In this document: positions 1 to 64,000 of the stretch, piece by piece
How the letters are laid out: each line of letters starts with the position of its first letter
Position numbering within the stretch: position 1 is the stretch's first letter
DNA from: Gemmatimonadaceae bacterium
Lineage (GTDB): Bacteria; Gemmatimonadota; Gemmatimonadetes; Gemmatimonadales; Gemmatimonadaceae
Reading direction: 5' to 3'
Assembly: GCA_020851035.1 (NCBI GenBank)
Contig: JADZDM010000025.1
Location: forward strand, 124,001-188,000
Length of the DNA stretch: 64,000 nucleotides
Position numbers and translations under genes: made by a program
The notes under the pieces: generated by a model
The model's input: the letters and a program-made list of their open reading frames with translations, nothing else
What the model was told of the DNA's origin: nothing
The model's database searches: none

Positions 1-314
1 AGGCTGGCGCTGGACCCCATCGTGTTTGCGTTGGCACCGAAGCCGATGCCGTTGAACACCTGCTGCCGACCCTCACGCCACGACAGCCCGGCCGACGAGG
101 CGAGATTGGGCAGCAACTGGCCATAGGCGCTGCGGGTGGCGGCTGAGGCCGTGCGCCGGGCGTTGGCCGACTGCCGGAGCTGCGGGTTGTTCGCGAGCGC
201 CAGGTCCACCGCCTGTTCGACCGTCAGGGCCGCCGGCACCACCGGCGCCTGTTGCGCGCCGGCGGCGAGGGGAAGGAGCAAGGCAAGGGCGAGGCTGCGG
301 GTAGGGACAGTCAT
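1..314 (-). CDS. TolC-family outer membrane efflux protein, N-terminal part (runs off the window)
   Basis: About 104 codons are visible from an ATG at 314 and the frame stays open to the window edge, so the C-terminal bulk is missing. The product begins with a short signal peptide ending near GAQQ. It then reads LTVEQAVDLALANNPQLRQS, the typical start of a TolC/OEP subunit (an outer membrane channel of type I secretion or RND efflux), followed by GQLLPNLASSAGLSW. The family normally has about 420-500 residues. The secreted unknown protein upstream on the same strand ends 101 bases before this start. Other frames across this stretch are shadows. Family identification rests on the N-terminal repeat only. 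Confidence 0.75.
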   Translation of the reverse strand, partial: MTVPTRSLALALLLPLAAGAQQAPVVPAALTVEQAVDLALANNPQLRQSANARRTASAATRSAYGQLLPNLASSAGLSWREGRQQVFNGIGFGANANTMGSSAS

Positions 315-415
315 CGGCGTGATCAGGGATTTTGGGATCAGACTGAGCCAACGTACGGGCCCGGTCGCAATACAGTTTCACGGGGCATGTCGTTGACCCC
401 GTGTGAGTTGTACCG

Positions 416-1156
416 TCAGGTGGGGGGATCGTCCCGCAGCAGCCGGCTGCGCCCGCCCCAGGCCACCCGGAGGAGGCGGCCCCGTGCGTCCCGCCACCAG
501 CGCAGCGGTGTCGAGAGGCCGGTCACAGTCACGGGTACGCCGGTCACAGCGACCTCGGCCATTGAGATCTCGGCCGTCGGCGCGTAGTCCAGCGTTCCAC
601 TCGAGAGCGTTCCGCGCCGCACGTCCAGGAAGAACAGCGGGGTGCTCCGGGCGGCGTGGCTGGCCAGGGTGACGAACGGCACCATGGCTGCGGTGTCCAG
701 CAGCACCAGGTCCCGCTGTGCCGCATACTCCCGGACGCTCCGTCGCGTGGGCGTCACCCGCTCCAGCGTCACACGTCCCCCGGCGCTCGTCACCTGGATG
801 CGATCGATGAGCCGGCCGGCGCTGTCGCGGGATTCGGCGACGTACCGCCGCAGGCCGAGCGTCGAGTCGGTGAGCAGCTCCGCCGTCACCCGCAGCCCGC
901 GGCGCACCACGATGCCGGTGGTCACGAGGGCGAGATCGGTGCCGGACCGGACCTGCCGGAAGCGCATCGTGCCGCGTGCCACGGTCACGGAATCGAACTG
1001 CACCGAGATGGAGAGGGCGTCCAGCAGTGGGGAGGCGGGGGCCTGAGCGCCCGCCGGTGTGGCGGCGAGCGGGCCGAGCGTGCCGAGGCAGATGGCCAGG
1101 ACCGAACGACGACGTGCCCGGGAGGACCAGCGAGGTGTATGGATGAAACGCGTCAC
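416..1156 (-). CDS. Secreted protein of unknown function
   Basis: About 246 residues from a GTG at 1156. This start puts an arginine-rich n-region directly before a hydrophobic stretch (VLAICLGTLGPLAATPAGAQA) that looks like a signal peptide with an Ala-x-Ala cleavage site. An in-frame ATG at 1216 is also possible, but it would add 20 residues before the signal. The mature part is rich in beta-prone segments with many Arg, Val and Thr residues (for example SISVQFDSVTVARGTMRF), suggesting a periplasmic beta-sheet protein. No family was recognised. It is divergent from the sensor kinase and lies upstream of the TolC-like gene, so it could be co-transcribed with that gene. Confidence 0.55.
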   Translation of the reverse strand: MTRFIHTPRWSSRARRRSVLAICLGTLGPLAATPAGAQAPASPLLDALSISVQFDSVTVARGTMRFRQVRSGTDLALVTTGIVVRRGLRVTAELLTDSTLGLRRYVAESRDSAGRLIDRIQVTSAGGRVTLERVTPTRRSVREYAAQRDLVLLDTAAMVPFVTLASHAARSTPLFFLDVRRGTLSSGTLDYAPTAEISMAEVAVTGVPVTVTGLSTPLRWWRDARGRLLRVAWGGRSRLLRDDPPT

Positions 1157-1300
1157 ACTGTAAACTGACCTGTTCCGCCTGCCGCGCGCGACCGGACGAC
1201 CGCAGATCACGCTCATGCTCCCACGCTCCTGACCCCGACCCCGACGCCGGAACCCCTGCTCACGCCGCGCCGACGGTGGCTGTTTCCGGCCGCAGCGGGG

Positions 1301-4300
1301 GTGGTGTGCGCCGCCTTCTGGCTGCGCTCCCCGTCGGTGGCCTGGCTGGGTGCCGTGGCCGGTGCGGTGCTCTTCACCGCCGCACTTGGACGCCTCGCGC
1401 AGCGCCGCCGCTCGCCGCGCATGGTGGTCTCGCTCGGCCTGCTCTTCCTCGGCACGGCGGCCTGGCAGCAGTTCGAGCTGAGCCGGATCGAGACGCGATT
1501 CGATGCGTGGGCCGCCGCCGCGATCCGCCGTGGCGACGCGAGTGCGGCGCGCGCGCTGCCGATCGCCGCCGAGCGCGTGCGGCAGCTCGCACGCAAGGCG
1601 CTGGCGGCACCGGTCGCGACAGCGGCGGGATTCCGGTTTCTCGGCAGCCTCGATGGCATCGACGCGCGCACCAGCGTGGTGCTCTACCGCAACGGGCTCC
1701 CGGTGGCGTGGGGCGGTGAGCCGCGCGCGGTGCCCGAGGTGCTGCGAGGCGACATCGGCGTCGAGCGGCTGCGGTTCTACCTCGTGCTGTATGCGGCCGA
1801 GCGGCAGGGTGACGCCGTGGCGGTGTCGACGATGGTGCTCGACGCCGATCCGCCGGCGCGCCACCTGGTGAACGGGCTGGGGGCCGACCTGGCGCAGCGG
1901 GCCTCGGTTGGCGCGATCGAGTTCGCCCCGCCGGGCCCTGCGGACGAGACGGGATTCCGCCCGTGGCTGGTGGATGGCGAACCGTTGCTCCGGTACCGCG
2001 CCACGGCACCCACGCGCGGCAATGCCGTCACGCGGCAGCTCGAGACGGCGCGCGGGCTGGGCGGCGCCGTGCTGGCCACGTGGGCACTGGCCCTCATCCT
2101 GGTGGCGTGGCGTCGCCGGCCGTCACTCGCCGAGCAGCTCGGTGCGCTGGCGGCCGGTGCGATCGTCGTCGGCCTCGTGCCGCTTGGCGCGCTGAGCAAC
2201 GTGTCGTGGGTGTTCGACCCGGCGCTGTACTTCGTGCGGTTCGGGAACGTGTCGATCGCGGGACTGGCGGCGCTGATCCTCTCCGGCGCGTTGCTCACGC
2301 TCGCCGGCCTCGCGCTCCGCCGCGCGCGCAACGTCTACCGGTCCCGCCTGGTCCCCGGCGTGGTGCTGCTGGTGCTCGTCGGCCTTGGCCCGTTCCTGCT
2401 TCGCCTCCTGGGCGGAGGCATCGCGATTCCGGCGACGGGCACACCCACCGCCCTCTGGCTGGCCTGGCAGCTGGGCATCTTCCTGTTCGCCGTGGTGGTG
2501 CTCCTTGCCGGCGCCGCCGCGGGCCGCGCATTGCTGCGCGATGGCCGCGGCGTGGATCCCATCGTCGGGCCTGCGCTGGCGGTCGTCGCCGCGTCACTCG
2601 GTCCGCGACTCTGGATGCCGGACGGGGCGTGGAACAACGCCTACGCGCTGCTCTGGATCGCGGTCATCGCGTGCACCGCACTGTCCCGACCCACGCGGGC
2701 TGTCCTGCTGCAGGTGGGCACCGTCGCCGCGCTGGGCGCGACACTGCTCACCTGGGGCGGGGTGATGCGGCGCACCGTCGAACTGGCCACCTTCGAGACG
2801 GCGCGGCTCACCTCGACGGACCCCGAGGCAACGCAGCTCCTCAGCCGGTTCGCGACGCAGCTCGCCGAGCAGCCGTCGCCGCATTCGCGCGCCGACCTGC
2901 TCGACCGCGTCTCCGCCAGCGATCTCGTGGCGCGCTATCCGCTCACCGCCGCCACCTGGAAGCTGGACGGCACGCTCCTCGCCTCGCTCGACGTGTTCGG
3001 GCAGACGGAGCAACTCGACGTCCGCGAGGTGGTCGTGGACGCCGTGCGCTCGGGTCAGCCGGTCAGCAGCGACGTCACCGGCTACCCCGGGGTGTATCAG
3101 GTGCTCGCCGTGCCGTTCGCCGACAGCACGGTGACGACGGTCATCGTCGAGCCCCGTGCGCGCGCGTCGGCCATGCCGGCGGTGGCCGCGCTGCTCGGCT
3201 ACTCGTCGCCCACCTCCGGCGCGCCGCCGTACCGCTTCGAGCTCGGTGAGGTGCAGTCGGGCCGCAAGGTGGACGACGGCATGCGCTGGGCGCGCGAGCG
3301 GCGCGTCTTCGACGGCTCGCGGATCGTGCCGACGGTGCTCGGCCCGCTGCAGGCGCATGCGCGGATTGCGATCCCTGGTGGCTGGTCGCTGATCCAGCGC
3401 GGCTCGCTGCTGGTGGCGGCCGACCTGGCGCTGCTCTTCGCCCTCGCTGCCGCCGCCGGCCTCACGCGTGCGGGCGCCTGGCGCTGGTGGCGCCAGCGCC
3501 GCCGCTCGATCCGCGGCAGCTACCGGCTCCGCCTGACCGTCGTACTGCTGCTCTTCTTCGTCGTGCCACTCAGTGTGCTCACCGTCTGGAGCTTCCAGCG
3601 CCTGCGCATCGACGACGCGGAGAAGCGCGAACTGCTGGTGCGCGAGTTCCTGCGTGCCGTGGACCGGTCCGGCGAGCGCCCCGAGCTGGAACAGGCGAGC
3701 CGCCGCATCGGCGTGCCGCTGCTCGGCTACAGCGTCGGCCGCCTGGTGGACGTGAGTGATGAGCTGTTCGGCGCGCTGGCGCCGGTGGGGCTCTTCCTCC
3801 CACCCGACGTGGCGCTCGCGCTGGCCCCCGGCGGCTCCCTCACGGCCACCAGCACGGTGCCGGTGGCGGGGACGAACGTGCTCCTCAGTTACCTGAGCAC
3901 ACGCGGGTCGCGCGGTGAGCGCATTGTGGTGGCGGCGCCGGCGGTGCTGGAGGAGGAGACCTTCGATCAGCGGCGCGAGGACCTGGTGATGCTGCTGCTC
4001 TTCGGCGCGTTGAGCGGCGTGCTGGCCGCACTCTGGCTCTCCGGGCTGGCCGCGCGGCAGTTCGCGCGACCGATCGGCGCGCTGCGCGATGCGGCGGTGG
4101 CGGTGGCCGCCGGTGAACGCGCGCCGCACCTCGACGCCGCACCGCCGGTGGAGTTCGTGCCGGTGTTCGATGCGTTCCGCACGATGGCCGACGACCTGCG
4201 GGCCAGCGAGCGCGCACTCGACGCCGCGCGTCGCCGCACCGACGCGGTGCTGCGCACGGTGGCGTCCGGCGTGATCGCGGTGGACGGTGAGACGCGCGTG

Positions 4301-5233
4301 GTGCTGGCGAATCCGCGCGCCGAGGCGTTGCTTGGCGGCAGTGTCGCGCCGGGCACGTCACTTGCCGCCGTCGCCCCATCGCTGGCGCAGCGCGCCGCTG
4401 CGTTCGCTGCCAGCGCCAAGCGCGACGACGCGTTCGAGGAGGCGTGGGGGGAGGCGACGGTGCAGGGACGCTTCACGCGACTCGACCTGGGTGGCGTGGT
4501 GGTGACGCTGGACGACGTGACGCAACTCGCGCACGCACAGCGCGTGCTGGCCTGGGGTGAGATGGCGCGGCAGGTGGCGCACGAGATCAAGAACCCGCTG
4601 ACCCCGATCCGGCTTGGCGTGCAGCACCTGCGGCGCGCCCGTGACGACGGTCGCGCGGATTTCGATGCGATCCTCGATCGCAACGTCGGCACGATCCTCA
4701 CGCAGATCGACCGGCTCGACGAAATCGCCCGCTCGTTCAGCCGCTACGGCACCTCGCCCGAGTCGGCGCCGATGGCGGAGGCGACCGACGTGGTGGCCGT
4801 GGTGCAGGAGGTGCTGGCCCTCGAGCGGATGGCCGAGGGCGCGGTGCGCTGGGACCTGGTGGCGCCGGCGAGCGGCGCGGTGCTCGCGATGGCCCGCGGT
4901 CCGGAGCTGCGCGACGTGCTGCTCAACCTGCTGGAGAACGCGCGGCAGGCGGGGGCGTCCACGGTGAGCGTGCACGTGGTGCCCGACCTGACCACGGTGC
5001 GCCTCGAGGTGCGCGACGATGGCGCGGGTATCGCCCCCGATGCGCTCTTCAAGGTGTTCGAGCCGCACTTCTCCACCCGCACCAGCGGCAGCGGGCTCGG
5101 ACTGGCGATCAGCCGGCGCCTGGTGGATGGGTGGGGCGGCTCTCTCGCCATCGAACGCAGCGGGCCGTCGGGCACGGTCGTGGCCATGGTCCTGCGGGCG
5201 ACCGACGGTCGCGCCCCGGCACCATTAAATTGA
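1301..5233 (+). CDS. NtrY-like sensor histidine kinase with large multi-pass N-terminal region
   Basis: A 1310-residue membrane sensor kinase. The first 450 residues contain many hydrophobic helices, and a periplasmic-looking segment follows. A helix at about 745-765 and another near 900 lead into a HAMP domain (ARQFARPIGALRDA, about 915), a PAS domain (about 985) and a HisKA box with phospho-acceptor His1094 in VAHEIKNPLTPIRLG. The ATPase domain has an N-box LLNLLENARQAG (about 1207), DDGAGI, and GSGLGLAISRRLV. HAMP-PAS-HisKA order and the HEIKNPLTPI box are typical of NtrY. The N-terminal part is much larger than usual NtrY. GTG 1301 is the first normal start in the frame. The upstream codons are open and begin with plausible protein, so a CTG start near 1229 cannot be excluded. 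Confidence 0.85.
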   Translation: MVCAAFWLRSPSVAWLGAVAGAVLFTAALGRLAQRRRSPRMVVSLGLLFLGTAAWQQFELSRIETRFDAWAAAAIRRGDASAARALPIAAERVRQLARKALAAPVATAAGFRFLGSLDGIDARTSVVLYRNGLPVAWGGEPRAVPEVLRGDIGVERLRFYLVLYAAERQGDAVAVSTMVLDADPPARHLVNGLGADLAQRASVGAIEFAPPGPADETGFRPWLVDGEPLLRYRATAPTRGNAVTRQLETARGLGGAVLATWALALILVAWRRRPSLAEQLGALAAGAIVVGLVPLGALSNVSWVFDPALYFVRFGNVSIAGLAALILSGALLTLAGLALRRARNVYRSRLVPGVVLLVLVGLGPFLLRLLGGGIAIPATGTPTALWLAWQLGIFLFAVVVLLAGAAAGRALLRDGRGVDPIVGPALAVVAASLGPRLWMPDGAWNNAYALLWIAVIACTALSRPTRAVLLQVGTVAALGATLLTWGGVMRRTVELATFETARLTSTDPEATQLLSRFATQLAEQPSPHSRADLLDRVSASDLVARYPLTAATWKLDGTLLASLDVFGQTEQLDVREVVVDAVRSGQPVSSDVTGYPGVYQVLAVPFADSTVTTVIVEPRARASAMPAVAALLGYSSPTSGAPPYRFELGEVQSGRKVDDGMRWARERRVFDGSRIVPTVLGPLQAHARIAIPGGWSLIQRGSLLVAADLALLFALAAAAGLTRAGAWRWWRQRRRSIRGSYRLRLTVVLLLFFVVPLSVLTVWSFQRLRIDDAEKRELLVREFLRAVDRSGERPELEQASRRIGVPLLGYSVGRLVDVSDELFGALAPVGLFLPPDVALALAPGGSLTATSTVPVAGTNVLLSYLSTRGSRGERIVVAAPAVLEEETFDQRREDLVMLLLFGALSGVLAALWLSGLAARQFARPIGALRDAAVAVAAGERAPHLDAAPPVEFVPVFDAFRTMADDLRASERALDAARRRTDAVLRTVASGVIAVDGETRVVLANPRAEALLGGSVAPGTSLAAVAPSLAQRAAAFAASAKRDDAFEEAWGEATVQGRFTRLDLGGVVVTLDDVTQLAHAQRVLAWGEMARQVAHEIKNPLTPIRLGVQHLRRARDDGRADFDAILDRNVGTILTQIDRLDEIARSFSRYGTSPESAPMAEATDVVAVVQEVLALERMAEGAVRWDLVAPASGAVLAMARGPELRDVLLNLLENARQAGASTVSVHVVPDLTTVRLEVRDDGAGIAPDALFKVFEPHFSTRTSGSGLGLAISRRLVDGWGGSLAIERSGPSGTVVAMVLRATDGRAPAPLN

Positions 5234-5237
5234 TGGC

Positions 5238-7004
5238 ATGACTGCTCCTGATCGCCCCACGATGCTGACGCCGGCCGGGGGCGTGCCCCGGGTGGTGCTG
5301 CCGACGCTGCCGCCGCACCTGCAGCCCTGGGTGCTGCCGCCCGGCTGGCGCTGGGGGCGCGGGAGCGTGCGGAGTGCAGTCCGGCACTACCAGGAAGTGA
5401 TCGACGCGCTGGGGCGCTCCCTCTCGCTGGTCACCGTCCCCGACAAGGCGCATCGCCCGTGGCTGGCGGCCGAGGCGCGCCAGCTGGCGCACCAGAGCCA
5501 TCCGGCGATCCCCACCACGTACCACTACTGGACCGATTCGCCGGAGGTGGCCCGTGGTCCGGGGTACCTCCGGCGCTGGATCGCCGGCGAGAGCATCGAG
5601 GCGCGCACGCGGCGCATCGGGCCCGACGACGCGCCGGGCATGCTGAACCTGCTGCGCACCGTGGGCACGCTGCTGGTGTACCTGCACGACCAGAACCTGC
5701 CGCATGGGGCCATCGGCACCGGCAGTTGCTGGCTGACGCCCACCGGCCGCCTCTGGCAGCTGGGCTGGGAGTGGGCACTGCCGGAGTCGGTGCGACCGGT
5801 GGCCGTCGCGCCGCCGGAGTCGTTCGTGCCGTACGCGCCCGAGTGGGCCTCGGGCTGGGCTCCCACCATGCTCAGCGACCAGTGGCAGCTGGCCGCCCTC
5901 GCCTTCGCGGTCATGACCGGCGAGCGGCCGCCGCGCGACGAGACACCGCCGCCGCTCGCGCTGGTGCGCCCGGACTGCCCCGCGAAGGTGGCCACGATCA
6001 TCGACAGGGCGCTGTCGCTCGATCCGGCGGAGCGCCACACCACGGTGGCGACCATGCTGCGCGCGATGGAGCGCGTGGCCAGCGTGCGCACGAGTGTGAT
6101 CGGCATCGAGCGGGTCGCGCCGACCGCGCGTCGCGCGGCCGACCAGGAGGAGGTGCGCCTGCGCTGGGCCACCGGAGACGACTACGAGGTGCTCGCGCGC
6201 CTCGGCGCCGGCACCTTCGGCAGCGTGTGGCGCGTGCGTGACCTGTCGCTGGAGCGCGAGGTCGCGATGAAGGTGCTGCATCCCAACGTCGCCGACGACG
6301 ATGCGGCGGTGGCGCGCTTCCGGCGCGAGGCGAAGCTCGCCGCGCAGCTCGCACATCCGGCCATCGTGCCCATCTACGACTGGGAATCGCGCGACGGGAT
6401 CTCGTGGTACACGATGGAACTCGCGGAGGGGGGCTCGGTGGCGAGCCTCGTCGGCCGCGGCGGGGCACAGCCGGCGGTGGACATCGCCACGCAGGTGGAC
6501 GGCATCCTCGATGCCCTCGAGGCGGCACACGGGGTGGGCATCGTGCACCGCGACCTGAAGCCGGAGAACGTGCTGATCGACCGGAACGAGCGGTGGCGCC
6601 TCACCGACTTCGGCATCGCGCACGGCCCCGGCATCACCGAGAAGCACGAGGGCACGGGGACGCCGGAGTTCGCGGCCCCGGAACAGATCATGGGCGAGCC
6701 ACAGGGTGCGAGCGTGGACCTCTTCGCGCTCGGCGCGATCGTGGCGTACACCCTCACGGGGCGCACGCCGTTCGGCAGTGGCGATGCCCGCGTGATCGTG
6801 GCCCGCCAGCTCAACGGCTCGCCCGACCTCGTGGGCGTGCCGTCGCCGCTGGTGCCGTTCCTCGAGCGCGCCCTCGCGCCGCTGGCCGAGACACGCTTCG
6901 CTGACGCGGCCGAGATGCGGCGGGCGTGGCACGCCGCGCTGGATGAACTGCAGGACGACACCGAGCGTGGCCAGTGGTGGTGGCGGTGGCTCGGCGGCAG
7001 CTGA
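5238..7004 (+). CDS. Serine/threonine protein kinase with N-terminal pseudokinase-like half
   Basis: 588 residues, starting 4 bases after the sensor kinase stop, so the two are probably one transcript. The C-terminal half (about 316-580) is a complete Hanks-type kinase: glycine loop LGAGTFGSVWRV, Lys in VAMKVL, catalytic loop VHRDLKPENVLI, TDFGIAH, and GTPEFAAPEQ. The N-terminal half (about 30-300) follows the same order of elements but is degenerate: the catalytic loop position reads LPHGAIGTGSCWL, so Asp, Lys and Asn are lost, and the metal-binding DFG position reads LGWEWA. That half is inferred to be a regulatory pseudokinase. No transmembrane segment or PASTA repeat is present, so the protein is probably cytosolic. 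Confidence 0.85.
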   Translation: MTAPDRPTMLTPAGGVPRVVLPTLPPHLQPWVLPPGWRWGRGSVRSAVRHYQEVIDALGRSLSLVTVPDKAHRPWLAAEARQLAHQSHPAIPTTYHYWTDSPEVARGPGYLRRWIAGESIEARTRRIGPDDAPGMLNLLRTVGTLLVYLHDQNLPHGAIGTGSCWLTPTGRLWQLGWEWALPESVRPVAVAPPESFVPYAPEWASGWAPTMLSDQWQLAALAFAVMTGERPPRDETPPPLALVRPDCPAKVATIIDRALSLDPAERHTTVATMLRAMERVASVRTSVIGIERVAPTARRAADQEEVRLRWATGDDYEVLARLGAGTFGSVWRVRDLSLEREVAMKVLHPNVADDDAAVARFRREAKLAAQLAHPAIVPIYDWESRDGISWYTMELAEGGSVASLVGRGGAQPAVDIATQVDGILDALEAAHGVGIVHRDLKPENVLIDRNERWRLTDFGIAHGPGITEKHEGTGTPEFAAPEQIMGEPQGASVDLFALGAIVAYTLTGRTPFGSGDARVIVARQLNGSPDLVGVPSPLVPFLERALAPLAETRFADAAEMRRAWHAALDELQDDTERGQWWWRWLGGS

Positions 7005-7016
7005 CGCAGGCCGGGC

Positions 7017-8381
7017 TCAGCGCGGCGGCAGTCCGCGGATGGTCTTCACGTTCGCGAATGCCGTGAGGCCGGCCAGCCCCAGTTCACGTCCGTGACCGCT
7101 GGCCTTCACGCCGCCGAAAGGCAGCGCCGGGTCCGACACGACCGGCTGGTTGATCATCACGCTGCCCGTGTCGAGCCGCTGTGCGAGTTCCGCCGCGATC
7201 GTCGCGTCGCCGGTCCACACACTCGCGCCGAGGCCGTAGCGGGTGCCGTTGGCCCGCGTCACGGCGTCGTCGACGTCGTGCACGCGCCAGACCCCCGCGA
7301 CCGGACCGAAGAGCTCATCGATCGCCATCGGCGTGCCATCGGGGATGCCGGTCACGATCGACGGCGGATACCACGCCGTCGGGCTGCCGGGATTGGTGCA
7401 GCCCAGGTGCACGGTGGCCCCTGCGTGAATGGTCGCGCGCACTTGCGCGTGCAGCGCGTCACGGGCGGCCACCGACACCAGCGGGCCCACGTCGGTGTCG
7501 AAGGCGCGTGGGTCGCTCACCTTCACCCGCTGCATCGCCGCCGTGAACTCGCGCAGGAAGCCGTCATGGATGCGATCGTGCACGAGGAAGCGCTTGGCCG
7601 CGATGCACGACTGGCCCCCGTTCACGCAACGGGCCTGCGCGGCGGCCTGCGCCACGGCGGTGATGTCCACGTCGTGCCACACGATGAACGGATCGCTGCC
7701 GCCCAGTTCCAGCACCACCGGCTTCAGCGCCTCACCGGCGGCACGGGCCACGGAGGCGCCCGCGCGCTCACTGCCGGTCAGCGTGACGGCGGCGATGCGT
7801 GCGTCCGCGATGATCGCGGGGACGGCGTCGCGCGTCACGAGGAGCACCGTGAACAGCCCGTCCGGCACGCCGGCGTCGTGCACCGCTGCCGCCAGCGCCA
7901 GTGCACACCCTGACACGTTCTCCGCATGCTTCAGCACCACCGTGTTACCCAGGAGCAGCGCCGGGGCGAGCACACGCACCACCTGCCAGTACGGAAAGTT
8001 CCACGGCATGATCGCGAACAGGACGCCGAGCGGTTCCAGCCGGATCTCGTCCCCCGGGGTCGCGCCGGGTTGCGCCGCGAGGAGCGCGATGTGCGTGGCG
8101 TACCACTCGCAGCAGGTCGCGCACTTCTCCACCTCGGCGCGCGCCTGCGTGATCGGCTTGCCCATCTCGAGCGTCGCGGTCGTGGCGAGGGTGCCGGCGT
8201 GGCGACGGATCGCGGCGGCGATGCCACGCAGCGCCGCGGCGCGCGCATCCAGTGGTCGCCGGCGCCAGTCCCGCTGCGCGGCGACGGCAGCATCGAGGCG
8301 GCGGCCGATGGCCGTCGTGTCGTGTGCGTCGTAGGTGGCGACCAGCTCGCCGCCGTGCGGGTTCACGCTGTGCAGGCTCAT
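7017..8381 (-). CDS. NAD(P)-dependent aldehyde dehydrogenase, succinate-semialdehyde dehydrogenase type
   Basis: 454 residues of the ALDH superfamily. Visible landmarks are MPWNFPYWQVVR (substrate and cofactor entry), the Rossmann loop LTGSERAG, the general-base Glu in VVLELGGSDPF, the catalytic Cys at about residue 258 in GGQSCIAAKRF, and FGPVAGVWRV. The short length, MPWNFPYWQ and SDPF resemble the Sad/YneI-like branch that oxidises succinate semialdehyde to succinate, but the exact substrate is inference. It is convergent with the kinase gene (12-base gap) and divergent from the transporter. Long open frames on the opposite strand here are shadows. Confidence 0.88.
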   Translation of the reverse strand: MSLHSVNPHGGELVATYDAHDTTAIGRRLDAAVAAQRDWRRRPLDARAAALRGIAAAIRRHAGTLATTATLEMGKPITQARAEVEKCATCCEWYATHIALLAAQPGATPGDEIRLEPLGVLFAIMPWNFPYWQVVRVLAPALLLGNTVVLKHAENVSGCALALAAAVHDAGVPDGLFTVLLVTRDAVPAIIADARIAAVTLTGSERAGASVARAAGEALKPVVLELGGSDPFIVWHDVDITAVAQAAAQARCVNGGQSCIAAKRFLVHDRIHDGFLREFTAAMQRVKVSDPRAFDTDVGPLVSVAARDALHAQVRATIHAGATVHLGCTNPGSPTAWYPPSIVTGIPDGTPMAIDELFGPVAGVWRVHDVDDAVTRANGTRYGLGASVWTGDATIAAELAQRLDTGSVMINQPVVSDPALPFGGVKASGHGRELGLAGLTAFANVKTIRGLPPR

Positions 8382-8494
8382 CCGATGGGTGCGACCAGGG
8401 CTGATGTTCGAGGGCAGGGGACGTTGCGCCAGGCTGCGGGAGGATAGCCGGTGGGCCTGCGCATGTCGTGCCTGCCGCTTGTCGGACGTGGGCG

Positions 8495-9601
8495 ATGCAG
8501 TACTTCTTCTGCATGATCATTCCAGACACGCAGGCGGTGGTCCCCGCCACGATCCTCTCGGCAGACGGTGCGGACCTCATCCCGGCGCGCCCGACGGGGA
8601 AGTTCCGTGCCGCCGGCCTCCTCCTCGTCCTCGGCTTCGGCATCATCTGGGCGCTGGTCCCGTTCGCTCCGGGCATCCTCGGCGCCGCCGTCTTCTATGT
8701 CGTCACGGTGCACAGCTTCCGCTGGCTGGTGGCGCGCCGCGTGCCGCGCTCGCTGGCCGCGACCCTGATGCTGATCGTGATCCTCCTGATCATCCTGATC
8801 CCGGGCGGCGCGCTGGTCACGGTGCTGATCGACGAGATCCCGAAGGCGCTGGGCAGCCTGGACACCGGCCCGCTGGTCGCGAAGGTGCAGGGCATCCGCA
8901 TCGGCCCGGTCAACCTCGGCGAGCAGCTCGCGAAGGCGAGCGGCACCATCGGCTCGTGGATCTCGCGGCAGATCCTCGGTGCGCTTGGCGGCGCGGCGCG
9001 TGGCACGCTCAACCTCGTCATCGCGCTGCTCGGCCTGTACTACCTGCTGCTCGCCGCCGACGATGTCTGGCCGAAGGTGAAGCGGTTCATGCCCTTCAAC
9101 GATGCCGACAGCGAGGACCTGCGCGGCAAGTTCTACGAGGTCACCCTCGCCACCGTGCTCGGCGTGGTGGTCGTGGCGGTGGTCCAGGGCGTGCTGGTGG
9201 GCGGTGCGTTCGCGGTGTTCGGCCTCCCCAATCCCATCGTCTGGGGCACCGTGACGGCGATCGCGTCGGTGCTGCCGCTGGTCGGTTCCGCGCTGGTCTG
9301 GGTGCCGGCCGCCATCGCCCTCTTCGCCCTCGGCAACGTGGGCCAGGCCATCGGGCTCTCTGTGTTCTGCGGCGTGGTCGTGTCCAACATCGACAACCTC
9401 ATGCGCCCCCTGGTGGCGAAGCGCGTGGGCAACCTGCATCCGCTCACCACGCTGCTGGGTGCCTTCGCGGGCATCGAGTACGTCGGCCTGATCGGCGTGC
9501 TTCTCGGCCCGCTCGCCATCACCTGGTTCTTCGAGGTGCTGACGATCTACGACAAGGAGTACGGGCTCACCGACCGCTTCAACCTCCTGAACAAGGCCTG
9601 A
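8495..9601 (+). CDS. AI-2E family transporter (PerM-like membrane protein)
   Basis: About 368 residues from ATG 8495 (GTG 8468 and ATG 8513 are alternatives in the same frame). It has paired N-terminal helices (AAGLLLVLGFGIIWALVPF and TLMLIVILLIILIPGGALV), a soluble stretch, and a C-terminal block of five or so helices. The motif LPNPIVWGTVTAIASVLPLVGS and the ending DNLMRPLVAKRVGNLHPL are characteristic of the AI-2E/PerM (UPF0118) family of inner-membrane exporters. Substrates differ within the family (small molecules, or Na+/H+ exchange in some members), so no substrate is assigned. Confidence 0.85.
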   Translation: MQYFFCMIIPDTQAVVPATILSADGADLIPARPTGKFRAAGLLLVLGFGIIWALVPFAPGILGAAVFYVVTVHSFRWLVARRVPRSLAATLMLIVILLIILIPGGALVTVLIDEIPKALGSLDTGPLVAKVQGIRIGPVNLGEQLAKASGTIGSWISRQILGALGGAARGTLNLVIALLGLYYLLLAADDVWPKVKRFMPFNDADSEDLRGKFYEVTLATVLGVVVVAVVQGVLVGGAFAVFGLPNPIVWGTVTAIASVLPLVGSALVWVPAAIALFALGNVGQAIGLSVFCGVVVSNIDNLMRPLVAKRVGNLHPLTTLLGAFAGIEYVGLIGVLLGPLAITWFFEVLTIYDKEYGLTDRFNLLNKA

Positions 9602-9712
9602 GTGCGCCCGACCTTGCGGATCGCCGTGGCGGCGTGATCTTCACGGAAAGTGCCTAACTCCGCGTCGCTGCGAACGTCGGTGCACCGGGGGGCACCGTGC
9701 CGGAGCGTCTGC

Positions 9713-11002
9713 ATGGTGGGGAAGTCCGGCGTCGTGCGGGTCGTGCTGACGGCGGTTGCCGTGACGCTCACGGCGTGCGGCAGCGAGGGCGGCACGGCGC
9801 CGCGGACCGGCGACTCCACGGCACTCGTCCGACCGCCACCGCCGGCGCGCGACACCATCACGGTGCGCGCGTGGGCGCGCAGCAGCGTGACCTTCCCGTA
9901 CACGCTCGACCGGATAGCGATCCGCTCCACCAGCGCGTTCCTCACCACTGGCACGAACGCCGTGAGCGCCATCGACCCGCGCACCGGGACGGTGCTCTGG
10001 ACCCGCACGGACGTCTCGCCTGGATCGTTCGCCGGTGCTGCAGGCGTCTTCCAGTTCGCGCTGGGCGCGTTCGACGCGCGCCAGGAAGTGATCGTCGATG
10101 CCCTCACGGGCGCCACACGCTACACGGCACCCGTGCCGGCATCCGGCTACGTCGGGACGATCGGTGCGGTCGGCACCACGGTCATCGGTCGCACCGGCAG
10201 CGACACGGTGGTCGCCCGCAACGCGCACACCGGCAGCCTGCTCTGGAAAGTGCGCGTGCCCTTCGGTGACTGCGGCCTGATCGAGTCGGCCCGCTGCCTT
10301 CACTACGCCGGCCACGGTGGCACCGCGTTCCACTTCATCCGGCTGTCCGGCGGCGTGGTGGGCGGCCGCTACGAACTGGTGCGCGTGAGCGACGCCGGCG
10401 TGGTGCAATCGACGGCGTTCGTCGACCCGACGGCCGGCGGGTTCCCGACCTTCGCGATGCAACCCGCCGTCGCGGTGGATTCGGCGGGCCGAGTCGTGGT
10501 CGTCACGACGTTCACCGGCACCACCGCGCTCGATGGTGCGACGGGTGCGATCCTCTGGAGCGCCGTCCGCCTCAGCGTGAGCAACGGCGTCCTGATGGAG
10601 CAGCCGGTGGTGCTGCTGACCGGCGGTGCCGATCCGCTCGTGCACCTCGTCTTCCGCTACATGACGTCCATGTCCGGCGGCTACTCGCGCGAGACGATCC
10701 GCCAAGCGACGACCGGCCGGGTGGTGCGGCAGGTGTTGCGCCCCGCCGTTGGGCTGGATGCCGTGTCGGTGCGGCCGTGCGGCGACGCCGGCATGGTGCT
10801 GCTGCGGACGGGCGGGCGCTTCATCCACACCGACACCCGCACCGGCACCGAGACGGCCGGCCAGATCGTCGATGCCACGACCGGCGCACCCGTCGAGCCC
10901 CCCGCCACCGCCACCTGGGTCGAGACGTTCGCGCCCGGCGCACTGGTGTACGCCACCGGCTCGGGGCCCGACGCCCTCGTCGGCTTCCCCTGCGCGCCGT
11001 GA
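9713..11002 (+). CDS. Lipoprotein with PQQ/WD-like beta-propeller repeats
   Basis: 429 residues from ATG 9713, chosen because it places a lipoprotein signal directly at the N-terminus: MVGKSGVVRVVLTAVAVT followed by lipobox LTAC-G. Two cysteines (in FGDCGLIESARC) may form a disulfide. The body has repeated pairs such as VSAIDPRTGTVLWTR, VDALTGATRYTA, RNAHTGSLLWKV and ALDGATGAILWSA. These are the PQQ-like (BamB-like) propeller repeat, in which a Gly-Thr-x-x-W closes each blade. The likely location is the periplasmic face of a membrane. A scaffold or assembly role such as BamB's is possible, but nothing nearby supports it. An upstream extension of the frame to 9650 is unlikely to be coding. Confidence 0.7.
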   Translation: MVGKSGVVRVVLTAVAVTLTACGSEGGTAPRTGDSTALVRPPPPARDTITVRAWARSSVTFPYTLDRIAIRSTSAFLTTGTNAVSAIDPRTGTVLWTRTDVSPGSFAGAAGVFQFALGAFDARQEVIVDALTGATRYTAPVPASGYVGTIGAVGTTVIGRTGSDTVVARNAHTGSLLWKVRVPFGDCGLIESARCLHYAGHGGTAFHFIRLSGGVVGGRYELVRVSDAGVVQSTAFVDPTAGGFPTFAMQPAVAVDSAGRVVVVTTFTGTTALDGATGAILWSAVRLSVSNGVLMEQPVVLLTGGADPLVHLVFRYMTSMSGGYSRETIRQATTGRVVRQVLRPAVGLDAVSVRPCGDAGMVLLRTGGRFIHTDTRTGTETAGQIVDATTGAPVEPPATATWVETFAPGALVYATGSGPDALVGFPCAP

Positions 11003-11101
11003 CACAGCCGCCTGTCCGCGACCGGCCGCCCGCGCACTGATCCGGTCACGCCCGCACGATTCCGGCTCGCGCAGCGCCAAGCGACCCGGCACCGTGCCCC
11101 C

Positions 11102-12640
11102 ATGCTCGCCTCACTCCGCTCCGCCGCCGTACTCGGCATCGACGCCACCAGCGTCACCGTCGAGGTCAACGTCTCCCAGGGCCTCCCGCTCTGGACGATC
11201 GTCGGCCTCGCCGACAGCGTCGTCAAGGAATCCAAGGAACGCGTCGTCGCCGCACTCCGGGAATGTGGCTTCCGCATCCCCTCGCTCCGCGTCCTCGCCG
11301 CCCTCGCGCCCGCCGACATCCGCAAGATCGGCAACGCCTACGACCTGCCGATCGCACTCGGCTTCCTGGTGGCGACCGGACAACTGCGCGCCACAGCCCT
11401 CGACAACCTCGTCGCCATCGGTGAACTCGGACTCGACGGCTCGCTCCGCGCCGTCCGCGGCTCGCTCTCGGTGGCCCGCATGCTCGCCGCCGAACGGGGC
11501 AGAGCCACCCTCCTCCTGCCACCCGCCAACGTCACCGAGGCCGCCCTCGTCCCCGGCGTGCCACTCGCCACCGCCAGCTCGCTGAAGGAACTCGTCGCCG
11601 CGCTCGCCCGTGGGCCCCTCCCGCCGGCCGGCGTGCCGCCGGTCACGACGCGACTCGACACCGACATCCCCGACTTCGCCGACGTCGTGGGCCAGCCCAC
11701 CGCCAAGCGCGCGCTGCTCATCGCCGCCGCCGGGGGCCACAACGTCGCGATGACCGGACCGCCAGGCACCGGCAAGACGATGCTCGCGCGACGACTGCCG
11801 GGGATCATGCCGCCGCTCACCGACAGCCAGCTCCTCGACGTCGTCGCGGTGCATTCCGTCGCCGGCACGCTCAGCGCGGCGCAGCTCCACGGTCGCCTCG
11901 CCCCGTTTCGCGCACCGCATCACACCGTCAGCACCGCAGGCCTCATCGGCGGTGGCAGCGGCCCGCGCCCCGGCGAGGTGAGCCTCGCGCATGGCGGTGT
12001 GCTCTTCCTGGACGAATTGCCCGAGCTCCAACCCGCCGCGCTCGAGGCGCTCCGCCAACCTCTGGAAGACCGGCGCGTCACCATCGCTCGCGTCAACGGC
12101 AGCGTGTGCTTCCCGTCGGACATCCTGCTCGTCGTGGCCATGAACCCATGCCCGTGCGGCTTCGCCGGTCACGCCACCATCGCCTGCCAGTGCGACGAGC
12201 GCGCCCTCGCCCGCTACCGCCGACGCGTTTCCGGCCCGCTCGCCGACCGCATCGACCTCCACGTCCCCGTCGGCACCGTCCCGCTCGCGGAACTCGACAC
12301 CACCCTGCGCCCGCCGGAGTCGGACATGCTCCGCGAAACGGTCATCGCGGCGCGCGCCCGCCAGCTCGACCGCGGACAGGCGCTGAACGCGACCATCGCC
12401 CCGCGCCGCCTGACCACCACGGGACTCTTCGACCCGGACGCCCTCGCACTCCTCCGCGACGCCAGCGACCGACTCGGCCTCTCCGCCCGCGCCTGGCACC
12501 GGACCCTCCGGGTGGCACGGACGATCGCCGACCTCGCCGGCGCCGCGCCCGTCACCACCGGCGCCGTCGCCGAAGCCCTCCGCTACCGACGCACCGGACC
12601 GGGCACCCAGGCCAGTTCCGGGATTAGAGCAATCGCATGA
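11102..12640 (+). CDS. comM: ComM/YifB family Mg-chelatase-like AAA+ ATPase
   Basis: 512 residues, the usual length for the family. The N-terminal ChlI-fold domain starts with LRSAAVLGIDATSVTVEV and contains GLPLWTIVGLADSVVKESKE and ALAPADIRKIGNAYDLPIAL. The AAA+ core has Walker A GPPGTGKTMLARRLPG (about 219-234), Walker B LFLDELPEL, and MNPCPCGF with the zinc-like cysteine cluster PCPCGFAGHATIACQC. A C-terminal Mg-chelatase domain ends in RVARTIADLAG. ComM homologues are hexameric helicases that promote branch migration during natural transformation. The gene ends where the next frame can begin (ATGA at 12637). Confidence 0.93.
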   Translation: MLASLRSAAVLGIDATSVTVEVNVSQGLPLWTIVGLADSVVKESKERVVAALRECGFRIPSLRVLAALAPADIRKIGNAYDLPIALGFLVATGQLRATALDNLVAIGELGLDGSLRAVRGSLSVARMLAAERGRATLLLPPANVTEAALVPGVPLATASSLKELVAALARGPLPPAGVPPVTTRLDTDIPDFADVVGQPTAKRALLIAAAGGHNVAMTGPPGTGKTMLARRLPGIMPPLTDSQLLDVVAVHSVAGTLSAAQLHGRLAPFRAPHHTVSTAGLIGGGSGPRPGEVSLAHGGVLFLDELPELQPAALEALRQPLEDRRVTIARVNGSVCFPSDILLVVAMNPCPCGFAGHATIACQCDERALARYRRRVSGPLADRIDLHVPVGTVPLAELDTTLRPPESDMLRETVIAARARQLDRGQALNATIAPRRLTTTGLFDPDALALLRDASDRLGLSARAWHRTLRVARTIADLAGAAPVTTGAVAEALRYRRTGPGTQASSGIRAIA

Positions 12641-12676
12641 TCGGCGAGGGGAGGCACGGACCGTGCTGTCCAGAAT

Positions 12677-12684
12677 TACCTTGG
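12677..12684 (+). promoter_or_regulatory. Possible -7 box, TACCTTGG
   Basis: Seven of eight positions match TAnnTTTG, 66 bases before ATG 12751. This favours 12751 rather than the ATGA overlap at 12637 as the start of the hybrid kinase. The box alone is weak evidence. Confidence 0.3.
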
Positions 12685-12750
12685 AGAGCGTGCCCGTCAG
12701 TCGACCTCAGGGTCGCCGAAGCGCGATCCCTCCGGAGCGCACGATCCCGC

Positions 12751-15603
<2,853 letters not shown>

Positions 15604-15615
15604 GACCAGGGCGGT

Positions 15616-15633
15616 GGTGGCCCGTGAGCCACC
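15616..15633 (+). terminator. Weak hairpin after the hybrid kinase
   Basis: Six-base arms GGTGGC and GCCACC with a 6-base loop, 13 bases after the stop codon. There is no U-tract, so terminator function is uncertain. Confidence 0.3.
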
Positions 15634-15660
15634 CCGCTGCCTGCCATCACCACCGCGCCT

Positions 15661-15668
15661 TACGTTTC
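15661..15668 (+). promoter_or_regulatory. Possible -7 box, TACGTTTC
   Basis: Matches TAnnTTTG at seven of eight positions and lies 66 bases before the GTG at 15735. It could drive the membrane-protein and response-regulator pair. Confidence 0.35.
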
Positions 15669-15734
15669 GCCGTCCCGGTGGCCCGGCCAGGTCACCGCAT
15701 GCATCCCGCATCCCCGTTCCCGGAGCCGTCTGAC

Positions 15735-16427
15735 GTGTTTGGCTGCCTGCGTCGCTTCATCAGCCTCGTGATCCTCGCGGTCGTCGCGGTCGCGGCGTTC
15801 GCCACCCGCGACCTGTGGCTGCCGCGGGTCCGGCAGGCCTTGGGTGACGGGGGGCGCGCGCCGGGCACCGCCGCAGACTCCAGCGGCGCACCCGCCGACA
15901 CCGGCTGGAAGGCTCTCTCCTTCGTCGATGCCGACAAGGGGCGACGCGCGCTCGATCGCATCGCCCGGAAGAACGGCCCCGCCTACGTCAGCATGACGGC
16001 CGCCGACTTCGCCGCCGCCGTCCTGGACTCGCTTGGCGCACAGCTCCCCGCCAGCGCCGACAGCGTGCAGGTCCGCGCCGTCGGCAGTGAATTCCAGATC
16101 CGCGCCACCGTCCGGCTGGGCGACCTCGGCGGCCGCGCCGTCCTCGGTCCGCTCGCCTCGATGGTCGGTGATCGCGAACGGCTCACCCTCGGCGGATCAC
16201 TCGAACCCGGTGGCACCCCCGGGGTAGCGCAGTTCAGGCTCACGCGCGTGAAGATCGGCGACTTCCCGATCCCGGCGCCCGTCGTGCCGAAGCTCGTCTC
16301 CTCGCTGAACCGCCGCCCCCCGGCCCCCGGCATCGATCCCGCCGCCATGGCCATCCGGCTGCCCGCCGGCGTGGGTGACATCCGCGTCGCCCAGGGGCGC
16401 ATCACGATCTACCGCGCCACACCGTGA
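15735..16427 (+). CDS. Membrane-anchored protein of unknown function
   Basis: 230 residues from GTG 15735, chosen because GGAG sits 9 bases upstream and the protein then begins with a normal anchor (CLRRFISLVILAVVAVAAFA). Starts at 15624 or 15699 would add unlikely residues. The remainder is a single soluble, presumably extracytoplasmic domain with LGDLGGRAVLGPLASMVG, VAQFRLTRVKIGDFPIPAPV and a beta-rich end IRVAQGRITIYRATP. No family was recognised. The stop overlaps the next gene's GTG by four bases, implying translational coupling with the NtrC-type regulator. It may therefore be an envelope partner or target of that system. Confidence 0.65.
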   Translation: MFGCLRRFISLVILAVVAVAAFATRDLWLPRVRQALGDGGRAPGTAADSSGAPADTGWKALSFVDADKGRRALDRIARKNGPAYVSMTAADFAAAVLDSLGAQLPASADSVQVRAVGSEFQIRATVRLGDLGGRAVLGPLASMVGDRERLTLGGSLEPGGTPGVAQFRLTRVKIGDFPIPAPVVPKLVSSLNRRPPAPGIDPAAMAIRLPAGVGDIRVAQGRITIYRATP

Positions 16428-17800
16428 ACCGTCGCATTCTCGTCATCGATGATGAAGCCCCCATCCGCTCCGCCCTCGGCCAGCTCCTCGAGTACGAGGG
16501 CTACGAGGTGCGCACCGTCAGCAACGGCGCCGATGGCCTGACCGAGTACGACCGCTTCCGGCCGCACCTCGTCTTCAGCGACGTGAAGATGGCCGGCATG
16601 GACGGCCTCGACGTCCTGCGTGCACTCCGGGCCCGGGACTCGCGTGCCCTCGTCGTCATGATCAGCGGCCATGCCACGCTCGCCACGGCGGTCGAGGCCA
16701 CGCAGGCCGGCGCCTACGACGTGATGGAGAAGCCGCTCGACACCGATCGGATCCTCGTGCTGCTGCGCAACGCGCTTCGCCACCTCGACCTCGTCGAGGA
16801 GAACGCCACCCTCCTCGAGCAGCTCGATGCGCGCCGCGAGATCGTGGGGCAGAGCCACGCCATCACCGCACTGCTCGAGCGGGTGGACAAGGTCGCCGCC
16901 ACCCCGGCACGCGTGCTCATCACGGGCGAGAACGGCACCGGCAAGGAACTCGTCGCCCGCGCCGTGCACCGCGGCTCGGCCCGTGCGAAGAAGCCGTTCG
17001 TCGAGGTCAACTGCGCGGCCATTCCCGGGGAACTCATCGAGAGTGAGCTCTTCGGACACATGCGGGGCTCGTTCACCGGCGCCATCGCCGACCGCCCCGG
17101 CAAGTTCGAGCAGGCCGACGGCGGCACGTTGTTCCTCGACGAGATCGGCGACATGTCGCTCGCCGCGCAGGCCAAGGTGCTCCGCGTGCTGCAGGACGGC
17201 GTCGTCACCCGCATCGGCGGCTCCAAGCCGGTCCAGGTCGACGTCCGCGTGCTCGCCGCCACCAACAAGGAACTCGAGCACGAGATCGCCGAGGGCCGGT
17301 TCCGCGAGGACCTGTTCTACCGGCTGAACGTCGTGCCCATCAGCGTGCCGGCCCTGCGCGAGCGGCGCGAGGACATCCCGCTGCTGATCGCGTTCTTCGT
17401 GCAGCAGATGGCGCAGCGCGACGGCATCGCCCCACGGCGCTTCGCCCCCGAGGCCATTGCCGCGCTCACGGAACTCGACTGGAGCGGCAACGTCCGCGAG
17501 CTGCGCAACACGGTCGAGCGGCTGCTGATCCTCGCCGGCGGCGACGGCATCACCGTGGCCGACGTGCACCGCCTCGTCGGCCGCCCCAGCGCCGACACCG
17601 CCGGCCTCGGGGCGCTCATGCAGTGCAAGAGCTTCGAGGACTTCAAGCTGGCCGCCGAGGAGGCGTTCCTGCGCGTGAAGCTCCGTGAGCACGACTGGAA
17701 TGTGAGTGAGACGGCCCGCGCCCTCGACATGCCGCGCTCCAACCTGTACAAGAAGATCGAGCGCTACGGCCTGGTGCGCGCCGGCATGGCCGCCACCTGA
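16424..17800 (+). CDS. Sigma-54-dependent response regulator, NtrC/NtrX type
   Basis: 458 residues. The receiver domain (1-120) has DDE acidic residues, phospho-acceptor Asp53 in FSDVKMAGMDG and Lys in MEKPLD. The AAA+ domain (about 141-380) has Walker A GENGTGKELVARAVH, the sigma-54 contact loop GSFTGA (Ser in place of the usual Ala), Walker B TLFLDEIGD, and the arginine-finger region FREDLFYRLNVVPI. A Fis-type helix-turn-helix follows (WNVSETARALDMPRSNLYKK). MPRSNLYKKI resembles NtrX. The start overlaps the preceding gene (GTGA) and the stop overlaps the next ATG. No kinase is adjacent; the NtrY-like kinase 11 kb upstream and the hybrid kinases are candidate partners by inference only. Confidence 0.92.
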   Translation: MNRRILVIDDEAPIRSALGQLLEYEGYEVRTVSNGADGLTEYDRFRPHLVFSDVKMAGMDGLDVLRALRARDSRALVVMISGHATLATAVEATQAGAYDVMEKPLDTDRILVLLRNALRHLDLVEENATLLEQLDARREIVGQSHAITALLERVDKVAATPARVLITGENGTGKELVARAVHRGSARAKKPFVEVNCAAIPGELIESELFGHMRGSFTGAIADRPGKFEQADGGTLFLDEIGDMSLAAQAKVLRVLQDGVVTRIGGSKPVQVDVRVLAATNKELEHEIAEGRFREDLFYRLNVVPISVPALRERREDIPLLIAFFVQQMAQRDGIAPRRFAPEAIAALTELDWSGNVRELRNTVERLLILAGGDGITVADVHRLVGRPSADTAGLGALMQCKSFEDFKLAAEEAFLRVKLREHDWNVSETARALDMPRSNLYKKIERYGLVRAGMAAT

Positions 17801-18519
17801 TGGCACGCGTGAACCGGTACGGCCAGGCCATCGGTGATGCCGTCCTGAACTGGGCGCCGCCGCCCGCGCCGGAGCGCACCCCCATCCGCGGCACGCGATG
17901 CGACCTCGAGCCGCTCGACATCGAGGCGCACTGCGATGCGCTGTACGAGGCCAACGCCCGCGGCGACGGCAGTGCCTGGACGTACCTGTTCGCCGAGCCC
18001 CCGGCCTCGCGCGAGGCGTACGCGGCGTACCTCGCCGACAACCTCCTCGGGCTCGACCCGCTCTGCCACGCCATCATCGACCGCGCCAGCGGCGCGGCGG
18101 TCGGTGTTGCGAGCTACCTGCGGATCACACCGGCCCACGGCTGCATCGAGGTGGGCCACATCAACTTCTCGCCGGCGCTGCAGCGCACCCCGATCGCCAC
18201 CGAGGCGATGTACCTCATGATGCGCCACGTCTTCGAGCTGGGCTACCGGCGCTACGAGTGGAAGTGCGACGCGCTCAACGCGCCGTCGCGCGCCGCCGCG
18301 CAGCGGCTCGGGTTCTCGTTCGAGGGGGTCTTCCGCAAGGCGATCGTCTACAAGGGCCGCAGTCGCGACACGGCCTGGTTCTCGATCACCGACGACGAGT
18401 GGCCGGCGGTGCGCGCCGCGTTCGAGCAGTGGCTGGCACCGGGGAACTTCGACGCGCACGGGTCGCAGCGGGTGCAACTCCGGTGGCTCACGGCGCCGCT
18501 CCTCCGGGCCGTCGGCTGA
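17800..18519 (+). CDS. GNAT family acetyltransferase, RimJ/RimL type
   Basis: 239 residues; the ATG shares one base with the preceding TGA. The GNAT fold is visible from LEPLDIEAHCDALYEA through a strand AVGVASYLRITPAHGCIEVGH, the acetyl-CoA-binding region LQRTPIATEAMYLMMRHVF, and the C-terminal YEWKCDALNAPSRAAAQRLG followed by FEGVFRKAIVYKGRSRDTAWFS. This arrangement is typical of RimJ/RimL-like N-acetyltransferases acting on protein N-termini or small amines. The acceptor is unknown. Co-transcription with the sigma-54 regulator is likely from the overlap, but a functional link is not evident. Confidence 0.85.
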   Translation: MARVNRYGQAIGDAVLNWAPPPAPERTPIRGTRCDLEPLDIEAHCDALYEANARGDGSAWTYLFAEPPASREAYAAYLADNLLGLDPLCHAIIDRASGAAVGVASYLRITPAHGCIEVGHINFSPALQRTPIATEAMYLMMRHVFELGYRRYEWKCDALNAPSRAAAQRLGFSFEGVFRKAIVYKGRSRDTAWFSITDDEWPAVRAAFEQWLAPGNFDAHGSQRVQLRWLTAPLLRAVG

Positions 18520-18560
18520 GCGGCGCCGGCGCATCGCCCGGAACCGGCAGTCGCCGGACC

Positions 18561-18640
18561 GGGGCGCGGGGCGCGGGGCGCTGGGGCGGGGGGCGGTGGG
18601 CGGTGGGCTGAGGGGCGACGGGTGGCGATGGGTGTTCGGC
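18561..18640 (+). other. G-run tract, potential G-quadruplex
   Basis: Runs of four guanines at 18561, 18568, 18575 and 18583 separated by 3-4 bases (CGC, CGC, CGCT), then six guanines at 18588 and further GGG runs to about 18637. The tract ends directly before the TATCTTTG box and lies on the coding strand upstream of the aldehyde dehydrogenase. It meets the usual G-quadruplex pattern. Confidence 0.5.
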
Positions 18641-18648
18641 TATCTTTG
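18641..18648 (+). promoter_or_regulatory. TATCTTTG promoter box (Bacteroidota-like -7 element)
   Basis: Exact match to TAnnTTTG, 56 bases before the ATG at 18705. The same octamer occurs before yajQ at almost the same distance. No clear upstream TTG element is visible. Confidence 0.5.
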
Positions 18649-18704
18649 AGCCTGCCGTGCCGGCGACGACTGCCCGGCCCGGGACCTTCCATCCCAGTGC
18701 CTCC

Positions 18705-20189
18705 ATGACCGATTTCCAGAATTACATCGCCGGCCAGTGGGTCGCGCCGTCCACCGGCGCCTGGTTCGAGAACCGCAATCCCGCCGACACGACTGACCTC
18801 ATCGGCCGTTTCCCGCGATCCGCGCCGGCGGACATCGACCGGGCTGTCGCCAGCGCCGTGAAGGGCTTCGCCGCCTGGAAGCTGGTGCCGGCACCCGCCC
18901 GGGGTGACGTCCTGCGCCGCGTGGGAGACCTGCTCACCGCCCGCAAGGAAGAGCTGGCCGACCTGATGACCCGCGAGATGGGCAAGCCGCTGGCCGAGAC
19001 CCGCGGCGATGTGCAGGAGGGCATCGACACGGCCTATTACGCCGGCACCATGGGGCGGCAGCTCTTCGGCCACACGGTGCCGAGCGAGCTGGCCAACAAG
19101 TGGGCCATGAGCTTCCGCCGCCCGATCGGCGTCTGCGGCCTCGTCACCCCGTTCAACTTCCCGCTGGCGATCCCCACCTGGAAGAGCTTCCCGGCGCTGC
19201 TCTGCGGCAACTCGGTGATCTTCAAGCCGGCCGAGGACGTGCCGCACACCGTCGCGGTGCTGGTGGAGATCCTGCTCGAGGCCGGTGTTCACCCGGAGGC
19301 GGTGCAGCTCGTCCACGGCCTCGGCGAGGAGGTCGGCTCCGCCCTCGTCTCGCATCCGGACGTGCCGGTCATCTCATTCACGGGCTCCACCGAGACGGGG
19401 TCCCTCGTGGGCGAGACCTGTGGCCGGATGCACAAGCGCCTCTCGCTGGAGATGGGCGGCAAGAACGCCCAGATCGTCCTCGACGACGCCAACCTCGACC
19501 TGGCCCTCGAGGGGGTGCTCTGGGGTGCGTTCGGGACCACCGGGCAGCGCTGCACGGCCACCTCACGCCTGATCCTGCAATCCGGGATTCACGACGCCTT
19601 CCTCGACCGCCTCGCCGCGGCGGCCTCGAAGCTGCGCCTGGGCGACGGCCGCAAGGCCGGCACCGACGTGGGGCCGCTCATTCACGCCGATTCCCGCGCC
19701 AAGGTCGAGCGCTATGTCGAGATCGGGAAGGCCGCGGGGAACACCCTCGTCACGGGAGGCCGGGCCGCCACCGGCGGGGCGCTGGACAACGGGTTCTTCT
19801 TCGAGCCCACGATCTTCGCCGGCGTGAAGCAGGGCGACCGGCTCGAGCAGGAGGAGATCTTCGGGCCGGTCCTGAGCGTCATCCGCGTCGATGACGCCGA
19901 CGAGGCCTTCCGCGTCAACAACGGGGTGAAGTACGGGCTGTCGTCGTCACTTTACACGTCGAACGTGACCCTGGCCTTCCGCGCCCTGAACGAGTTGGAC
20001 AACGGCATCACCTACGTCAACGCCCCCACCATCGGCGCCGAGGCGCACATGCCGTTCGGCGGGGTGAAGCAGACCGGGAACGGGCACCGGGAAGGGGGGT
20101 GGGAAGTGTACGACTTCTACTCCGAGACGAAGGTCGGGTATGTGGACTACTCCGGGCGCCTGCAGCGCGCGCAGATCGACAACTACTGA
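18705..20189 (+). CDS. Aldehyde dehydrogenase (semialdehyde dehydrogenase type)
   Basis: 494 residues from ATG 18705 (MTDFQNYIAGQWV, a standard ALDH opening); the frame extends upstream to 18657 but that part is not ALDH-like. Landmarks are TPFNFPLAIPTWKS, the cofactor loop SFTGSTETG, the catalytic Glu in SLEMGGKNAQIVLDDA, the catalytic Cys in GTTGQRCTATSRLI, EEIFGPVLSV, and a C-terminal PFGGVKQTGNGHREGG. The sequence style, including the ending FYSETKVGYVDYSGRLQRAQ, resembles alpha-aminoadipate or piperidine-6-carboxylate semialdehyde dehydrogenases. The substrate is not proven. The gene stands alone, with its own promoter box and a hairpin downstream. Confidence 0.88.
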   Translation: MTDFQNYIAGQWVAPSTGAWFENRNPADTTDLIGRFPRSAPADIDRAVASAVKGFAAWKLVPAPARGDVLRRVGDLLTARKEELADLMTREMGKPLAETRGDVQEGIDTAYYAGTMGRQLFGHTVPSELANKWAMSFRRPIGVCGLVTPFNFPLAIPTWKSFPALLCGNSVIFKPAEDVPHTVAVLVEILLEAGVHPEAVQLVHGLGEEVGSALVSHPDVPVISFTGSTETGSLVGETCGRMHKRLSLEMGGKNAQIVLDDANLDLALEGVLWGAFGTTGQRCTATSRLILQSGIHDAFLDRLAAAASKLRLGDGRKAGTDVGPLIHADSRAKVERYVEIGKAAGNTLVTGGRAATGGALDNGFFFEPTIFAGVKQGDRLEQEEIFGPVLSVIRVDDADEAFRVNNGVKYGLSSSLYTSNVTLAFRALNELDNGITYVNAPTIGAEAHMPFGGVKQTGNGHREGGWEVYDFYSETKVGYVDYSGRLQRAQIDNY

Positions 20190-20246
20190 CCCGCGTGCGC
20201 AGGGCGGTGCAGGATTTCGCGCTGCCCTGCGATACTCGGGTGTGTG

Positions 20247-20290
20247 CCGGTCCGGGGGCCGGTCGTATGCTGGAGCGATCCCCGGACCGG
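20247..20290. terminator. Perfect 11-base inverted repeat
   Basis: CCGGTCCGGGG (20247-20257) and CCCCGGACCGG (20280-20290) with a 22-base loop, 57 bases after the aldehyde dehydrogenase stop and 136 before lepB. No T-run follows directly; a run of six T lies at 20336-20341. It may act as a terminator or as a leader structure for lepB. Confidence 0.4.
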
Positions 20291-20426
20291 TGCGCGCCCG
20301 GCGCCTGACTTGCGGCCTGTCGCGGAGCAGGGTTGCTTTTTTCGCTGGAAGTCGGACGCAGACGCATGGCACATGCGCCGCCGGCTCCGAGTCACCATCC
20401 GCCGGACCCCCGTCCCGCAAGCCGTC

Positions 20427-21197
20427 ATGGACCTGAACACGCCAAGTCAGGCACCACCGCGCGCGATCTCCGAGGCGGAGCGTCGCGACGCCCTGCGCCG
20501 CGTGAACCGGCGCGGGCTTGCCTGGGCGTGGGAGTGGGCGAAGTCCTTCAGCGTGACGGTCCTGCTCATCCTGATCGTCCGCACCTTCCTCATCGACATC
20601 TTCCGCATCCCGTCGAGCAGCATGGAAGGGACGCTGCTGGTCGGTGACATCCTCTTCGTGAACAAGCTCGCCTACGGCGCCGAGGTGCCGTTCGCCGCCA
20701 CCCGGCTCCCGCCGGTGCGGGTGCCGCAGCGCGGGGAGCTGATCGTGTTCAAGTGGCCGCTCGATCACTCGAAGGCCTTCGTCAAGCGCCTCGTCGGCCT
20801 GCCTGGCGACACGATCGCCATGCGCCACGGGCGGCTGCTGGTCAACGGCGTCGCGCAGCGCGAACAGTTCACGCGCCGGATCCCGGGCGTGGCCGACCCG
20901 ATGGCGGTCGAGTTCGACTGGCTGCGCCGCGCCCTGCTGCCGGCGGCCCACGCCTCGCCCGGCGCCCACCCCACGCGCAACACCTGGGGCCCGCTCGTCG
21001 TGCCGCAGCACAACTACTTCATGCTCGGCGACAACCGCGACAATTCCTCCGACAGCCGCTACTGGGGCTTCGTCTCCGATTCGCTGCTGCTCGGCCAGCC
21101 CCTGCTCGTGTACTACAGCATCGTCCCTGATTCCGTCGCACACGGCTCGTGGCTCTCGCGCGTCCGGTGGCACCGCATCGGGGAACTCGTGCGGTGA
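20427..21197 (+). CDS. lepB: Signal peptidase I
   Basis: 256 residues from ATG 20427; the frame extends upstream to 20244 but that part is low quality. After a basic N-terminus there is one membrane segment (FSVTVLLILIVRTFLIDIF). Family boxes follow: B with catalytic Ser65 (RIPSSSMEGTLLVGD), D with catalytic Lys120 (KAFVKRLVGLPGD) and E (MLGDNRDNSSDSRYWG). It cleaves signal peptides on the periplasmic face of the inner membrane. It lies 102 bases upstream of rpoD on the same strand, and the two may share a transcript. Confidence 0.93.
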   Translation: MDLNTPSQAPPRAISEAERRDALRRVNRRGLAWAWEWAKSFSVTVLLILIVRTFLIDIFRIPSSSMEGTLLVGDILFVNKLAYGAEVPFAATRLPPVRVPQRGELIVFKWPLDHSKAFVKRLVGLPGDTIAMRHGRLLVNGVAQREQFTRRIPGVADPMAVEFDWLRRALLPAAHASPGAHPTRNTWGPLVVPQHNYFMLGDNRDNSSDSRYWGFVSDSLLLGQPLLVYYSIVPDSVAHGSWLSRVRWHRIGELVR

Positions 21198-21299
21198 TCG
21201 TCAGGCCGCACGCCTGACGCAGTGAACGACACACGGTCTCGCGGACTCCCTCCCCTCCGCGCGCCGTGCCATCCTCGTCGTGCCAAGGAGTTGTGTCAC

Positions 21300-22160
21300 A
21301 TGCCGGTGTCCCGCCGTACCAAGCTCGCCTCCGACGAAGGCTCGCTGGACCAGTACCTCAAGGACATCAGTCGCTACCCGCTCATCACCCGCGAGCGGGA
21401 GGCGGAACTGGCGCGCGCCATCCGCACCGGCGACCGCGAGGCGCTCGACACCCTCGTGCGCTCGAACCTGCGCTTCGTGGTGTCGGTTGCCAAGAAGTAC
21501 CAGAACCAGGGCGTCTCGCTCTCCGACCTGATCAACGAGGGCAACCTCGGCCTGATCCGCGCCGCGCAGAAGTTCGACGAGACCAAGGAGATCAAGTTCA
21601 TCTCCTACGCCGTCTGGTGGATCCGGCAGGCCATCCTGCAGGCGCTGGCCGAGCAGAGCCGGATCGTGCGCGTGCCGCTGAACCGCGCCGGCGCGCTGCA
21701 CCGCATCGGCAAGCGGGCCAGCGCCATGGTCCAGGAGCTGGGTCGCGAGGCCACGCACGACGAGATCGCGAAGGACATGTCGCTGCCGCTCGACGAGGTG
21801 TCGCTCACGATGGGCATCGCGCAGGGCCACATCTCCCTCGACTCGCCCGTCACCCCCGGCGAGGACAACCGCCTCAGCGACTACCTCGCCGACACGGAGC
21901 ACCTGTCCCCCGAGGAGGAGATGCACGAGAAGGCGATGCTGGAGACCGTGGTCGCCTCGCTCGGCCGCCTCAAGGAACGTGAGGCGCGCATCCTCCGCAT
22001 GTACTTCGGCCTCGACGAAGCCGAGCCGCTCACACTCGAGGAGATCGGGCTCAAGCTCGGCATCACCCGGGAGCGGGTGCGCCAGATCAAGGAGAAGGCG
22101 CTCAGCCGGCTGCGCCACGTGAGCAACGCCCGCGCACTCGAGAGCTTCTACGTGTCGTGA
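21300..22160 (+). CDS. rpoD: Primary sigma factor RpoD (SigA), short Bacteroidota-like form
   Basis: 286 residues from ATG 21300, with AAGGAG about 12 bases upstream. It lacks region 1.1 and the large non-conserved insert. Region 1.2 begins SLDQYLKDISRYPLITRE. Region 2 has LVRSNLRFVVSVAKKYQNQG, LINEGNLGLIRAAQKFDE and the -10-reading helix FISYAVWWIRQAILQALAEQ. Region 3 starts IVRVPLNRAGAL. Region 4 has LTLEEIGLKLGITRERVRQI. Size and wording closely follow the RpoD of Bacteroidota, whose promoters use a TAnnTTTG element. Given that and the absence of another sigma-A here, it is inferred to be the housekeeping sigma factor. Confidence 0.9.
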   Translation: MPVSRRTKLASDEGSLDQYLKDISRYPLITREREAELARAIRTGDREALDTLVRSNLRFVVSVAKKYQNQGVSLSDLINEGNLGLIRAAQKFDETKEIKFISYAVWWIRQAILQALAEQSRIVRVPLNRAGALHRIGKRASAMVQELGREATHDEIAKDMSLPLDEVSLTMGIAQGHISLDSPVTPGEDNRLSDYLADTEHLSPEEEMHEKAMLETVVASLGRLKEREARILRMYFGLDEAEPLTLEEIGLKLGITRERVRQIKEKALSRLRHVSNARALESFYVS

Positions 22161-22199
22161 CGCGCGCGGCGCCGCAGGCCGCGGTGCGCGGAGGGCGGC

Positions 22200-23159
22200 T
22201 CAGCCGCCGGCCGGCCCCTGCCGCCCGAAGTCGGCGGCCGAGGTGTCCTGCCCCTGCTCGACGATCGACCGACGGATGGCGCGCGTGCGGCTGAAGAAGG
22301 CGAACAGGCCGTCGCCGTCGCCGGTCCGGATCATCCCCTGCAGCGCGTCGAGGTCGCTGGTGAAGCGCTCGAGCATCTCCAGCACGGCGTCCCGGTTGTG
22401 CAGGAAGATGTCCCGCCACATCACCGGGTCCGACGACGCGATGCGCGTGAAGTCGCGGAACCCCGAGGCCGAGAACTTGATCACCTCGGAACGCGTCTCG
22501 TCGCCGAAGTCGTCGGCGGTGCCCACGATGTTGTAGGCGATCATGTGCGGCAGGTGGCTGGTGAGGGCCAGCACGCGGTCGTGATGCTCCGGTGCCATGG
22601 TCGCGACGCGCGCGCCGAGTCGGTGCCAGAACCCGGCGACCAGTGCCACCGCACCCTCCTCCGCGCCGTCAGCGGGCGTGAGGATGCACCAGCGGTTCCG
22701 GAACAGGGTGGCCAGGCCGGCGTCGGGCCCGGAGAACTCGGTGCCGGCGATCGGGTGGGCCGGGACGAAGGCCACACCCGGGGGCAGGTGCGGCGTCACC
22801 TGCGCCACCACCGACGACTTCACCGACCCGGTGTCCGACACGACCGTGCCGGCCTCGAGGTATGGGGCGATCGCCGCCGCGGCGGCACCGCTGGCGCCCA
22901 CGGGCACGCAGAGGATGACCAGGTCCGCGCGGTGCAGGGCCGCGGCGATGTCGCCGTCGGCCACGTCGGCCAGGTCCAGCGCCCTGACGCGCGCCATCAC
23001 CGCGTCCGAGCTGTCGAGCGCGACGATCGTGTGCGCCGCGCCGCTCGCACGTGCGGCGAGCGCGATGGAGGCGCCGATCAGGCCCATCCCCACCAGCACG
23101 AGCTTCCCGGGTGTCGGTGGTGCGGCCAGCGGTGACTCGGCCAGCGGTGACTCGGCCAT
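22200..23159 (-). CDS. tyrA: Prephenate dehydrogenase
   Basis: 319 residues. The N-terminal Rossmann domain has LVLVGMGLIGASIALAAR, then LVILCVPVGA and VVSDTGSVKSSVV. The active-site segment is VPAHPIAGTEFSGPDAG, and the C-terminal helical domain has ALTSHLPHMIAYNIVG with the conserved paired histidines. It converts prephenate (or arogenate) towards tyrosine with NAD(P)+. There is no fused chorismate mutase or ACT domain. The first 12 residues contain a perfect repeat (AESPL twice) from a 15-base tandem duplication. It is convergent with rpoD and divergent from yajQ. Confidence 0.9.
   Translation of the reverse strand: MAESPLAESPLAAPPTPGKLVLVGMGLIGASIALAARASGAAHTIVALDSSDAVMARVRALDLADVADGDIAAALHRADLVILCVPVGASGAAAAAIAPYLEAGTVVSDTGSVKSSVVAQVTPHLPPGVAFVPAHPIAGTEFSGPDAGLATLFRNRWCILTPADGAEEGAVALVAGFWHRLGARVATMAPEHHDRVLALTSHLPHMIAYNIVGTADDFGDETRSEVIKFSASGFRDFTRIASSDPVMWRDIFLHNRDAVLEMLERFTSDLDALQGMIRTGDGDGLFAFFSRTRAIRRSIVEQGQDTSAADFGRQGPAGG
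23125..23154 (-). repeat. 15-base tandem duplication at the tyrA 5' end
   Basis: Two identical 15-base copies (23125-23139 and 23140-23154) encode the duplicated AESPL at the TyrA N-terminus. The duplication keeps the frame. Confidence 0.8.
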
Positions 23160-23249
23160 CGGTGCGGTGGAGTGGCAGGTGGGTACGGCGACGGGCCGGA
23201 GCCGGTAGTCTACTGCGGACGCGCCGCCGCGTACACGCTGCGATTTCCG

Positions 23250-23257
23250 TATCTTTG
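23250..23257 (+). promoter_or_regulatory. TATCTTTG promoter box (Bacteroidota-like -7 element)
   Basis: Exact TAnnTTTG octamer 57 bases before the yajQ ATG, identical to the box before the aldehyde dehydrogenase at 18705. Confidence 0.5.
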
Positions 23258-23314
23258 TGTCCTGCCCCGCACGGCGGGGGCACCGTCACACCACGACCCC
23301 GGATGGGCACCCAC

Positions 23315-23815
23315 ATGGCCGAAACCAATTCATTCGACGTCACCACCAGCGTCGACCTGCAGGAGGTCGACAACGCCGTCAACCAGGCGAAGAAGGAGGT
23401 GGGACAGCGCTACGACTTCAAGGGCGTGATGGCCGAGATCGAGTTCAGCCGCGCCGAGTCGAAGATCGAGCTCAAGAGCAACAGCGACATGCACATGGAG
23501 TCGATGTTCGATGTGCTGCAGGCGAAGCTCATCAAGCGCGGCGTGCCGGTGAAGAACCTCGACGTCGGCGACGTCAAGCCGATGGGCGGCGACACGCTGA
23601 TGCGCACCATCAACCTGAAGATGAACCTCGACGGCGACACCGCGAAGAAGGTCGCCGCCGCGATCAAGGCCGCGAAGCTCAAGAAGGTGCAGGCCGCGAT
23701 CCAGGGGGACCAGGTGCGCGTGACGTCGCCCTCGCGGGACGACCTGCAGGAGGCCATCGCCCTGCTGCGCAAGGAGGACTTCGGGGTCGAGCTGCAGTTC
23801 GGCAACTTCCGGTGA
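23315..23815 (+). CDS. YajQ family nucleotide-binding protein
   Basis: 166 residues from ATG 23315 (MAETNSFDVTT); an in-frame ATG at 23303 would add four residues. The whole sequence fits YajQ (UPF0234): VDLQEVDNAVNQAKKEVGQRYDFKG near the start, then IELKSNSDMHMESMFDVLQAKLIKRG, and KLKKVQAAIQGDQVRVTSPSRDDLQ near the end. Family members bind nucleotides or RNA, and in some bacteria cyclic di-GMP. Its stop overlaps the GTG of the next gene, so the PLP enzyme is probably translationally coupled. Confidence 0.92.
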   Translation: MAETNSFDVTTSVDLQEVDNAVNQAKKEVGQRYDFKGVMAEIEFSRAESKIELKSNSDMHMESMFDVLQAKLIKRGVPVKNLDVGDVKPMGGDTLMRTINLKMNLDGDTAKKVAAAIKAAKLKKVQAAIQGDQVRVTSPSRDDLQEAIALLRKEDFGVELQFGNFR

Positions 23816-24789
23816 GCCTCGTCGAGGCACGCCGGCTCACGCCGGAGGGCATCGCCCGTGCGGCCGCTGGGATCAGTCCCGTCTTCACCCACACGCCGCT
23901 GGTGCGGCACGACGATGTCGATGCCTGGCTCGGCGCGCGGGTGATGGCGAAGGTCGAGACGCTCGGACCGCTGCGGTCGTTCAAGGGACGCGGCGGCGAC
24001 TGGTTCATGCGGCAGCGCCACTCCACGGATGCGGTGTGCGCCGCGTCGGCCGGCAACTTCGGCCAGGCCCTGGCGTATGCCGCACGCGAGGCGGGTGCCC
24101 ACTGCACCATGTTCGCGTCGGTGCACGCCAGCCCGCTGAAGGTCGCGCGGATGCGCGCGCTGGGCGCGAACGTCATTCAGCGCGGCGCCGACTTCGATGC
24201 CGCCAAGGACGCCGCGCGCGACTACGCGCGCGAGCACGGCATCGAGTTCGTGGAGGATGGCAAGGCGCTCGCGATCACCGAGGGGGCGGGCAGCATCGGT
24301 GTCGAGATCGCGAACGCCACCACGCTCGACACGCTGCTGGTGCCGCTCGGCAACGGCGCGCTGCTGGCCGGCGTGGCGACGTGGATGAAGCATGTGTCGC
24401 CCGCCACCCGCATCGTGGGCGTGGTGGCGGCGGGTGCGCCAAGCATGCTGCGGGCGCTGACGGGCATCCAGGTGGACCACACCGTGCCGGTGCAGACCAT
24501 CGCGGACGGCATCGCGGTGCGGGTGCCGGTGGAGGAGGCCGTGGACGACCTGCGCGGCCTGTTCGACGACCTGGTGGCGGTGGAGGAGGGGGCCATCACG
24601 GCAGCGATGCGTGGGTTGCTGTCCCACCTGGGCCTGGTCGTCGAGCCGGCGGGCGCGGTGGGCGTCGCCGTGCTCGTGTCGGCGCCGCACGGCACCTATG
24701 GGGAGCGCGTGGGCACCATCCTGTGCGGTGGCAACGCCACGCTGGAGCAGCTGCACGCGTGGGATGTGCTGGCGCTGCCGGTGGGGTAG
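23812..24789 (+). CDS. Threonine/serine dehydratase-like PLP enzyme
   Basis: 325 residues from a GTG overlapping the yajQ stop by four bases. Fold type II PLP enzyme: the Schiff-base Lys is Lys58 in LRSFKGRGG, and the substrate loop is SAGNFGQALAYAA. At the position of the usual tetraglycine phosphate-binding loop the protein reads VPLGNGALLAGVATW. A C-terminal ILCGGNAT follows. There is no ACT regulatory domain, so it is closer in size to catabolic threonine dehydratases and serine racemases than to long biosynthetic IlvA. The LGNGAL loop is unusual and leaves the substrate open. Confidence 0.75.
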   Translation: MSLVEARRLTPEGIARAAAGISPVFTHTPLVRHDDVDAWLGARVMAKVETLGPLRSFKGRGGDWFMRQRHSTDAVCAASAGNFGQALAYAAREAGAHCTMFASVHASPLKVARMRALGANVIQRGADFDAAKDAARDYAREHGIEFVEDGKALAITEGAGSIGVEIANATTLDTLLVPLGNGALLAGVATWMKHVSPATRIVGVVAAGAPSMLRALTGIQVDHTVPVQTIADGIAVRVPVEEAVDDLRGLFDDLVAVEEGAITAAMRGLLSHLGLVVEPAGAVGVAVLVSAPHGTYGERVGTILCGGNATLEQLHAWDVLALPVG

Positions 24790-24799
24790 GCGCCGCCCC

Positions 24800-24852
24800 G
24801 TTCAAGGGGACGGGGATCTTGAACGCGAGGGAGTTCAAGGGGACGGGGATCC
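24800..24852 (+). repeat. Two units of the palindromic REP-like repeat
   Basis: The first unit (24800-24824) has the full inverted arms GTTCAAG and CTTGAAC around an 11-base centre, followed by a GCGA-type spacer. The second (24833-24852) has the left arm and centre but loses the right arm. They begin 10 bases after the stop of the PLP enzyme. They belong to the same family as the arrays at 38.6, 39.7 and 62.2 kb. Confidence 0.85.
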
Positions 24853-24944
24853 GGAAGGGCCGCTGTGACCGAGCCACGGGACGCGTGGTAGGCGCTCCGT
24901 CACCTCGTACCAGTCCGCCGCCACCTCGCACACCCGGGGCACTC

Positions 24945-25868
24945 ATGTCGAGTCCGTTCGTCAGCTTCTCGCCGATCCTCGCACTCGTCGGGGCATTGCT
25001 CCTGGACGGCGCTGCCGGCCCGCTGTCGCCGCCGGATGCGCCGGCCCCGGACGCTCGCGCCGTCGAGGTGCAGCGGATCCGCGCCCACTTCGACAGTGTG
25101 CTCACCGAGCTGCCGTCGCACGACCTCTCGGCACGCTCGCCGGCGCAGCGGGCCAGTCGCGACCGGCTGCTCGGTACCCTGCGCGCGTATCGCGATGCCG
25201 GTGCCTTCCCGCACAACTACGACTTCCCGGATCGGCCGACGCCGTACTTCATCGACCGGAAGACCGGCGTCCTCTGCGCCGTCGCGCACCTGCTCGCCTC
25301 CACCGGGCGCCGTGACATCGTCGATCGCGTGGCCGCGGCGGACAACAACGTGTGGGTGCCGCAGCTCGCGGGTGACACGGCGTTCGTGCACTGGTTGTCG
25401 GACAACGGCCTGACGCTGGCCGAGGCCGCGCGCATCCAGGTGCCGTACATGGGGCCGACGCCGGATGTCGGGCCGGCCATCCAGAACGATCGTGGCTCAG
25501 CGTACGTGATCGGTTCAGCCGCGGCGATCGGTGGCAGCATCGCCACGTCGCTCTGGTCCACGCGCGGCAACGCCGATGGGCACCGCGGCCTGAGCAACAT
25601 CGCCGGGTTCGGGGTGAGCGCGGCCAGCCTCGGCCTGGTGGTCGCTGGCGCCTTCGATCGCGCGGCGCCGCGACCGGCGGTGACGGCGTCGCTGCTGGCG
25701 GCGGGGATGAGCGCATACTTCTCCACCCGCGGCCTGCTGCGACACAGCGCGTATCGCACGGCGCAGCGGGACGCCGCACGACGGGCGCCGGTGGGTGCCT
25801 CGATTGCGCCGATCCTGCCGGTGGCGGGGGTGAGCGGTTCCGGACTGGCGGTGCGGCTGACCTTCTGA
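24945..25868 (+). CDS. Secreted or membrane protein of unknown function
   Basis: 307 residues from ATG 24945, giving a signal-like N-terminus (SFSPILALVGALLLDGAAG). The middle part has a distinctive run: FPHNYDFPDRPTPYFIDRKT, then GVLCAVAHLLASTGR, VAAADNNVWVPQL and WLSDNGLTLAEAARIQVPYM. The last 130 residues are glycine- and alanine-rich with two or three weak hydrophobic segments (AAAIGGSIATSLW, GVSAASLGLVVAGAF). The Cys-x-x-x-His and PHNYDFP motifs look conserved-domain-like, but no family was recognised. The open frame continues far upstream as a shadow of the PLP gene. Confidence 0.6.
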   Translation: MSSPFVSFSPILALVGALLLDGAAGPLSPPDAPAPDARAVEVQRIRAHFDSVLTELPSHDLSARSPAQRASRDRLLGTLRAYRDAGAFPHNYDFPDRPTPYFIDRKTGVLCAVAHLLASTGRRDIVDRVAAADNNVWVPQLAGDTAFVHWLSDNGLTLAEAARIQVPYMGPTPDVGPAIQNDRGSAYVIGSAAAIGGSIATSLWSTRGNADGHRGLSNIAGFGVSAASLGLVVAGAFDRAAPRPAVTASLLAAGMSAYFSTRGLLRHSAYRTAQRDAARRAPVGASIAPILPVAGVSGSGLAVRLTF

Positions 25869-25910
25869 CGCGGGGCACTCGGTGGGAGTGTCGCTGCGGC
25901 GACGGCCACC

Positions 25911-25940
25911 TCCCGCCACCGACCCTCCCGCCACCGACCC
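25911..25940 (+). repeat. 15-base tandem duplication
   Basis: Two perfect 15-base copies in the leader of the esterase gene, upstream of the possible promoter box at 25963. Confidence 0.75.
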
Positions 25941-25962
25941 TCGCGCTGCCGTGCGCCGGACG

Positions 25963-25970
25963 TACTCTTG
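25963..25970 (+). promoter_or_regulatory. Possible -7 box, TACTCTTG
   Basis: Seven of eight positions match TAnnTTTG, 32 bases before the esterase ATG at 26003. Confidence 0.35.
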
Positions 25971-26002
25971 TCACGAGAGCCGTTCGCCGCCCCGCATCCG
26001 TG

Positions 26003-27721
26003 ATGCCCATGTTGCCGATCCGCCTGCTGCTCGCCCGTTCGTTCGCCATCAGCGCGCTGGCGCTGTCGCCGCTGACCGCACAGGTCCGCGTGACCCTCGC
26101 CAGCGGTGCGGCAACGCCCATGGATGGCCGGCTGCTGCTGATGATCAGCACCGACTCCACCGCCGAGCCGCGCTTCCAGATCAGCGACGGCCCGCGGACC
26201 CAGCTGCTCTTCGGCAGCGACGTGACCGGCTGGGCACGCGGTTCCGCGCGCACCATCGACGTCCGCGCGAACGGCTACCCGCTGCCGTCGCTGCGCGCCG
26301 TGCCGCCGGGTCGCTACTGGGTGCAGGCGGTGTTCAACGTGTACCAGACCTATCGCCGCGCCGACGGGCATGTCGTGTCGCTGCCGCCGGATCGCGGTGA
26401 AGGGCAGCAGTGGAACACCAAGCCCGGCAACCGCTACAGCACACCACGCTGGGTGACATGGAATGGCCGCAGCGTCGTGCCACTCACGCTCGACCAGGTG
26501 ATCCCCGAGATCACGCCGCCGAAGGACACGAAGTACGTGCGCCACGAGCGCATCCGCAGTGAGCTGCTGTCGAAGTTCTGGGGCACCGATGTCTACATCG
26601 GCGCGCATGTGCTGCTGCCCGAGGGATTCGACACGCATCCCGAGGCGCGCTATCCGCTGGTGGTGTACCACGGCCATTTCCCGGCCGACCTGGGCGGCTT
26701 CCGCCCCGAGCCACCGGACACGACGCTGAAGCCCGACTACAGCGATCGCTTCCGGCTCACCGGCTACAACCGCATCCAGCAGCAGCTCGCACACCAGTTC
26801 TACAAGGACTGGACCGCGCCGGGATTCCCGCGCGTCCTCATGATCGAGATCCAGCATCCCACGCCGTACTACGACGACAGCTACGCCGTGAACAGCGCCG
26901 CACAGGGGCCGTACGGTGATGCGATCGTGCGCGAACTCATCCCATTCATCGAGCGGAAGTACCGCGGCATCGGCCAGGGCTACGCGCGCTTCACGTACGG
27001 CGGCAGCACCGGGGGCTGGGAGGCGATGGCGTCGCAGGTGTTCTATCCGACCGAGTTCAATGGCGCGTGGGCGGCCTGTCCCGACCCGATCGACTTCCGA
27101 GCCTACACCGTCGTCAACCTCTACGCCGACACCAACGCGTACATGCTCGACAGCCGCTGGAAGCGCACGGCGCGCAGCGGCCAGCAGGACTACCTCGGCC
27201 GTCCGACCGCCACCCTGCAGGAGATCGCGCAGCACGAGATGGCGGTGGCCAGTAAGGGACGCTCCGGCGGCCAGTGGGACATCTGGCAGGCCACCTTCTC
27301 CCCGCTCGGCGCCGACGGCTACCCGAAGCCCATCTGGGACCGCCAGACCGGCCGCATCGACCGCAGCGTGGCCGACTACTGGCGCGAGCACTTCGACCTC
27401 ACGCACATCGTGAAGCGTGACTGGAACACGCTCGGCCCGGTGTTGCGTGGAAAGCTGCACATCTACGTCGGCGACATGGACAACTACTACCTGCAGAACG
27501 CCGTCTACCTCGCGCAGCGCGACTTCGCGGCGCTGCAGAACCCGCTGGCCGAGGTGGAGTTCGCATACGGCGACCGCGCCGAGCATTGCTGGAACGGCGA
27601 TCCCACGCGGCCGAATGCCGAGTCGCGGCTGCGGTATCACCAGATGTTCATCCCTCGGATCATGTCGCAGATCCGGAAGCATCATCCGGCGGATGTGGAC
27701 ACGCTGAGCTGGCGGTACTGA
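26003..27721 (+). CDS. Secreted alpha/beta-hydrolase, putative esterase (enterochelin esterase-like)
   Basis: 572 residues from ATG 26003 (GTG 26000 adjoins it). A signal peptide (LLARSFAISALALSPLTAQ) is followed by a beta-sandwich-like N-terminal region of about 180 residues and then an esterase domain. Its landmarks are YPLVVYHGHFP, the nucleophile elbow YGGSTGGWEAM with Ser335, LHIYVGDMDNYYLQN for the acid, and AYGDRAEHCWNGD with the likely catalytic His. The N-domain plus esterase layout resembles Fes/IroD-type or S-formyl-hydrolase-like proteins. The real substrate is unknown. It stands alone, with the minus-strand carboxypeptidase-like gene convergent downstream. Confidence 0.72.
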   Translation: MPMLPIRLLLARSFAISALALSPLTAQVRVTLASGAATPMDGRLLLMISTDSTAEPRFQISDGPRTQLLFGSDVTGWARGSARTIDVRANGYPLPSLRAVPPGRYWVQAVFNVYQTYRRADGHVVSLPPDRGEGQQWNTKPGNRYSTPRWVTWNGRSVVPLTLDQVIPEITPPKDTKYVRHERIRSELLSKFWGTDVYIGAHVLLPEGFDTHPEARYPLVVYHGHFPADLGGFRPEPPDTTLKPDYSDRFRLTGYNRIQQQLAHQFYKDWTAPGFPRVLMIEIQHPTPYYDDSYAVNSAAQGPYGDAIVRELIPFIERKYRGIGQGYARFTYGGSTGGWEAMASQVFYPTEFNGAWAACPDPIDFRAYTVVNLYADTNAYMLDSRWKRTARSGQQDYLGRPTATLQEIAQHEMAVASKGRSGGQWDIWQATFSPLGADGYPKPIWDRQTGRIDRSVADYWREHFDLTHIVKRDWNTLGPVLRGKLHIYVGDMDNYYLQNAVYLAQRDFAALQNPLAEVEFAYGDRAEHCWNGDPTRPNAESRLRYHQMFIPRIMSQIRKHHPADVDTLSWRY

Positions 27722-27795
27722 GCGGTGTCGGGGGGGGGACGGGCGGCGTTCCGGGTCCCCGTCCGCTCGAACCCCGGTCGGCGACCGTCAGGCGC

Positions 27796-28611
27796 CTACT
27801 TCGTCCAGATCAGGATCACCGCGCACGCATCATCCAGGTACTCCCCCGGAATCTTCGACGGACCGACGTACACCTCCATCAACTGGATGCTGGCCACGGT
27901 GATGTCCTTCAGCACCGTCGCCGCATCGATGTTGTTCCCGTTGCCGCCCTCCACGGCATGGTGACGCGAACTGGTCGGGTTCTGGCTCTCGTCGGACCCG
28001 TCGCCGGTGCGTGTGAAGTTGTACTTCGTCCAGCGATTGCCGTCGACCCAGACCTGTACCTTCTGGTCGTTGGAGAGCTCACGACAGCGCGCGAACTCCA
28101 CGCCACGATCCGTGACGCGTGCACCGGGGACCAGCGCGAGGACGTCGAGCACCTGCAGGACGCCGAGGCTGTCGATGCGCTCCCGCGTGAAGTACCGCCC
28201 GGTGCCGCGCGCCAGTCGCTTGTATGGATCAGCGAAGCGTGCGGGATAGGTGACCTGCTGCCCGCTGACGGTGATCGTCGCCATCCGTTCCGCGGTGGGC
28301 TGCAGCGCAACCGTGAGCTGCAGCGACTGGCCAGCGGCGAGCATGACGCGCTGCATTGCCGGTTCCACGCCAAGGCGCCGCAGCCGGAGCACGTGTTCAC
28401 CGGCGGCCAGGCCGCTCAGGCGAAATCCACCGCTCGAATCACTGCGCGTGGCGTGCCCGCCCGGCTCGAGCGTGATCTCGACGTCGGCCAGCCACGCTGC
28501 GGTGTCGCCGATGACGTGCACGCGACCGGCGATGGCCGCCGTCTGCGCGGACAGCAGGGGAGCCCAGCTCAGCAGCAGGGCTGCCAGGCGTGCCAGGATG
28601 CCTGTTGACAT
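27796..28611 (-). CDS. Secreted carboxypeptidase-regulatory-like protein with a TonB-plug-like domain
   Basis: 271 residues from ATG 28611, chosen because GGGAGG lies six bases upstream and a signal peptide follows (ILARLAALLLSWAPLLSAQ). Residues about 25-110 form a CarboxypepD_reg-like sandwich (IAGRVHVIGDTAAWLADVEI, GGFRLSGLAAGEHVLRLRRLG). The rest resembles an isolated plug region (VLQVLDVLALVPGARVTDRG, IASIQLMEVYVGPSKIPGEY-like wording near the C-terminus) without any barrel. Such stand-alone plug proteins are seen in Gemmatimonadota-like genomes; the function is unknown. The stop lies inside the gap after the esterase. Confidence 0.65.
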   Translation of the reverse strand: MSTGILARLAALLLSWAPLLSAQTAAIAGRVHVIGDTAAWLADVEITLEPGGHATRSDSSGGFRLSGLAAGEHVLRLRRLGVEPAMQRVMLAAGQSLQLTVALQPTAERMATITVSGQQVTYPARFADPYKRLARGTGRYFTRERIDSLGVLQVLDVLALVPGARVTDRGVEFARCRELSNDQKVQVWVDGNRWTKYNFTRTGDGSDESQNPTSSRHHAVEGGNGNNIDAATVLKDITVASIQLMEVYVGPSKIPGEYLDDACAVILIWTK

Positions 28612-28676
28612 CACTGCCTCCCGTGAGGAATCCCACTTCGTTTCGCGTTCCATGTTGCCACGTGGGCACGCGGTTG

Positions 28677-29630
28677 TCACCCCAGCGACAACACCCTCAG
28701 CCGCAGCTCCCACTCCTGCCGGTGCATCGCCCGTCCGTACCCCACGTGCGGCGACTCCCCCGTGTGGTTGAAGCCGGCCCCGTGCACCAGCAGCCGCGCC
28801 GTCTTCATCGGGTCGAAGAGCTCCACCCGCAGCGTCGCATACCCCGCCCGCGTCGCGAACTGGATCGCCTCAGCGATCAGCCGCCGCCCGATGCCGATGC
28901 CACGCGCCTGGCTCTCCACGTGCAGCAGCGACAGCCGCGCCACCTTCGCATCCGCCCGCTCCACCAGCACCCAGCCTACCACCACCCCGTCGCGCTCCGC
29001 CACCCAGGCGCAGTCACGCTCCGCGTCGAACTGCGACAGGAACGCGGCCGACTTCTCCAGCCGCGCGATCTCATAGGCCGCGTTGAACTCGAACTCCTCC
29101 ATGACGGACGCGATCGTGCGCTGCGTCACGTACGCGATGTCGCCCGGGCGGTGCGGGCGCAACAGCCAGGGCGCGGGATCACGCGCCGGCACGTCGGTGC
29201 CGAACGCCCCTTCGATGCGCTCCATGGCATCGAGCAGCGGCGCATGGATGTGCGTGGGCAGCGTCCGCACGAGCGCCGCGTACCGCGCCGTGGTGATGGC
29301 CTCGATCGTCCGGACCTCGGCACGGCCCGCCTCGGTCAGCGACAGGGGCTGCTGGCGGCTGTCACTGGCGTCGGCGGACTTTGCGACGATCCCCGTCTGC
29401 TCCAGCCGGCGGATCACCCGGCTCAGGTAGCCCGCATCCAGGCCAAGGCCGCGACTGAGCGCCGTCACCGTCCGCGCCTCACTCGCGGCAAGCTCCGTCA
29501 GCACCCGAATCTCGGTGGCGGAGTAGCTGCTGCCGGCCGGGCCCGCTTCCAGCGCGCTCAGGCGCTGCCCGAAGAACCGGGTGAAGCGGCGGATGGCGGC
29601 AATCTTCTGTTCGAGGCCAAGCTGGCTCAT
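28677..29630 (-). CDS. MarR-type regulator fused to a GNAT acetyltransferase
   Basis: 317 residues. The N-terminal 150 residues are a MarR winged helix: SSYSATEIRVLTELAASEAR, recognition helix region LDAGYLSRVIRRLEQTGIV, and the wing SDSRQQPLSLTEAGRAEV. The C-terminal half is a GNAT domain with VAERDGVVVGWVLVERAD, the acetyl-CoA loop QARGIGIGRRLIAEAIQFA and a terminal HTGESPHVGYGRAMHRQEW. MarR-GNAT fusions are a known bifunctional architecture. The target genes and acceptor are unknown. It is divergent from rimO, 112 bases away, and may autoregulate from that AT-richer gap. Confidence 0.88.
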   Translation of the reverse strand: MSQLGLEQKIAAIRRFTRFFGQRLSALEAGPAGSSYSATEIRVLTELAASEARTVTALSRGLGLDAGYLSRVIRRLEQTGIVAKSADASDSRQQPLSLTEAGRAEVRTIEAITTARYAALVRTLPTHIHAPLLDAMERIEGAFGTDVPARDPAPWLLRPHRPGDIAYVTQRTIASVMEEFEFNAAYEIARLEKSAAFLSQFDAERDCAWVAERDGVVVGWVLVERADAKVARLSLLHVESQARGIGIGRRLIAEAIQFATRAGYATLRVELFDPMKTARLLVHGAGFNHTGESPHVGYGRAMHRQEWELRLRVLSLG

Positions 29631-29730
29631 GCGCGCGAGAGCGGGAGTTTGTTGCCGGTGGCACGTGAATATATGCCTGCGGCTCGCATCGTTCTGACGC
29701 CCGTTCGCTTCCGGCCAACCCCGGCGCCGG

Positions 29731-29738
29731 TAAGTTCA
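29731..29738 (+). promoter_or_regulatory. Possible promoter box directly before rimO
   Basis: TAAGTTCA ends four bases before the rimO ATG. It matches TAnnTT but not the final TG. If it is a -7 box, the rimO transcript would be leaderless. Confidence 0.25.
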
Positions 29739-29742
29739 CCCC

Positions 29743-31137
29743 ATGAAAATCGGCTTCATCACGCTCGGCTGTGACAAGAACACCGTGGACACCGAGCGCT
29801 ACCTGGCTCAGCTCGCTGCCTACGGAGGTGAGCACACGGATGATCTCGCCCTCGCGGAGGTCATCGTCGTCAACACCTGCGGTTTCATCGACGCCGCGAA
29901 GAAGGAGTCGATCGACGCCATCATCGACGCCGGTCGGTACAAGGTCGAGGGCGCCTGTCAGGCCGTGGTCGCCCTCGGGTGCATGGTCCAGCGCCACAAG
30001 GATGAGCTCGCCGAGGCCATCCCCGAGGTGGACCTCTTCCTGGGCACCACCGACGTCGACCGGCTGATCCCCGAGCTGCAGCAGCGCGGGCTGGTCGATG
30101 CCGCGCCGATGCCCCATCCCGGGGAGCGCGTCTTCGCCGGCGACGCACCACACGTGCGCTACCTGAAAGTCAGTGAGGGGTGCGATCACGGCTGCGCATT
30201 CTGTGCGATTCCGCTCATGCGCGGCAGGCATCGCAGCTTCGCGCTGGAGGATGTGGTGCGCGAGGCACAGCTGCTCGAGCTGCAGGGCGCGCGCGAGGTG
30301 AACCTCGTCGCCCAGGACCTTGCGCACTACGGACGCGACCGGCGCGATGGCACCGCGCTCCCCGAGCTGCTCGAGGCGCTGCTGCGCGAGACGGAGATCC
30401 CCTGGTTCCGGAACCTCTACCTCTACAACGCCGGCATCACCCCGCGCCTGCTCGATGTCGTCGCGAACAACCCGCGCATCCTGCCATACCTCGACATGCC
30501 GGTGCAGCATGGCAGCGATGCGGTGCTGACCCGCATGCGTCGCCCCGAGCGTCGCACGGTCGTGGCCGAGAAGGTGGCGCGGTTCCGCGATGCCGTGCCG
30601 GACCTGACGATCCGCACCACCTGCATCGTCGGCTTTCCCGGTGAGACCGACGAGGACTTCGAGATCCTGCTCGACTTCCTGGCCGAGATGCAGTTCGATC
30701 GCGTGGGGGCGTTCACGTACAGTGCGCAGGAGGGCACCGCCGCCGCGCTGCTGCCCGACGACGTGCCCGACGAGGTGAAGTACGAGCGGATCGACGCGTT
30801 GCAGCGGCTGCAGGGCGGGATCACGGCCGAGCGCTACGAGCGGCACGTCGGGCGCACGGTGCACCTGCTGGTCGACCGCGCCGGCACGGACGATCAGCCG
30901 GCCGTCGCGCGTGCGCCGTGGCAGGCCGACGACATCGATGGCGTGACCTACGTGTACACCGATGCCCCCGCCGGGTCGCTGGTCGAGGCGGAGATCGGTG
31001 AGGTGGTGGACGACTTCGACTTCATTGCATCACCCACGGGCCTCGTGCTGCTGCCGCCGGCGAAGGTCATCGCCGCTGCCGCATCGCGCACGTTGCCGTT
31101 GATGGGCACATCCACGATCGGGAGCTTCGGACGATGA
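29743..31137 (+). CDS. rimO: Ribosomal protein S12 methylthiotransferase RimO
   Basis: 464 residues. The N-terminal MTTase domain has three cysteines for one iron-sulfur cluster (LGCDKN, NTCGF, LGCMVQ). The radical-SAM domain carries CxxxCxxC with Cys147, Cys151 and Cys154 in GCDHGCAFCAIP, and TTCIVGFPGETDEDF. A TRAM-like C-terminal domain follows (VHLLVDRAG to VEAEIGEVVDDFDF), then about 30 extra residues. ITLGCDKNTVDTE favours RimO over MiaB. It methylthiolates an aspartate of S12. The stop overlaps the hemL start (ATGA). Confidence 0.93.
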   Translation: MKIGFITLGCDKNTVDTERYLAQLAAYGGEHTDDLALAEVIVVNTCGFIDAAKKESIDAIIDAGRYKVEGACQAVVALGCMVQRHKDELAEAIPEVDLFLGTTDVDRLIPELQQRGLVDAAPMPHPGERVFAGDAPHVRYLKVSEGCDHGCAFCAIPLMRGRHRSFALEDVVREAQLLELQGAREVNLVAQDLAHYGRDRRDGTALPELLEALLRETEIPWFRNLYLYNAGITPRLLDVVANNPRILPYLDMPVQHGSDAVLTRMRRPERRTVVAEKVARFRDAVPDLTIRTTCIVGFPGETDEDFEILLDFLAEMQFDRVGAFTYSAQEGTAAALLPDDVPDEVKYERIDALQRLQGGITAERYERHVGRTVHLLVDRAGTDDQPAVARAPWQADDIDGVTYVYTDAPAGSLVEAEIGEVVDDFDFIASPTGLVLLPPAKVIAAAASRTLPLMGTSTIGSFGR

Positions 31138-32423
31138 CGGACTTCGTGTCGGCGCAGTCGCATGCCATCATGGCGCGTGCGCGTGAACTCTTCCCCGGTG
31201 GCGTGAACTCGCCGGTGCGTGCGTTCGGCGGCGTGGGTGGCGAGCCGTTCGTGGTGCAGCGCGGCGAGGGGCCGTACATCTGGGATGCCGACGGCAATCG
31301 CTACATCGACTACGTGCTGAGCTGGGGCCCGCTGGTGCTGGGGCATGCCGCGCCGGTGGTGCTCGACGCGCTGGACGACGTGATGCGGCGGGGCACGAGC
31401 TTCGGCATCCCGACCGGCCTCGAGGTGCAGCTCGCGGAGCTGATCGTGCAGCGCATGCCGCACATCGAGATGCTGCGCTTCACCAGCAGCGGCACCGAGG
31501 CGGCGATGAGCATCGCGCGTGTGGCGCGCGCGGCGACGGGACGCGATGCGATCCTCAAGTTCGAGGGATGTTATCACGGCCACGCCGACTCCTTCCTCGT
31601 GAAGGCCGGCTCCGGTGTCGCGACGCTCGGCCTGCCGAACTCGCCGGGCGTGCCGGCGGCGCTGGCGGCGATGACGTACACGGCGCCGTTCAACGACCTG
31701 GACGCCGTGCGCGCCATCGCGACCCAGGTGCCGCTGGCTGCGATCTTCCTCGAACCGATCATCGGCAACGCCGGCTTCATCGAGCCGGTGCCGGGGTTCA
31801 TCGCGGGCCTGCGGCAGATCGCTGACGAGACGGGGGCGCTGCTGGTGTTCGACGAGGTGATGACCGGCTTCCGCATCGCGTGGGGCGGGGCGGTGGAGCG
31901 CTTCGGTGTCACCCCGGACATGACGGCCTTCGGGAAGGTCATCGGCGGCGGGTTGCCGGTGGCGGCCTACGGCGGACGGCGGGAGCTGATGCAGCAGGTG
32001 GCGCCGAGCGGGTCGGTGTACCAGGCCGGCACCCTGAGCGGCAACCCGCTGGCCATGGCCGGAGGCCTCGCCACCCTCACCGCCCTGACCCCCGACCTCC
32101 ACCGCATCATCGAGCGCCGGACCTCGGCGCTGGTGCAGGGGATGCGTGACATCATGGCCCGCGCAGGCGTCCCTTTCACGGCGTCATCCGCCGGCTCGAT
32201 GTGGGGCTTCTTCTTCCACCCCGGGCCGGTCACGACGTTTGCCGAGGCCCGTCAGTCGGACGTGGCCCTGTTCAACCGGTTCTTCCATGCTGCCCGGGAG
32301 CGCGGTGTGTACCTCGCACCGTCGGCCTTCGAGGCGGCATTCATGAGCGCGGCCCACGGTGACGACGTCGTCGCCGACACGCTCGAACGACTTGCCGATG
32401 CCATCACCGTCGCACGCACGTAA
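31134..32423 (+). CDS. hemL: Glutamate-1-semialdehyde 2,1-aminomutase
   Basis: 429 residues, the usual family length, starting four bases before the rimO stop. Class III PLP aminotransferase fold: LFPGGVNSPVRAFGGVGG at the N-terminus, LRFTSSGTEAAMSIARVARA for phosphate binding, FEGCYHGHADSFLVKAGSG, the PLP-pyridine Asp in LLVFDEVMTGFR, and the Schiff-base Lys268 in TAFGKVIGGGLPVAAYGG. It makes 5-aminolevulinate for haem synthesis by the C5 pathway. The next gene starts inside its last 26 bases. Confidence 0.95.
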   Translation: MTDFVSAQSHAIMARARELFPGGVNSPVRAFGGVGGEPFVVQRGEGPYIWDADGNRYIDYVLSWGPLVLGHAAPVVLDALDDVMRRGTSFGIPTGLEVQLAELIVQRMPHIEMLRFTSSGTEAAMSIARVARAATGRDAILKFEGCYHGHADSFLVKAGSGVATLGLPNSPGVPAALAAMTYTAPFNDLDAVRAIATQVPLAAIFLEPIIGNAGFIEPVPGFIAGLRQIADETGALLVFDEVMTGFRIAWGGAVERFGVTPDMTAFGKVIGGGLPVAAYGGRRELMQQVAPSGSVYQAGTLSGNPLAMAGGLATLTALTPDLHRIIERRTSALVQGMRDIMARAGVPFTASSAGSMWGFFFHPGPVTTFAEARQSDVALFNRFFHAARERGVYLAPSAFEAAFMSAAHGDDVVADTLERLADAITVART

Positions 32424-33513
32424 GCCCTTCCCCCGCCACGCCCTGTCGCGCCGCGCCCTGCTCGGCGTGGCGCTCTGCACCGGCACGGCCCTGCCCCCGC
32501 ACACCGACCGTGCTGTCCACACGCTGCCGGCTGCGGCGGCGGCGCGGCAGGATGGTCGACTGACGATCCGCGTCCTGCTCGGCCGGACGACCGCGGCGCC
32601 CGCCGGCGGGATCCTGGGCACCGCGGTCTGGAACGGCCGGCGCTACCGGGGCACCATCGACTTCGTGCCGGACGGTGGCGGTGTCGCGGTGGTCAACCGG
32701 GTGGACCTCGAGGAGTACCTGCGCGGCGTGCTGCCGGGCGAACTCGGGTCACGCGACCCGCGTGACCGTGCCGCGCTGCAGGCGCAGGCGGTGGCGGCCC
32801 GCTCGTACGCCGCGGCGCGGATGGCCGAGCGGCGTGCCCTGTACGACGTGACGGCCACGGTCTCGGATCAGGTGTATGGTGGCCTGTCGGCCGAGAAGCC
32901 CGAGACCGACGAGGCCGTGCGAGCGACCCGCGGCCTGGTGCTGACCTGGTCCGACCAGGTGATCTCGGCGCCGTACCATTCGCAGGGCGGGCCGATCACG
33001 GCGGCGGCGGAGGAGGTGTTCTGGAAGCAGCGGAGCGGCACACCGTACCTGCGGCCGGTGGATGACCGTGTGCCGGGCGGCGGCTGCTTCTGCGACGTCG
33101 GGGGCGGCCGGGAATGGGAGCGCCGCTTCTCGCTCGACGACATTTCCGAGTTGCTGGCCCGGCACGGACGGTCGGCCGGCGTGTCGGGTGGGGGGATGGT
33201 GCATGCGGTGCGCGTGACCGCACGCGGTCCCTCCGGTCGCGTGACCGAGCTTGTCATCGAGACGGCGGCGGGCCGGGCCGTGCTCCACGGCAACGACATC
33301 CGGTTCGTCCTCCGCAGCGGGGGGGCCATCCTGCCCAGCACCAACTTCTCGATCGAGCAGGCCGGCCCGCAGGTGGTGCTGCGCGGCGTCGGCAACGGCC
33401 ATGGCGTGGGCATGTCCCAGTGGGGGGCCATCGGGCGGTCGCGGGCGGGGCAGGACGCCCGGGCGATCCTCGCGGCATATTACCCGGGCACGCGGCTCGC
33501 CCCACTGCTCTAG
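32398..33513 (+). CDS. SpoIID/LytB domain protein, secreted
   Basis: 371 residues from ATG 32398, overlapping hemL by 26 bases. An arginine-rich leader (HALSRRALLGVALCTGTAL, possibly Tat-like) precedes a SpoIID-type domain. Landmarks are VVNRVDLEEYLRGVLPGELG, LQAQAVAARSYAAAR, the acidic and cysteine-containing region VPGGGCFCDVGGG, and the terminal GVGNGHGVGMSQWGAIG. The family covers amidase enhancers (LytB) and the SpoIID lytic transglycosylase that cuts denuded glycan. In a non-sporulating diderm it probably acts in cell-wall remodelling. Whether it is catalytic is not decided here. Confidence 0.88.
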   Translation: MPSPSHARKPFPRHALSRRALLGVALCTGTALPPHTDRAVHTLPAAAAARQDGRLTIRVLLGRTTAAPAGGILGTAVWNGRRYRGTIDFVPDGGGVAVVNRVDLEEYLRGVLPGELGSRDPRDRAALQAQAVAARSYAAARMAERRALYDVTATVSDQVYGGLSAEKPETDEAVRATRGLVLTWSDQVISAPYHSQGGPITAAAEEVFWKQRSGTPYLRPVDDRVPGGGCFCDVGGGREWERRFSLDDISELLARHGRSAGVSGGGMVHAVRVTARGPSGRVTELVIETAAGRAVLHGNDIRFVLRSGGAILPSTNFSIEQAGPQVVLRGVGNGHGVGMSQWGAIGRSRAGQDARAILAAYYPGTRLAPLL

Positions 33514-33560
33514 GCCGCGCGCGGCACCGCGCCGACCACCGGTGCGGTGTCGAACCCGCC

Positions 33561-33568
33561 TACATTTC
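33561..33568 (+). promoter_or_regulatory. Possible -7 box, TACATTTC
   Basis: Seven of eight positions match TAnnTTTG, and the box ends only four bases before the ATG at 33573. A leaderless transcript is implied if the box is used. Confidence 0.35.
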
Positions 33569-33572
33569 AGGA

Positions 33573-34583
33573 ATGTCCTCCAAGCCAGCCCTCCGAATCG
33601 GTGTCATTGGCGCGGGTGCCATTGCCCAGCTTGCCCACCTGCCCGTGCTCTCGAAGATGCGCGGTGTGCAGTTGGCGGCGCTCTGCGACAACGACAGCGC
33701 CAAGGTGCGCGCCCTCGCGGACCGCTTCAGCATCCCGGACACCTTCACCGACATCGAGGAGCTGCTCGAGTTCGAGGAGCTCGATGCGGTGCTCATCTCG
33801 ACCCCGAACCACCTCCACGAGCCCCACGTGCTCAGCGCCCTGAAGGCGAAGCGGCACGTGCTCTGCGAGCGTCCGCTCGCGCTCACGACGAAGGGCGTCG
33901 AGCGCATCCTGACGGCGGCGGAGAAGTACGAGATGAAGGTGGTGGTGGGGCACAACCACCGCTTCCGCACCGAGGTGCAGAACCTCGAGAGCTTCATCCA
34001 CGGCGGCGAACTCGGGCGGCTGATCGGCATCCGCGCCGGTGCATACAAGACGCGTCGTGGCGACGCCGGCTGGCGCTCGCGCCGTGCCGAGGCGGGCGGT
34101 GGCATCTTCCTCGACCAGGGCGTGCCGCTCCTCGACCTCGCGTGCTGGCTGGCCGACTTCCCCGAGCCGGTGCGCGTGACCGCCAGCATGGAGCGCGGGA
34201 GCGGCCTGCGTGCGGTGGAGGATGCGATGTACGTGCACGTGCAGTACGCCTCGGGGCTCAGCGTCGCGATCGACACCGCGTGGGGCTACGTCGGCGAGGA
34301 GGATCGCTGGTGGTTCGAGGTGCTGGCGAGCAAGGGCACCGCCCGGCTCGCCCCGTTGCGCGTGGTGAAGGAGCTGAATGGCCGCGCGGTGGATGTGTCG
34401 CCTACCGGCGCCGCGCAGCGCGACAGTGCCTTCATCCAGAGCTATCGCGCCGAGCTCGCGCACTTCGCCGCAGTGCTGCACGGCGACGTGGCATACGAGC
34501 CGCCGGTGGACCAGGTCGTCGTGCAGCGACTGGTCGAGGCGATCTACCGGAGTGCGGAAGAGGGGAAGGAAGTCCGGCTGTGA
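33573..34583 (+). CDS. Gfo/Idh/MocA family oxidoreductase
   Basis: 336 residues from ATG 33573. NAD(P)-binding Rossmann domain: LRIGVIGAGAIAQLAHLPVL, LCDNDSAKVRALADRF, LISTPNHLHEPHVLSAL and the family HVLCERPLALTTKGVERI (usually EKPL; here ERPL, so Arg replaces the conserved Lys). The C-terminal substrate domain has MKVVVGHNHRFRTEVQ and GGIFLDQGVPLLDLACWLADF with conserved Asp and Gly. Substrates in this family are usually sugars or inositols; none can be assigned. Its stop shares a base with the next ATG. Confidence 0.87.
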   Translation: MSSKPALRIGVIGAGAIAQLAHLPVLSKMRGVQLAALCDNDSAKVRALADRFSIPDTFTDIEELLEFEELDAVLISTPNHLHEPHVLSALKAKRHVLCERPLALTTKGVERILTAAEKYEMKVVVGHNHRFRTEVQNLESFIHGGELGRLIGIRAGAYKTRRGDAGWRSRRAEAGGGIFLDQGVPLLDLACWLADFPEPVRVTASMERGSGLRAVEDAMYVHVQYASGLSVAIDTAWGYVGEEDRWWFEVLASKGTARLAPLRVVKELNGRAVDVSPTGAAQRDSAFIQSYRAELAHFAAVLHGDVAYEPPVDQVVVQRLVEAIYRSAEEGKEVRL

Positions 34584-35830
34584 TGCGCGCGGTGCGGCGC
34601 ACCATGCGGCAGGGCATGGCGGGCCTGGCTGTCCTTGCCGCGCTCGCGCCGGCGGTGGCCGGGCAGCGCCCCATCGACTGGAACACGAAGCCGGTGCTGC
34701 TGCTGACGATCGGGCAGGGCACCGAGGTTTTCGAGAAGTTCGGGCACAACGCGCTCATCGTCTGGGATGATGCGGCCGGCCAGCCCCTGGTCTACAACTG
34801 GGGGATGTTCGACTTCCAGCAGCCGAACTTCATCGGTCGCTTCCTCACCGGCGACACGAAGTACTGGATGGCGCCGATGACGCTGGAGCAGTCGAACGCG
34901 CAGTACCAGGCGCTCAACCGCACGATGGTGGTGCAGGAGCTGGCGCTCACGCCGGCGCAGAAGGCGCGCCTGGTGGCCATGCTCGCCGACAATGCGACGG
35001 AGGCGAACAAGTGGTACCGGTACGACTACTACCGGGACAACTGCAGCACGCGCGTGCGCGATGCGCTGGATGCCGTGACCGGGGGCGTGCTGCGCGCGGC
35101 CATGACGGCGCAGCCGGGCCAGGGGAGCTACCGCTGGCACACGCGGCGTGAGCTCGCCTACAGCGCTCCGCTCTACTTCGGCAGCCAGCTCGTGCTCGGC
35201 GTGGATGCGGATGCGCCGCTGAACGGCTGGGAGGAGGCGTTCCTGCCGCAGTCGCTGTCGGAGTCGGTGAGCCGCATCGAGCTGCCGGCGGCGGATGGGC
35301 TGCCGGCACGCCCGCTGGCGGGACCGATCGACACCCTCTTCCGTGCCGCGCGCGAGCCCGAGCCGCGCACGGTGTCCCCGAAGCTGGGGCTGGCTGCGTT
35401 CGTCGGCGTGGTGCTGGGGCTCGTGCTGCTCGGCCTGACGATGCTCGGTCGCGTGGGTGCGGCGCTCGCGATGGCTGGCTGGGGTGTCGCCTGTGCCGTG
35501 ATCGGGACCGTGCTGCTGCTTGCGTGGTTCGCCACGCGTCACGTATTCATGGCGAACAATCCCAGCGTGGCCCTCGTGAGTCCGGCGTGGCTGCTGGGCA
35601 CGGTTGCGGCGGTGATGGCGCTGCGCGGCGGCGTGTCGACGGCGGTGCGCAGCGCGCTGCGGTGGCTGCTCGTGATTGCCGTGGTGGGGACCGCCGGCGC
35701 GGTGCTGCTCGGGCACGGGGGGAGTGCGCTGGAACTGGCGGCGCTGCTGCTGCCCGGGCATGCGGCGGTGGCGCATGCGGCGGATCGTCACCGGCGGCGG
35801 TCCGCGGTGGTGGTTCCGCGCGACCCGTGA
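34583..35830 (+). CDS. DUF4105-type membrane protein with periplasmic N-terminal domain
   Basis: 415 residues from ATG 34583, overlapping the oxidoreductase stop by one base. A signal peptide (GLAVLAALAPAVAGQ) precedes a soluble domain with LLTIGQGTEVFEKFGHNALIVW, YNWGMFDFQQPNFIGRFLTG and the Cys-containing YRYDYYRDNCSTRVRDALD. These are features of DUF4105 (Lnb-like N-terminal periplasmic domain). The H, C and N motif suggests a papain-like NlpC fold. About five membrane helices follow from residue 265 on (LAAFVGVVLGLVLLGLTML and further). An amidase or lipoprotein-related role is possible. Confidence 0.8.
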   Translation: MRAVRRTMRQGMAGLAVLAALAPAVAGQRPIDWNTKPVLLLTIGQGTEVFEKFGHNALIVWDDAAGQPLVYNWGMFDFQQPNFIGRFLTGDTKYWMAPMTLEQSNAQYQALNRTMVVQELALTPAQKARLVAMLADNATEANKWYRYDYYRDNCSTRVRDALDAVTGGVLRAAMTAQPGQGSYRWHTRRELAYSAPLYFGSQLVLGVDADAPLNGWEEAFLPQSLSESVSRIELPAADGLPARPLAGPIDTLFRAAREPEPRTVSPKLGLAAFVGVVLGLVLLGLTMLGRVGAALAMAGWGVACAVIGTVLLLAWFATRHVFMANNPSVALVSPAWLLGTVAAVMALRGGVSTAVRSALRWLLVIAVVGTAGAVLLGHGGSALELAALLLPGHAAVAHAADRHRRRSAVVVPRDP

Positions 35831-35876
35831 GCGCGATCGCCGGCGCGGTGCGGCTGGACCCAATCCCGGGGGAAGC

Positions 35877-37499
35877 ATGAATCGCGATCGCACCGGTGCC
35901 GCGAGCATCGGGACGGCCGTTGCCGCCGACACCCTGACGGCGGACGAGATGCGTGCCAGCGAGGCGCGCTACCGGCTGCTGGCGGAGACGATGCTCCAGG
36001 GGGTGATGCACCATGCCGCGGACGGCAGCATCATCGCGCTCAACCCGGCGGCCGAGCGCATCCTGGGCCGGCCGCGGGCGGAGTTCCTTGGCAGCCACCC
36101 CGTGCAGGAGGAGCGCAACACCATCCGTGAGGATGGCACGCTGTTCCCGGGTGTGGAGCACCCGTCGGCGGTGGCGCAGCGCACCGGCCAGCCCGTACGC
36201 GGCGTGGTGATGGGTGTCTTCAACTGGGAGCGGAACGAGTACCGCTGGCTGCGGGTCGACGCCGTGCCGCTGATCCGGCCCGGCGAGGACACGCCGTACG
36301 AGGTGTACACCGTCTTCGAGGACATCACGCGGCCGCGCCAGGTGGAGCGCGCGCTGCGGGAGGCGCACACCCGCAAGGACCACTTCATCGCGACCCTTGC
36401 CCACGAGCTGCGGAACCCGCTCGCGCCGATCCGGAACGCGGTCGCGGTGCAGCGCCTCAAGGGATATGACGATCCACAGATGGTGTGGTGCACGGAGGTT
36501 ATCGACCGGCAGGTCGGGCACATGTCGCGGCTGCTCGACGACCTGCTCGACGCCTCGCGCATCTCGAGCGGGAAGCTCGACCTGCGGCGCGGGCGGGTGG
36601 CGCTGTCGGCGGTGCTGCACCAGGCCATCGAGACGGCGCGCCCGCTGCTCGATGCCGCGCAGCACCGGCTCGAGATCCGCCTCGGCGAGGCGCCGGTGTT
36701 CGTCGATGCGGACGCGATGCGGCTGGCGCAGGTGTTCGGCAACCTGCTCACGAACGCGGCGAAGTACACCGAGCCCGGTGGGCGTATCACCGTCACCGCG
36801 GCGGTGGCGGGCGGCGACCTGTTCCTGCGCGTGCGCGACACCGGCATCGGCATCGCGGTGTCGGACCTGCCCCGGGTGTTCGAGATGTTCGGGCAGGTCG
36901 AGTCGGCGTTGGAGCGGTCGCAGGGCGGGCTCGGCATCGGGCTCTCGCTGGCGAAGGCGCTGGTGACGCTCCACGGCGGCGAGATCACGGTGCACAGCGA
37001 CGGCCCCGGGCAGGGCACCGAGTTCACCGTCCGGCTGCCGGTGATGGCCGACGAGCCCGCGTCACCGGCGCCTTCGGTGCAGGGTGACGGCTATGACGGT
37101 GCGGTGCACCGGCGGGTGCTGGTGGTGGACGACAATCGCGACGGCTGCGACTCGCTGGCGACGCTGCTCCGCCTCTCCGGGATGGACGTCGAGGTGGCGT
37201 ACGACGCCACCGAGGCGATCGCCGCCGTGACGCGGCATGCGCCGGACGTCGCGCTGCTCGACAACGGGCTGCCGGGCATGAACGGGTACGAACTCTGCCA
37301 GGTGCTGCGGTCGCTTCCCGGGAGCGACGCGCTCGTGCTGGTGGCACTCACGGGCTGGGGGTCCGCCGCCGATCGCGCGCGCGCCGAGCGTGCCGGCTTC
37401 GATGCGCACTTCACGAAGCCGGTCGCGATCGACGAGCTGGTGGCGTTGCTGCGTCGCCCCACGGTCGAGGTGCGGCGCCGCGGTGCCGAGGGCGGGTGA
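35877..37499 (+). CDS. PAS hybrid histidine kinase with C-terminal receiver
   Basis: 540 residues from ATG 35877, with GGGGGAAG just upstream. A PAS domain occupies about 30-150 (AADGSIIALNPAAERILGRP). HisKA has His176 in ATLAHELRNPLAPIRNAV. The ATPase domain has GNLLTNAAKYTEPGG, RVRDTGIGIAVSDLP and QGGLGIGLSLAKALVTLHGG. The receiver (about 415-530) has DDNRDG, phospho-acceptor Asp462 in ALLDNGLPGMNGYEL, and Lys in FTKPVAIDEL. No membrane helix is visible. Its output is not evident: no DNA-binding regulator is adjacent. Confidence 0.9.
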   Translation: MNRDRTGAASIGTAVAADTLTADEMRASEARYRLLAETMLQGVMHHAADGSIIALNPAAERILGRPRAEFLGSHPVQEERNTIREDGTLFPGVEHPSAVAQRTGQPVRGVVMGVFNWERNEYRWLRVDAVPLIRPGEDTPYEVYTVFEDITRPRQVERALREAHTRKDHFIATLAHELRNPLAPIRNAVAVQRLKGYDDPQMVWCTEVIDRQVGHMSRLLDDLLDASRISSGKLDLRRGRVALSAVLHQAIETARPLLDAAQHRLEIRLGEAPVFVDADAMRLAQVFGNLLTNAAKYTEPGGRITVTAAVAGGDLFLRVRDTGIGIAVSDLPRVFEMFGQVESALERSQGGLGIGLSLAKALVTLHGGEITVHSDGPGQGTEFTVRLPVMADEPASPAPSVQGDGYDGAVHRRVLVVDDNRDGCDSLATLLRLSGMDVEVAYDATEAIAAVTRHAPDVALLDNGLPGMNGYELCQVLRSLPGSDALVLVALTGWGSAADRARAERAGFDAHFTKPVAIDELVALLRRPTVEVRRRGAEGG

Positions 37500-37845
37500 G
37501 CACGCACGTGTGCCATCGCACGTGTGCCATCGCACGTGCGATCACACATGCGCACGAGCCTGCTGTGACGTGTTCGTGCGGCCCGCGCTGCATAAAACAA
37601 CCTCGGCTTCGTTTGTGAGTTTCCGCCAATGTGGGCGGCGCGGCCCGTGGTTGGTCGTTGCGTCCGCGCCCGGTGGTGTTGATTCGTGTCCACAGCGGAA
37701 AACGCCGAAAGCGGAAGGTTCGTCCGGATTTTGCTCCGATGCGCAGTGGTTTCCGCACCAAACGGGACTGGAGCGGCTGGCACACAACCTGATGGGTCAG
37801 GGACTGCGCACCGCGCCACGCAGTCTCATTCGTACAGGAGTTCCA
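37500..37845 (+). other. 346-base intergenic region before the PEP-CTERM gene
   Basis: Contains three regularly spaced CACGTG cores near its left end and a noticeably AT-richer middle (37590-37620), plus the start-proximal AGGAG at 37836-37840. TGGCAC at 37778 resembles a sigma-54 -24 element, but the matching GC at -12 is GA. No gene was seen. Confidence 0.5.
37505..37538. promoter_or_regulatory. Three CACGTG cores at 14-base spacing
   Basis: CACGTG at 37505, 37519 and 37533. The first two are in identical 14-base units (GCACGTGTGCCATC), and the third is in the larger palindrome CGCACGTGCG. The arrangement looks like an operator cluster for a dimeric regulator. Which gene it serves is unknown; the PEP-CTERM gene is downstream. 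Confidence 0.4.
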
Positions 37846-38511
37846 ATGCGTTCCAGCCGATTTGCGGCCCTGATCGGGTTGCTTGCAGTTGCCGCACCGC
37901 TCAGCGGTCAGGCGTTCACGAACGGCTCGCTCACGGGCCCGATCAACAATGGCGGCGTCCCGACCGGGTGGACGCTCGAGGCTGGCTCGCCTGACACCAT
38001 GGACGAGAACAACAACGTCGGTGTGCCGGGCGCGCTGGGCTTCGGCGCCGCGCCGAGCCCCAGCCCGGACGGCGGCACCTGGGTCGGCGTGGGTGGCGAA
38101 GGGGCCACCGGTTTCGTCGAGCGGTTCTCGCAGTCGGTGTCGGGCTTCACGGTCGGGCAGACGTACACCGTGAACTTCTACGCGTCGAACTTCGGTGCCG
38201 CCGACTTCGGCTACGTGGCCACGAACTTCTTCGAGATGCTGATCGACGGCGTGGCGATGGATTCGGGCGCGGACCTGCCCCTCGCGCCGGGCTGGACGCT
38301 GCAGACCCTGAGCTTCCTCGCCACGTCGGCGACGCACACGATCGCGTTCCAGCTCGGGGATGGTGCCAAGTCGTACATGGGCATCGACGGTATTTCGATC
38401 GCCGGCGGCATGAGCACGGTGCCGGAGCCGGCGACGACCGCGCTGCTGGGTGCCGGGCTGCTGGCGTTGGGCGGGATCGTGTCACGTCGTCGGCGCGCCA
38501 TGGCGGCCTGA
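37846..38511 (+). CDS. PEP-CTERM sorting domain protein
   Basis: 221 residues from ATG 37846, with AGGAG five bases upstream. A signal peptide (RFAALIGLLAVAAPLSGQA) is followed by a beta-sandwich domain with a Gly- and Asn-rich opening (GSLTGPINNGGVPTGW) and VGQTYTVNFYASNFG. The C-terminus has the full tripartite sorting signal: VPEPATTALLGAGLLALGGI, a hydrophobic helix, then SRRRRAMAA. Exosortase recognises this signal and releases the protein to the surface, often as part of exopolysaccharide biofilm matter. No exosortase is in the window. A strong hairpin follows the stop. Confidence 0.92.
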   Translation: MRSSRFAALIGLLAVAAPLSGQAFTNGSLTGPINNGGVPTGWTLEAGSPDTMDENNNVGVPGALGFGAAPSPSPDGGTWVGVGGEGATGFVERFSQSVSGFTVGQTYTVNFYASNFGAADFGYVATNFFEMLIDGVAMDSGADLPLAPGWTLQTLSFLATSATHTIAFQLGDGAKSYMGIDGISIAGGMSTVPEPATTALLGAGLLALGGIVSRRRRAMAA

Positions 38512-38539
38512 GTCGCGCAGGGCTGTTCGTGCTGGTGTG

Positions 38540-38573
38540 ACGCCCCCGGCCGGGGAGACCTGGCCGGGGGCGT
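38540..38573 (+). terminator. Terminator hairpin after the PEP-CTERM gene
   Basis: Perfect 12-base arms (ACGCCCCCGGCC and GGCCGGGGGCGT) with a 10-base loop, 28 bases after the stop. A T-run is absent, as with the other GC-rich hairpins of this window. Confidence 0.75.
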
Positions 38574-38605
38574 TGTGGTGGATCGGGGTGTTTCGCGGGG
38601 CCTGC

Positions 38606-38797
38606 TTCAAGGGGTCGGGGATCTTGAGTTCAAGGGGACGGGGATCTTGAACGCGACGGAGTTCAAGGGGACGGGGATCTCGAGTTCAAGGGGACGGAGA
38701 TCTTGAACGCGAGGTCGGTTCAAGGGGACGCGGATCTCGAGTTCAAGGGGACGGAGATCTTGAACGCGACGTCGGTTCAAGGGGACGGAGATCTTGA
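38606..38797 (+). repeat. Left REP-like array, seven units
   Basis: Units begin at 38606, 38628, 38661, 38684, 38718, 38741 and 38775. Two forms alternate: a full 25-base palindrome (arms GTTCAAG and CTTGAAC) followed by a GCGA-type spacer, and a 23-base form ending in CTCGA or CTTGA that runs straight into the next unit. The paired period is 56-57 bases. The central GACGG(A/G)G is nearly invariant. ACCGTCTG follows just past the end (38802). Confidence 0.9.
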
Positions 38798-38824
38798 CCG
38801 GACCGTCTGTGGCACGACACGCCA

Positions 38825-39562
38825 CTAGTGGCACCGAAGCTGTGCGAGGCCCGTTACCGCGATCCAGGACGACTGGTGGTGCCGACGATCCCCACCATGC
38901 GCAAGCCGACGTACCGGGCGGTTCAGGTGACGTTCGAGATCGTCGAGCCGTGCACTGTTGCCGAGCGCCGTCCCACCACGAGTGGCTCGCCGGATCTCGA
39001 GCACGCGCGCTTCATCGAGTTGCTCCGCACAGTACGCGGCGTACGATGCCCGTCGCGCCTCCGTGATCGTGTCGAGGGCCGTGTACGTCGGGTGCGGCGA
39101 CACGAGCTCATCCCTGTCGCCCAGCGCCAGCGCGCGGTAACTCGACCACTCGTACTCGGCAGGATGGTGCACGATCCCCGCCTTCACTGGATTCATGTCG
39201 ATGTACCGGCAGCAACGGAGCAGGTATTGGTCGTCACCCACGAGCGCGGACCTGAAACGCCCCTCCCATAGGGTTCCAGTGCGGCGATGCCGCTTGTTCC
39301 AATAGCGGACATACCGACTGCCGATACTGCGCATGAGATTGGCCGCGCTTCCGACTCCGCGCGGAGTCACGAGCATGTGGACGTGGTTCGACATCAGCGC
39401 GTATGCGTGGATCGCGCACGCGTAGCGCCTGCTGGACTCGAGCAGGCATTCGCGATAGCACGCGAAGTCCAGCTCGTCGAGGAACGTGCGATCCTGGTTG
39501 TGACCGCGCTGTGTGATGTGGATGGGAAGTCCGGGGGCGATCAGCCGCGGCCAGCGTGCCAT
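38825..39562 (-). CDS. REP-associated tyrosine transposase (RAYT, Y1_Tnp family)
   Basis: 245 residues from ATG 39562; the frame extends to 39679 but MARWPRLIAPGLPIHITQRG is the normal family start. The HUH metal motif is His60-Val-His62 in ALMSNHVHMLVTPRG. The catalytic tyrosine is Tyr120 in CRYIDMNPVKAGIV, followed by the family signature EYEWSSYRAL. Other landmarks are GTLWEGRFRSALVGDDQYLL and a C-terminal basic tail. Enzymes of this family cut and join single strands at REP hairpins. The gene looks intact, and its codon use is less GC-extreme than the neighbours, consistent with acquisition. Confidence 0.92.
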   Translation of the reverse strand: MARWPRLIAPGLPIHITQRGHNQDRTFLDELDFACYRECLLESSRRYACAIHAYALMSNHVHMLVTPRGVGSAANLMRSIGSRYVRYWNKRHRRTGTLWEGRFRSALVGDDQYLLRCCRYIDMNPVKAGIVHHPAEYEWSSYRALALGDRDELVSPHPTYTALDTITEARRASYAAYCAEQLDEARVLEIRRATRGGTALGNSARLDDLERHLNRPVRRLAHGGDRRHHQSSWIAVTGLAQLRCH

Positions 39563-39708
39563 GTCGGGATCCTGCGAGGACGTGAACGATGCGGCCGGAT
39601 TGGGCGATGGCGCGTGATGACGTCTCGAGTCTGTCGCGCGACCCGCGCGCGTGTCCAGCGAAAGCGACGCGTGCGACATCGAATACTTGCAACGTTAGGT
39701 GGAGCGCG

Positions 39709-39845
39709 GTTCAAGATCTCCGTCCCCTTGAACGCAAGATCTCCGTCCCCTTGAACCCGGTCGCGTTCAAGATCTCCGTCCCCTTGAACGCAAGATCTCC
39801 GTCCCCTTGAACCCGGTCGCGTTCAAGATCTCCGTCCCCTTGAAC
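39709..39845 (-). repeat. Right REP-like array, five units, inverted
   Basis: Units at 39709-39733, 39734-39756, 39765-39789, 39790-39812 and 39821-39845, all reverse complements of the left-array form. The period of the unit pair is exactly 56 bases (39709, 39765, 39821), and the copies are nearly identical, suggesting recent tandem duplication. Confidence 0.9.
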
Positions 39846-40151
39846 GTCGTCCCCGTGAACGACCGTCGCCGCGCAGCCCCGGCGGCGCTCGGGCAACTCC
39901 GGTACGTCGATCGCAACGTGAATGCAGGCGGAAGCCTGGTCATTTCGTCCCCTGTCACGGGAGATCTCGCGGCGCTCCTGGACGCAACCTGGACCGCACC
40001 GGTCACACTCGATGCGATCTTCCGCGCCGACTTCGCCCCCGCAGCCTCCGACCCCTCCATCGTCCCCGAACCCGCCACCAGCACCCTCCTCGGCACCGGC
40101 CTCCTGGTCCTCGCCACGCTCGCCACACGCCGCCGCCGCACACCACGCTGA
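39842..40151 (+). pseudogene. 3' remnant of a PEP-CTERM protein gene
   Basis: The frame ends with a complete sorting signal: IVPEPATSTLLGTGLLVLAT, then LATRRRRTPR. Upstream there are about 70 residues of beta-rich sequence (YVDRNVNAGGSLVISSPV, WTAPVTLDAIFRADFAP) that run back into the repeat array with no signal peptide and no ribosome site. The only starts lie inside the repeat units. The gene therefore seems to have lost its 5' half where the REP array now lies. A strong hairpin follows its stop, as expected of the original gene. Confidence 0.7.
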
Positions 40152-40180
40152 TCCCGCACGCGACACCGCCACGACGACAG

Positions 40181-40217
40181 AGCGCCCCCCGACCAGGTCT
40201 CACGGTCGGGGGGCGCT
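40181..40217. terminator. Strong bidirectional terminator hairpin
   Basis: Perfect 14-base arms (AGCGCCCCCCGACC and its complement) with a 9-base loop. It lies 30 bases after the PEP-CTERM remnant on the plus strand and 31 bases after the stop of the minus-strand secreted gene, so it can serve both. Confidence 0.8.
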
Positions 40218-40247
40218 CCACGTCATACGGCTCCGGCTACGGCCGCC

Positions 40248-40664
40248 TTACCGGCAGATCCACGGCGTCGCATTCTCCCGCGCCGTGCTCCGGCGCGCGC
40301 TGGTCTCGTCCGTCGCCGTGAACGTCACCTCCAGGAACCCGTCGTCCTGCGCCTGCGACGTGCACGTCATCTCCTTGCGCACGCTGAACGCCCCGCTCGC
40401 ATCGGCCTTGATCGGGCCGAACGCAATCGCCTGGCTGGTGTTCGGCGGCGGGGAACCCGTCAGCCGCACCGCACCGTTCGGCGTGAAGTTCGAGCCCGTG
40501 ATCGTGATGATCGGGCCTGTCGCCTGCCGCTGGATCGAGACGCTGATCTTGAGCGGCGGCGTGGCCTGCGCACGAGCCACCGCAGGCTGCGCCACGAAAG
40601 CCAGCCCGAGCAGGACGGCCGCCCCGATGGACGACCATGTGCGACGAGCCAGTGGGACACGCAT
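40248..40664 (-). CDS. Small secreted protein of unknown function with a TIG-like motif
   Basis: 138 residues from ATG 40664, with AGGAG about seven bases upstream. A signal peptide (WSSIGAAVLLGLAFVAQPAVARAQA) is followed by one beta-sandwich-like domain: KISVSIQRQATGPIITITGS, then NFTPNGAVRLTGSPPPN, which reads like the IPT/TIG or filamin-type Gly-x-x-F opening, and EVTFTATDETSARR near the end. Two cysteines are present (MTCTSQ and WICR) and could pair. Function is unknown. Confidence 0.65.
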   Translation of the reverse strand: MRVPLARRTWSSIGAAVLLGLAFVAQPAVARAQATPPLKISVSIQRQATGPIITITGSNFTPNGAVRLTGSPPPNTSQAIAFGPIKADASGAFSVRKEMTCTSQAQDDGFLEVTFTATDETSARRSTARENATPWICR

Positions 40665-40866
40665 GTACGACTCCTGAAAGAGGATGGCCTGCCATGATGT
40701 ACCCAGTGCAGGCTGCCGGATCAGACCCGCCGCGATCAGACCGCGACCGTGACGACGGACATCACCCGACACTGCAATATACACCGGTTCCGCGCTTGAG
40801 TTCAGCGGCCCAAGCTGTTTGTTTCCTTGGACTTATGCAATCGCCAGTGCGGCCGGCCCGGCCCCG

Positions 40867-41931
40867 ATGAGCCTCCGCGATCGCCTCGACGACGCCATCG
40901 CCCGCGCCGCTGTCGTGGAACAGGAACTGCTCGACCCGCGCACCGTCCGCGACCCCCGTCTCCTCGCCAGCCTCGGCAAGGAGCACCAGCGGCTGCAGGA
41001 GATCGTGCGCCACGCCGCCGACATCCGCCAGCTCGAGCAGGAACTGGCCGACGCCCGCGAGATGGCCGCCGGTGACGACCCGGAGTTCGCCGCCGAAGCC
41101 GCGGTCGAGGTCGCCGCGCTCGAGGCGCGACTCGCGGCGCTCGACACCGCGCTCCACCCGCTCCTCATCCCCCGCGACCCGCTCGACGATCGCCCCGCCA
41201 TCATCGAGATCCGCGCCGGCACCGGCGGCGACGAGGCCGCCCTCTTCGCCGCCGACCTCTGGCGCATGTACGAGCGCTTCTTCCAGCGACAGGGCTGGCG
41301 CATCGAGGTCATGTCCATGTCCGACGGCACCCTCGGTGGCATCAAGGAAGTGATCGCCCGCATCGACGGCAGCGGCGCCTTCGGCACCATGCGCTGGGAA
41401 TCGGGGGTGCATCGCGTGCAGCGCGTGCCCGCCACCGAGACCCAGGGGCGCATCCACACTTCCGCCGCCACCGTCGCCGTGCTGCCGGAAGCCGAGGAGG
41501 TCGACGTCACGATCGAGGACAAGGACCTCCGCATCGACGTCTTCCGCTCCTCAGGCCCCGGTGGCCAGAGCGTCAACACCACCGACTCGGCCGTGCGCAT
41601 CACCCACATCCCGAGCGGCATCGTCGTCAGCCAGCAGGACCAGAAGTCGCAGCTCCAGAACAAGATCAAGGCGATGCAGGTGCTCCGCTCACGCCTGCTC
41701 GACGCACGCCTCGCCGCCCTCGAGGCCGAGCGCTCGAAGATGCGCAGCTCGCAGGTCGGCACCGGCGACCGCTCGGCCAAGATCCGCACCTACAACTACC
41801 CGCAGGACCGCATCACCGACCACCGCATCGGCTTCACCATGCACGGCGTGCAGGCCGTGATGGACGGCAACATCCAGCCGTTCATCGAGGCGCTGCAGGA
41901 AGCGGAAGTGAAGGAGCGGCTGGGTGGCTGA
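40867..41931 (+). CDS. prfA: Peptide chain release factor 1
   Basis: 354 residues from ATG 40867 (the upstream frame to 40819 is not conserved-looking). The codon-recognition tripeptide is PAT in [19 protein letters not shown], which marks RF1 (UAA and UAG) rather than RF2. The peptidyl-hydrolysis motif is GGQ in [18 protein letters not shown], near residue 230. The N-terminal helical domain and [16 protein letters not shown] are typical. It is followed by its own modifying enzyme gene, which overlaps it by eight bases. Confidence 0.96.
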
Positions 41932-42856
41932 CGGCGGGCGGCCGCGCACCGTGGCCGAGCTGCGCGACCAGATCGCCGCGCGCCTCGCCGGTGTCTTCGA
42001 CGACCCGCTCGGCGAGGCCCGCGAACTGCTCGCGGCACTGCACGACGCCCCCCGCTCGTGGACCACCACGCACGCCGGCGACGAGACGATCGACCTGCTC
42101 ATCGACGCCTCCAGCGATGCCGTCGTGCGCCGCCTCGCGGGTGCGCCACTCGCCTACGCCACTTCACGCGCGGCCTTCCGGCACCTGTTCCTGCACGTGG
42201 ACGAGCGCGTGCTGATCCCGCGGCCGGAGACCGAGGAGCTGGTGACGCTCGCGCTGCCGCTGATCGCGGCGGGCAGCACGGTGGTGGATGTCGGCACGGG
42301 TTCCGGCGCCATCGCCCTCGCGCTCGCGCAGGAGAGCCAGGCGGCGCGCGTCATCGGCACCGACCTCTCCCCCGGTGCGATCGACGTGGCCGAGATGAAC
42401 GCCCGTGCCCTGCTGCGCCGGCAGTACGCGCGGACGCAGTTCCTGGCCGGCAACCTGCTGGAGCCCCTCGGCGACACGATGGTGGACGTGATCGTGTCGA
42501 ACCCACCGTACATCGCGCTCCATGAGCGTGACGCGCTGCCGGCCTCCGTGCGCGACCATGAGCCCGCGCTGGCCCTCTTCGGCGGCGACGACGGCATGGC
42601 GGTGATCCGCGCGCTGGTCGCCCAGGCGTCGGCGCGCCTCGTCCCCGGTGGCGCATTGCTCCTGGAGGTCGACGCCCGCCGGCCGGGCGAGGCGCTCGGC
42701 TGTCTGGCCCCGCCCGACTGGGAGGGGGCCCGGGTGGTCCCCGATGCGTTCGGCCGCGACCGGTTCGTGGTGGCCCGCCGCAGCGCGGCAACCCATGGCG
42801 CGCCGGCCGGGTCGGACCACGCGTCGACCCGCGCCACCGGCACCGGATCGGAGTAA
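41924..42856 (+). CDS. prmC: Release factor glutamine methyltransferase PrmC
   Basis: 310 residues from a GTG eight bases before the prfA stop. Helical N-terminal domain ([13 protein letters not shown]), [19 protein letters not shown], then the SAM-binding motif [16 protein letters not shown] and the catalytic NPPY (about 193-196) in [18 protein letters not shown]. The motif [10 protein letters not shown] is also present. It methylates the glutamine of the GGQ motif in release factors, which agrees with its position next to prfA. The last 25 residues are low complexity. Confidence 0.93.
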
Positions 42857-42912
42857 CTTCCGCAGGACCGCGGGCCGTCCGGGCCTGCGCATCCCCCTGC
42901 AGTGGACAGGAC

Positions 42913-43266
42913 ATGCTCGAGGAAAAGGCCAAGGACCTGGGCCGGCAGATCGGCCAGTCGGCGGAGTATCAGGCGCTCAAGCGCGCCAACGACGCCCTCA
43001 CCGGCGACAGCGAGGCGACGGCGGTGCTCCGCCGCCTCTCCGAGCTGCGCGGCGAGGCGCAGCAGTTCATCGAGCGCGAGGAGAATCCCCCCGCCGAGAT
43101 GGAGGAGGAGCTGGACACGCTGCTGCGCGGCCTCGAGACGAAGGAGGTCTACCAGCGCGCGATCGTGGCCCAGACGAACTTCGACAAGCTGATGATGCGC
43201 GTGAACGAGTGGATCTCCGAGGGGATCCGCACGGGTGCGGTGAGCAAGATCATCACGCTGTCGTGA
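42913..43266 (+). CDS. YlbF/YmcA family protein
   Basis: 117 residues, nearly all helical and charged. It opens LEEKAKDLGRQIGQSAEYQA and continues with LKRANDALTGDSEATAVLRR and EEELDTLLRGLETKEVYQRAIVAQ, ending MMRVNEWISEGIRTGAV. This is the DUF964 (YlbF/YmcA) pattern. In Bacillus, relatives form a complex affecting RNA processing and development; here a cytosolic RNA-related role is only inference. It sits between prmC and tmk on the same strand. Confidence 0.82.
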   Translation: MLEEKAKDLGRQIGQSAEYQALKRANDALTGDSEATAVLRRLSELRGEAQQFIEREENPPAEMEEELDTLLRGLETKEVYQRAIVAQTNFDKLMMRVNEWISEGIRTGAVSKIITLS

Positions 43267-43285
43267 CCAGCGGATCCTGGCGGTG

Positions 43286-43960
43286 ATGCCTGATCCTGCC
43301 GTGCGCGGACGGCTGATCGTGCTGGAGGGCGGCGACGGCGTCGGCAAGACGACGCAGCTGCCGCTCCTGGCCGACGCATTGCGCGCGGCGGGGCGCACCG
43401 TGGTCACCATCCGCGAGCCGGGCCAGACGCAGGTCGGCGTGCAGGTACGCCAGCTGCTGCTGCACCCCGACTCGGCCATCAGCCCCGCCACCGAGGTGAT
43501 GCTCTTCCTCGCGGCCCGCGCGCAGGTGGTCGCCGAGACGGTGCGGCCGGCGCTGGCGGCCGGCCGCTGGGTGGTGGCCGATCGTTTCTTCGTCTCCACG
43601 TACGCGTACCAGATCGCGGGGCACGGACTGGACGACGCCCTCGTGCGCGCCGCCAACACCCTCGCCACCGGCGGGCTCGTGCCCGACCTCACGCTGCTGC
43701 TCGCCCTGTCGCCGGAGGCGGCGCGGGCGCGGCGCGCGTTGCGCGGATCGGCCGATCGCCTCGAGCGCTACGGCGCGGCGTTCGACGGGCGCGTGGCAGC
43801 GGCCTACACGGCGGCGGCGACACCGGCCTGGCAGGCGCAGCATCCCGAATGTGGCCCGATCGTCGCCGTCCCCGCCGACGGTGCGGTGGACGCCGTGACG
43901 GCGCGGCTGATGGAGATCATCGTGGAACACTGCAGCCCGCACGCGGTCCATACGGCATGA
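43286..43960 (+). CDS. tmk: Thymidylate kinase
   Basis: 224 residues from ATG 43286 (GTG 43283 adjoins). The P-loop is LEGGDGVGKTTQLPLLADAL with Lys21. The DR(Y/F) motif is ADRFFVSTYAYQIAGHGL. The dTMP-binding loop, normally EPGGT, reads EPGQTQVG. The lid region is rich in Arg and Ala (ALRGSADRLERYG). It makes dTDP from dTMP. The last 50 residues are more divergent than usual. The stop overlaps the next ATG. Confidence 0.88.
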   Translation: MPDPAVRGRLIVLEGGDGVGKTTQLPLLADALRAAGRTVVTIREPGQTQVGVQVRQLLLHPDSAISPATEVMLFLAARAQVVAETVRPALAAGRWVVADRFFVSTYAYQIAGHGLDDALVRAANTLATGGLVPDLTLLLALSPEAARARRALRGSADRLERYGAAFDGRVAAAYTAAATPAWQAQHPECGPIVAVPADGAVDAVTARLMEIIVEHCSPHAVHTA

Positions 43961-45597
43961 ACCTGCGCCGCAGCCTCACTGTCGCCACCGTCCTTGGTGT
44001 GGCCCTCGGCACCGGGGGCTGGCTGATGGGCCGCAGCCTGCGCACCGACGAGCCCACCGTCGTGGACGGGCGCCGGCTCTTCTCGCAGGTGCTGGACGCG
44101 GTGCAGAACCGGTTCGTGGATTCGCTGCCTCCCGATTCGCTCTGGCACATGGCGACGCTGGGCATGGTCGACGAGCTGCACGATCCGCACTCGGTGTTCC
44201 TCGTGGCCGATCGCCTCAGCCGGTTCCGCGAGCAGACCACCGGGCAGTACGCCGGCCTCGGCCTGCGCGTGGACGTGCGTGACGGCTGGATCACCGTGAT
44301 CGCGCCGCTGCCCGGCTCACCGTCGGAGGCGGCGGGCCTGATGACGGGTGACCGCGTGGTGCGGATCGACGCGATGGACACCAAGGGGCTGACGTCGGAG
44401 GAGGCGCTGCTCAAGCTGCGCGGTGCCGCCGGCTCGCGGGTGGTGCTCACCGTCGAGCGGCTCGGCGTCGACGGACGCCTCACCTTCACGCTCACGCGGC
44501 AGGTGATCCGCGTCAGTGCGGTGCAGCGCATCGCGATGCTGCCGTCGCGGGTCGGATATCTGGATGTCAGTGTCTTCAGTGATTCGACGGCCGAGGAGGT
44601 GGCGGCCGGCGTGGACTCGCTGCTGGCGCTGGGCATGGCGTCGCTGGTGCTGGACCTGCGCGGCAACCCGGGCGGGCTGGTGCAGCAGGGCGCGGCGGTG
44701 AGTGACCTCTTCCTCGACCCGGGGCAGGAGATCGTCACGCTTCGCGGGCGCACACCCGAGTCGAACCAGACCTTCACCGACAAGCTCCCGCAGAAGTGGC
44801 CGTCGCTGCCGATCGTGGTGCTGGTGGACCGCGGCAGTGCGAGCGCGGCGGAGATCGTCGCCGGTGCGCTGCAGGACCATGACCGCGCCGTCGTCGTCGG
44901 GAGCACCACCTACGGCAAGGGCAGTGCGCAGAGCGTGTTCGAGGCCGGCCCGACGGGGGCGCTCAAGCTCACCACCTCGCTCTGGTTCACGCCGGTGGGT
45001 CGGAGCATCTCGATCCGCCATGCGACGATGGAGCCGGTTGCGCCGCGCCGGGCCGCCGCCGCGCCCGACTCGCTCACGAGCGAGGTGGACTCGATGGTCG
45101 CGAAGCGGAAGGCGTTCCGCACCGACAAGGGGCGCATCGTGTATGGCGGCGGTGGCATCACCCCCGATGTCCTGGCGCGCGACAGCGCGGCGATCGAGCA
45201 GGGCGCGATCCTGCAGTCGGTGCTCGGCCGCGCCGTGCCGACCTTCCGTGACGCGCTCACCGCGCTGGCCCTCAGCCTCAAGTCGAGCGGAGCGCTGAGC
45301 AGCACGACGTTCGCGGTGACGCCGGCGATGCGCGCGGAGCTGCTGGCTGGTGTGCGGGCGCGCGGCGCCGTGGTGGCCGACTCGGCGTTCGAGGAGAACG
45401 CGGCGGTGGTTGACCGGCTGATCGGCTACGAGGTCACGCGCTACGTGTTCGGGCGTGATGCGGAGTTCTCGCGCCGCACCGCCGACGACCCGGTGATGCA
45501 GCGCGCGCTGACGCTGCTGCGGGATGCGCCCGGCCGCGATGCGCTGCTGGTGCGCGCGAGCGCGGAGCACCCGAGCAAGGCGGGCGGTCGCTCGTGA
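43957..45597 (+). CDS. S41 family C-terminal processing peptidase
   Basis: 546 residues from ATG 43957 (ATGA overlap with tmk). An N-terminal signal or anchor (VATVLGVALGTGGWLMG) is followed by a PDZ domain (about 95-180: GLGLRVDVRDGWITVIAPLP and AGLMTGDRVVRIDAMD) and the tail-protease core. The core has DLRGNPGGLVQQGAAVSD, catalytic Ser296 in RGSASAAEIV and Lys321 in TYGKGSAQ, exactly 25 residues apart as in the D1-protease family. About 170 C-terminal residues after the core are helical and not recognised. It acts in the periplasm on protein C-termini. Confidence 0.92.
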   Translation: MNLRRSLTVATVLGVALGTGGWLMGRSLRTDEPTVVDGRRLFSQVLDAVQNRFVDSLPPDSLWHMATLGMVDELHDPHSVFLVADRLSRFREQTTGQYAGLGLRVDVRDGWITVIAPLPGSPSEAAGLMTGDRVVRIDAMDTKGLTSEEALLKLRGAAGSRVVLTVERLGVDGRLTFTLTRQVIRVSAVQRIAMLPSRVGYLDVSVFSDSTAEEVAAGVDSLLALGMASLVLDLRGNPGGLVQQGAAVSDLFLDPGQEIVTLRGRTPESNQTFTDKLPQKWPSLPIVVLVDRGSASAAEIVAGALQDHDRAVVVGSTTYGKGSAQSVFEAGPTGALKLTTSLWFTPVGRSISIRHATMEPVAPRRAAAAPDSLTSEVDSMVAKRKAFRTDKGRIVYGGGGITPDVLARDSAAIEQGAILQSVLGRAVPTFRDALTALALSLKSSGALSSTTFAVTPAMRAELLAGVRARGAVVADSAFEENAAVVDRLIGYEVTRYVFGRDAEFSRRTADDPVMQRALTLLRDAPGRDALLVRASAEHPSKAGGRS

Positions 45598-46472
45598 CCG
45601 CGACGACCGGTTCGCTGGAGCCGGTGGTGCTGCTCGGGGCGGGACGGGCGGGGCGAGCACTGGCCGCCGCATTCCGCGCCGCCGGCGTGCCGCATACGCT
45701 GCTGGATCGCGTGGGCATCGTGGAACAGCATGGTCCGCCGGTGTTCATGTCACGGGCCGAGGCGCTGGCCGCGTCGCCGGTGATCCTGGTGGCGGTGCGG
45801 GACGGGCAGCTCGACGGCGCGCTGGATGGGTTGCGGATCGGCGATGCGGTTCCGCCGGGCACCGTCGTGCTGCAGGTGAGCGGGAGCGCCGAGCCGCCGG
45901 CGCGCGAGCGGCTGGCGGGCGCCGGCATGCACTGCGGGACGTTTCATCCGCTGCTGCCGCTGCTCGATCCGGCGCTGGCGTCGTTCCGGTTGCAGGGATC
46001 GGTGATCGGCGTGGAGGGTGACGCGCGGGCGCTGGAGGTGGCCGGCCTTCTGGCGGTGCGGCTGGGCGCGACGACGATCCTGATCCCGCGTGGCGAACGC
46101 GCGGCCTACCATGCGGCGGCTGTCATCGCGAGCAACTTTCCCGTGACGCTGGCGGCGCTGGCCGAGGGGGTGCTGGCCCGGATCGGTGTGGACCAGGCGG
46201 CGGCACACCGCGCGGTGCGGGCGCTGATGGCGGCGAGCGTGGAGAACCTCGCCGCGGCGCCGCGGGCGCTGGACGCGCTGACCGGTCCCATCGCGCGCGG
46301 CGACGTGGCGACGGTGCGGGCCCACACGACGGCGCTGCACGGGGTGCCGCCGCAGGATGCCGTGTACGAGGTGCTGTCGCGTGCGACGCTGGCGCTGCTG
46401 CGGGAACGGGGCGATGCGCCGGCGGCGGTGGCCGCTCTGGAGGCGGCGCTCGAGGGGGACGGGCTGCGGTGA
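45594..46472 (+). CDS. Rossmann-like protein with DUF2520 domain
   Basis: 292 residues from a GTG overlapping the protease stop by four bases. The N-terminal nucleotide-binding domain has VVLLGAGRAGRALAAAFRAA and VILVAVRDGQL. HCGTFHPLLPLLDPA resembles the HPL segment of the family. The C-terminal helical DUF2520 domain has AAYHAAAVIASNFPVTLAAL and LTGPIARGDVATVRAHTTAL. The layout is that of ProC-like or ketopantoate-reductase-like dehydrogenases. Substrate and pathway are unknown. A hairpin eight bases after the stop probably ends the prfA-to-here run. Confidence 0.82.
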   Translation: MTATTGSLEPVVLLGAGRAGRALAAAFRAAGVPHTLLDRVGIVEQHGPPVFMSRAEALAASPVILVAVRDGQLDGALDGLRIGDAVPPGTVVLQVSGSAEPPARERLAGAGMHCGTFHPLLPLLDPALASFRLQGSVIGVEGDARALEVAGLLAVRLGATTILIPRGERAAYHAAAVIASNFPVTLAALAEGVLARIGVDQAAAHRAVRALMAASVENLAAAPRALDALTGPIARGDVATVRAHTTALHGVPPQDAVYEVLSRATLALLRERGDAPAAVAALEAALEGDGLR

Positions 46473-46480
46473 GGGGGCCT

Positions 46481-46500
46481 CGTGCGGGCGTTCCCGCACG
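46481..46500 (+). terminator. Hairpin ending the prfA-DUF2520 gene run
   Basis: Perfect 8-base arms CGTGCGGG and CCCGCACG with a 4-base loop CGTT, eight bases after the stop. No U-tract follows. Confidence 0.6.
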
Positions 46501-46677
46501 GTGCCGGATGGACCCGGCGTGGCTGCGTCCGCCGCGCAAGTGCGCTGATCGTATCGTCGTTTTCCGCAGTACCACGATCGTATTGCGCCATTGGTGTTCA
46601 CCGCCGATAGAATACACGAAATCCAGCGCCCCCCGCGGCGCCGACCGCTCCCCGACGCTCCCCCCGGTACCCCACCC

Positions 46678-47640
46678 ATGCGACGTATTGCCGCCCTCGG
46701 ACTGGCGCTCTCGCTTGCCACCCCCGCCGTCGCTTCCGGCGAGCACCTCACCGCCACTGCCGCCATGCCGATTCCGGGCGAGGAGATGATCGGGCGCTGG
46801 GACCTCACGCTCACGCGCGGCGAGAACCGCACCGCACCGTCCTGGCTCGAGGTCAAGCTCTCCGGCAACCGGTCGCTGGTGGGGTACTTCGTCTCCACGG
46901 GTGGCAGTGCACGGCCGGTGTCGAAGGTGGAGTACACGGGCAACCGCTTCCGCTTCGCCATCCCGCCGCAGTGGGAGCAGGGCGCGGGCGACATGGTCGT
47001 CGAGGGCACCTATGACGGGACGAAGCTGAGCGGCACCATCACCGAGCCGAACGGGTCGTCGGCGAGCTTCACCGGTGTGCGCGCCCCGACGCTCGAGCGC
47101 AGCGGGCCGGTGCGCTGGGGCGCGCCGGTCAACCTGTTCAACGGCCGCGACCTCACCGGCTGGAAGGCGAGCGGTGCCAACAGCGCCTGGAGCGTCGTCA
47201 ACGGCATCCTCACCAACGCCCGCAACGGCGCGAACCTCATCTCCGAGCGCACCTTCACCGACTTCAAGCTCCATGTGGAGTTCAAGGTGCCGAAGAACGG
47301 CAACAGCGGCATCTACCTGCGTGGCCGCCACGAGCTGCAGGTGGAGGACAGCCATGGCATGGAGCCGCTGAGCACGCACACCGGCGGTGTGTATGGCTTC
47401 CTGGTGCCGAACGAGAACGCCGCGTTGCCGGCCGACCAGTGGCAGACGTATGACGTGACGCTCGTGGGCCGCCGCATCACGGTGGTGCTCAACGGCAAGA
47501 CCGTGATCTCGATGCAGAACATCCCCGGGATCACCGGCGGTGCGCTGGACAGCAACGAGGGCGAGCCGGGCCCGATCTACCTGCAGGGCGACCACACGGC
47601 GGTGGAGTACCGGAAGATCGTGCTGACCCCCGCACGCTGA
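46678..47640 (+). CDS. Secreted DUF1080 (3-keto-disaccharide hydrolase-like) protein
   Basis: 320 residues from ATG 46678, giving a signal peptide (RRIAALGLALSLATPAVASG). Residues about 20-140 form an extra beta domain (IGRWDLTLTRGENRTAPSW and so on). The DUF1080 concanavalin-like domain runs from about 150 to the end: VNLFNGRDLTGWKA, FTDFKLHVEFKVPKNGNSGI, YLRGRHELQVEDSHGM, and LPADQWQTYDVTLVGRRITV. Family members act on or bind oxidised disaccharides in the periplasm. A carbohydrate link also suits the sugar genes five kilobases downstream, but they are not one operon. Confidence 0.85.
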   Translation: MRRIAALGLALSLATPAVASGEHLTATAAMPIPGEEMIGRWDLTLTRGENRTAPSWLEVKLSGNRSLVGYFVSTGGSARPVSKVEYTGNRFRFAIPPQWEQGAGDMVVEGTYDGTKLSGTITEPNGSSASFTGVRAPTLERSGPVRWGAPVNLFNGRDLTGWKASGANSAWSVVNGILTNARNGANLISERTFTDFKLHVEFKVPKNGNSGIYLRGRHELQVEDSHGMEPLSTHTGGVYGFLVPNENAALPADQWQTYDVTLVGRRITVVLNGKTVISMQNIPGITGGALDSNEGEPGPIYLQGDHTAVEYRKIVLTPAR

Positions 47641-47664
47641 CGCGGATCGCGGTGCCGGGGTTCG

Positions 47665-47697
47665 CGCGCCGGACGGCCTGACGGCCCGTCCGGCGCG
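47665..47697 (+). terminator. Terminator hairpin after the DUF1080 gene
   Basis: Perfect 12-base arms (CGCGCCGGACGG and CCGTCCGGCGCG) with a 9-base loop, 24 bases after the stop and followed by TCTGCGTG. Confidence 0.65.
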
Positions 47698-47917
47698 TCT
47701 GCGTGCGGGCCTGGGCGCGAGGTGCGTTCCACGAGGCCGATGGCGCGCGCTACTGGAAAACCAGTTGACAAGAGGGGCGTTGGGCGCCAAACTACGGATA
47801 AGTCAGTAGTGAAGGTGCGTCCGCGGCGCCGACCCGCGCCGACCCGCGCCAACCCTTCGGTGCCGGCCCGCGTCTGATGGCCGAACGTCGTCCCTTCCAA
47901 CGCGTGCCCTCGGAGCC

Positions 47918-50900
47918 ATGCTGCCGTCGATCGTCCGCCGTCTCGCCGTGCTGCTGTCCACCAGTGCCGCGCTGCTCGGCGCGCAGTCCGGCACCGACAT
48001 CATCCGTGGCCGCGTGACGGACGATTCCGCACGCGTCGTCATCGGCGCTGCCGTCTTCGTCACCCGGGGACCCGATCGCGCCTTCCGGCAGGTCGCCACC
48101 GACAGCGCGGGCCGCTACCGCGTGGACTTCGAGAACGGCACCGGGGACTACCTCGTCGCCGTGAATGCGGTCGGGCTCAGGAGCGCGCGGCGGCGCGTCC
48201 AGCGCCAGGGGAGCGAACGCGAACTCGTCGCGGACTTCGTCCTCGCACACGACGTCTCGACGCTCGCGGCGGTCAAGGTCACAGCCGCCTTGCCGGAACG
48301 CGCGTCGATCGATGTCGGTCCTGTCGAGCCTGAGCCGGGCGCGTCGGAGCGGTGGCGCGATGGCGTCAACGGCCAGGTTCCGCCCTCGCTGGCCGGCAAC
48401 CTCGCGGCGCTCGCCGGCAACGCGCCCGGCGTCACGCAGGGCGTGAACGGCCCTTCCATCCTTGGCTCGGGTGCCGAGTCGAACCTGACCACGCTGAACG
48501 GCATGGCACTGGCGGGCGGCACGCTGCCGCGTGCCGCCCGGGTGGATACGCGCGTGACCGGAGCCACCTACGATGTGGTGCGCGGCGGCTTCTCCGGCGC
48601 GAACATCGACGTCCAACTCGGTGCCGGGAGCCGCAACTACCAGGAGCGGAACGCCTTCCTCACCTTCGACACGCCGTCGCTGCAGGGCACCGATGCAGTG
48701 GGTCGCGCACTGGGCGCCCGGTACGGCGCGTATCGCGGCAGCGCCGGCGCGAACGGCTACCTGGTGCCGCGCATCGCCACCTACAACGTGGCGCTGGAGC
48801 TCTCGCGCACGACGTCGGATCCCGCCACGCTGCTCTCCGGTGATGCGTCTGCGCTGCTGGGGGCGGGTGTCGCCAGCGATTCCGTCGCGCGGCTCCAGGC
48901 CGCGGCGCTTGCACTTGGCCTGCCGCTCGCGGGTACCGGCATCCCGCTGGCGCGCGACCGGAACGCAGTGACGTGGCTGGGACGCATGGACGACATCCGC
49001 GACTCGCTGAACACCCGCCAGCTCACCACATACGTGAACTACACCCGCGAGGGTGCGGTCGGCTTCGCACCGCTGGCCGCGCCGTCGTCGGGTGGGCGGA
49101 CCACCGATCGCCGCCTCGGTGCGCAGTTCCAGGCCACCACCTTCGCCGGTGCCGGGCGGCGGGTGCTGAATGAGACCCGGCTCGGCGTGAACCTCGGACG
49201 CGAACGGGGGGTGCCGTACGTGCTGCTTCCCGGTGCCGACGTGCTCGTGCGCTCCACCGGCAGCGACGGCGATGGCATCGCATCGCTGGCCCTCGGCGGC
49301 AATGCGTCCCTCGATCGCGGTGAGTCGCGGGTGACAGCCGAGGGGAGCCACCTCACCGCCTGGAACGCACGCGGCCGGCGCCACACCTTCAAGGTGTTCG
49401 GCTGGGGGCGGTTCGATGCGCTCGCGCTGGACGGTGGGGCAGACCTGCGCGGCCGGTACGGGTTCAACTCCATCAGTGACTTCGCGACCGGCCGGCCGGT
49501 GACCTTTGCACGGACGCTGGCCCAGCCCACGCGCGACGGCAGCGTCTGGAACGCCGCGATGGCAGTCGCGCACCAGTGGAATCCGACGAAGCGCCTGAGC
49601 CTCTTGTATGGCGCACGCGTGGAAGGCAACGGATTCACGGCGGCGCCGGCGCAGAATCCTGCACTGGAGCAGGCGTTGGCGGTGCAGACGGGGCGGGCAC
49701 CGGCCACCCTGCACGTGAGCCCGCGTTTCGGGTTCTCGTACAGCTACAGCCGCGCCAAGGAAAACGGCAACGGCATGTCGATGAATCCATCGGGGACCTT
49801 CTATCGCACCACCAGCGGCGTGATCCGCGGCGGCATCGGGGAGTTCCGCGACCTCCTTCGCCCGGACCTGCTGGCGGAGGCGCGGTCGCGCACGGGACTG
49901 TCCGGTGGCGCGCAGTCGCTGCTCTGCACGGGTGCCGCCGTGCCGGTGCCGGACTGGTCGCTCTTCCAGCAGGATCCTTCCGCGGTGCCGCGCGCGTGCG
50001 TGGATGGGAGCGGCGTGCTCAGCGACGCCGCGCCGCCGGCCACGCTGCTCGCGGCCAACCATCAGGTGCCACGCTCGTGGCGTGCCTCGCTGGACTGGTA
50101 CACCAACTTCGACTGGCTGCAGTTGCGCTGGAACAACCTCGCGTCATGGGACCTGTCGCAGCCTTCGGTTCGTGACGCGAACTTCGCCGGCGTGCAGTGG
50201 TTCACCCTGGTGCAGGAGGCGGGGCGTCCCGTGTACGTGCCCGGCGGTGCCATCGACGCCGCCACTGGCGCGGTGTCACCCGCCGGCTCACGCCGCACGC
50301 CTGACTTCGGCCGTGTGCTCGTGCGGGGCAGTGACCTGCGCGGCTATGGTGGCCAGACCACGATCATGCTGTCACCGGACCCGTTCCGGATGCGGAACGT
50401 GCCGCTGGGACTCTACGTCGCGGTCTCCTACACGCTGCAGGCCTCACGTCGCCAGTATCCCGGCTTCGACGGTCTCACCGCCGGCGACCCGTCGCGCCGC
50501 GAGTGGGCGCCGTCGATGAGCGATGCGCGCCACATCGCCACGCTGCAGGGAGCGTTCACGGTCCCGAAGCTCGGCACCACGACCGTGTTCGCGCGTGCGC
50601 AGTCGGGACTGCCGTTCACGCCGGTGGTGCAGGGGGACATCAACGGTGACGGACGCAGCGGCGACCGCGCGTTCGTGCCGGCCCCGGGCGCTGCAGGTGA
50701 CGTGGCGCTTGCCGCGCAGCTGTCGGCGCTGCAGGCCGGGGGCTCCGCGACGGCGCGCGCCTGCCTCGTCGCCTTCGCCGGCCGAATCGCGCCGCGGAAC
50801 GGCTGCCGCGGCCCGTGGACGGCCACGCTGAACGCGCAGTTCCGTCCGCAGCTCCCGAAGGTGCTGCAGCGGCTGAATGCGAGCCTGTACTTCGAGAACC

Positions 50901-51646
50901 TGCTGGCGGGTGTGGACCAGCTCGTGCACGGGGGCGGCGGCCTGCGTGGCTGGGGAGGCGCGGCGGTGCCGGATCCGGTGCTGCTCGTCCCGCGCGGGTT
51001 CGACGCCACGGCCAGCGCATTCCGCTACGACATCAATCCCCGCTTCGCCGAGACGCGGCCGTCACGCTCGACACTGCGGGTGCCGTTCCGCGTCACGCTC
51101 GACATCCAGCTGCGCCTGTCCACCGACTACGAGCTCCAGCAGTTGCGTCGCGCCCTGTCGCCGGTGAAGGTCGGGCGGCGCTACGCACCGCGGTCCGCAG
51201 ACTCGCTCACCTCACTCTACCTCCAGGAGACGTCGAGCATCCACACGGCGATCCTCGCCGAGAGTGATTCGCTCTTCCTTTCCGCCGGGCAGGTGGCGGA
51301 GTTGCGGCGGGCCGAGGCGGCATTCGGCGAGCGCGTGCGGGCGATCTACGGGGAACTGGGGCAGTACCTCGCGCAGTTTGCCGGTGGCCGCGTGACCAGG
51401 GCATCGCTCGACAGCACGGCGACCGCGAAGAAGGGCTACTGGGTGGCCTTCTGGGAACAGCCGGAGATTGCCGCCGCGCTGCTGACGCCGACGCAGCGCG
51501 ACCTGATGCCGGTGCTGCGTGACATGCTTGCCACGCCCCAGGCACAGCGGAAGGACGCGCAGTGGATGTTCGGCCACCCGGTGACGTTCGCGGCACCGAA
51601 GCCGGCGCCGGCGACGCCCCCGGGGCCCGTGCCGCGACGCGACTGA
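47918..51646 (+). CDS. TonB-dependent-receptor-like outer membrane protein with extra C-terminal domain
   Basis: 1242 residues with a signal peptide (RRLAVLLSTSAALLGAQ). Residues about 28-110 are a carboxypeptidase-regulatory sandwich (IIRGRVTDDSARVVIGAAVF). A plug-like region follows (ALAGNAPGVTQGVNGPSILG, VRGGFSGANIDVQLGAG), then a long barrel with alternating strands (VSPRFGFSYSYSRAKENGN, LYVAVSYTLQASRRQYPG). The barrel seems to end near 1080. About 150 helical residues then follow (ILAESDSLFLSAGQVAELRR, AEAAFGERVRAIYGELGQYL), finishing RRD rather than in the aromatic residue of a normal barrel. It probably imports or binds a large ligand; the ligand is unknown. Confidence 0.82.
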   Translation: MLPSIVRRLAVLLSTSAALLGAQSGTDIIRGRVTDDSARVVIGAAVFVTRGPDRAFRQVATDSAGRYRVDFENGTGDYLVAVNAVGLRSARRRVQRQGSERELVADFVLAHDVSTLAAVKVTAALPERASIDVGPVEPEPGASERWRDGVNGQVPPSLAGNLAALAGNAPGVTQGVNGPSILGSGAESNLTTLNGMALAGGTLPRAARVDTRVTGATYDVVRGGFSGANIDVQLGAGSRNYQERNAFLTFDTPSLQGTDAVGRALGARYGAYRGSAGANGYLVPRIATYNVALELSRTTSDPATLLSGDASALLGAGVASDSVARLQAAALALGLPLAGTGIPLARDRNAVTWLGRMDDIRDSLNTRQLTTYVNYTREGAVGFAPLAAPSSGGRTTDRRLGAQFQATTFAGAGRRVLNETRLGVNLGRERGVPYVLLPGADVLVRSTGSDGDGIASLALGGNASLDRGESRVTAEGSHLTAWNARGRRHTFKVFGWGRFDALALDGGADLRGRYGFNSISDFATGRPVTFARTLAQPTRDGSVWNAAMAVAHQWNPTKRLSLLYGARVEGNGFTAAPAQNPALEQALAVQTGRAPATLHVSPRFGFSYSYSRAKENGNGMSMNPSGTFYRTTSGVIRGGIGEFRDLLRPDLLAEARSRTGLSGGAQSLLCTGAAVPVPDWSLFQQDPSAVPRACVDGSGVLSDAAPPATLLAANHQVPRSWRASLDWYTNFDWLQLRWNNLASWDLSQPSVRDANFAGVQWFTLVQEAGRPVYVPGGAIDAATGAVSPAGSRRTPDFGRVLVRGSDLRGYGGQTTIMLSPDPFRMRNVPLGLYVAVSYTLQASRRQYPGFDGLTAGDPSRREWAPSMSDARHIATLQGAFTVPKLGTTTVFARAQSGLPFTPVVQGDINGDGRSGDRAFVPAPGAAGDVALAAQLSALQAGGSATARACLVAFAGRIAPRNGCRGPWTATLNAQFRPQLPKVLQRLNASLYFENLLAGVDQLVHGGGGLRGWGGAAVPDPVLLVPRGFDATASAFRYDINPRFAETRPSRSTLRVPFRVTLDIQLRLSTDYELQQLRRALSPVKVGRRYAPRSADSLTSLYLQETSSIHTAILAESDSLFLSAGQVAELRRAEAAFGERVRAIYGELGQYLAQFAGGRVTRASLDSTATAKKGYWVAFWEQPEIAAALLTPTQRDLMPVLRDMLATPQAQRKDAQWMFGHPVTFAAPKPAPATPPGPVPRRD

Positions 51647-51723
51647 CGGCCCGTCCGGTGGCGGGCACCGACGCCCGCGGCCAGCCTTTACGATGCCCGG
51701 TCCATGCGCCAGTCTTCCGCGCC

Positions 51724-52596
51724 ATGACTGACCGCCGAGACTTCCTCCGGGTGCTGGGCCTGACCGCTGCCGCTGGCGCCCTTGCCCCCCGTTCCGCCCG
51801 TGCCCTGGGTGACGGCCTGCTCTCCGACACCAGCGCGAAGCTGAAGCGTGTCGGCGTGCAGCTCTACTCCGTGCGCGATGCGATGGCGCGCGACGGCGTG
51901 GACCGGACCCTGGGCCGCGTGGCGGAGATCGGCTTCCGCGAGGTGGAGTTCGCGGGCTACTACCGGCAGACGGCTGCCCAGGTGCGCGAGAGCCTGCGCA
52001 GCCATGGCCTCACGTCGCCGTCCGTGCACGTCTCGCTCGACGACCTGAAGGCGCCCACCTTCCCGAAGTTCGTGGAGGATGCGCAGAACATCGGGCACAA
52101 GTGGATCAACCTGGCCTGGCTGCTGCCCAACCAGCGCGGCTCGGCGGAGAAGTACAACGCCCACGCCGACGTGCTCCTGGCGGCGCAGCGCATCGCGCAG
52201 CCGGCCGGCATCAACATCGGCTACCACAACCACGACTTCGAGTTCGAGCCGCTGGGCGACACGACCGGCTACGAGATCCTGCTGAACCGCACGGCGGGCA
52301 GCGGCGTGGTCTTCGAGATGGACCTCTACTGGATGCACTTCGCCGGGCAGGATCCCGTGAGCTGGTGGGCGCGCTATCCCGGGCGCTTCCCGATGGTGCA
52401 CGTGAAGGACTCGACGGCGGCGCCGGGAAAGGAAATGCGTCCGGTGGGGCAGGGCGTGATCCCGTTCGGCGCGCTGTTCGAGCAGCGGCGCGTGGCCGAC
52501 ATCAAGCACTTCTATGTCGAGCACGACAACCCGGCTGATCCGTTCGCGTCGATCACGTCCAGTTTCGGCTACCTGAAGGCACTGCGCTTCCGCTGA
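51724..52596 (+). CDS. Tat-exported sugar phosphate isomerase/epimerase-like protein
   Basis: 290 residues from ATG 51724. A twin-arginine signal starts at once: MTDRRDFLRVLGLTAAAGAL. The rest is an AP-endonuclease-2-type TIM barrel: VGVQLYSVRDAMARDGVD, FREVEFAGYY, GINIGYHNHDFEFEPLGD with a metal-binding HNHDFE, FEMDLYWMHFAGQDP, and MVHVKDSTAAPGKE. Many such Tat-exported isomerase-like proteins lie in carbohydrate-use clusters. The substrate is probably a sugar or inositol derivative in the periplasm. The sugar porter and PfkB kinase follow. Confidence 0.86.
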   Translation: MTDRRDFLRVLGLTAAAGALAPRSARALGDGLLSDTSAKLKRVGVQLYSVRDAMARDGVDRTLGRVAEIGFREVEFAGYYRQTAAQVRESLRSHGLTSPSVHVSLDDLKAPTFPKFVEDAQNIGHKWINLAWLLPNQRGSAEKYNAHADVLLAAQRIAQPAGINIGYHNHDFEFEPLGDTTGYEILLNRTAGSGVVFEMDLYWMHFAGQDPVSWWARYPGRFPMVHVKDSTAAPGKEMRPVGQGVIPFGALFEQRRVADIKHFYVEHDNPADPFASITSSFGYLKALRFR

Positions 52597-52645
52597 CAGG
52601 CGCGGTCTCGCCACGCCCGGCGCCATCACCGGCTCGTCGCCCGGT

Positions 52646-52662
52646 CCGGCCCGCAGGGCCGG
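52646..52662 (+). terminator. Short hairpin between isomerase and sugar porter
   Basis: Seven-base arms CCGGCCC and GGGCCGG with a 3-base loop, 49 bases after the isomerase stop. It may weaken read-through into the porter rather than block it. Confidence 0.3.
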
Positions 52663-52689
52663 CCGCATCCATCCCACGCACCCGCCGCC

Positions 52690-54015
52690 ATGAATCCGCG
52701 CATCCTCTTCTGGTCGATCACCTCCGCACTTGCCGGGTTCCTGTTCGGCTTCGACACGGTGGTGATCTCCGGGGCGGAGCAGAAGATCCAGGCGCTGTGG
52801 GGTCTTGGCGCCGGCATGCACGGCGTGGCGATGGCGGCGGCGCTCTACGGCACCGTCATCGGCGCGCTCTTCGGCGGGTGGCCGGCAGATCGCTTCGGCC
52901 GCAAGCCCACGCTGCTGGTGATCGGCGTGCTCTACCTCGTCGGCGCCATCTGGTCGGCGCTGGCGGGCGATGTGTACTCGTTCATCCTCGCGCGCGTGCT
53001 TGGCGGCCTCGGCATCGGCGCCTCCACGATCGCGGCACCGATGTACATCTCCGAGATCGCCCCGCCCAGCCGGCGCGGCCTGCTGACGGGGATGTTCCAG
53101 TTCAACATCGTCTTCGGCATCCTGGTGGCGTTCCTGTCCAACGCGCTGCTGGCCGGCACCGGCGAGAACGCGTGGCGCTGGATGCTGGGCGTGGCAGCGT
53201 TCCCGTCGCTGGCGTACGCGCTGTGCTGCCTGGCGATCCCCGAGAGCCCGCGCTGGCTGCTGTCGCGGGCGGGGGACCGCGCGAAGGGACTGGCGGTGCT
53301 GCGCCTGATCGAGCCCGGTGCCACCGACGCGCAGATCGAGGCCACCGCGGCCGAGATCTCGGTGCCGGACACCGCGACCGCCTCCGGCGGCCGGTTCTTC
53401 ACCCGTGAATTGCGCCGCCCGATCCTGCTCGCGTTCCTGATCGCGTTCTTCAACCAGCTTTCGGGCATCAACGCGATCCTCTACTTCGCGCCCCGCATCT
53501 TCGAGCTCACCGGGCTGGGTGACAAGGCCGCGCTGCTGCAGTCCATCGGCATCGGCGTCACGAACCTCGTCTTCACCTTCGTTGGCCTCTGGCTCATCGA
53601 CCGCCTCGGCCGCCGCACGCTGCTCTACATCGGGTCGTTCGGCTACATCGCCTCGCTCGGCCTGGTGTCGTGGGCGTTCTTCACGGAGCACTTCGCGATC
53701 GTGCCGCTGTGCATCTTCGCCTTCATCGCGGCCCACGCCATCGGGCAGGGCGCGGTGATCTGGGTGTTCATCTCCGAGATCTTCCCCAACCGGCACCGTG
53801 CCGCCGGCCAGGCACTGGGCAGTTCCACGCACTGGGTCTTCGCGGCGCTGATCACGACGTTCTTTCCCGGCATGGTCACGGCCTTCGCCCCCGGCTACGT
53901 GTTCGCGTTCTTCTGCATCATGATGGTGCTGCAGCTGATCTGGGTGCGCACCATGGTGCCGGAGACGAAGGGCGCGACGCTCGAGGCCATCCAGCACCAG
54001 CTCGGGCTGGCCTGA
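52690..54015 (+). CDS. Sugar porter of the major facilitator superfamily
   Basis: 441 residues with 12 predicted membrane helices. Signatures of the sugar porter family are GFLFGFDTVVISGAEQ in helix 1, GGWPADRFGRKPTLL in loop 2-3, RVLGGLGIGASTIAAPMYIS, EIAPPSRRGLLTG, PESPRWLL before the central loop, FFNQLSGINAILYFAPRIF in helix 7, LIDRLGRRTLLYIGS, and PETKGATLEAIQ at the end. QLSGIN with FDTVVISG resembles xylose or glucose proton symporters. Transport of a hexose for the kinase downstream is a reasonable inference. Confidence 0.92.
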   Translation: MNPRILFWSITSALAGFLFGFDTVVISGAEQKIQALWGLGAGMHGVAMAAALYGTVIGALFGGWPADRFGRKPTLLVIGVLYLVGAIWSALAGDVYSFILARVLGGLGIGASTIAAPMYISEIAPPSRRGLLTGMFQFNIVFGILVAFLSNALLAGTGENAWRWMLGVAAFPSLAYALCCLAIPESPRWLLSRAGDRAKGLAVLRLIEPGATDAQIEATAAEISVPDTATASGGRFFTRELRRPILLAFLIAFFNQLSGINAILYFAPRIFELTGLGDKAALLQSIGIGVTNLVFTFVGLWLIDRLGRRTLLYIGSFGYIASLGLVSWAFFTEHFAIVPLCIFAFIAAHAIGQGAVIWVFISEIFPNRHRAAGQALGSSTHWVFAALITTFFPGMVTAFAPGYVFAFFCIMMVLQLIWVRTMVPETKGATLEAIQHQLGLA

Positions 54016-54078
54016 CACCATCCCCGCAGTCACGCGTGCGCTGGCGCGCACCGACACGCAGCTCACCGGAGCGTTCGC

Positions 54079-54969
54079 ATGTATCGCATCGTCGGGATCG
54101 GGGAAGTGCTCTGGGACATGCTGCCCACCGGCGCGCAGCTCGGCGGCGCGCCGGCGAACTTCTCCTACCATGCGAACGCCCTCGGCGCCGCCTCGTGCAT
54201 CGTCTCGCGGGTGGGCGACGATCCGCTCGGCCATGACATCCGCGAGCGGATGGCGGCGCTTGGCGTGGGGTGCGAGTGCATCCAGGTGGATCCGGCGCAT
54301 CCGACCGGCACCGTGACCGTGACGGTGGATGCCCAGGGCCAGCCGCTGTTCGACATCCGGCAGGACGTGGCCTGGGACCACCTCGAGGTCACGGCCGTCG
54401 CATTGCGCACGGTGGCCGCCGCCGATGCGGTGTGCTTCGGCACGCTCGCGCAGCGCGCCGACACCGCGCGTGCGAGCGTCCGCGCCCTGCTCGGCGCGGC
54501 CCATTCCGGCGCGCTGCGCATCCTCGACGTGAACCTCCGGCAGCACTACTGGTCCAAGGCCCTGATCGAGGAGTCGCTGGCGCTGGCGACGGTGCTCAAG
54601 GTGAACGACACCGAGCTGCCGCGCCTCGCGACGCTCTTCGGCCTCACGGGCGACGTGCGCGCGCAGATCGACCAGCTCGCCGAGCGCTGGGGGTTGCGGG
54701 CGGTGGCGTACACGCGCGGTGAGCATGGCAGCCTGCTGCGCACGGCGCACGAGTGGTCCGAACACCCCGGCGTGCCGACGACGGTCGGGGACACGGTCGG
54801 CGCCGGTGATGCCTTCACGGCCGCGATGACGATCGGCCTGCTCTCCGGCTGGTCGCTGGACGACGTGAACGCGCACGCGAACCGGGTGGCGGCGTACGTG
54901 GCGTCACAGTCGGGCGGCACGCCGGTCCTGTCCGCCGCCTGCCTCGCACCGTTCGCAGCGCGCGTCTGA
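54079..54969 (+). CDS. PfkB family carbohydrate kinase, fructokinase type
   Basis: 296 residues. It opens RIVGIGEVLWDMLPTGAQLG, then GGAPANFSYHANALGAASCI (substrate loop of fructokinases) and VSRVGDDPLGHDIRERM. The ATP and catalytic motif is VGDTVGAGDAFTAAM with the base Asp244. Length and GEVLWDMLP fit fructokinases, which make fructose 6-phosphate. It follows the sugar porter by 63 bases. A hairpin ten bases after the stop closes the module. Confidence 0.88.
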   Translation: MYRIVGIGEVLWDMLPTGAQLGGAPANFSYHANALGAASCIVSRVGDDPLGHDIRERMAALGVGCECIQVDPAHPTGTVTVTVDAQGQPLFDIRQDVAWDHLEVTAVALRTVAAADAVCFGTLAQRADTARASVRALLGAAHSGALRILDVNLRQHYWSKALIEESLALATVLKVNDTELPRLATLFGLTGDVRAQIDQLAERWGLRAVAYTRGEHGSLLRTAHEWSEHPGVPTTVGDTVGAGDAFTAAMTIGLLSGWSLDDVNAHANRVAAYVASQSGGTPVLSAACLAPFAARV

Positions 54970-54978
54970 GGGAGGGGA

Positions 54979-54996
54979 CCGCCGCGTGAGCGGCGG
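54979..54996 (+). terminator. Hairpin closing the sugar module
   Basis: Seven-base arms CCGCCGC and GCGGCGG with a GTGA loop, ten bases after the kinase stop. Confidence 0.5.
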
Positions 54997-55122
54997 CCAC
55001 ACCAGCGCGGGAATGCCCCGTGGTGTCGCGGGGTCTGCGGAGACGAGCCACCCGCGCAGGGTGGCTGCGATGTCGCACCTGGCGACCGCACCTCCACCGT
55101 CGCAGTACCCCGGAGCCACCGC

Positions 55123-55800
55123 ATGCCCGCCATTCGCACCACCCGCCTCCACCGCCTGGCGCTGCAGGGCCTCGCGGCCGCTGCGTTCCTGGCTGCACCG
55201 CTCGGCAGCGCCGGCGCGCAGGCATTCATCGATCCCACCGGTGACTTCCTGCCCAGCTACACCGGCCCGCAGAACGGCGACATGGACGTCGTCTCCGCGC
55301 AGGTGCTTTTCGATGGCTCCAACTTCACGTTCATGCACACGTCGGCCGGTGCCATCGGCCAGACCACCAACAGCATCTTCGTGTGGGGCATGAACCGCGG
55401 CGCGGGCACGGCGCGCTTTCCCACGCTCGCGCCGGGTGTGCTGTTCGACTGGGTCCTGACCGTCACGTCCAATGGAGCAGGCGGCTTCACGGTGGCGACA
55501 CGCGACCTCGTCTCGGCCACTTCCACCAGCATCGACGGCTCGGCGCTGACGATCAGCGGCAGCTCGATGAGCGTCATCATCCCGGGCATCCTGCTGCCGA
55601 GCCGCGGCCTCGCCATCGGGGACTTCACTGCGAACCTGTGGCCGCGACTGACGGGCGGCGCGCTCTCCGGCATCTCCGACTTTGCCCCCGACAACTCGAA
55701 CTTCGCCGTCACCGTCACCCCGGAACCGGCGTCGTACCTGCTCGTCGGCACTGGGCTGGCGGCGTTGCTGGTGGTGCGTCGCCGTCGCCGTCACGGTTGA
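55123..55800 (+). CDS. PEP-CTERM sorting domain protein
   Basis: 225 residues from ATG 55123, with GGAG eight bases upstream. A signal peptide (LALQGLAAAAFLAAPLGSAGAQA) precedes a beta-rich domain with FIDPTGDFLPSYTGPQNGDM and DVVSAQVLFDGSNFTFMHTS. The C-terminus is a full sorting signal: VTPEPASYLLVGTGLAALLV followed by VRRRRRHG. The domain differs from that of the 37.8-kb PEP-CTERM protein, so these are separate surface proteins sharing one export route. The opening resembles a family of secreted proteins measuring lipid- or matrix-bound ligands, but no name is given. Confidence 0.88.
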   Translation: MPAIRTTRLHRLALQGLAAAAFLAAPLGSAGAQAFIDPTGDFLPSYTGPQNGDMDVVSAQVLFDGSNFTFMHTSAGAIGQTTNSIFVWGMNRGAGTARFPTLAPGVLFDWVLTVTSNGAGGFTVATRDLVSATSTSIDGSALTISGSSMSVIIPGILLPSRGLAIGDFTANLWPRLTGGALSGISDFAPDNSNFAVTVTPEPASYLLVGTGLAALLVVRRRRRHG

Positions 55801-55807
55801 AGGGCCG

Positions 55808-55823
55808 GCCGCACGCGTGCGGC
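55808..55823 (+). terminator. Short palindromic hairpin after the PEP-CTERM gene
   Basis: A perfect 16-base palindrome, which can fold as six-base arms GCCGCA and TGCGGC around CGCG, seven bases after the stop. Confidence 0.4.
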
Positions 55824-55910
55824 GAGATCGTGTCGAGGGTACCGGGATACTGACGGCGCCTTCGAGTGGTCGAGGAGCGAGCGAAGGGGTGGCTGTGGTG
55901 GCTCGGACAC

Positions 55911-56080
55911 CGTTGGTTCCCACGGAGCCACGGAGCGCACGGAGGGCACGGAGTTGCAGCAATGGGATACTGGAACAGCCAGCGCCACGCTGGGTGCTGC
56001 CACGTGCGCGTTGTTCCTTGCAATGCTCTTGCTGTTTCTCCGTGCCCTCCGTGGGCTCCGTGACTCCGTGGGAACCAACG
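55911..56080. repeat. Long inverted-repeat element of CACGGAG units, copy 1
   Basis: A 43-base left arm (55911-55953) and right arm (56038-56080) are reverse complements with two mismatches. Each arm has four CACGGAG or CCGTG-type heptamers at eight- or nine-base spacing. The 84-base centre contains GGAACAGC and GCTGGGTGCTGCCACG, which recur in copy 2 at 62.4 kb. No coding frame is supported. It lies between the PEP-CTERM gene and the 3' end of the Ser/Thr kinase. Confidence 0.85.
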
Positions 56081-56168
56081 ATCCCCCACGTTACGCCGAC
56101 ACTCCGGCCCCGCACGCCGACCGTTCACGGGACCCTGACCGGCACGGAGAATCCTGCACGCGTCGCCG

Positions 56169-58271
56169 TCAGTCGAGCGCCGAGAACTCCGTGAACAGCG
56201 CGCTCGCCGACCGCGGGCGCGCGTCTGGGGCCGGCGCCATCATGCGGGCAATGAGGGCGTCGAGCAACCCGGCGCCCTCGGCCCGTACCGCACGCACCGG
56301 CGCCACTGGCGTGGCATCCAGCTTGTGTGCGAGGAACGTGAGTCGCGTCTCGGCGTCGAACGGCGTGGTGCCGTGCAGGCACTCGTGCAGCACCACGCCG
56401 GCGGCGTAGATGTCGCTGGCAGGGGTCGGCGCACCGCCGATGAGCTGCTCCGGTGCCATGTACTCCGGCGTGCCGATCACGGCACCGGCGAGATGCCCGA
56501 CGGCCTCGCTGCCACGGGTCGTCATGCCGTTCACGCCACGCGCCACACGGGCGATGCCGAAGTCCGAGACCTTCAGCACACCGCCGGGGGCGAGCAGCAG
56601 GTTGGCTGGCTTCAGGTCACCATGCGCCACCCCGTCCGCGTGCATCACCGCGAGCGCCCGCGAGAGCTGGCGCGCCAGTGACGTCACCGCGGCGGGTGGG
56701 AGTGCGCCGTGCGTCGTGATCAGCGTCTGCAGCGAGACGCCTTCCACCAGCTCCATCGTGAGGAAGGTGATGCCGTCGGCCTCTCCGATGTCGTGCACGC
56801 GCACCACGTTGCGATGTGAGATGCGGCGCGCGATGCGCAGCTCCTCGGCCAGCCGGGCCGGCGCGGCGGCGTCCAGCGCGAGCACCTCGGGACGCAGCAC
56901 CTTCACCGCCACCGACTCACCGACCACGCGGTCGTGTGCGCGATAGACGATGCCCAGGCCACCGCTGCCGATGACGCTCTCGATGCGGTACCGGTTGGCG
57001 AGCACCGCGCCCGGTTCCATCCCGATCCCCGCCCGCGGCGCGGACCAGGCCCGCGGCGTGAGGCTGCCGCCGATCGAGCGCACACTGCCGCGCACGGGCG
57101 CCGCGGTCGCCGGTGGCACCACCGGTGGTGGCGGCTGCAGCGCGATCAGCAGCTCCTTGTCGCGCAGGTCGGCGAGCAGCGACGAGAACGCGGCGCCGAG
57201 ATCCTCGAGCTCGCGGCCGCCACCGCCTGCCGGCAGCGCGGCGTCGGTGCCGGCCACGTATTCGCCATCGGCGGCGCGGCGCACGGCGGCCGCCAGCGTG
57301 CGCACCGGGCGTGCGATCCACCGCGCAGCGACGAACGCGGCGAGCCAGCTCAGGAGCAGGCCGAGGATGCCGGCGACGGCGAGGGAGCGCCGCAGCCCGG
57401 CGATGCCGGTGAGTTCCGCCTCGCGCGAGCGCAGCACGACGAAGCCCCCCACCACGTCACCACCCGCCGTGGTGAGCGCGCTGCCCTGCACCATGTAGCG
57501 GACGCCGCTGATCGCCACGTCGGGCTGTGGTGCAGCGTCGTCGGCCGGGCGCTCGGGCACCGTCGTCACCGCACGCGCGACCTCCGGTGCGCGCCCGAGC
57601 GTGGAGACGGTCACCCGCCGGTCGCCACGGGGATCGTGCACGTAGAACAGCAGCTCACTCGACGTGGTGGCCTTCACGTCACGCACGAGCATCGAGTCCA
57701 CCACGCGCGTCGCGACCAGCACGCCCACCGGGGCGCCGCCGGGCGTGACGATCGGCACGCCGACGGCCTGGAAGAGCAGCGAGTCACGCGACACGCCGAA
57801 GCCGCTCGTGGTGAGGCCGCGCAGCGCACCCGCCACCAGCGGCACGCTGCCCATCGTGATGCCATTCGCCCCGGGCTCGTCACTCTTCGCGAGCAGCACG
57901 CCGCGCTCGTCGGTGATGAACACCCAGTCGGCCCCGAGCTGCTCGGCGGCCTCGAACGACTGGTCGAGGATGTCGTCACGCCGCTGCTCAGCCACCAGCG
58001 TGCGGAAATAGGGGCCTTGCACGAACACGCGCGCCCCGCCGGCGAGGCTCCGGCTCCGTCCCGCGAGGAACTGCGCCACGAGGTCCGCCGACTGTTCCAG
58101 CCCACGCCGCGCCGAGGCCTCGCCCGCGCGTCGCACGGACCGCGACGTGATCACGAAGGCGGCGGCGATGACCACGGCCACGATCGTCGCGGTGCCGAGG
58201 AACACACGGCCCGTCAGGCCGAGCGTGCGGCGGTCCGGTGGGGCAGGGGACGGGCGACCGGTGCCTGGCAT
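56169..58271 (-). CDS. Ser/Thr protein kinase with extracytoplasmic sensor and HAMP-like linker
   Basis: 700 residues from ATG 58271; the frame extends upstream only as a shadow of the cupredoxin gene. Helix 1 (VFLGTATIVAVVIAAAFVI) is followed by a CACHE-like sensor of about 240 residues (FITDERGVLLAKSDEPGANG, GVPIVTPGGAPVGVLVATRV), helix 2 (GILGLLLSWLAAFVAARWIA) and a HAMP-type segment (ARPVRTLAAAVRRAADGEY). The kinase (about 430-700) has IGSGGLGIVYRAHD, VAVKVL, catalytic HGDLKPANLLL, SDFGIAR and GTPEYMAPEQL. HGD replaces HRD; the catalytic Asp is kept. The sensor-HAMP half is what one expects in a histidine kinase. Confidence 0.88.
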   Translation of the reverse strand: MPGTGRPSPAPPDRRTLGLTGRVFLGTATIVAVVIAAAFVITSRSVRRAGEASARRGLEQSADLVAQFLAGRSRSLAGGARVFVQGPYFRTLVAEQRRDDILDQSFEAAEQLGADWVFITDERGVLLAKSDEPGANGITMGSVPLVAGALRGLTTSGFGVSRDSLLFQAVGVPIVTPGGAPVGVLVATRVVDSMLVRDVKATTSSELLFYVHDPRGDRRVTVSTLGRAPEVARAVTTVPERPADDAAPQPDVAISGVRYMVQGSALTTAGGDVVGGFVVLRSREAELTGIAGLRRSLAVAGILGLLLSWLAAFVAARWIARPVRTLAAAVRRAADGEYVAGTDAALPAGGGGRELEDLGAAFSSLLADLRDKELLIALQPPPPVVPPATAAPVRGSVRSIGGSLTPRAWSAPRAGIGMEPGAVLANRYRIESVIGSGGLGIVYRAHDRVVGESVAVKVLRPEVLALDAAAPARLAEELRIARRISHRNVVRVHDIGEADGITFLTMELVEGVSLQTLITTHGALPPAAVTSLARQLSRALAVMHADGVAHGDLKPANLLLAPGGVLKVSDFGIARVARGVNGMTTRGSEAVGHLAGAVIGTPEYMAPEQLIGGAPTPASDIYAAGVVLHECLHGTTPFDAETRLTFLAHKLDATPVAPVRAVRAEGAGLLDALIARMMAPAPDARPRSASALFTEFSALD

Positions 58272-58279
58272 GCTCCGCC

Positions 58280-58990
58280 TCAGTACCGGTCGTTGCGGGT
58301 GGCGGCGTACGGCACGCCGAACTTGTTCAGGTGTGCACCGGCCACGTAGCCGCGTGCGTCGAGCTCCACGCGCGCCGATGCGCCTGCCGCCGTGACCACG
58401 AGATCCTGTGATGCCCGCGCGGCGCGTTCGTGCCACACGTGCAGCCGGTAGGTGCCCACCGGCACGTCGGGCAGCGTGAAGCGGCCGGCGTCGTCGGCGT
58501 GCGCCACGTAGGGCGTGCTGAGCGCAATCACGTAACTCACCATGCGCGCGTGGATGTTGCAGTAGATCGGGTAGATGCCGCCGCGGCCGAAGCTGGCCGA
58601 CCGCGTCGCACCGCGGCGGTAGAGCCCGAGGTCGAACGTCACCGGCTCGGTGTTCGAGAAGACGTTGTGGCTGTACGGGTCCTGGTTCGGGAATGCCACC
58701 GTGCCACCGCGCCGGACGACGGCCACGCGCGGGGTGAATTCCCGCCCGCGCATCACGATGCTGGCCTCGGCCGGCGCACCGCCACGATCGTCGGTGCTGC
58801 GTCCGTCCACCGCTTCGAGGTACACGATCGCGGTGCCGAGATCCCTGCGCGCCCCGCCCGGCCGCTCGAGCAGCGCCAGCTGCCCCGTGACGGCGCCAGC
58901 GCGCGGTGATGCGGCGCTGCCGATGAGCAGCAGGAGGATCGCCGGCAGCATGTGCGCGGCGCGCACGACGGCGTGGCGTGCGTCACTCAC
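58280..58990 (-). CDS. Secreted cupredoxin-domain protein
   Basis: 236 residues from a GTG overlapping the porin stop by four bases. A signal peptide (AAHMLPAILLLLIGSAASPRAG) is followed by a plastocyanin-like fold with a complete type-1 copper set: His108 in DPYSHNVFS, Cys144, His147 and Met150 in YCNIHARMV. FPNQDPYSHNVFSNTEPVTF resembles methylamine-utilisation-type or similar cupredoxins. A carboxypeptidase-regulatory-like tail (FTLPDVPVGTYRLHVWHERA) follows. It probably carries electrons or copper in the periplasm. The kinase starts eight bases after its stop. Confidence 0.85.
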   Translation of the reverse strand: MSDARHAVVRAAHMLPAILLLLIGSAASPRAGAVTGQLALLERPGGARRDLGTAIVYLEAVDGRSTDDRGGAPAEASIVMRGREFTPRVAVVRRGGTVAFPNQDPYSHNVFSNTEPVTFDLGLYRRGATRSASFGRGGIYPIYCNIHARMVSYVIALSTPYVAHADDAGRFTLPDVPVGTYRLHVWHERAARASQDLVVTAAGASARVELDARGYVAGAHLNKFGVPYAATRNDRY

Positions 58991-60414
58991 AGTTCGAACC
59001 CGAACGCGAGGTTCAGGTGGTTCGCCCGGTTGGTGTCGCCGTCGTAGCGCGTGGTGATGCGACGGAACTCGAGGCCGACGATGATCGGTTGCGCCGGTCG
59101 CCAGAGCAGGTGTGCGGCACAGGCGGAATTCGCGAGCCGCACCGGCACCTGGGATGCGCGCACCACGTCGCGCCCGCAGCCGGCGCCGCTGATCAGCGTC
59201 GGGTGCGGCTGCAGGTTCAGCTGCAGCCAGCCGGCGCTGTCGTGCAGCGGCGGACCGAGCGGCTCACCCGGCGGTGCGCGCCCGAAGCTCTGGCCGATCG
59301 CGCCACCGCCCAGGCCGCGCACCAGCTGGCCACGATAGGCCTCGCCACGCAGCTCGAGCCACCGCGTGGGCGCGTAGCGCACGTCGGCGCTCACCGCGCG
59401 GCTGGCCGTGTTCGTGTCGCCCGAGACACGCACCCACCCCCGGTGGATGCCGACACCCACCTCGCCGCCGGGTTCTCCCATCAGCACGTCGCTCGGCGCG
59501 CCGGTGAACTCGCCACCGGCCCCCCAGCGCAGGTGCACGCGCCCCTGCAGGAACGGCCGCGCCGAGCGTTCACCGGCGTCCACGGCATCGGGCTCCGCCA
59601 GGTGCTGCACGCCGGTCACCGGTGCCAGCGCCGCGCCCTGCACGCCAAGGCGCAATCCGGATCTGTGGACATACAGGTCGCGTGAGAGGCGCACCTGCGG
59701 CAGCCAGTTCCAGAGGTTGCCCGCCGCCACGAAGCCCGGCACGCTCGCGGCGGCCACGCTGATGGGGTTCAGGTCCGAGATCAGCGGTGTCTCGGAGCCC
59801 ACGAACAGCGTCGTGCGGTCCCAGCGCAGCCGCGCGCGTGCGGTGCGCATGCGCGGCTCGGGAAAGAGCCGGCGGTCGCCGGGCCCGTTCGACACGCCGC
59901 CGAAGAAGTCGAGCTCGATGTCTCCCTCGAACGTGCCGCCGAGCACACTGTCCACCGTGACGGCGGCCCCCACGCGCGACTGCCGCACCGAGAGGCCGAA
60001 GTCGCGCGTGCCGGCGGACGGCTGTGGCAGTGGCGCACCGGGCAGCGTGGGCGGCACGGCGAGGTCCGGAAGCGCGAACTGCGGCAGGTCCGGGTTGTTC
60101 ACGCGCTGCGTGCTGAGGAACGTGTTGGTCATGATCCGCGCGCTCAGCTCCACCTGCAGCCGCGAGCGCGTGCGCACGGCGGTGCCGGCTTCGACGGCGA
60201 GCTGGCGGCGCAGCAGCGCGATCGCTGCCTCGGCGCGTTCGAGGCGGGCGGCGAGCGAGTCACGCGCCGCGGAGTCGGCCGGCACGGCGAGCGAGTCGCG
60301 GACGGGACGCTGCTGCGCGCGAAGCGCACCGGATGCGCCGGCGGGCAGGACCAGCGAGACGAGCGGCAGGAGCAGTCGCCAGCGTCGCGCGGCGATGAAA
60401 CACCGGAGGGACAT
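58987..60414 (-). CDS. Porin-like outer membrane protein
   Basis: 475 residues from ATG 60414 (a GTG at 60444 would add ten). A signal peptide (WRLLLPLVSLVLPAGASGALRAQ) and a short coiled-coil stretch (SLAARLERAEAAIALLRRQL) are followed by beta-barrel-like sequence with alternating strands: LQVELSARIMTNTF, FEGDIELDFFGG, RTARARLRWDRTTLFVGSET, ending FRRITTRYDGDTNRANHLNL and a terminal aromatic and hydrophobic FGFEL. The coiled coil plus barrel resembles DcaP-like trimeric porins. The cargo is unknown. The downstream genes are the cupredoxin and kinase. Confidence 0.75.
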   Translation of the reverse strand: MSLRCFIAARRWRLLLPLVSLVLPAGASGALRAQQRPVRDSLAVPADSAARDSLAARLERAEAAIALLRRQLAVEAGTAVRTRSRLQVELSARIMTNTFLSTQRVNNPDLPQFALPDLAVPPTLPGAPLPQPSAGTRDFGLSVRQSRVGAAVTVDSVLGGTFEGDIELDFFGGVSNGPGDRRLFPEPRMRTARARLRWDRTTLFVGSETPLISDLNPISVAAASVPGFVAAGNLWNWLPQVRLSRDLYVHRSGLRLGVQGAALAPVTGVQHLAEPDAVDAGERSARPFLQGRVHLRWGAGGEFTGAPSDVLMGEPGGEVGVGIHRGWVRVSGDTNTASRAVSADVRYAPTRWLELRGEAYRGQLVRGLGGGAIGQSFGRAPPGEPLGPPLHDSAGWLQLNLQPHPTLISGAGCGRDVVRASQVPVRLANSACAAHLLWRPAQPIIVGLEFRRITTRYDGDTNRANHLNLAFGFEL

Positions 60415-60524
60415 CGCGTCCCACCAGTGTGCGGAGTCGGTCACCGGGGCCTCACGAACTCGAGTCGGTGGAGGCGCGCATGACGCCAGCCTCGACGGGA
60501 ATATGACGGCGGTACGTGCCGGAA

Positions 60525-61409
60525 TCAGCGCCCGGTGTCGCCGACCCGCAATGCCGTCAGCGCGCCGGCCGGCGCGTCACCGATGAGGATGGCTCCCGAT
60601 TCTTCCGCGGCCCATGCCAGCATCGTCTGTGCGCCGCTGGCCGCGGTGACCGCCGATCCCGCCGCCACCGGGCCCCGGATCAGCGGACTCCGGAAGAACA
60701 CCGGCTCGGCCACGAGGTACTGCAGCACGAGTCGGTCCTGCCACCGGTACGCGAGCACCGCGGCAGGCTCTCCCTGCAGGTCTGTGCTCCATGCCGCCAG
60801 CAGCCGCACCGCCGGTGTGCGCAGCGGCTGCACGGGGAATGGGACTGCCGCGCGCACCGCGTCCAGGTCACGGGCTCGGCCGGGCAGGTCGCCGGCGGTC
60901 ACGCGGCGGTAGTCGGCGAGCACGTGGGTGAGCAGCGGCACGGCGCCGGCATCCACGACGCTCGCCGCCACGGGCGTCGCGAGCGACCCTGCCACCGGCG
61001 TGCGGCGGCTGATGGCGACCGCGAGCACGGCCAGCACCACGATGGCGACGGTGCCACCGCGCACCGCGGTGGACTGCCACCACGGCTGCACGGGCGCGAT
61101 GACGGGCACGGGCAGGGCGGCGCTCGTCGCCACCTGCTGCAGGATCCGCTCGCGCAGTGCGGGCGGTGCGCTCACACCGGGCTCGCGCGCGAGGCGGGTG
61201 TGCATGACCGAGTGCAGTTCGACTTCGCGCCGGCAGCGCGCGCAGCCCAGCAGGTGCGCATCGATCTGCGACACCGTCTCCGGCGGCAGCTCGCCGTCCG
61301 CGTAGGCGCCGAGCAGGGTTGCCAGGACCTGGTGGCGCGCCTCGCGGGCGTCGTCGTCCCCCGGGCGTTCGTGCGGCAGTGCGCTGAAGTTCAGGTGCAG
61401 GTCGCTCAT
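60525..61409 (-). CDS. Anti-sigma factor with zinc-finger-type domain
   Basis: 294 residues; start overlaps the sigma gene stop (ATGA). A zf-HC2/ASD-like motif lies at residues 48-60: His52, Cys56 and Cys59 in IDAHLLGCARCRREVEL. A membrane helix (GGTVAIVVLAVLAVAI) at about 118-133 separates it from a periplasmic domain of about 160 residues (LLTHVLADYRRVTAGDLPGR and AVRLLAAWSTDLQGEPAAVL). It is inferred to hold the adjacent ECF sigma at the membrane and release it on an envelope signal. The same domain style is seen in ChrR-like and RsgI-like anti-sigmas. Confidence 0.85.
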   Translation of the reverse strand: MSDLHLNFSALPHERPGDDDAREARHQVLATLLGAYADGELPPETVSQIDAHLLGCARCRREVELHSVMHTRLAREPGVSAPPALRERILQQVATSAALPVPVIAPVQPWWQSTAVRGGTVAIVVLAVLAVAISRRTPVAGSLATPVAASVVDAGAVPLLTHVLADYRRVTAGDLPGRARDLDAVRAAVPFPVQPLRTPAVRLLAAWSTDLQGEPAAVLAYRWQDRLVLQYLVAEPVFFRSPLIRGPVAAGSAVTAASGAQTMLAWAAEESGAILIGDAPAGALTALRVGDTGR

Positions 61410-62029
61410 GGCGTGTTCCTCTCTCCACCCCGCCGCAGCCGCGCGGCCGGACTGGTCGTGTCGGACGCGCCCAGGCCCCAGGCGCGCCGGTTGGCGACGA
61501 TCGTGCCGGCCAGCAGCCGGCGCCCGCGCGAGATGCGGCTCATCACCGTGCCGATCGGGATCCCCGCGATCTCGGCGATCTCGTGGTACTTGAAGCCATC
61601 GATGTCGTGCAGCTCGACGGCGGTGGCGAAGTCCTCGGGGATCAGCTCCAGCGCCTTCGCGATCATCTCGCTGTCGAGCCGGGCCGCCACCTCGCTGAAC
61701 ACCACGTCGGTCTCACCGCCGATGAGCTCCTCGTGCGCCTGCTCCAGCCGTGTGATGTCCACGAGCTGACGGCGGCGGTCACTCTTCTCGCTCACGTCGC
61801 TGAGCACACTGCGCAGGATGCGGTAGAGCCATGGTCGCGCCTTGCCCGCGTCACGCAGGTCCTGGAACGACAGCCACGCCTTCACGCACGCGTCCTGCAC
61901 GGCATCCTCGGCATCGCCGGCGCTGGCCGTGCGTCGCTGCGCGAAGCGCAGGAGGCGGTCGAGGTGGGGCAGCACCAGCGCCTGGAACCGCGCGTGCTGC
62001 TCGTCGAGGGTCTGGGCGGAATTGGGCAC
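61406..62029 (-). CDS. ECF sigma factor
   Basis: 207 residues from a GTG at 62029; the upstream frame is low quality. Region 2 has HLDRLLRFAQRRTASAGDAE, DAVQDACVKAWLSFQDLRD and KARPWLYRILRSVLSDVSEK. Region 4 has LELIPEDFATAVELHDIDGF, KYHEIAEIAGIPIGTVMSRI and SRGRRLL. A roughly 20-residue linker joins them. It is directly coupled to the anti-sigma gene by ATGA overlap. It probably controls this porin-cupredoxin-kinase cluster and perhaps itself, although no promoter motif was identified. Confidence 0.92.
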   Translation of the reverse strand: MPNSAQTLDEQHARFQALVLPHLDRLLRFAQRRTASAGDAEDAVQDACVKAWLSFQDLRDAGKARPWLYRILRSVLSDVSEKSDRRRQLVDITRLEQAHEELIGGETDVVFSEVAARLDSEMIAKALELIPEDFATAVELHDIDGFKYHEIAEIAGIPIGTVMSRISRGRRLLAGTIVANRRAWGLGASDTTSPAARLRRGGERNTP

Positions 62030-62185
62030 GGATGGGCAGACGGGGTGGCACGCCCGGAGTATTCCCCGCGGGGCCCGGCGCCCCGTCGCAGCCACCGGAG
62101 GATGTGCTCCGGGCTGCGAAACGGCCAGCCGTCAGGTGTTTGCTGGCGCGGTGCGGGGGGCGTGGCGACGGGTTCGGGGGACGGG

Positions 62186-62336
62186 GTGCAAGGGGACGGG
62201 GATCTCGAGTTCAAGGGGACGGGGATCTTGAACGCGAGGTCGGTTCAAGGGGACGGAGATCTCGAGGTCAAGGGGACGGGGATGTTGAGTTCAAGGGGAC
62301 GGGGATGTTGAGTTCAAGGGGACGGGGATCCCTGAA
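62186..62336 (+). repeat. REP-like array at 62.2 kb, six units
   Basis: Units start at 62186, 62209, 62243, 62266, 62289 and 62312. Only the second is the full palindrome with arms GTTCAAG and CTTGAAC. The others are the short form, two of them with GATGTTGA in place of GATCTTGA, so this array is more diverged. A degenerate half unit may precede it at about 62171. ACCGTCTG follows, as after the left array at 38.8 kb. Confidence 0.85.
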
Positions 62337-62389
62337 GAGAACCGTCTGAGGTGCGCCGGGTCTGGGGGCGGTGATGCGCGTCCGCTGGC

Positions 62390-62551
62390 GGTTCTCACGG
62401 AGACACGGAGCTCACGGAGGGCACGGAGGAAGGGCGAGGAAAGATTGGAACAGCTGGTTCTGCGCTGGGTGCTGCCACGCGCGCGCTGATCCTCTCAACG
62501 CTCGTGCTCTTTCTCCGGGCGCTCCGTCGGCTCCGTGCCTCCGTGGGCACC
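62390..62551. repeat. Long inverted-repeat element of CACGGAG units, copy 2
   Basis: A 39-base left arm (62390-62428) and right arm (62513-62551) form an imperfect inverted repeat with the same heptamer ladder as copy 1. The centre shares GGAACAGC and GCGCTGGGTGCTGCCACG with copy 1. It is more diverged between arms. Confidence 0.8.
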
Positions 62552-62607
62552 ACCGAGGCCCGAGCCGCACCGACCCCCGGATGCCGTGATGGCGCGCCAG
62601 GCAACCG

Positions 62608-64000
62608 TCAGAACGGCGTCGGACTCTCGACGACGACGGCGGCGCCGGTCACGGGATGCAGGAACGCGAGGCGTTCCGCGTGCAGGAGCAACCGCTCGCC
62701 CTCCGCCGGCGCCTCGCGGCCGTACAGCCGGTCGCCGACGATCGGTGCATCCAGGCCCAGCGGATGCGCCGCGTGCACGCGCAACTGGTGTGTCCGTCCG
62801 GTGTGCGGCGTGAACTGCACCCGCGTGCGTCCTGCATGACGCTCCAGCACCCGCCACTCCGTCAGCGCCGGCTTGCCGGACTCGGGGTCATGGATGTGCC
62901 GCGGCCGGTCATCGATGTCGAGGCGCAGCGGGAGCGCGATCTCGCCACTGTCGCCTCGTACGTCACCGTCCACCACCGCCACGTAGCGCTTGTCGATCGC
63001 ACGCAGCGAGAAGAGCCGCTGCAGCGCCGAGAACGTCGCCGCATCCTTCGCCGCCAGCAGCAACCCGGAGGTGTCGAGGTCGAGCCGGTGCACGACGATC
63101 TGGCCGGTGACGTCGGGGTACCGTGCCCGCAGTCGCGTCAGCACGCAGTCCTGCAGCCGCGCACTGCGCCCCGGCACCGACAGCAGCCCGCTCGGCTTGT
63201 CCACCACCAGCAGGTGCGCGTCCTCGTAGACCGTGCGCGGGTGCGCGGCGTCGACGGCTGCGGTGCCGAACACCGGCGGCTCGTCGGCGTGCAGCCCGCG
63301 CAGCATGTGCGCAAGGATCGGACCGCACTTCCCGTGGCACGCCGGATAGAATGATGCGGCGCGCCGATCGGCGGACTTCGGCGGTGCCCCCCACCAGAAC
63401 TCCGCCAGCGCCAGCGGATGCAGCCCGCAGGTGTACGCCTGTGCCAGCAGTTTCGGTGCCGCGCAGTCCCCGGCACCCCCCGGGGGCAGCGCGGGTGCGA
63501 ACAGGTCGCGCAGCAGCCGGAGCTCGCCGCGCGCGTTCGTGAAGCGGTAGCTCTCCTGGATGCGCGGCAGCAGGTCACGCGACCGCGCCGCCCGCGACGC
63601 ATCGAACGCCGCCACCGCCACCGGGTCTCCGCCCAGCACCACCTGTTCACGTGCCGAGGCCAGCGCCCGCATCTCGGCATCGCCAGCCACCCAGATCGCA
63701 TCGCGCTCAGCCGCATCGAATGCCGGCGGCGCCCAGCCTTCGTGGTGCCACTGGCCGGCGAGCATGCCCGAGAACGCGCGCAGGTACCCCGCTGCGCCAT
63801 CGCGTGCCTGCACCACCAGCACCCCGAACATCTTCCCGTTCCCCGGCGCGTCCAGCTGCCACTGCGCCGCGGCAGGTGATGCCAGCTGCGCCATCGTCTC
63901 CTGCGCCGCGCGACGGGCGAGCGGGTGCACCGCCGCGCGATCGAACGGGCTCGGGAAGCGTGCCGGGACGTCGGCCGGCGACGGGGCGGGGGTGAAGCGA
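62608..64000 (-). CDS. RluA family pseudouridine synthase with N-terminal extension (5' end outside window)
   Basis: The frame is open to the window edge; the first GTG at 63930 is probably internal, because upstream residues (FPSPFDRAAVHPLARRAAQ) continue the family N-terminal region. That region of about 200 residues has FGVLVVQARDGAAGYLRAFS and FYPACHGKCGPILAHMLRGL. The catalytic domain has LLVVDKPSGLLSVPG, the catalytic Asp in VHRLDLDTSGLLLAAKD, RYVAVVDG, TPHTGRTHQLRVHAAHPLG and LLLHAERLAFLHPVTG. Proteins of this layout modify uridines in 23S rRNA or tRNA. The exact site is not assignable. Confidence 0.88.
   Translation of the reverse strand, partial: RFTPAPSPADVPARFPSPFDRAAVHPLARRAAQETMAQLASPAAAQWQLDAPGNGKMFGVLVVQARDGAAGYLRAFSGMLAGQWHHEGWAPPAFDAAERDAIWVAGDAEMRALASAREQVVLGGDPVAVAAFDASRAARSRDLLPRIQESYRFTNARGELRLLRDLFAPALPPGGAGDCAAPKLLAQAYTCGLHPLALAEFWWGAPPKSADRRAASFYPACHGKCGPILAHMLRGLHADEPPVFGTAAVDAAHPRTVYEDAHLLVVDKPSGLLSVPGRSARLQDCVLTRLRARYPDVTGQIVVHRLDLDTSGLLLAAKDAATFSALQRLFSLRAIDKRYVAVVDGDVRGDSGEIALPLRLDIDDRPRHIHDPESGKPALTEWRVLERHAGRTRVQFTPHTGRTHQLRVHAAHPLGLDAPIVGDRLYGREAPAEGERLLLHAERLAFLHPVTGAAVVVESPTPF

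Follow-up and report, generated by a model that had tools for sequence, protein, structure and literature searches.

A RAYT gene between inward-facing arrays of a hairpin repeat with a conserved loop in a Gemmatimonadaceae genome

The RAYT gene and its inward-facing arrays

The window examined here, a 64,000-nt stretch of a Gemmatimonadaceae genome (G000), carries on its reverse strand a 284-aa open reading frame for a RAYT, or TnpAY1 HuH-tyrosine transposase (38825..39679), recognised by protein family models, by alignment and by an AlphaFold2 model. The NCBIfam REP-associated tyrosine transposase model NF047646 matches it at 81.2 bits (cut-off 80) and Pfam Y1_Tnp (PF01797) at 43 bits, above the cut-off. 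The likely true start is Met40 at 39562, where the conserved MxRxPR start of the family aligns, giving a protein of 245 aa, and the original prediction of His-Val-His at 60-62 and Tyr120 is correct when this methionine is taken as residue 1. Across an alignment with 52 relatives the HuH motif (H60-V61-H62), the single Y120 and the NP at 124-125 are invariant or nearly so, with H60, H62, W99, Y120, N124 and P125 invariant. The AlphaFold2 model (pLDDT 87.6) finds its best PDB fold in 4er8, the E. coli TnpAREP-REP complex (E 1.5e-8, TM 0.73 on the target), to which the profile also leads as the closest solved structure; a search of the PDB with the single RAYT sequence returned no match, 4er8 being reached only via profile and fold. 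The intact RAYT proposed earlier is borne out by NF047646, PF01797 and the 4ER8 fold, and it is present as a single copy in its genome.

The protein reads SNHVH, LWEGRF and RYIDMNP where the consensus of its relatives is NHVH, LWEGRY and RYIELNP, and the NHVH, W[EQ] and YIELNP-like motifs listed for subclass 2.1 (Table 1 of PMC6006769) are present in it. The window RAYT matches the TnpAY1 subclass 2.1 ('TIRYT') kind, a putative assignment made from motifs only. This is one of the largest TnpAY1 subclasses and corresponds to Bertels group 1 (PMC6006769); NHVH, W-E, YIxxNP, a length near 240 aa and low intragenomic copy number are common to the subclass and the window protein. Subclass 2.1 has a C-terminal HTH, whereas no Pfam C-terminal HTH (Bac_DnaA_C, HTH_23, HTH_28) was detected in the window protein or in the 52-member alignment; a weak Bac_DnaA_C match occurs in a more distant relative (L047), and the AlphaFold2 model of the window protein has helices after residue 160.

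As had been claimed, the gene lies between a seven-unit and a five-unit inverted array. Seven direct hairpin units, spaced 23 nt or 33-34 nt, face it from 38605..38799 on the plus strand, and five direct units in the opposite orientation face it from 39709..39845 on the minus strand. The arrays are made of units of GTTCAAGGGGACGGAGATCTTGAAC, a 25-nt imperfect palindrome, of which the reference unit, GTTCAAG-GGGACGGAGAT-CTTGAAC (38741..38765, plus strand), folds as single-stranded DNA into a 7-bp stem with an 11-nt loop (-3.8 kcal/mol, z -3.3) or, in the frame that applies clade-wide, a 5-bp stem with the 13-nt loop GGGGACGGAGATC. The palindrome with GTTCAAG and CTTGAAC arms described earlier stands as regards the arms, which are 82-100% complementary, but the units vary: the 23-nt core is exact in only five, the remaining units have 1-4 differences, and the first unit of the locus reads GGGGTCGG. 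On both sides of the gene GGGGACGG points inward, differing from the consensus GGGGWSAS in its seventh base, which is G and not A. Matches to the repeat number 16 in the window, with 0 expected from its dinucleotide shuffles, and include two dispersed copies on the plus strand, a pair of units 12 bp past the end of a co-oriented gene (24801..24856) and an array of five to six units (62187..62335). A CRISPR reading was rejected because the units abut or sit about 10 bp apart without variable spacers.

The RAYT unit is flanked by a PEP-CTERM gene (37845-38511) and by a C-terminal PEP-CTERM gene remnant (39847..40151, plus strand; TIGR02595 / PF07589), which abuts the right array and is context lying outside the unit.

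A genome-specific repeat family and its co-distribution with RAYTs

The original prediction had proposed a genome-wide count of the repeat, and such a count shows that the repeat is dispersed as a family and occurs where this RAYT does. The pattern TTCAAGGGGACGG[AG]GATCTTGAA, with up to 2 mismatches, finds 141 units in the 4.97-Mb genome (80 plus, 61 minus), and the reversed control pattern finds 0; the figure is a lower bound, because several contigs (C10, C28 and C33) start or stop inside repeat arrays, where the assembly breaks. A closer survey of the stretches around some 40 sites, allowing up to four mismatches, yielded 151 units, 141 of them outside genes as called by a simple codon model. 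Neighbouring units are most often 23 or 33 nt apart, and the 111 neighbour pairs comprise 59 plus-plus, 40 minus-minus, 12 plus-minus and 0 minus-plus. Arrays tend to have their 5' end just past a gene of like orientation: within 80 bp after a gene end, 25 are sense and 5 antisense, a bias that depends on the approximate gene calls of the codon model. At one site (L169, G000:C2:55625-55881) window-type units are interleaved with repeats of the type that accompanies another RAYT of this genome, RAYT C (ATCGGTGACAGTGCAC), and the composite is partly duplicated.

The family is specific to this genome. With up to 2 mismatches allowed, the repeat was found in none of 147 other genomes of the family, two congeners included, and no relative lacking the RAYT had this repeat in comparable numbers; the 394 other genomes of the phylum gave one single stray match. 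When 84,980 species were scanned for the exact pattern, the window's own genome left out, none had it, so that no second organism with the window repeat came to light. No description of the repeat was found in the literature searched, where the papers listed by a text search with the motif letters were all on unrelated subjects, and the suggestion that the REP family may be undescribed holds to that extent.

Comparison with the congeners is informative at one site (L192, C25:40429-40565), where both have 16-17 bp between a gene stop and the next start and G000 has about 470 bp, taken up by an array of six units together with a further inverted repeat. At the level of sequence, an insertion relative to the congeners is shown here; the empty site in the congeners is also without about 300 bp of other sequence. 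Adjoining the array is a second inverted-repeat element (CACGGAGGCACGG...CCGTGCCTCCGTG; L192:2566-2870, G000:C25), which presumably resembles a widespread intergenic repeat of the CACGGAGG type. Neither window site 24801 nor the second L192 array has a clean empty site in the congeners, because the intergenic regions have diverged. Around the RAYT itself the congeners are without the whole block from about 37.5 to 40.18 kb, RAYT and PEP-CTERM genes included, and one of them (G003) is additionally without most of the kinase gene that precedes the block. Because all of it is missing in both, no precise junction of a RAYT element can be placed, and the RAYT may have come in together with the PEP-CTERM gene region or as part of it.

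The window genome carries two further RAYTs, L032 (C21:174785-175495) and L033 (C2:173141-173791), and each of its three RAYTs (A, that of the window, B and C) is flanked by a different repeat. That of RAYT B is CGGACTCTGTCCCCTTTCTGTGCC, whose core occurs in 13 copies in G000, and that of RAYT C is a family around CCGGTGACAGTGCAC with 69 copies. Within genus g22 the repeat GAGCTGGGGTC[AG]GAGCTGGGGTC is present in 57 copies in G068 and 73 in G108, the only species of the genus with a RAYT detected, and in 0-1 copies in the 11 g22 genomes without one. A quick tree places the window RAYT, with support 82, in a group with RAYT B of the same genome and the RAYT of Gemmatimonadaceae bacterium Prado135 (G008). 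The Prado135 RAYT (52% identical), among its nearest relatives in the tree, is accompanied by a sister repeat, TTCAAGGGGTCAGAGTCGTTGAA (L067 / L034), that has a stem GTTCAAG/CTTGAAC identical to that of the window repeat and, like it, a 13-nt loop and direct arrays; the loop reads GGGGTCAGAGTCC in Prado135 and GGGGACGGAGATC in the window. Among genomes that carry a RAYT, the sister repeat, searched as the pattern TTCAAGGGGTCAGAG[CT]CCTTGAA, reaches 168 copies in G008 and 115 in G028, and two others have 8-9. The expectation that copy number tracks the RAYT is thus upheld in G000, g22 and G008/G028 and fails in two genomes with no RAYT detected, G002 (42 copies) and G097 (21 copies), and there is no one-to-one match between copy number and the presence of a RAYT. 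It is possible that these copies are relics of a lost RAYT, or that they make use of an undetected one. Since REP families are reported to outlive their RAYT in many E. coli strains, the two exceptions weaken the link between RAYT and repeat and do not break it. The copies in G097 lie largely in inverted pairs about 30 bp apart.

Conserved loop and covarying stem in related RAYT loci

The loci examined comprised 80 named from other genomes and fifteen from family searches, and about 76 related loci, from Proteobacteria, Nitrospirales and Gemmatimonadota, were analysed for motif and hairpin. Copies of the motif GGGGWSRS that lie no more than 350 bp from the RAYT are inward in 237 cases and outward in 33; beyond that distance, in 3.9 times as much DNA, the corresponding counts are 84 and 69. 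The motif is present on both RAYT flanks in 48/84 loci, and GGGGWSAS is matched exactly in most related loci. The five bases upstream of the motif pair with the five that follow a 13-nt loop, with a mean of 3.09 of 5 pairs as compared with 1.83 after shuffling (z 10.4, or 9.2 once duplicates are collapsed). This peak is common to every motif subtype and has no counterpart at other loop lengths. The stems covary, since the fully paired sequences differ between loci: seven distinct stems are fully paired (TTCAA/TTGAA, TCAAT/ATTGA, ATCAA/TTGAT, TAAAT/ATTTA, TAAGT/ACTTA, AAACC/GGTTT and AGTTT/AAACT), with AAAAA/TTTTT left out of the count, and by a strict definition only 18 of 78 related loci have all 5 bp of the stem paired. 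Loop position 9, which played no part in selection, is A in 72 of 77 loci, and the bases after the core (ACCA, WSTC, AGTA or AGCC) agree with the RAYT tree, on which they need 9 changes as compared with at least 24 in 200 label shuffles. The window genome is among the most amplified cases sampled.

These features are best set beside two published accounts. The TIRYTs, or TIRtrons, of Di Nocera et al. (2013; PMC3733652) consist of a RAYT-like gene flanked by inverted repeats with GGGGWSAS in common, and some of the TIR families are repeated in the genome, some are self-complementary and some occur in dimers or clusters, at an abundance the authors called only moderate. The window RAYT likewise lies between inverted repeats with a shared motif, and its GGGGACGG is one base off that consensus; unlike that description, the window repeats form long direct arrays and amount to about 140 units, and the hairpin has a 13-nt loop that is fixed clade-wide. 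For subclass 2.1, neither the automatic nor the manual search of Quentin et al. (2018; PMC6006769) turned up REP-like sequences, and the authors considered the subclass probably to be the TIRYTs, whereas the window locus has clear REP-like sequences. It is reasonably likely that subclass 2.1, or group 1, of the RAYTs has REP-like hairpins of its own, in which GGGGWCRGA lies in a loop fixed at 13 nt, with no GTAG foot, so that the members of the subclass would read DNA through the loop.

Competing readings of the locus

The original prediction placed the locus among the standard REPtrons, in which, as in E. coli and Pseudomonas, a GTAG-type REP accompanies its RAYT, and much about the locus recalls that arrangement: the protein family is the same, and the palindrome is short, present in many copies, mostly intergenic and flanks the gene. 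The REPtrons of groups 2 and 3 (E. coli, S. maltophilia, Marinomonas; PMC8266576) also resemble it in that a HuH-Y RAYT, present once, is accompanied by hairpins both beside the gene and dispersed, and in group 3 the bases of the loop matter (PMC8266576). They have a 5' GTAG foot and short loops, however, and the window repeat has no such foot and a long conserved loop. Neither GT[AG]G, 0-2 nt 5' of the hairpin, nor CGTC is conserved beside the stem across 53 array edges, where the usual context is C-C-G before TTCAAG; the loop measures 11 nt in the fold and 13 nt in the clade-wide frame, as against the 2-5 nt, or the bulged long stem, of a canonical REP; and the W-E and YIDMNP motifs fit subclass 2.1 and not the REP-bearing subclasses. 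A canonical REPtron is very unlikely on these grounds, and the missing foot has already largely refuted it. The broad idea of the prediction is right, but the locus is better assigned to the TIRYT kind, as a loop-motif variant, than to the canonical REPtrons.

The TIRYT and TIRtron terminology itself invites a different reading, namely a plain transposon that has the arrays as its terminal inverted repeats and has given rise to the dispersed units by internal deletion or as MITEs, with movement as duplex DNA and no recognition of a hairpin. The inward-facing layout would suit such an element, as would the orientation of opposed neighbours, all 12 of which are plus-minus and none minus-plus, whereas 99 of the 111 neighbour pairs run in the same direction and are not TIR pairs, the RAYT is single copy, the stems covary round a fixed loop length for which a duplex TIR has no need, and Y1 enzymes of known mechanism work on single strands; we regard it as distinctly unlikely. 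Least probable is that the repeats are host elements, such as terminators, mRNA stabilisers or chromosome-structure sites, spread by recombination, with the RAYT among them by chance. Copies just past co-oriented genes, 25 sense to 5 antisense within 80 bp, are what this would lead one to expect, and REP-like elements can act on mRNA in that position, but the genome specificity and the matched repeats beside the three RAYTs of G000 and beside dozens of related RAYTs tell against it, as do the lack of a T tract like that of intrinsic terminators and an Rfam search of the RAYT locus that gave no match.

Most probably the locus is a RAYT with its cognate repeat, that is, a HuH/Y1 transposase of single-stranded DNA, belonging to the subclass 2.1 (TIRYT) kind, that recognises a small hairpin and has distributed copies of it across the genome. 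It is best read as a RAYT paired with a REP-like repeat in which the loop of the hairpin contains the conserved recognition motif, with binding and cleavage as steps that we infer. The Y1 enzymes already characterised attach to single-stranded DNA in its folded form and cut beside the fold, as has been established with IS608, ISDra2 and TnpAREP of E. coli. By analogy, the recognition element would be the GGGG-W-C-R-G-A of the loop within its 13 nt (here GGGGACGGAGATC), held by a stem whose sequence varies by lineage (here TTCAA/TTGAA); the RAYT would bind the folded strand via loop and stem, Tyr120 would cleave next to the hairpin, and the unit would be joined to new single-stranded targets, favoured just downstream of transcribed genes and in one orientation. 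Transfer to exposed single strands, perhaps behind the transcribing polymerase, could produce the gene-end and orientation bias, and arrays may grow by repeated insertion in the same direction or by slippage and unequal recombination.

Such a pair extends REP-like amplification to the Gemmatimonadota. The three RAYT/repeat pairs of one genome are ready cognate pairs for specificity swaps, and genus g22 offers a natural comparison, within a single genus, of species with and without a RAYT. The REP-negative result of the published survey left the substrate of subclass 2.1 open, and the loop-centred hairpin is a concrete candidate for it; searches tuned to GTAG feet and short loops would miss hairpins of this kind, because the conserved part sits in a long loop. 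Taken at the level of sequence comparison, these data suggest that REP-like sequences do exist for subclass 2.1 and are differently designed, with the conserved part in the loop.

Follow-up and report, generated by a model that had tools for sequence, protein, structure and literature searches.

Two described kinds of element bear on the locus presented here. In RAYT/REP units and BIMEs, as set out in the available part of PMC2817692 (2010), inverted palindromic repeats flank a transposase gene, recur more than 100 times, form mixed clusters with both orientations, and carry a GT(A/G)G head beside the palindrome. In TIRtrons, or TIRYTs, as set out in the available part of PMC3733652 (2013), a Y1 transposase lies between inverted repeats that are free of GTAG, and the repeats form clusters across the genome; a GGGGWSAS motif is reported there as common to some of the TIRs only. 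For other REP families, the same part of that source records repeats near gene 3' ends, in-frame intragenic REPs and REPs that supply a stop codon. The name Gemmatimonas does not occur in its text.

The unit examined here lies in a window of 64,000 nt (G000:C25:124001-188000) of a Gemmatimonadaceae genome, G000, of 4.97 Mb in 34 contigs. Its transposase scores 81.2 bits against NF047646, the curated RAYT model, just above the cut-off of 80, and 43.2 bits against Y1_Tnp; in the translation we take NHVHML to be the HUH motif, with what is presumably the Tyr region downstream. The gene stands between inverted palindromic repeats that have 117 sites in the genome (at most three mismatches), as in a RAYT unit, and the inverted arms measure 138 nt and are 82% complementary. 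Like the repeats of RAYT/REP units and BIMEs, those of G000 form mixed clusters; unlike them, they show no conserved GT(A/G)G tetranucleotide beside the palindrome in a 139-copy consensus. A RAYT-like gene between inverted repeats without GTAG is the arrangement of a TIRtron. In the window's repeat the sequence is GGGGACGG, which differs from GGGGWSAS by one base. G000 contains three related transposase genes, including the one in the window, and flanking repeats of their own are seen for the other two copies (contigs C21 and C2) and for the transposases of genomes G009, G029, G035 and G012; GGGGTCAG or GGGGACAG, which fit GGGGWSAS, occurs in the repeats that flank the G009, G029, G012 and C21-copy transposases. 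As a separate observation, a second repeat family, with a GGTGACAGTGCAC core, flanks another RAYT-like gene at L098 (G000:C2:168000-179000); it also adjoins the first family at L069:3147-3480, and is found at L076:1734-1835.

The layout of the locus is given in Table 1. Genes around the repeats were called with a small script, which scores codon usage and was trained on the window itself, and were not taken from curated annotation; a promoter scan found none. The IPT/TIG-like protein on the right flank has 83% identity in both same-genus relatives, G001 and G002, and scores slightly below the Pfam TIG cut-off.

Table 1. Features of the locus around the transposase unit, in window coordinates.
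Feature	Position	Strand	Remarks
Hybrid histidine kinase	35877..37499	+	Named from its translation; present in G002, missing from this position in G001
Intact PEP-CTERM gene, 221 aa	37846..38511	+	Signal-peptide-like start
Strong stem-loop 3' of the intact PEP-CTERM gene	38539..38574	+	Without T run
Left repeat array	38605..38800	-	7 copies of a 25-nt palindromic repeat, read on the - strand
RAYT-type Y1 transposase, 284 aa	38825..39679	-	NF047646 and Y1_Tnp profiles
Right repeat array	39709..39861	+	Inverted relative to the left array
Headless PEP-CTERM frame, probable gene remnant	39862..40151	+	Last third of a ~215-aa protein, ends in stop codon
Stem-loop	40182..40216	.	Also in G002, not PEP-gene-specific
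IPT/TIG-like secreted protein, 138 aa	40248..40664	-	Right conserved flank

An earlier note on this DNA had described a complete PEP-CTERM sorting tail after the right array, on a frame that runs into the repeat and has neither signal peptide nor start. This description is borne out. The residues encoded from 39861 to 40148 exceed the cut-offs of both PEP-CTERM models (PF07589, 22.5 bits against 20.7; TIGR02595, 22.4 bits against 16); compared with the exosortase substrates that these models represent, the sorting motif, the hydrophobic stretch and the Arg-rich end are all complete, whereas the signal peptide and the main domain are missing. The frame is open for 139 codons from stop to stop, extending into the right array, and is the shortest open frame among the 25 PEP-CTERM matches of G000, the next measuring 210 aa. 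Upstream of the sorting motif it holds no in-frame ATG, the candidate starts being a TTG within a repeat (39807) and a GTG at 39855 and at 39918. The best 12-residue stretch before the motif reaches a hydrophobicity of 1.2, against 1.9-2.6 for the N-termini of three relatives. With neither an ATG nor a hydrophobic leader, the frame lacks the signal peptide of a PEP-CTERM protein; judged from its translation, its product would thus be neither exported nor sorted, and it should have no PEP-CTERM function.

The gene was also said to be decapitated, and comparison with its family agrees. The family model A3, of 222 positions, was built from five of the seven full-length frames located, L003 and L018 having been excluded by eye as another subfamily. 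The tail matches this model at positions 149-221 only, with 45.6 bits, owed for the most part to the sorting motif; with the motif left out, the tail retains a weak 6.6 bits at the correct place, which beats 200 of 200 shuffles (best shuffle, 3.0). One homolog, L047, gives a motif-centred match that appears only with composition-based statistics off. Elsewhere in G000, no fragment of the A3 front half was found at E ≤ 1 save a 33-position match (E 0.1) in a 714-aa frame. The uninterrupted gene with this tail, for which the note had proposed a search, was found in none of 179 family genomes, G000 included. Matches to the tail at E ≤ 1e-6 occur in three of these 179 genomes (again with its own), and all but the query itself have at most 43% identity.

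We favour, with moderate confidence, the following origin: the headless frame is what is left of the 3' end of a second, now dead PEP-CTERM gene, which an array entered and whose front was then deleted. First, an array of the RAYT unit would have entered the coding sequence of this gene. Second, about the front two thirds, with the start and the signal peptide, would have been lost, for example through recombination between two like-oriented arrays or a deletion adjacent to the element, thus leaving one array abutting the tail. The order of these events and the deletion are what we infer, whereas the headless state, the array edge, the intact neighbour, the absence from the relatives and the entry of such repeats into genes of G000 are observed. 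The right array consists of two identical 56-nt copies and a third partial copy, and its final ~14 nt are a degenerate copy whose edge recurs on another contig (G000:C27, L092); the 23-nt outer edge was found at this one other cluster, beside an unrelated stop codon. Between about 39780 and 40110 the codon-usage score is highest for the tail frame among all six frames, and the gene-like usage of the tail extends to the array edge. Since the repeat also scores as coding in the tail frame, the codon score cannot place the border exactly. Nevertheless, an edge made of repeat sequence, together with coding usage that reaches it, suggests that the array entered the gene.

Insertion alone into one gene is rejected, as the far side of the unit holds, in place of the missing front half, a complete and different PEP-CTERM gene and its hairpin; a deletion must therefore be added. 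The earlier suggestion that the element had landed in a PEP-CTERM gene thus stands for the decapitation and falls short as a full account. The gene to the left is indeed intact, as had been stated: it has a signal-peptide-like N-terminus and, by profile match, the PEP-CTERM motif. It matches A3 over positions 190-222 only, which is the motif region. This gene is complete and of another subfamily than the tail, with no hybrid seen. A hybrid of the two PEP-CTERM genes is accordingly rejected, and the proposal that the element may have recombined between these neighbours has nothing to support it.

The same-genus comparison comprises two genomes only, G001 and G002. A search of genome contigs with the IPT protein returned only these two, plus two weak matches in unrelated organisms; the nearest named relatives of G000 by this search are Gemmatimonadaceae MAGs, the two relatives being LF-bin-339 and ES-bin-51. 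At the locus, G002 has neither the unit nor the two PEP-CTERM genes, and the kinase and the IPT gene are adjacent. In G001 the unit, both PEP-CTERM genes and the kinase are all absent, and the IPT gene follows a gene further left; these two genes are kept. The adjacency in G002 and the conservation in G001 indicate that the contig was not joined from distant regions. The unit and both PEP-CTERM genes were gained in G000 or lost in the others. In the comparison with close relatives that the note had called for, the relatives lack the repeats and the unit, but both PEP-CTERM genes are absent too. Given this absence, and with no intact gene found, insertion into an intact gene is neither shown nor refuted.

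The comparison also reassigns the stem-loop that follows the tail. It is strong (-32.9 kcal/mol) and has no T run, and the terminator scan does not list it. In G002, a similar stem-loop begins 6 nt past the histidine-kinase stop and the IPT gene comes next, with no PEP gene in between; the hairpin is thus not the PEP gene's own and is better read as belonging to the pair of histidine kinase and IPT gene. We therefore reject it as the tail's own terminator, the role it had been given in the earlier note.

Against the 117 sites of the repeat family in G000 at up to three mismatches, G001 and G002 have 0 each, and among 60 genomes searched, its own included, only G009 also has the repeat, at one site. 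We analysed 36 clusters (L068-L096 and the window) of at least 39 in G000. These 36 flank 39 gene 3' ends, of which 31 have a repeat no more than 60 nt away; in 26 of these 31 the repeat has the orientation of the gene and lies just past its stop codon. For 5' ends at the same distance the count is 7 of 31. The order in each of the 12 mixed clusters is minus then plus. The right array of the window is the only case, among the 31 flanking 5' ends, of an array that enters a gene frame from the 5' side.

Repeats of this family do enter genes in G000. An in-frame repeat pair (L073:3032-3094) lies inside a conserved 352-aa protein (G000:C5:164319-165374, minus), whose three aligned orthologs, in G001, G002 and G003, are without the insert. 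A full-length PEP-CTERM protein encoded at L069:2447-3148 (G000:C2:54946-55647), which belongs to the tail's family, takes its last residues, SRGRRS, and its stop TGA from a repeat; the end of this gene, with the repeat, is duplicated ~230 nt downstream. Of the 25 PEP-CTERM matches in G000, four, at three loci, have a repeat within 250 nt, and for the other 21 the nearest of the repeat sites listed (100 of 158) is 6.4 kb or more away. A rough Poisson estimate for the three loci is 0.0005, for an association noticed after the fact. That the repeat family hits PEP-CTERM genes preferentially, and so helps to turn over the set of sorted surface proteins, is a highly doubtful extension; if the association held, a transposase-associated repeat system would be linked to surface-protein repertoire turnover.

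Other histories of the tail have to be weighed against insertion followed by deletion. It is possible, but in our view unlikely, that the PEP-CTERM gene had decayed earlier or been truncated in some other way, and that the RAYT unit landed beside the remnant and downstream of the intact gene, as a neighbour and not as the cause. Indeed, G001 has a headless PEP-CTERM tail with no repeat array beside it (G001:C94:17310-17384, L125), which shows that remnants of this sort do not require the element; the PEP-CTERM genes of the locus are absent from both relatives, which makes their turnover look fast. The position of the unit is also an expected one for this family, given the 3'-end counts above and a left array that lies after the intact gene and is oriented as usual. 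However, no non-coding gap separates the tail's coding signal from the array edge, as would be expected more readily had the array cut the gene. Insertion and deletion remain our preferred reading, and this reading has its own difficulties: no relative carries the intact gene or an empty site within it, the front half was not found in G000, a repeat-free headless tail exists in G001, and the alignment of the A3 family comes from five sequences.

Quite improbable is an artefact of assembly, in which the assembler collapsed two near-identical arrays that enclose the front half in the real genome. Assembly does seem to fail at such arrays, as a repeat lies at the end of at least three contigs or close to it (C10:5; C28:75368 of 75437; C33:105), and the right array holds two perfect 56-nt copies. 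Synteny with G002 on either flank, however, leaves room only for a local collapse, and no orphan front half of the A3 family was found on other contigs. Finally, although the frame has stayed open with gene-like codon usage, its expression as a functional short gene from a GTG or TTG start is extremely unlikely, as it has no signal peptide and thus no entry to the export and exosortase route, its first candidate starts are within repeat sequence, and open frames as long as this one are common at its composition (26% of 5000 mononucleotide shuffles).

Overall, the locus pairs an ordinary gene remnant with an element of a recognised kind. This explains a puzzling frame as the remains of a gene, and places a lineage-specific repeat family beside a known kind of transposase unit. 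Among the titles listed in searches on RAYT/REP, TIRYT, REPIN and PEP-CTERM, none describes a PEP-CTERM gene truncated at such an array. The 3'-end bias, the in-frame insertions and the repeat-supplied stops have published parallels: in the part of PMC3733652 available, intragenic REPs likewise lie near 3' ends, some in frame and some supplying the stop codon, whereas an array that borders a gene without its front half is found here, with no such case in that part of the source. The unit likewise resembles the TIRtrons described there, with a Y1 transposase between GTAG-free inverted repeats and repeat clusters across the genome, and differs in having arrays in place of single TIRs, with 117 sites at up to three mismatches. 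Among the systems compared, the unit is closest to the published TIRtrons.
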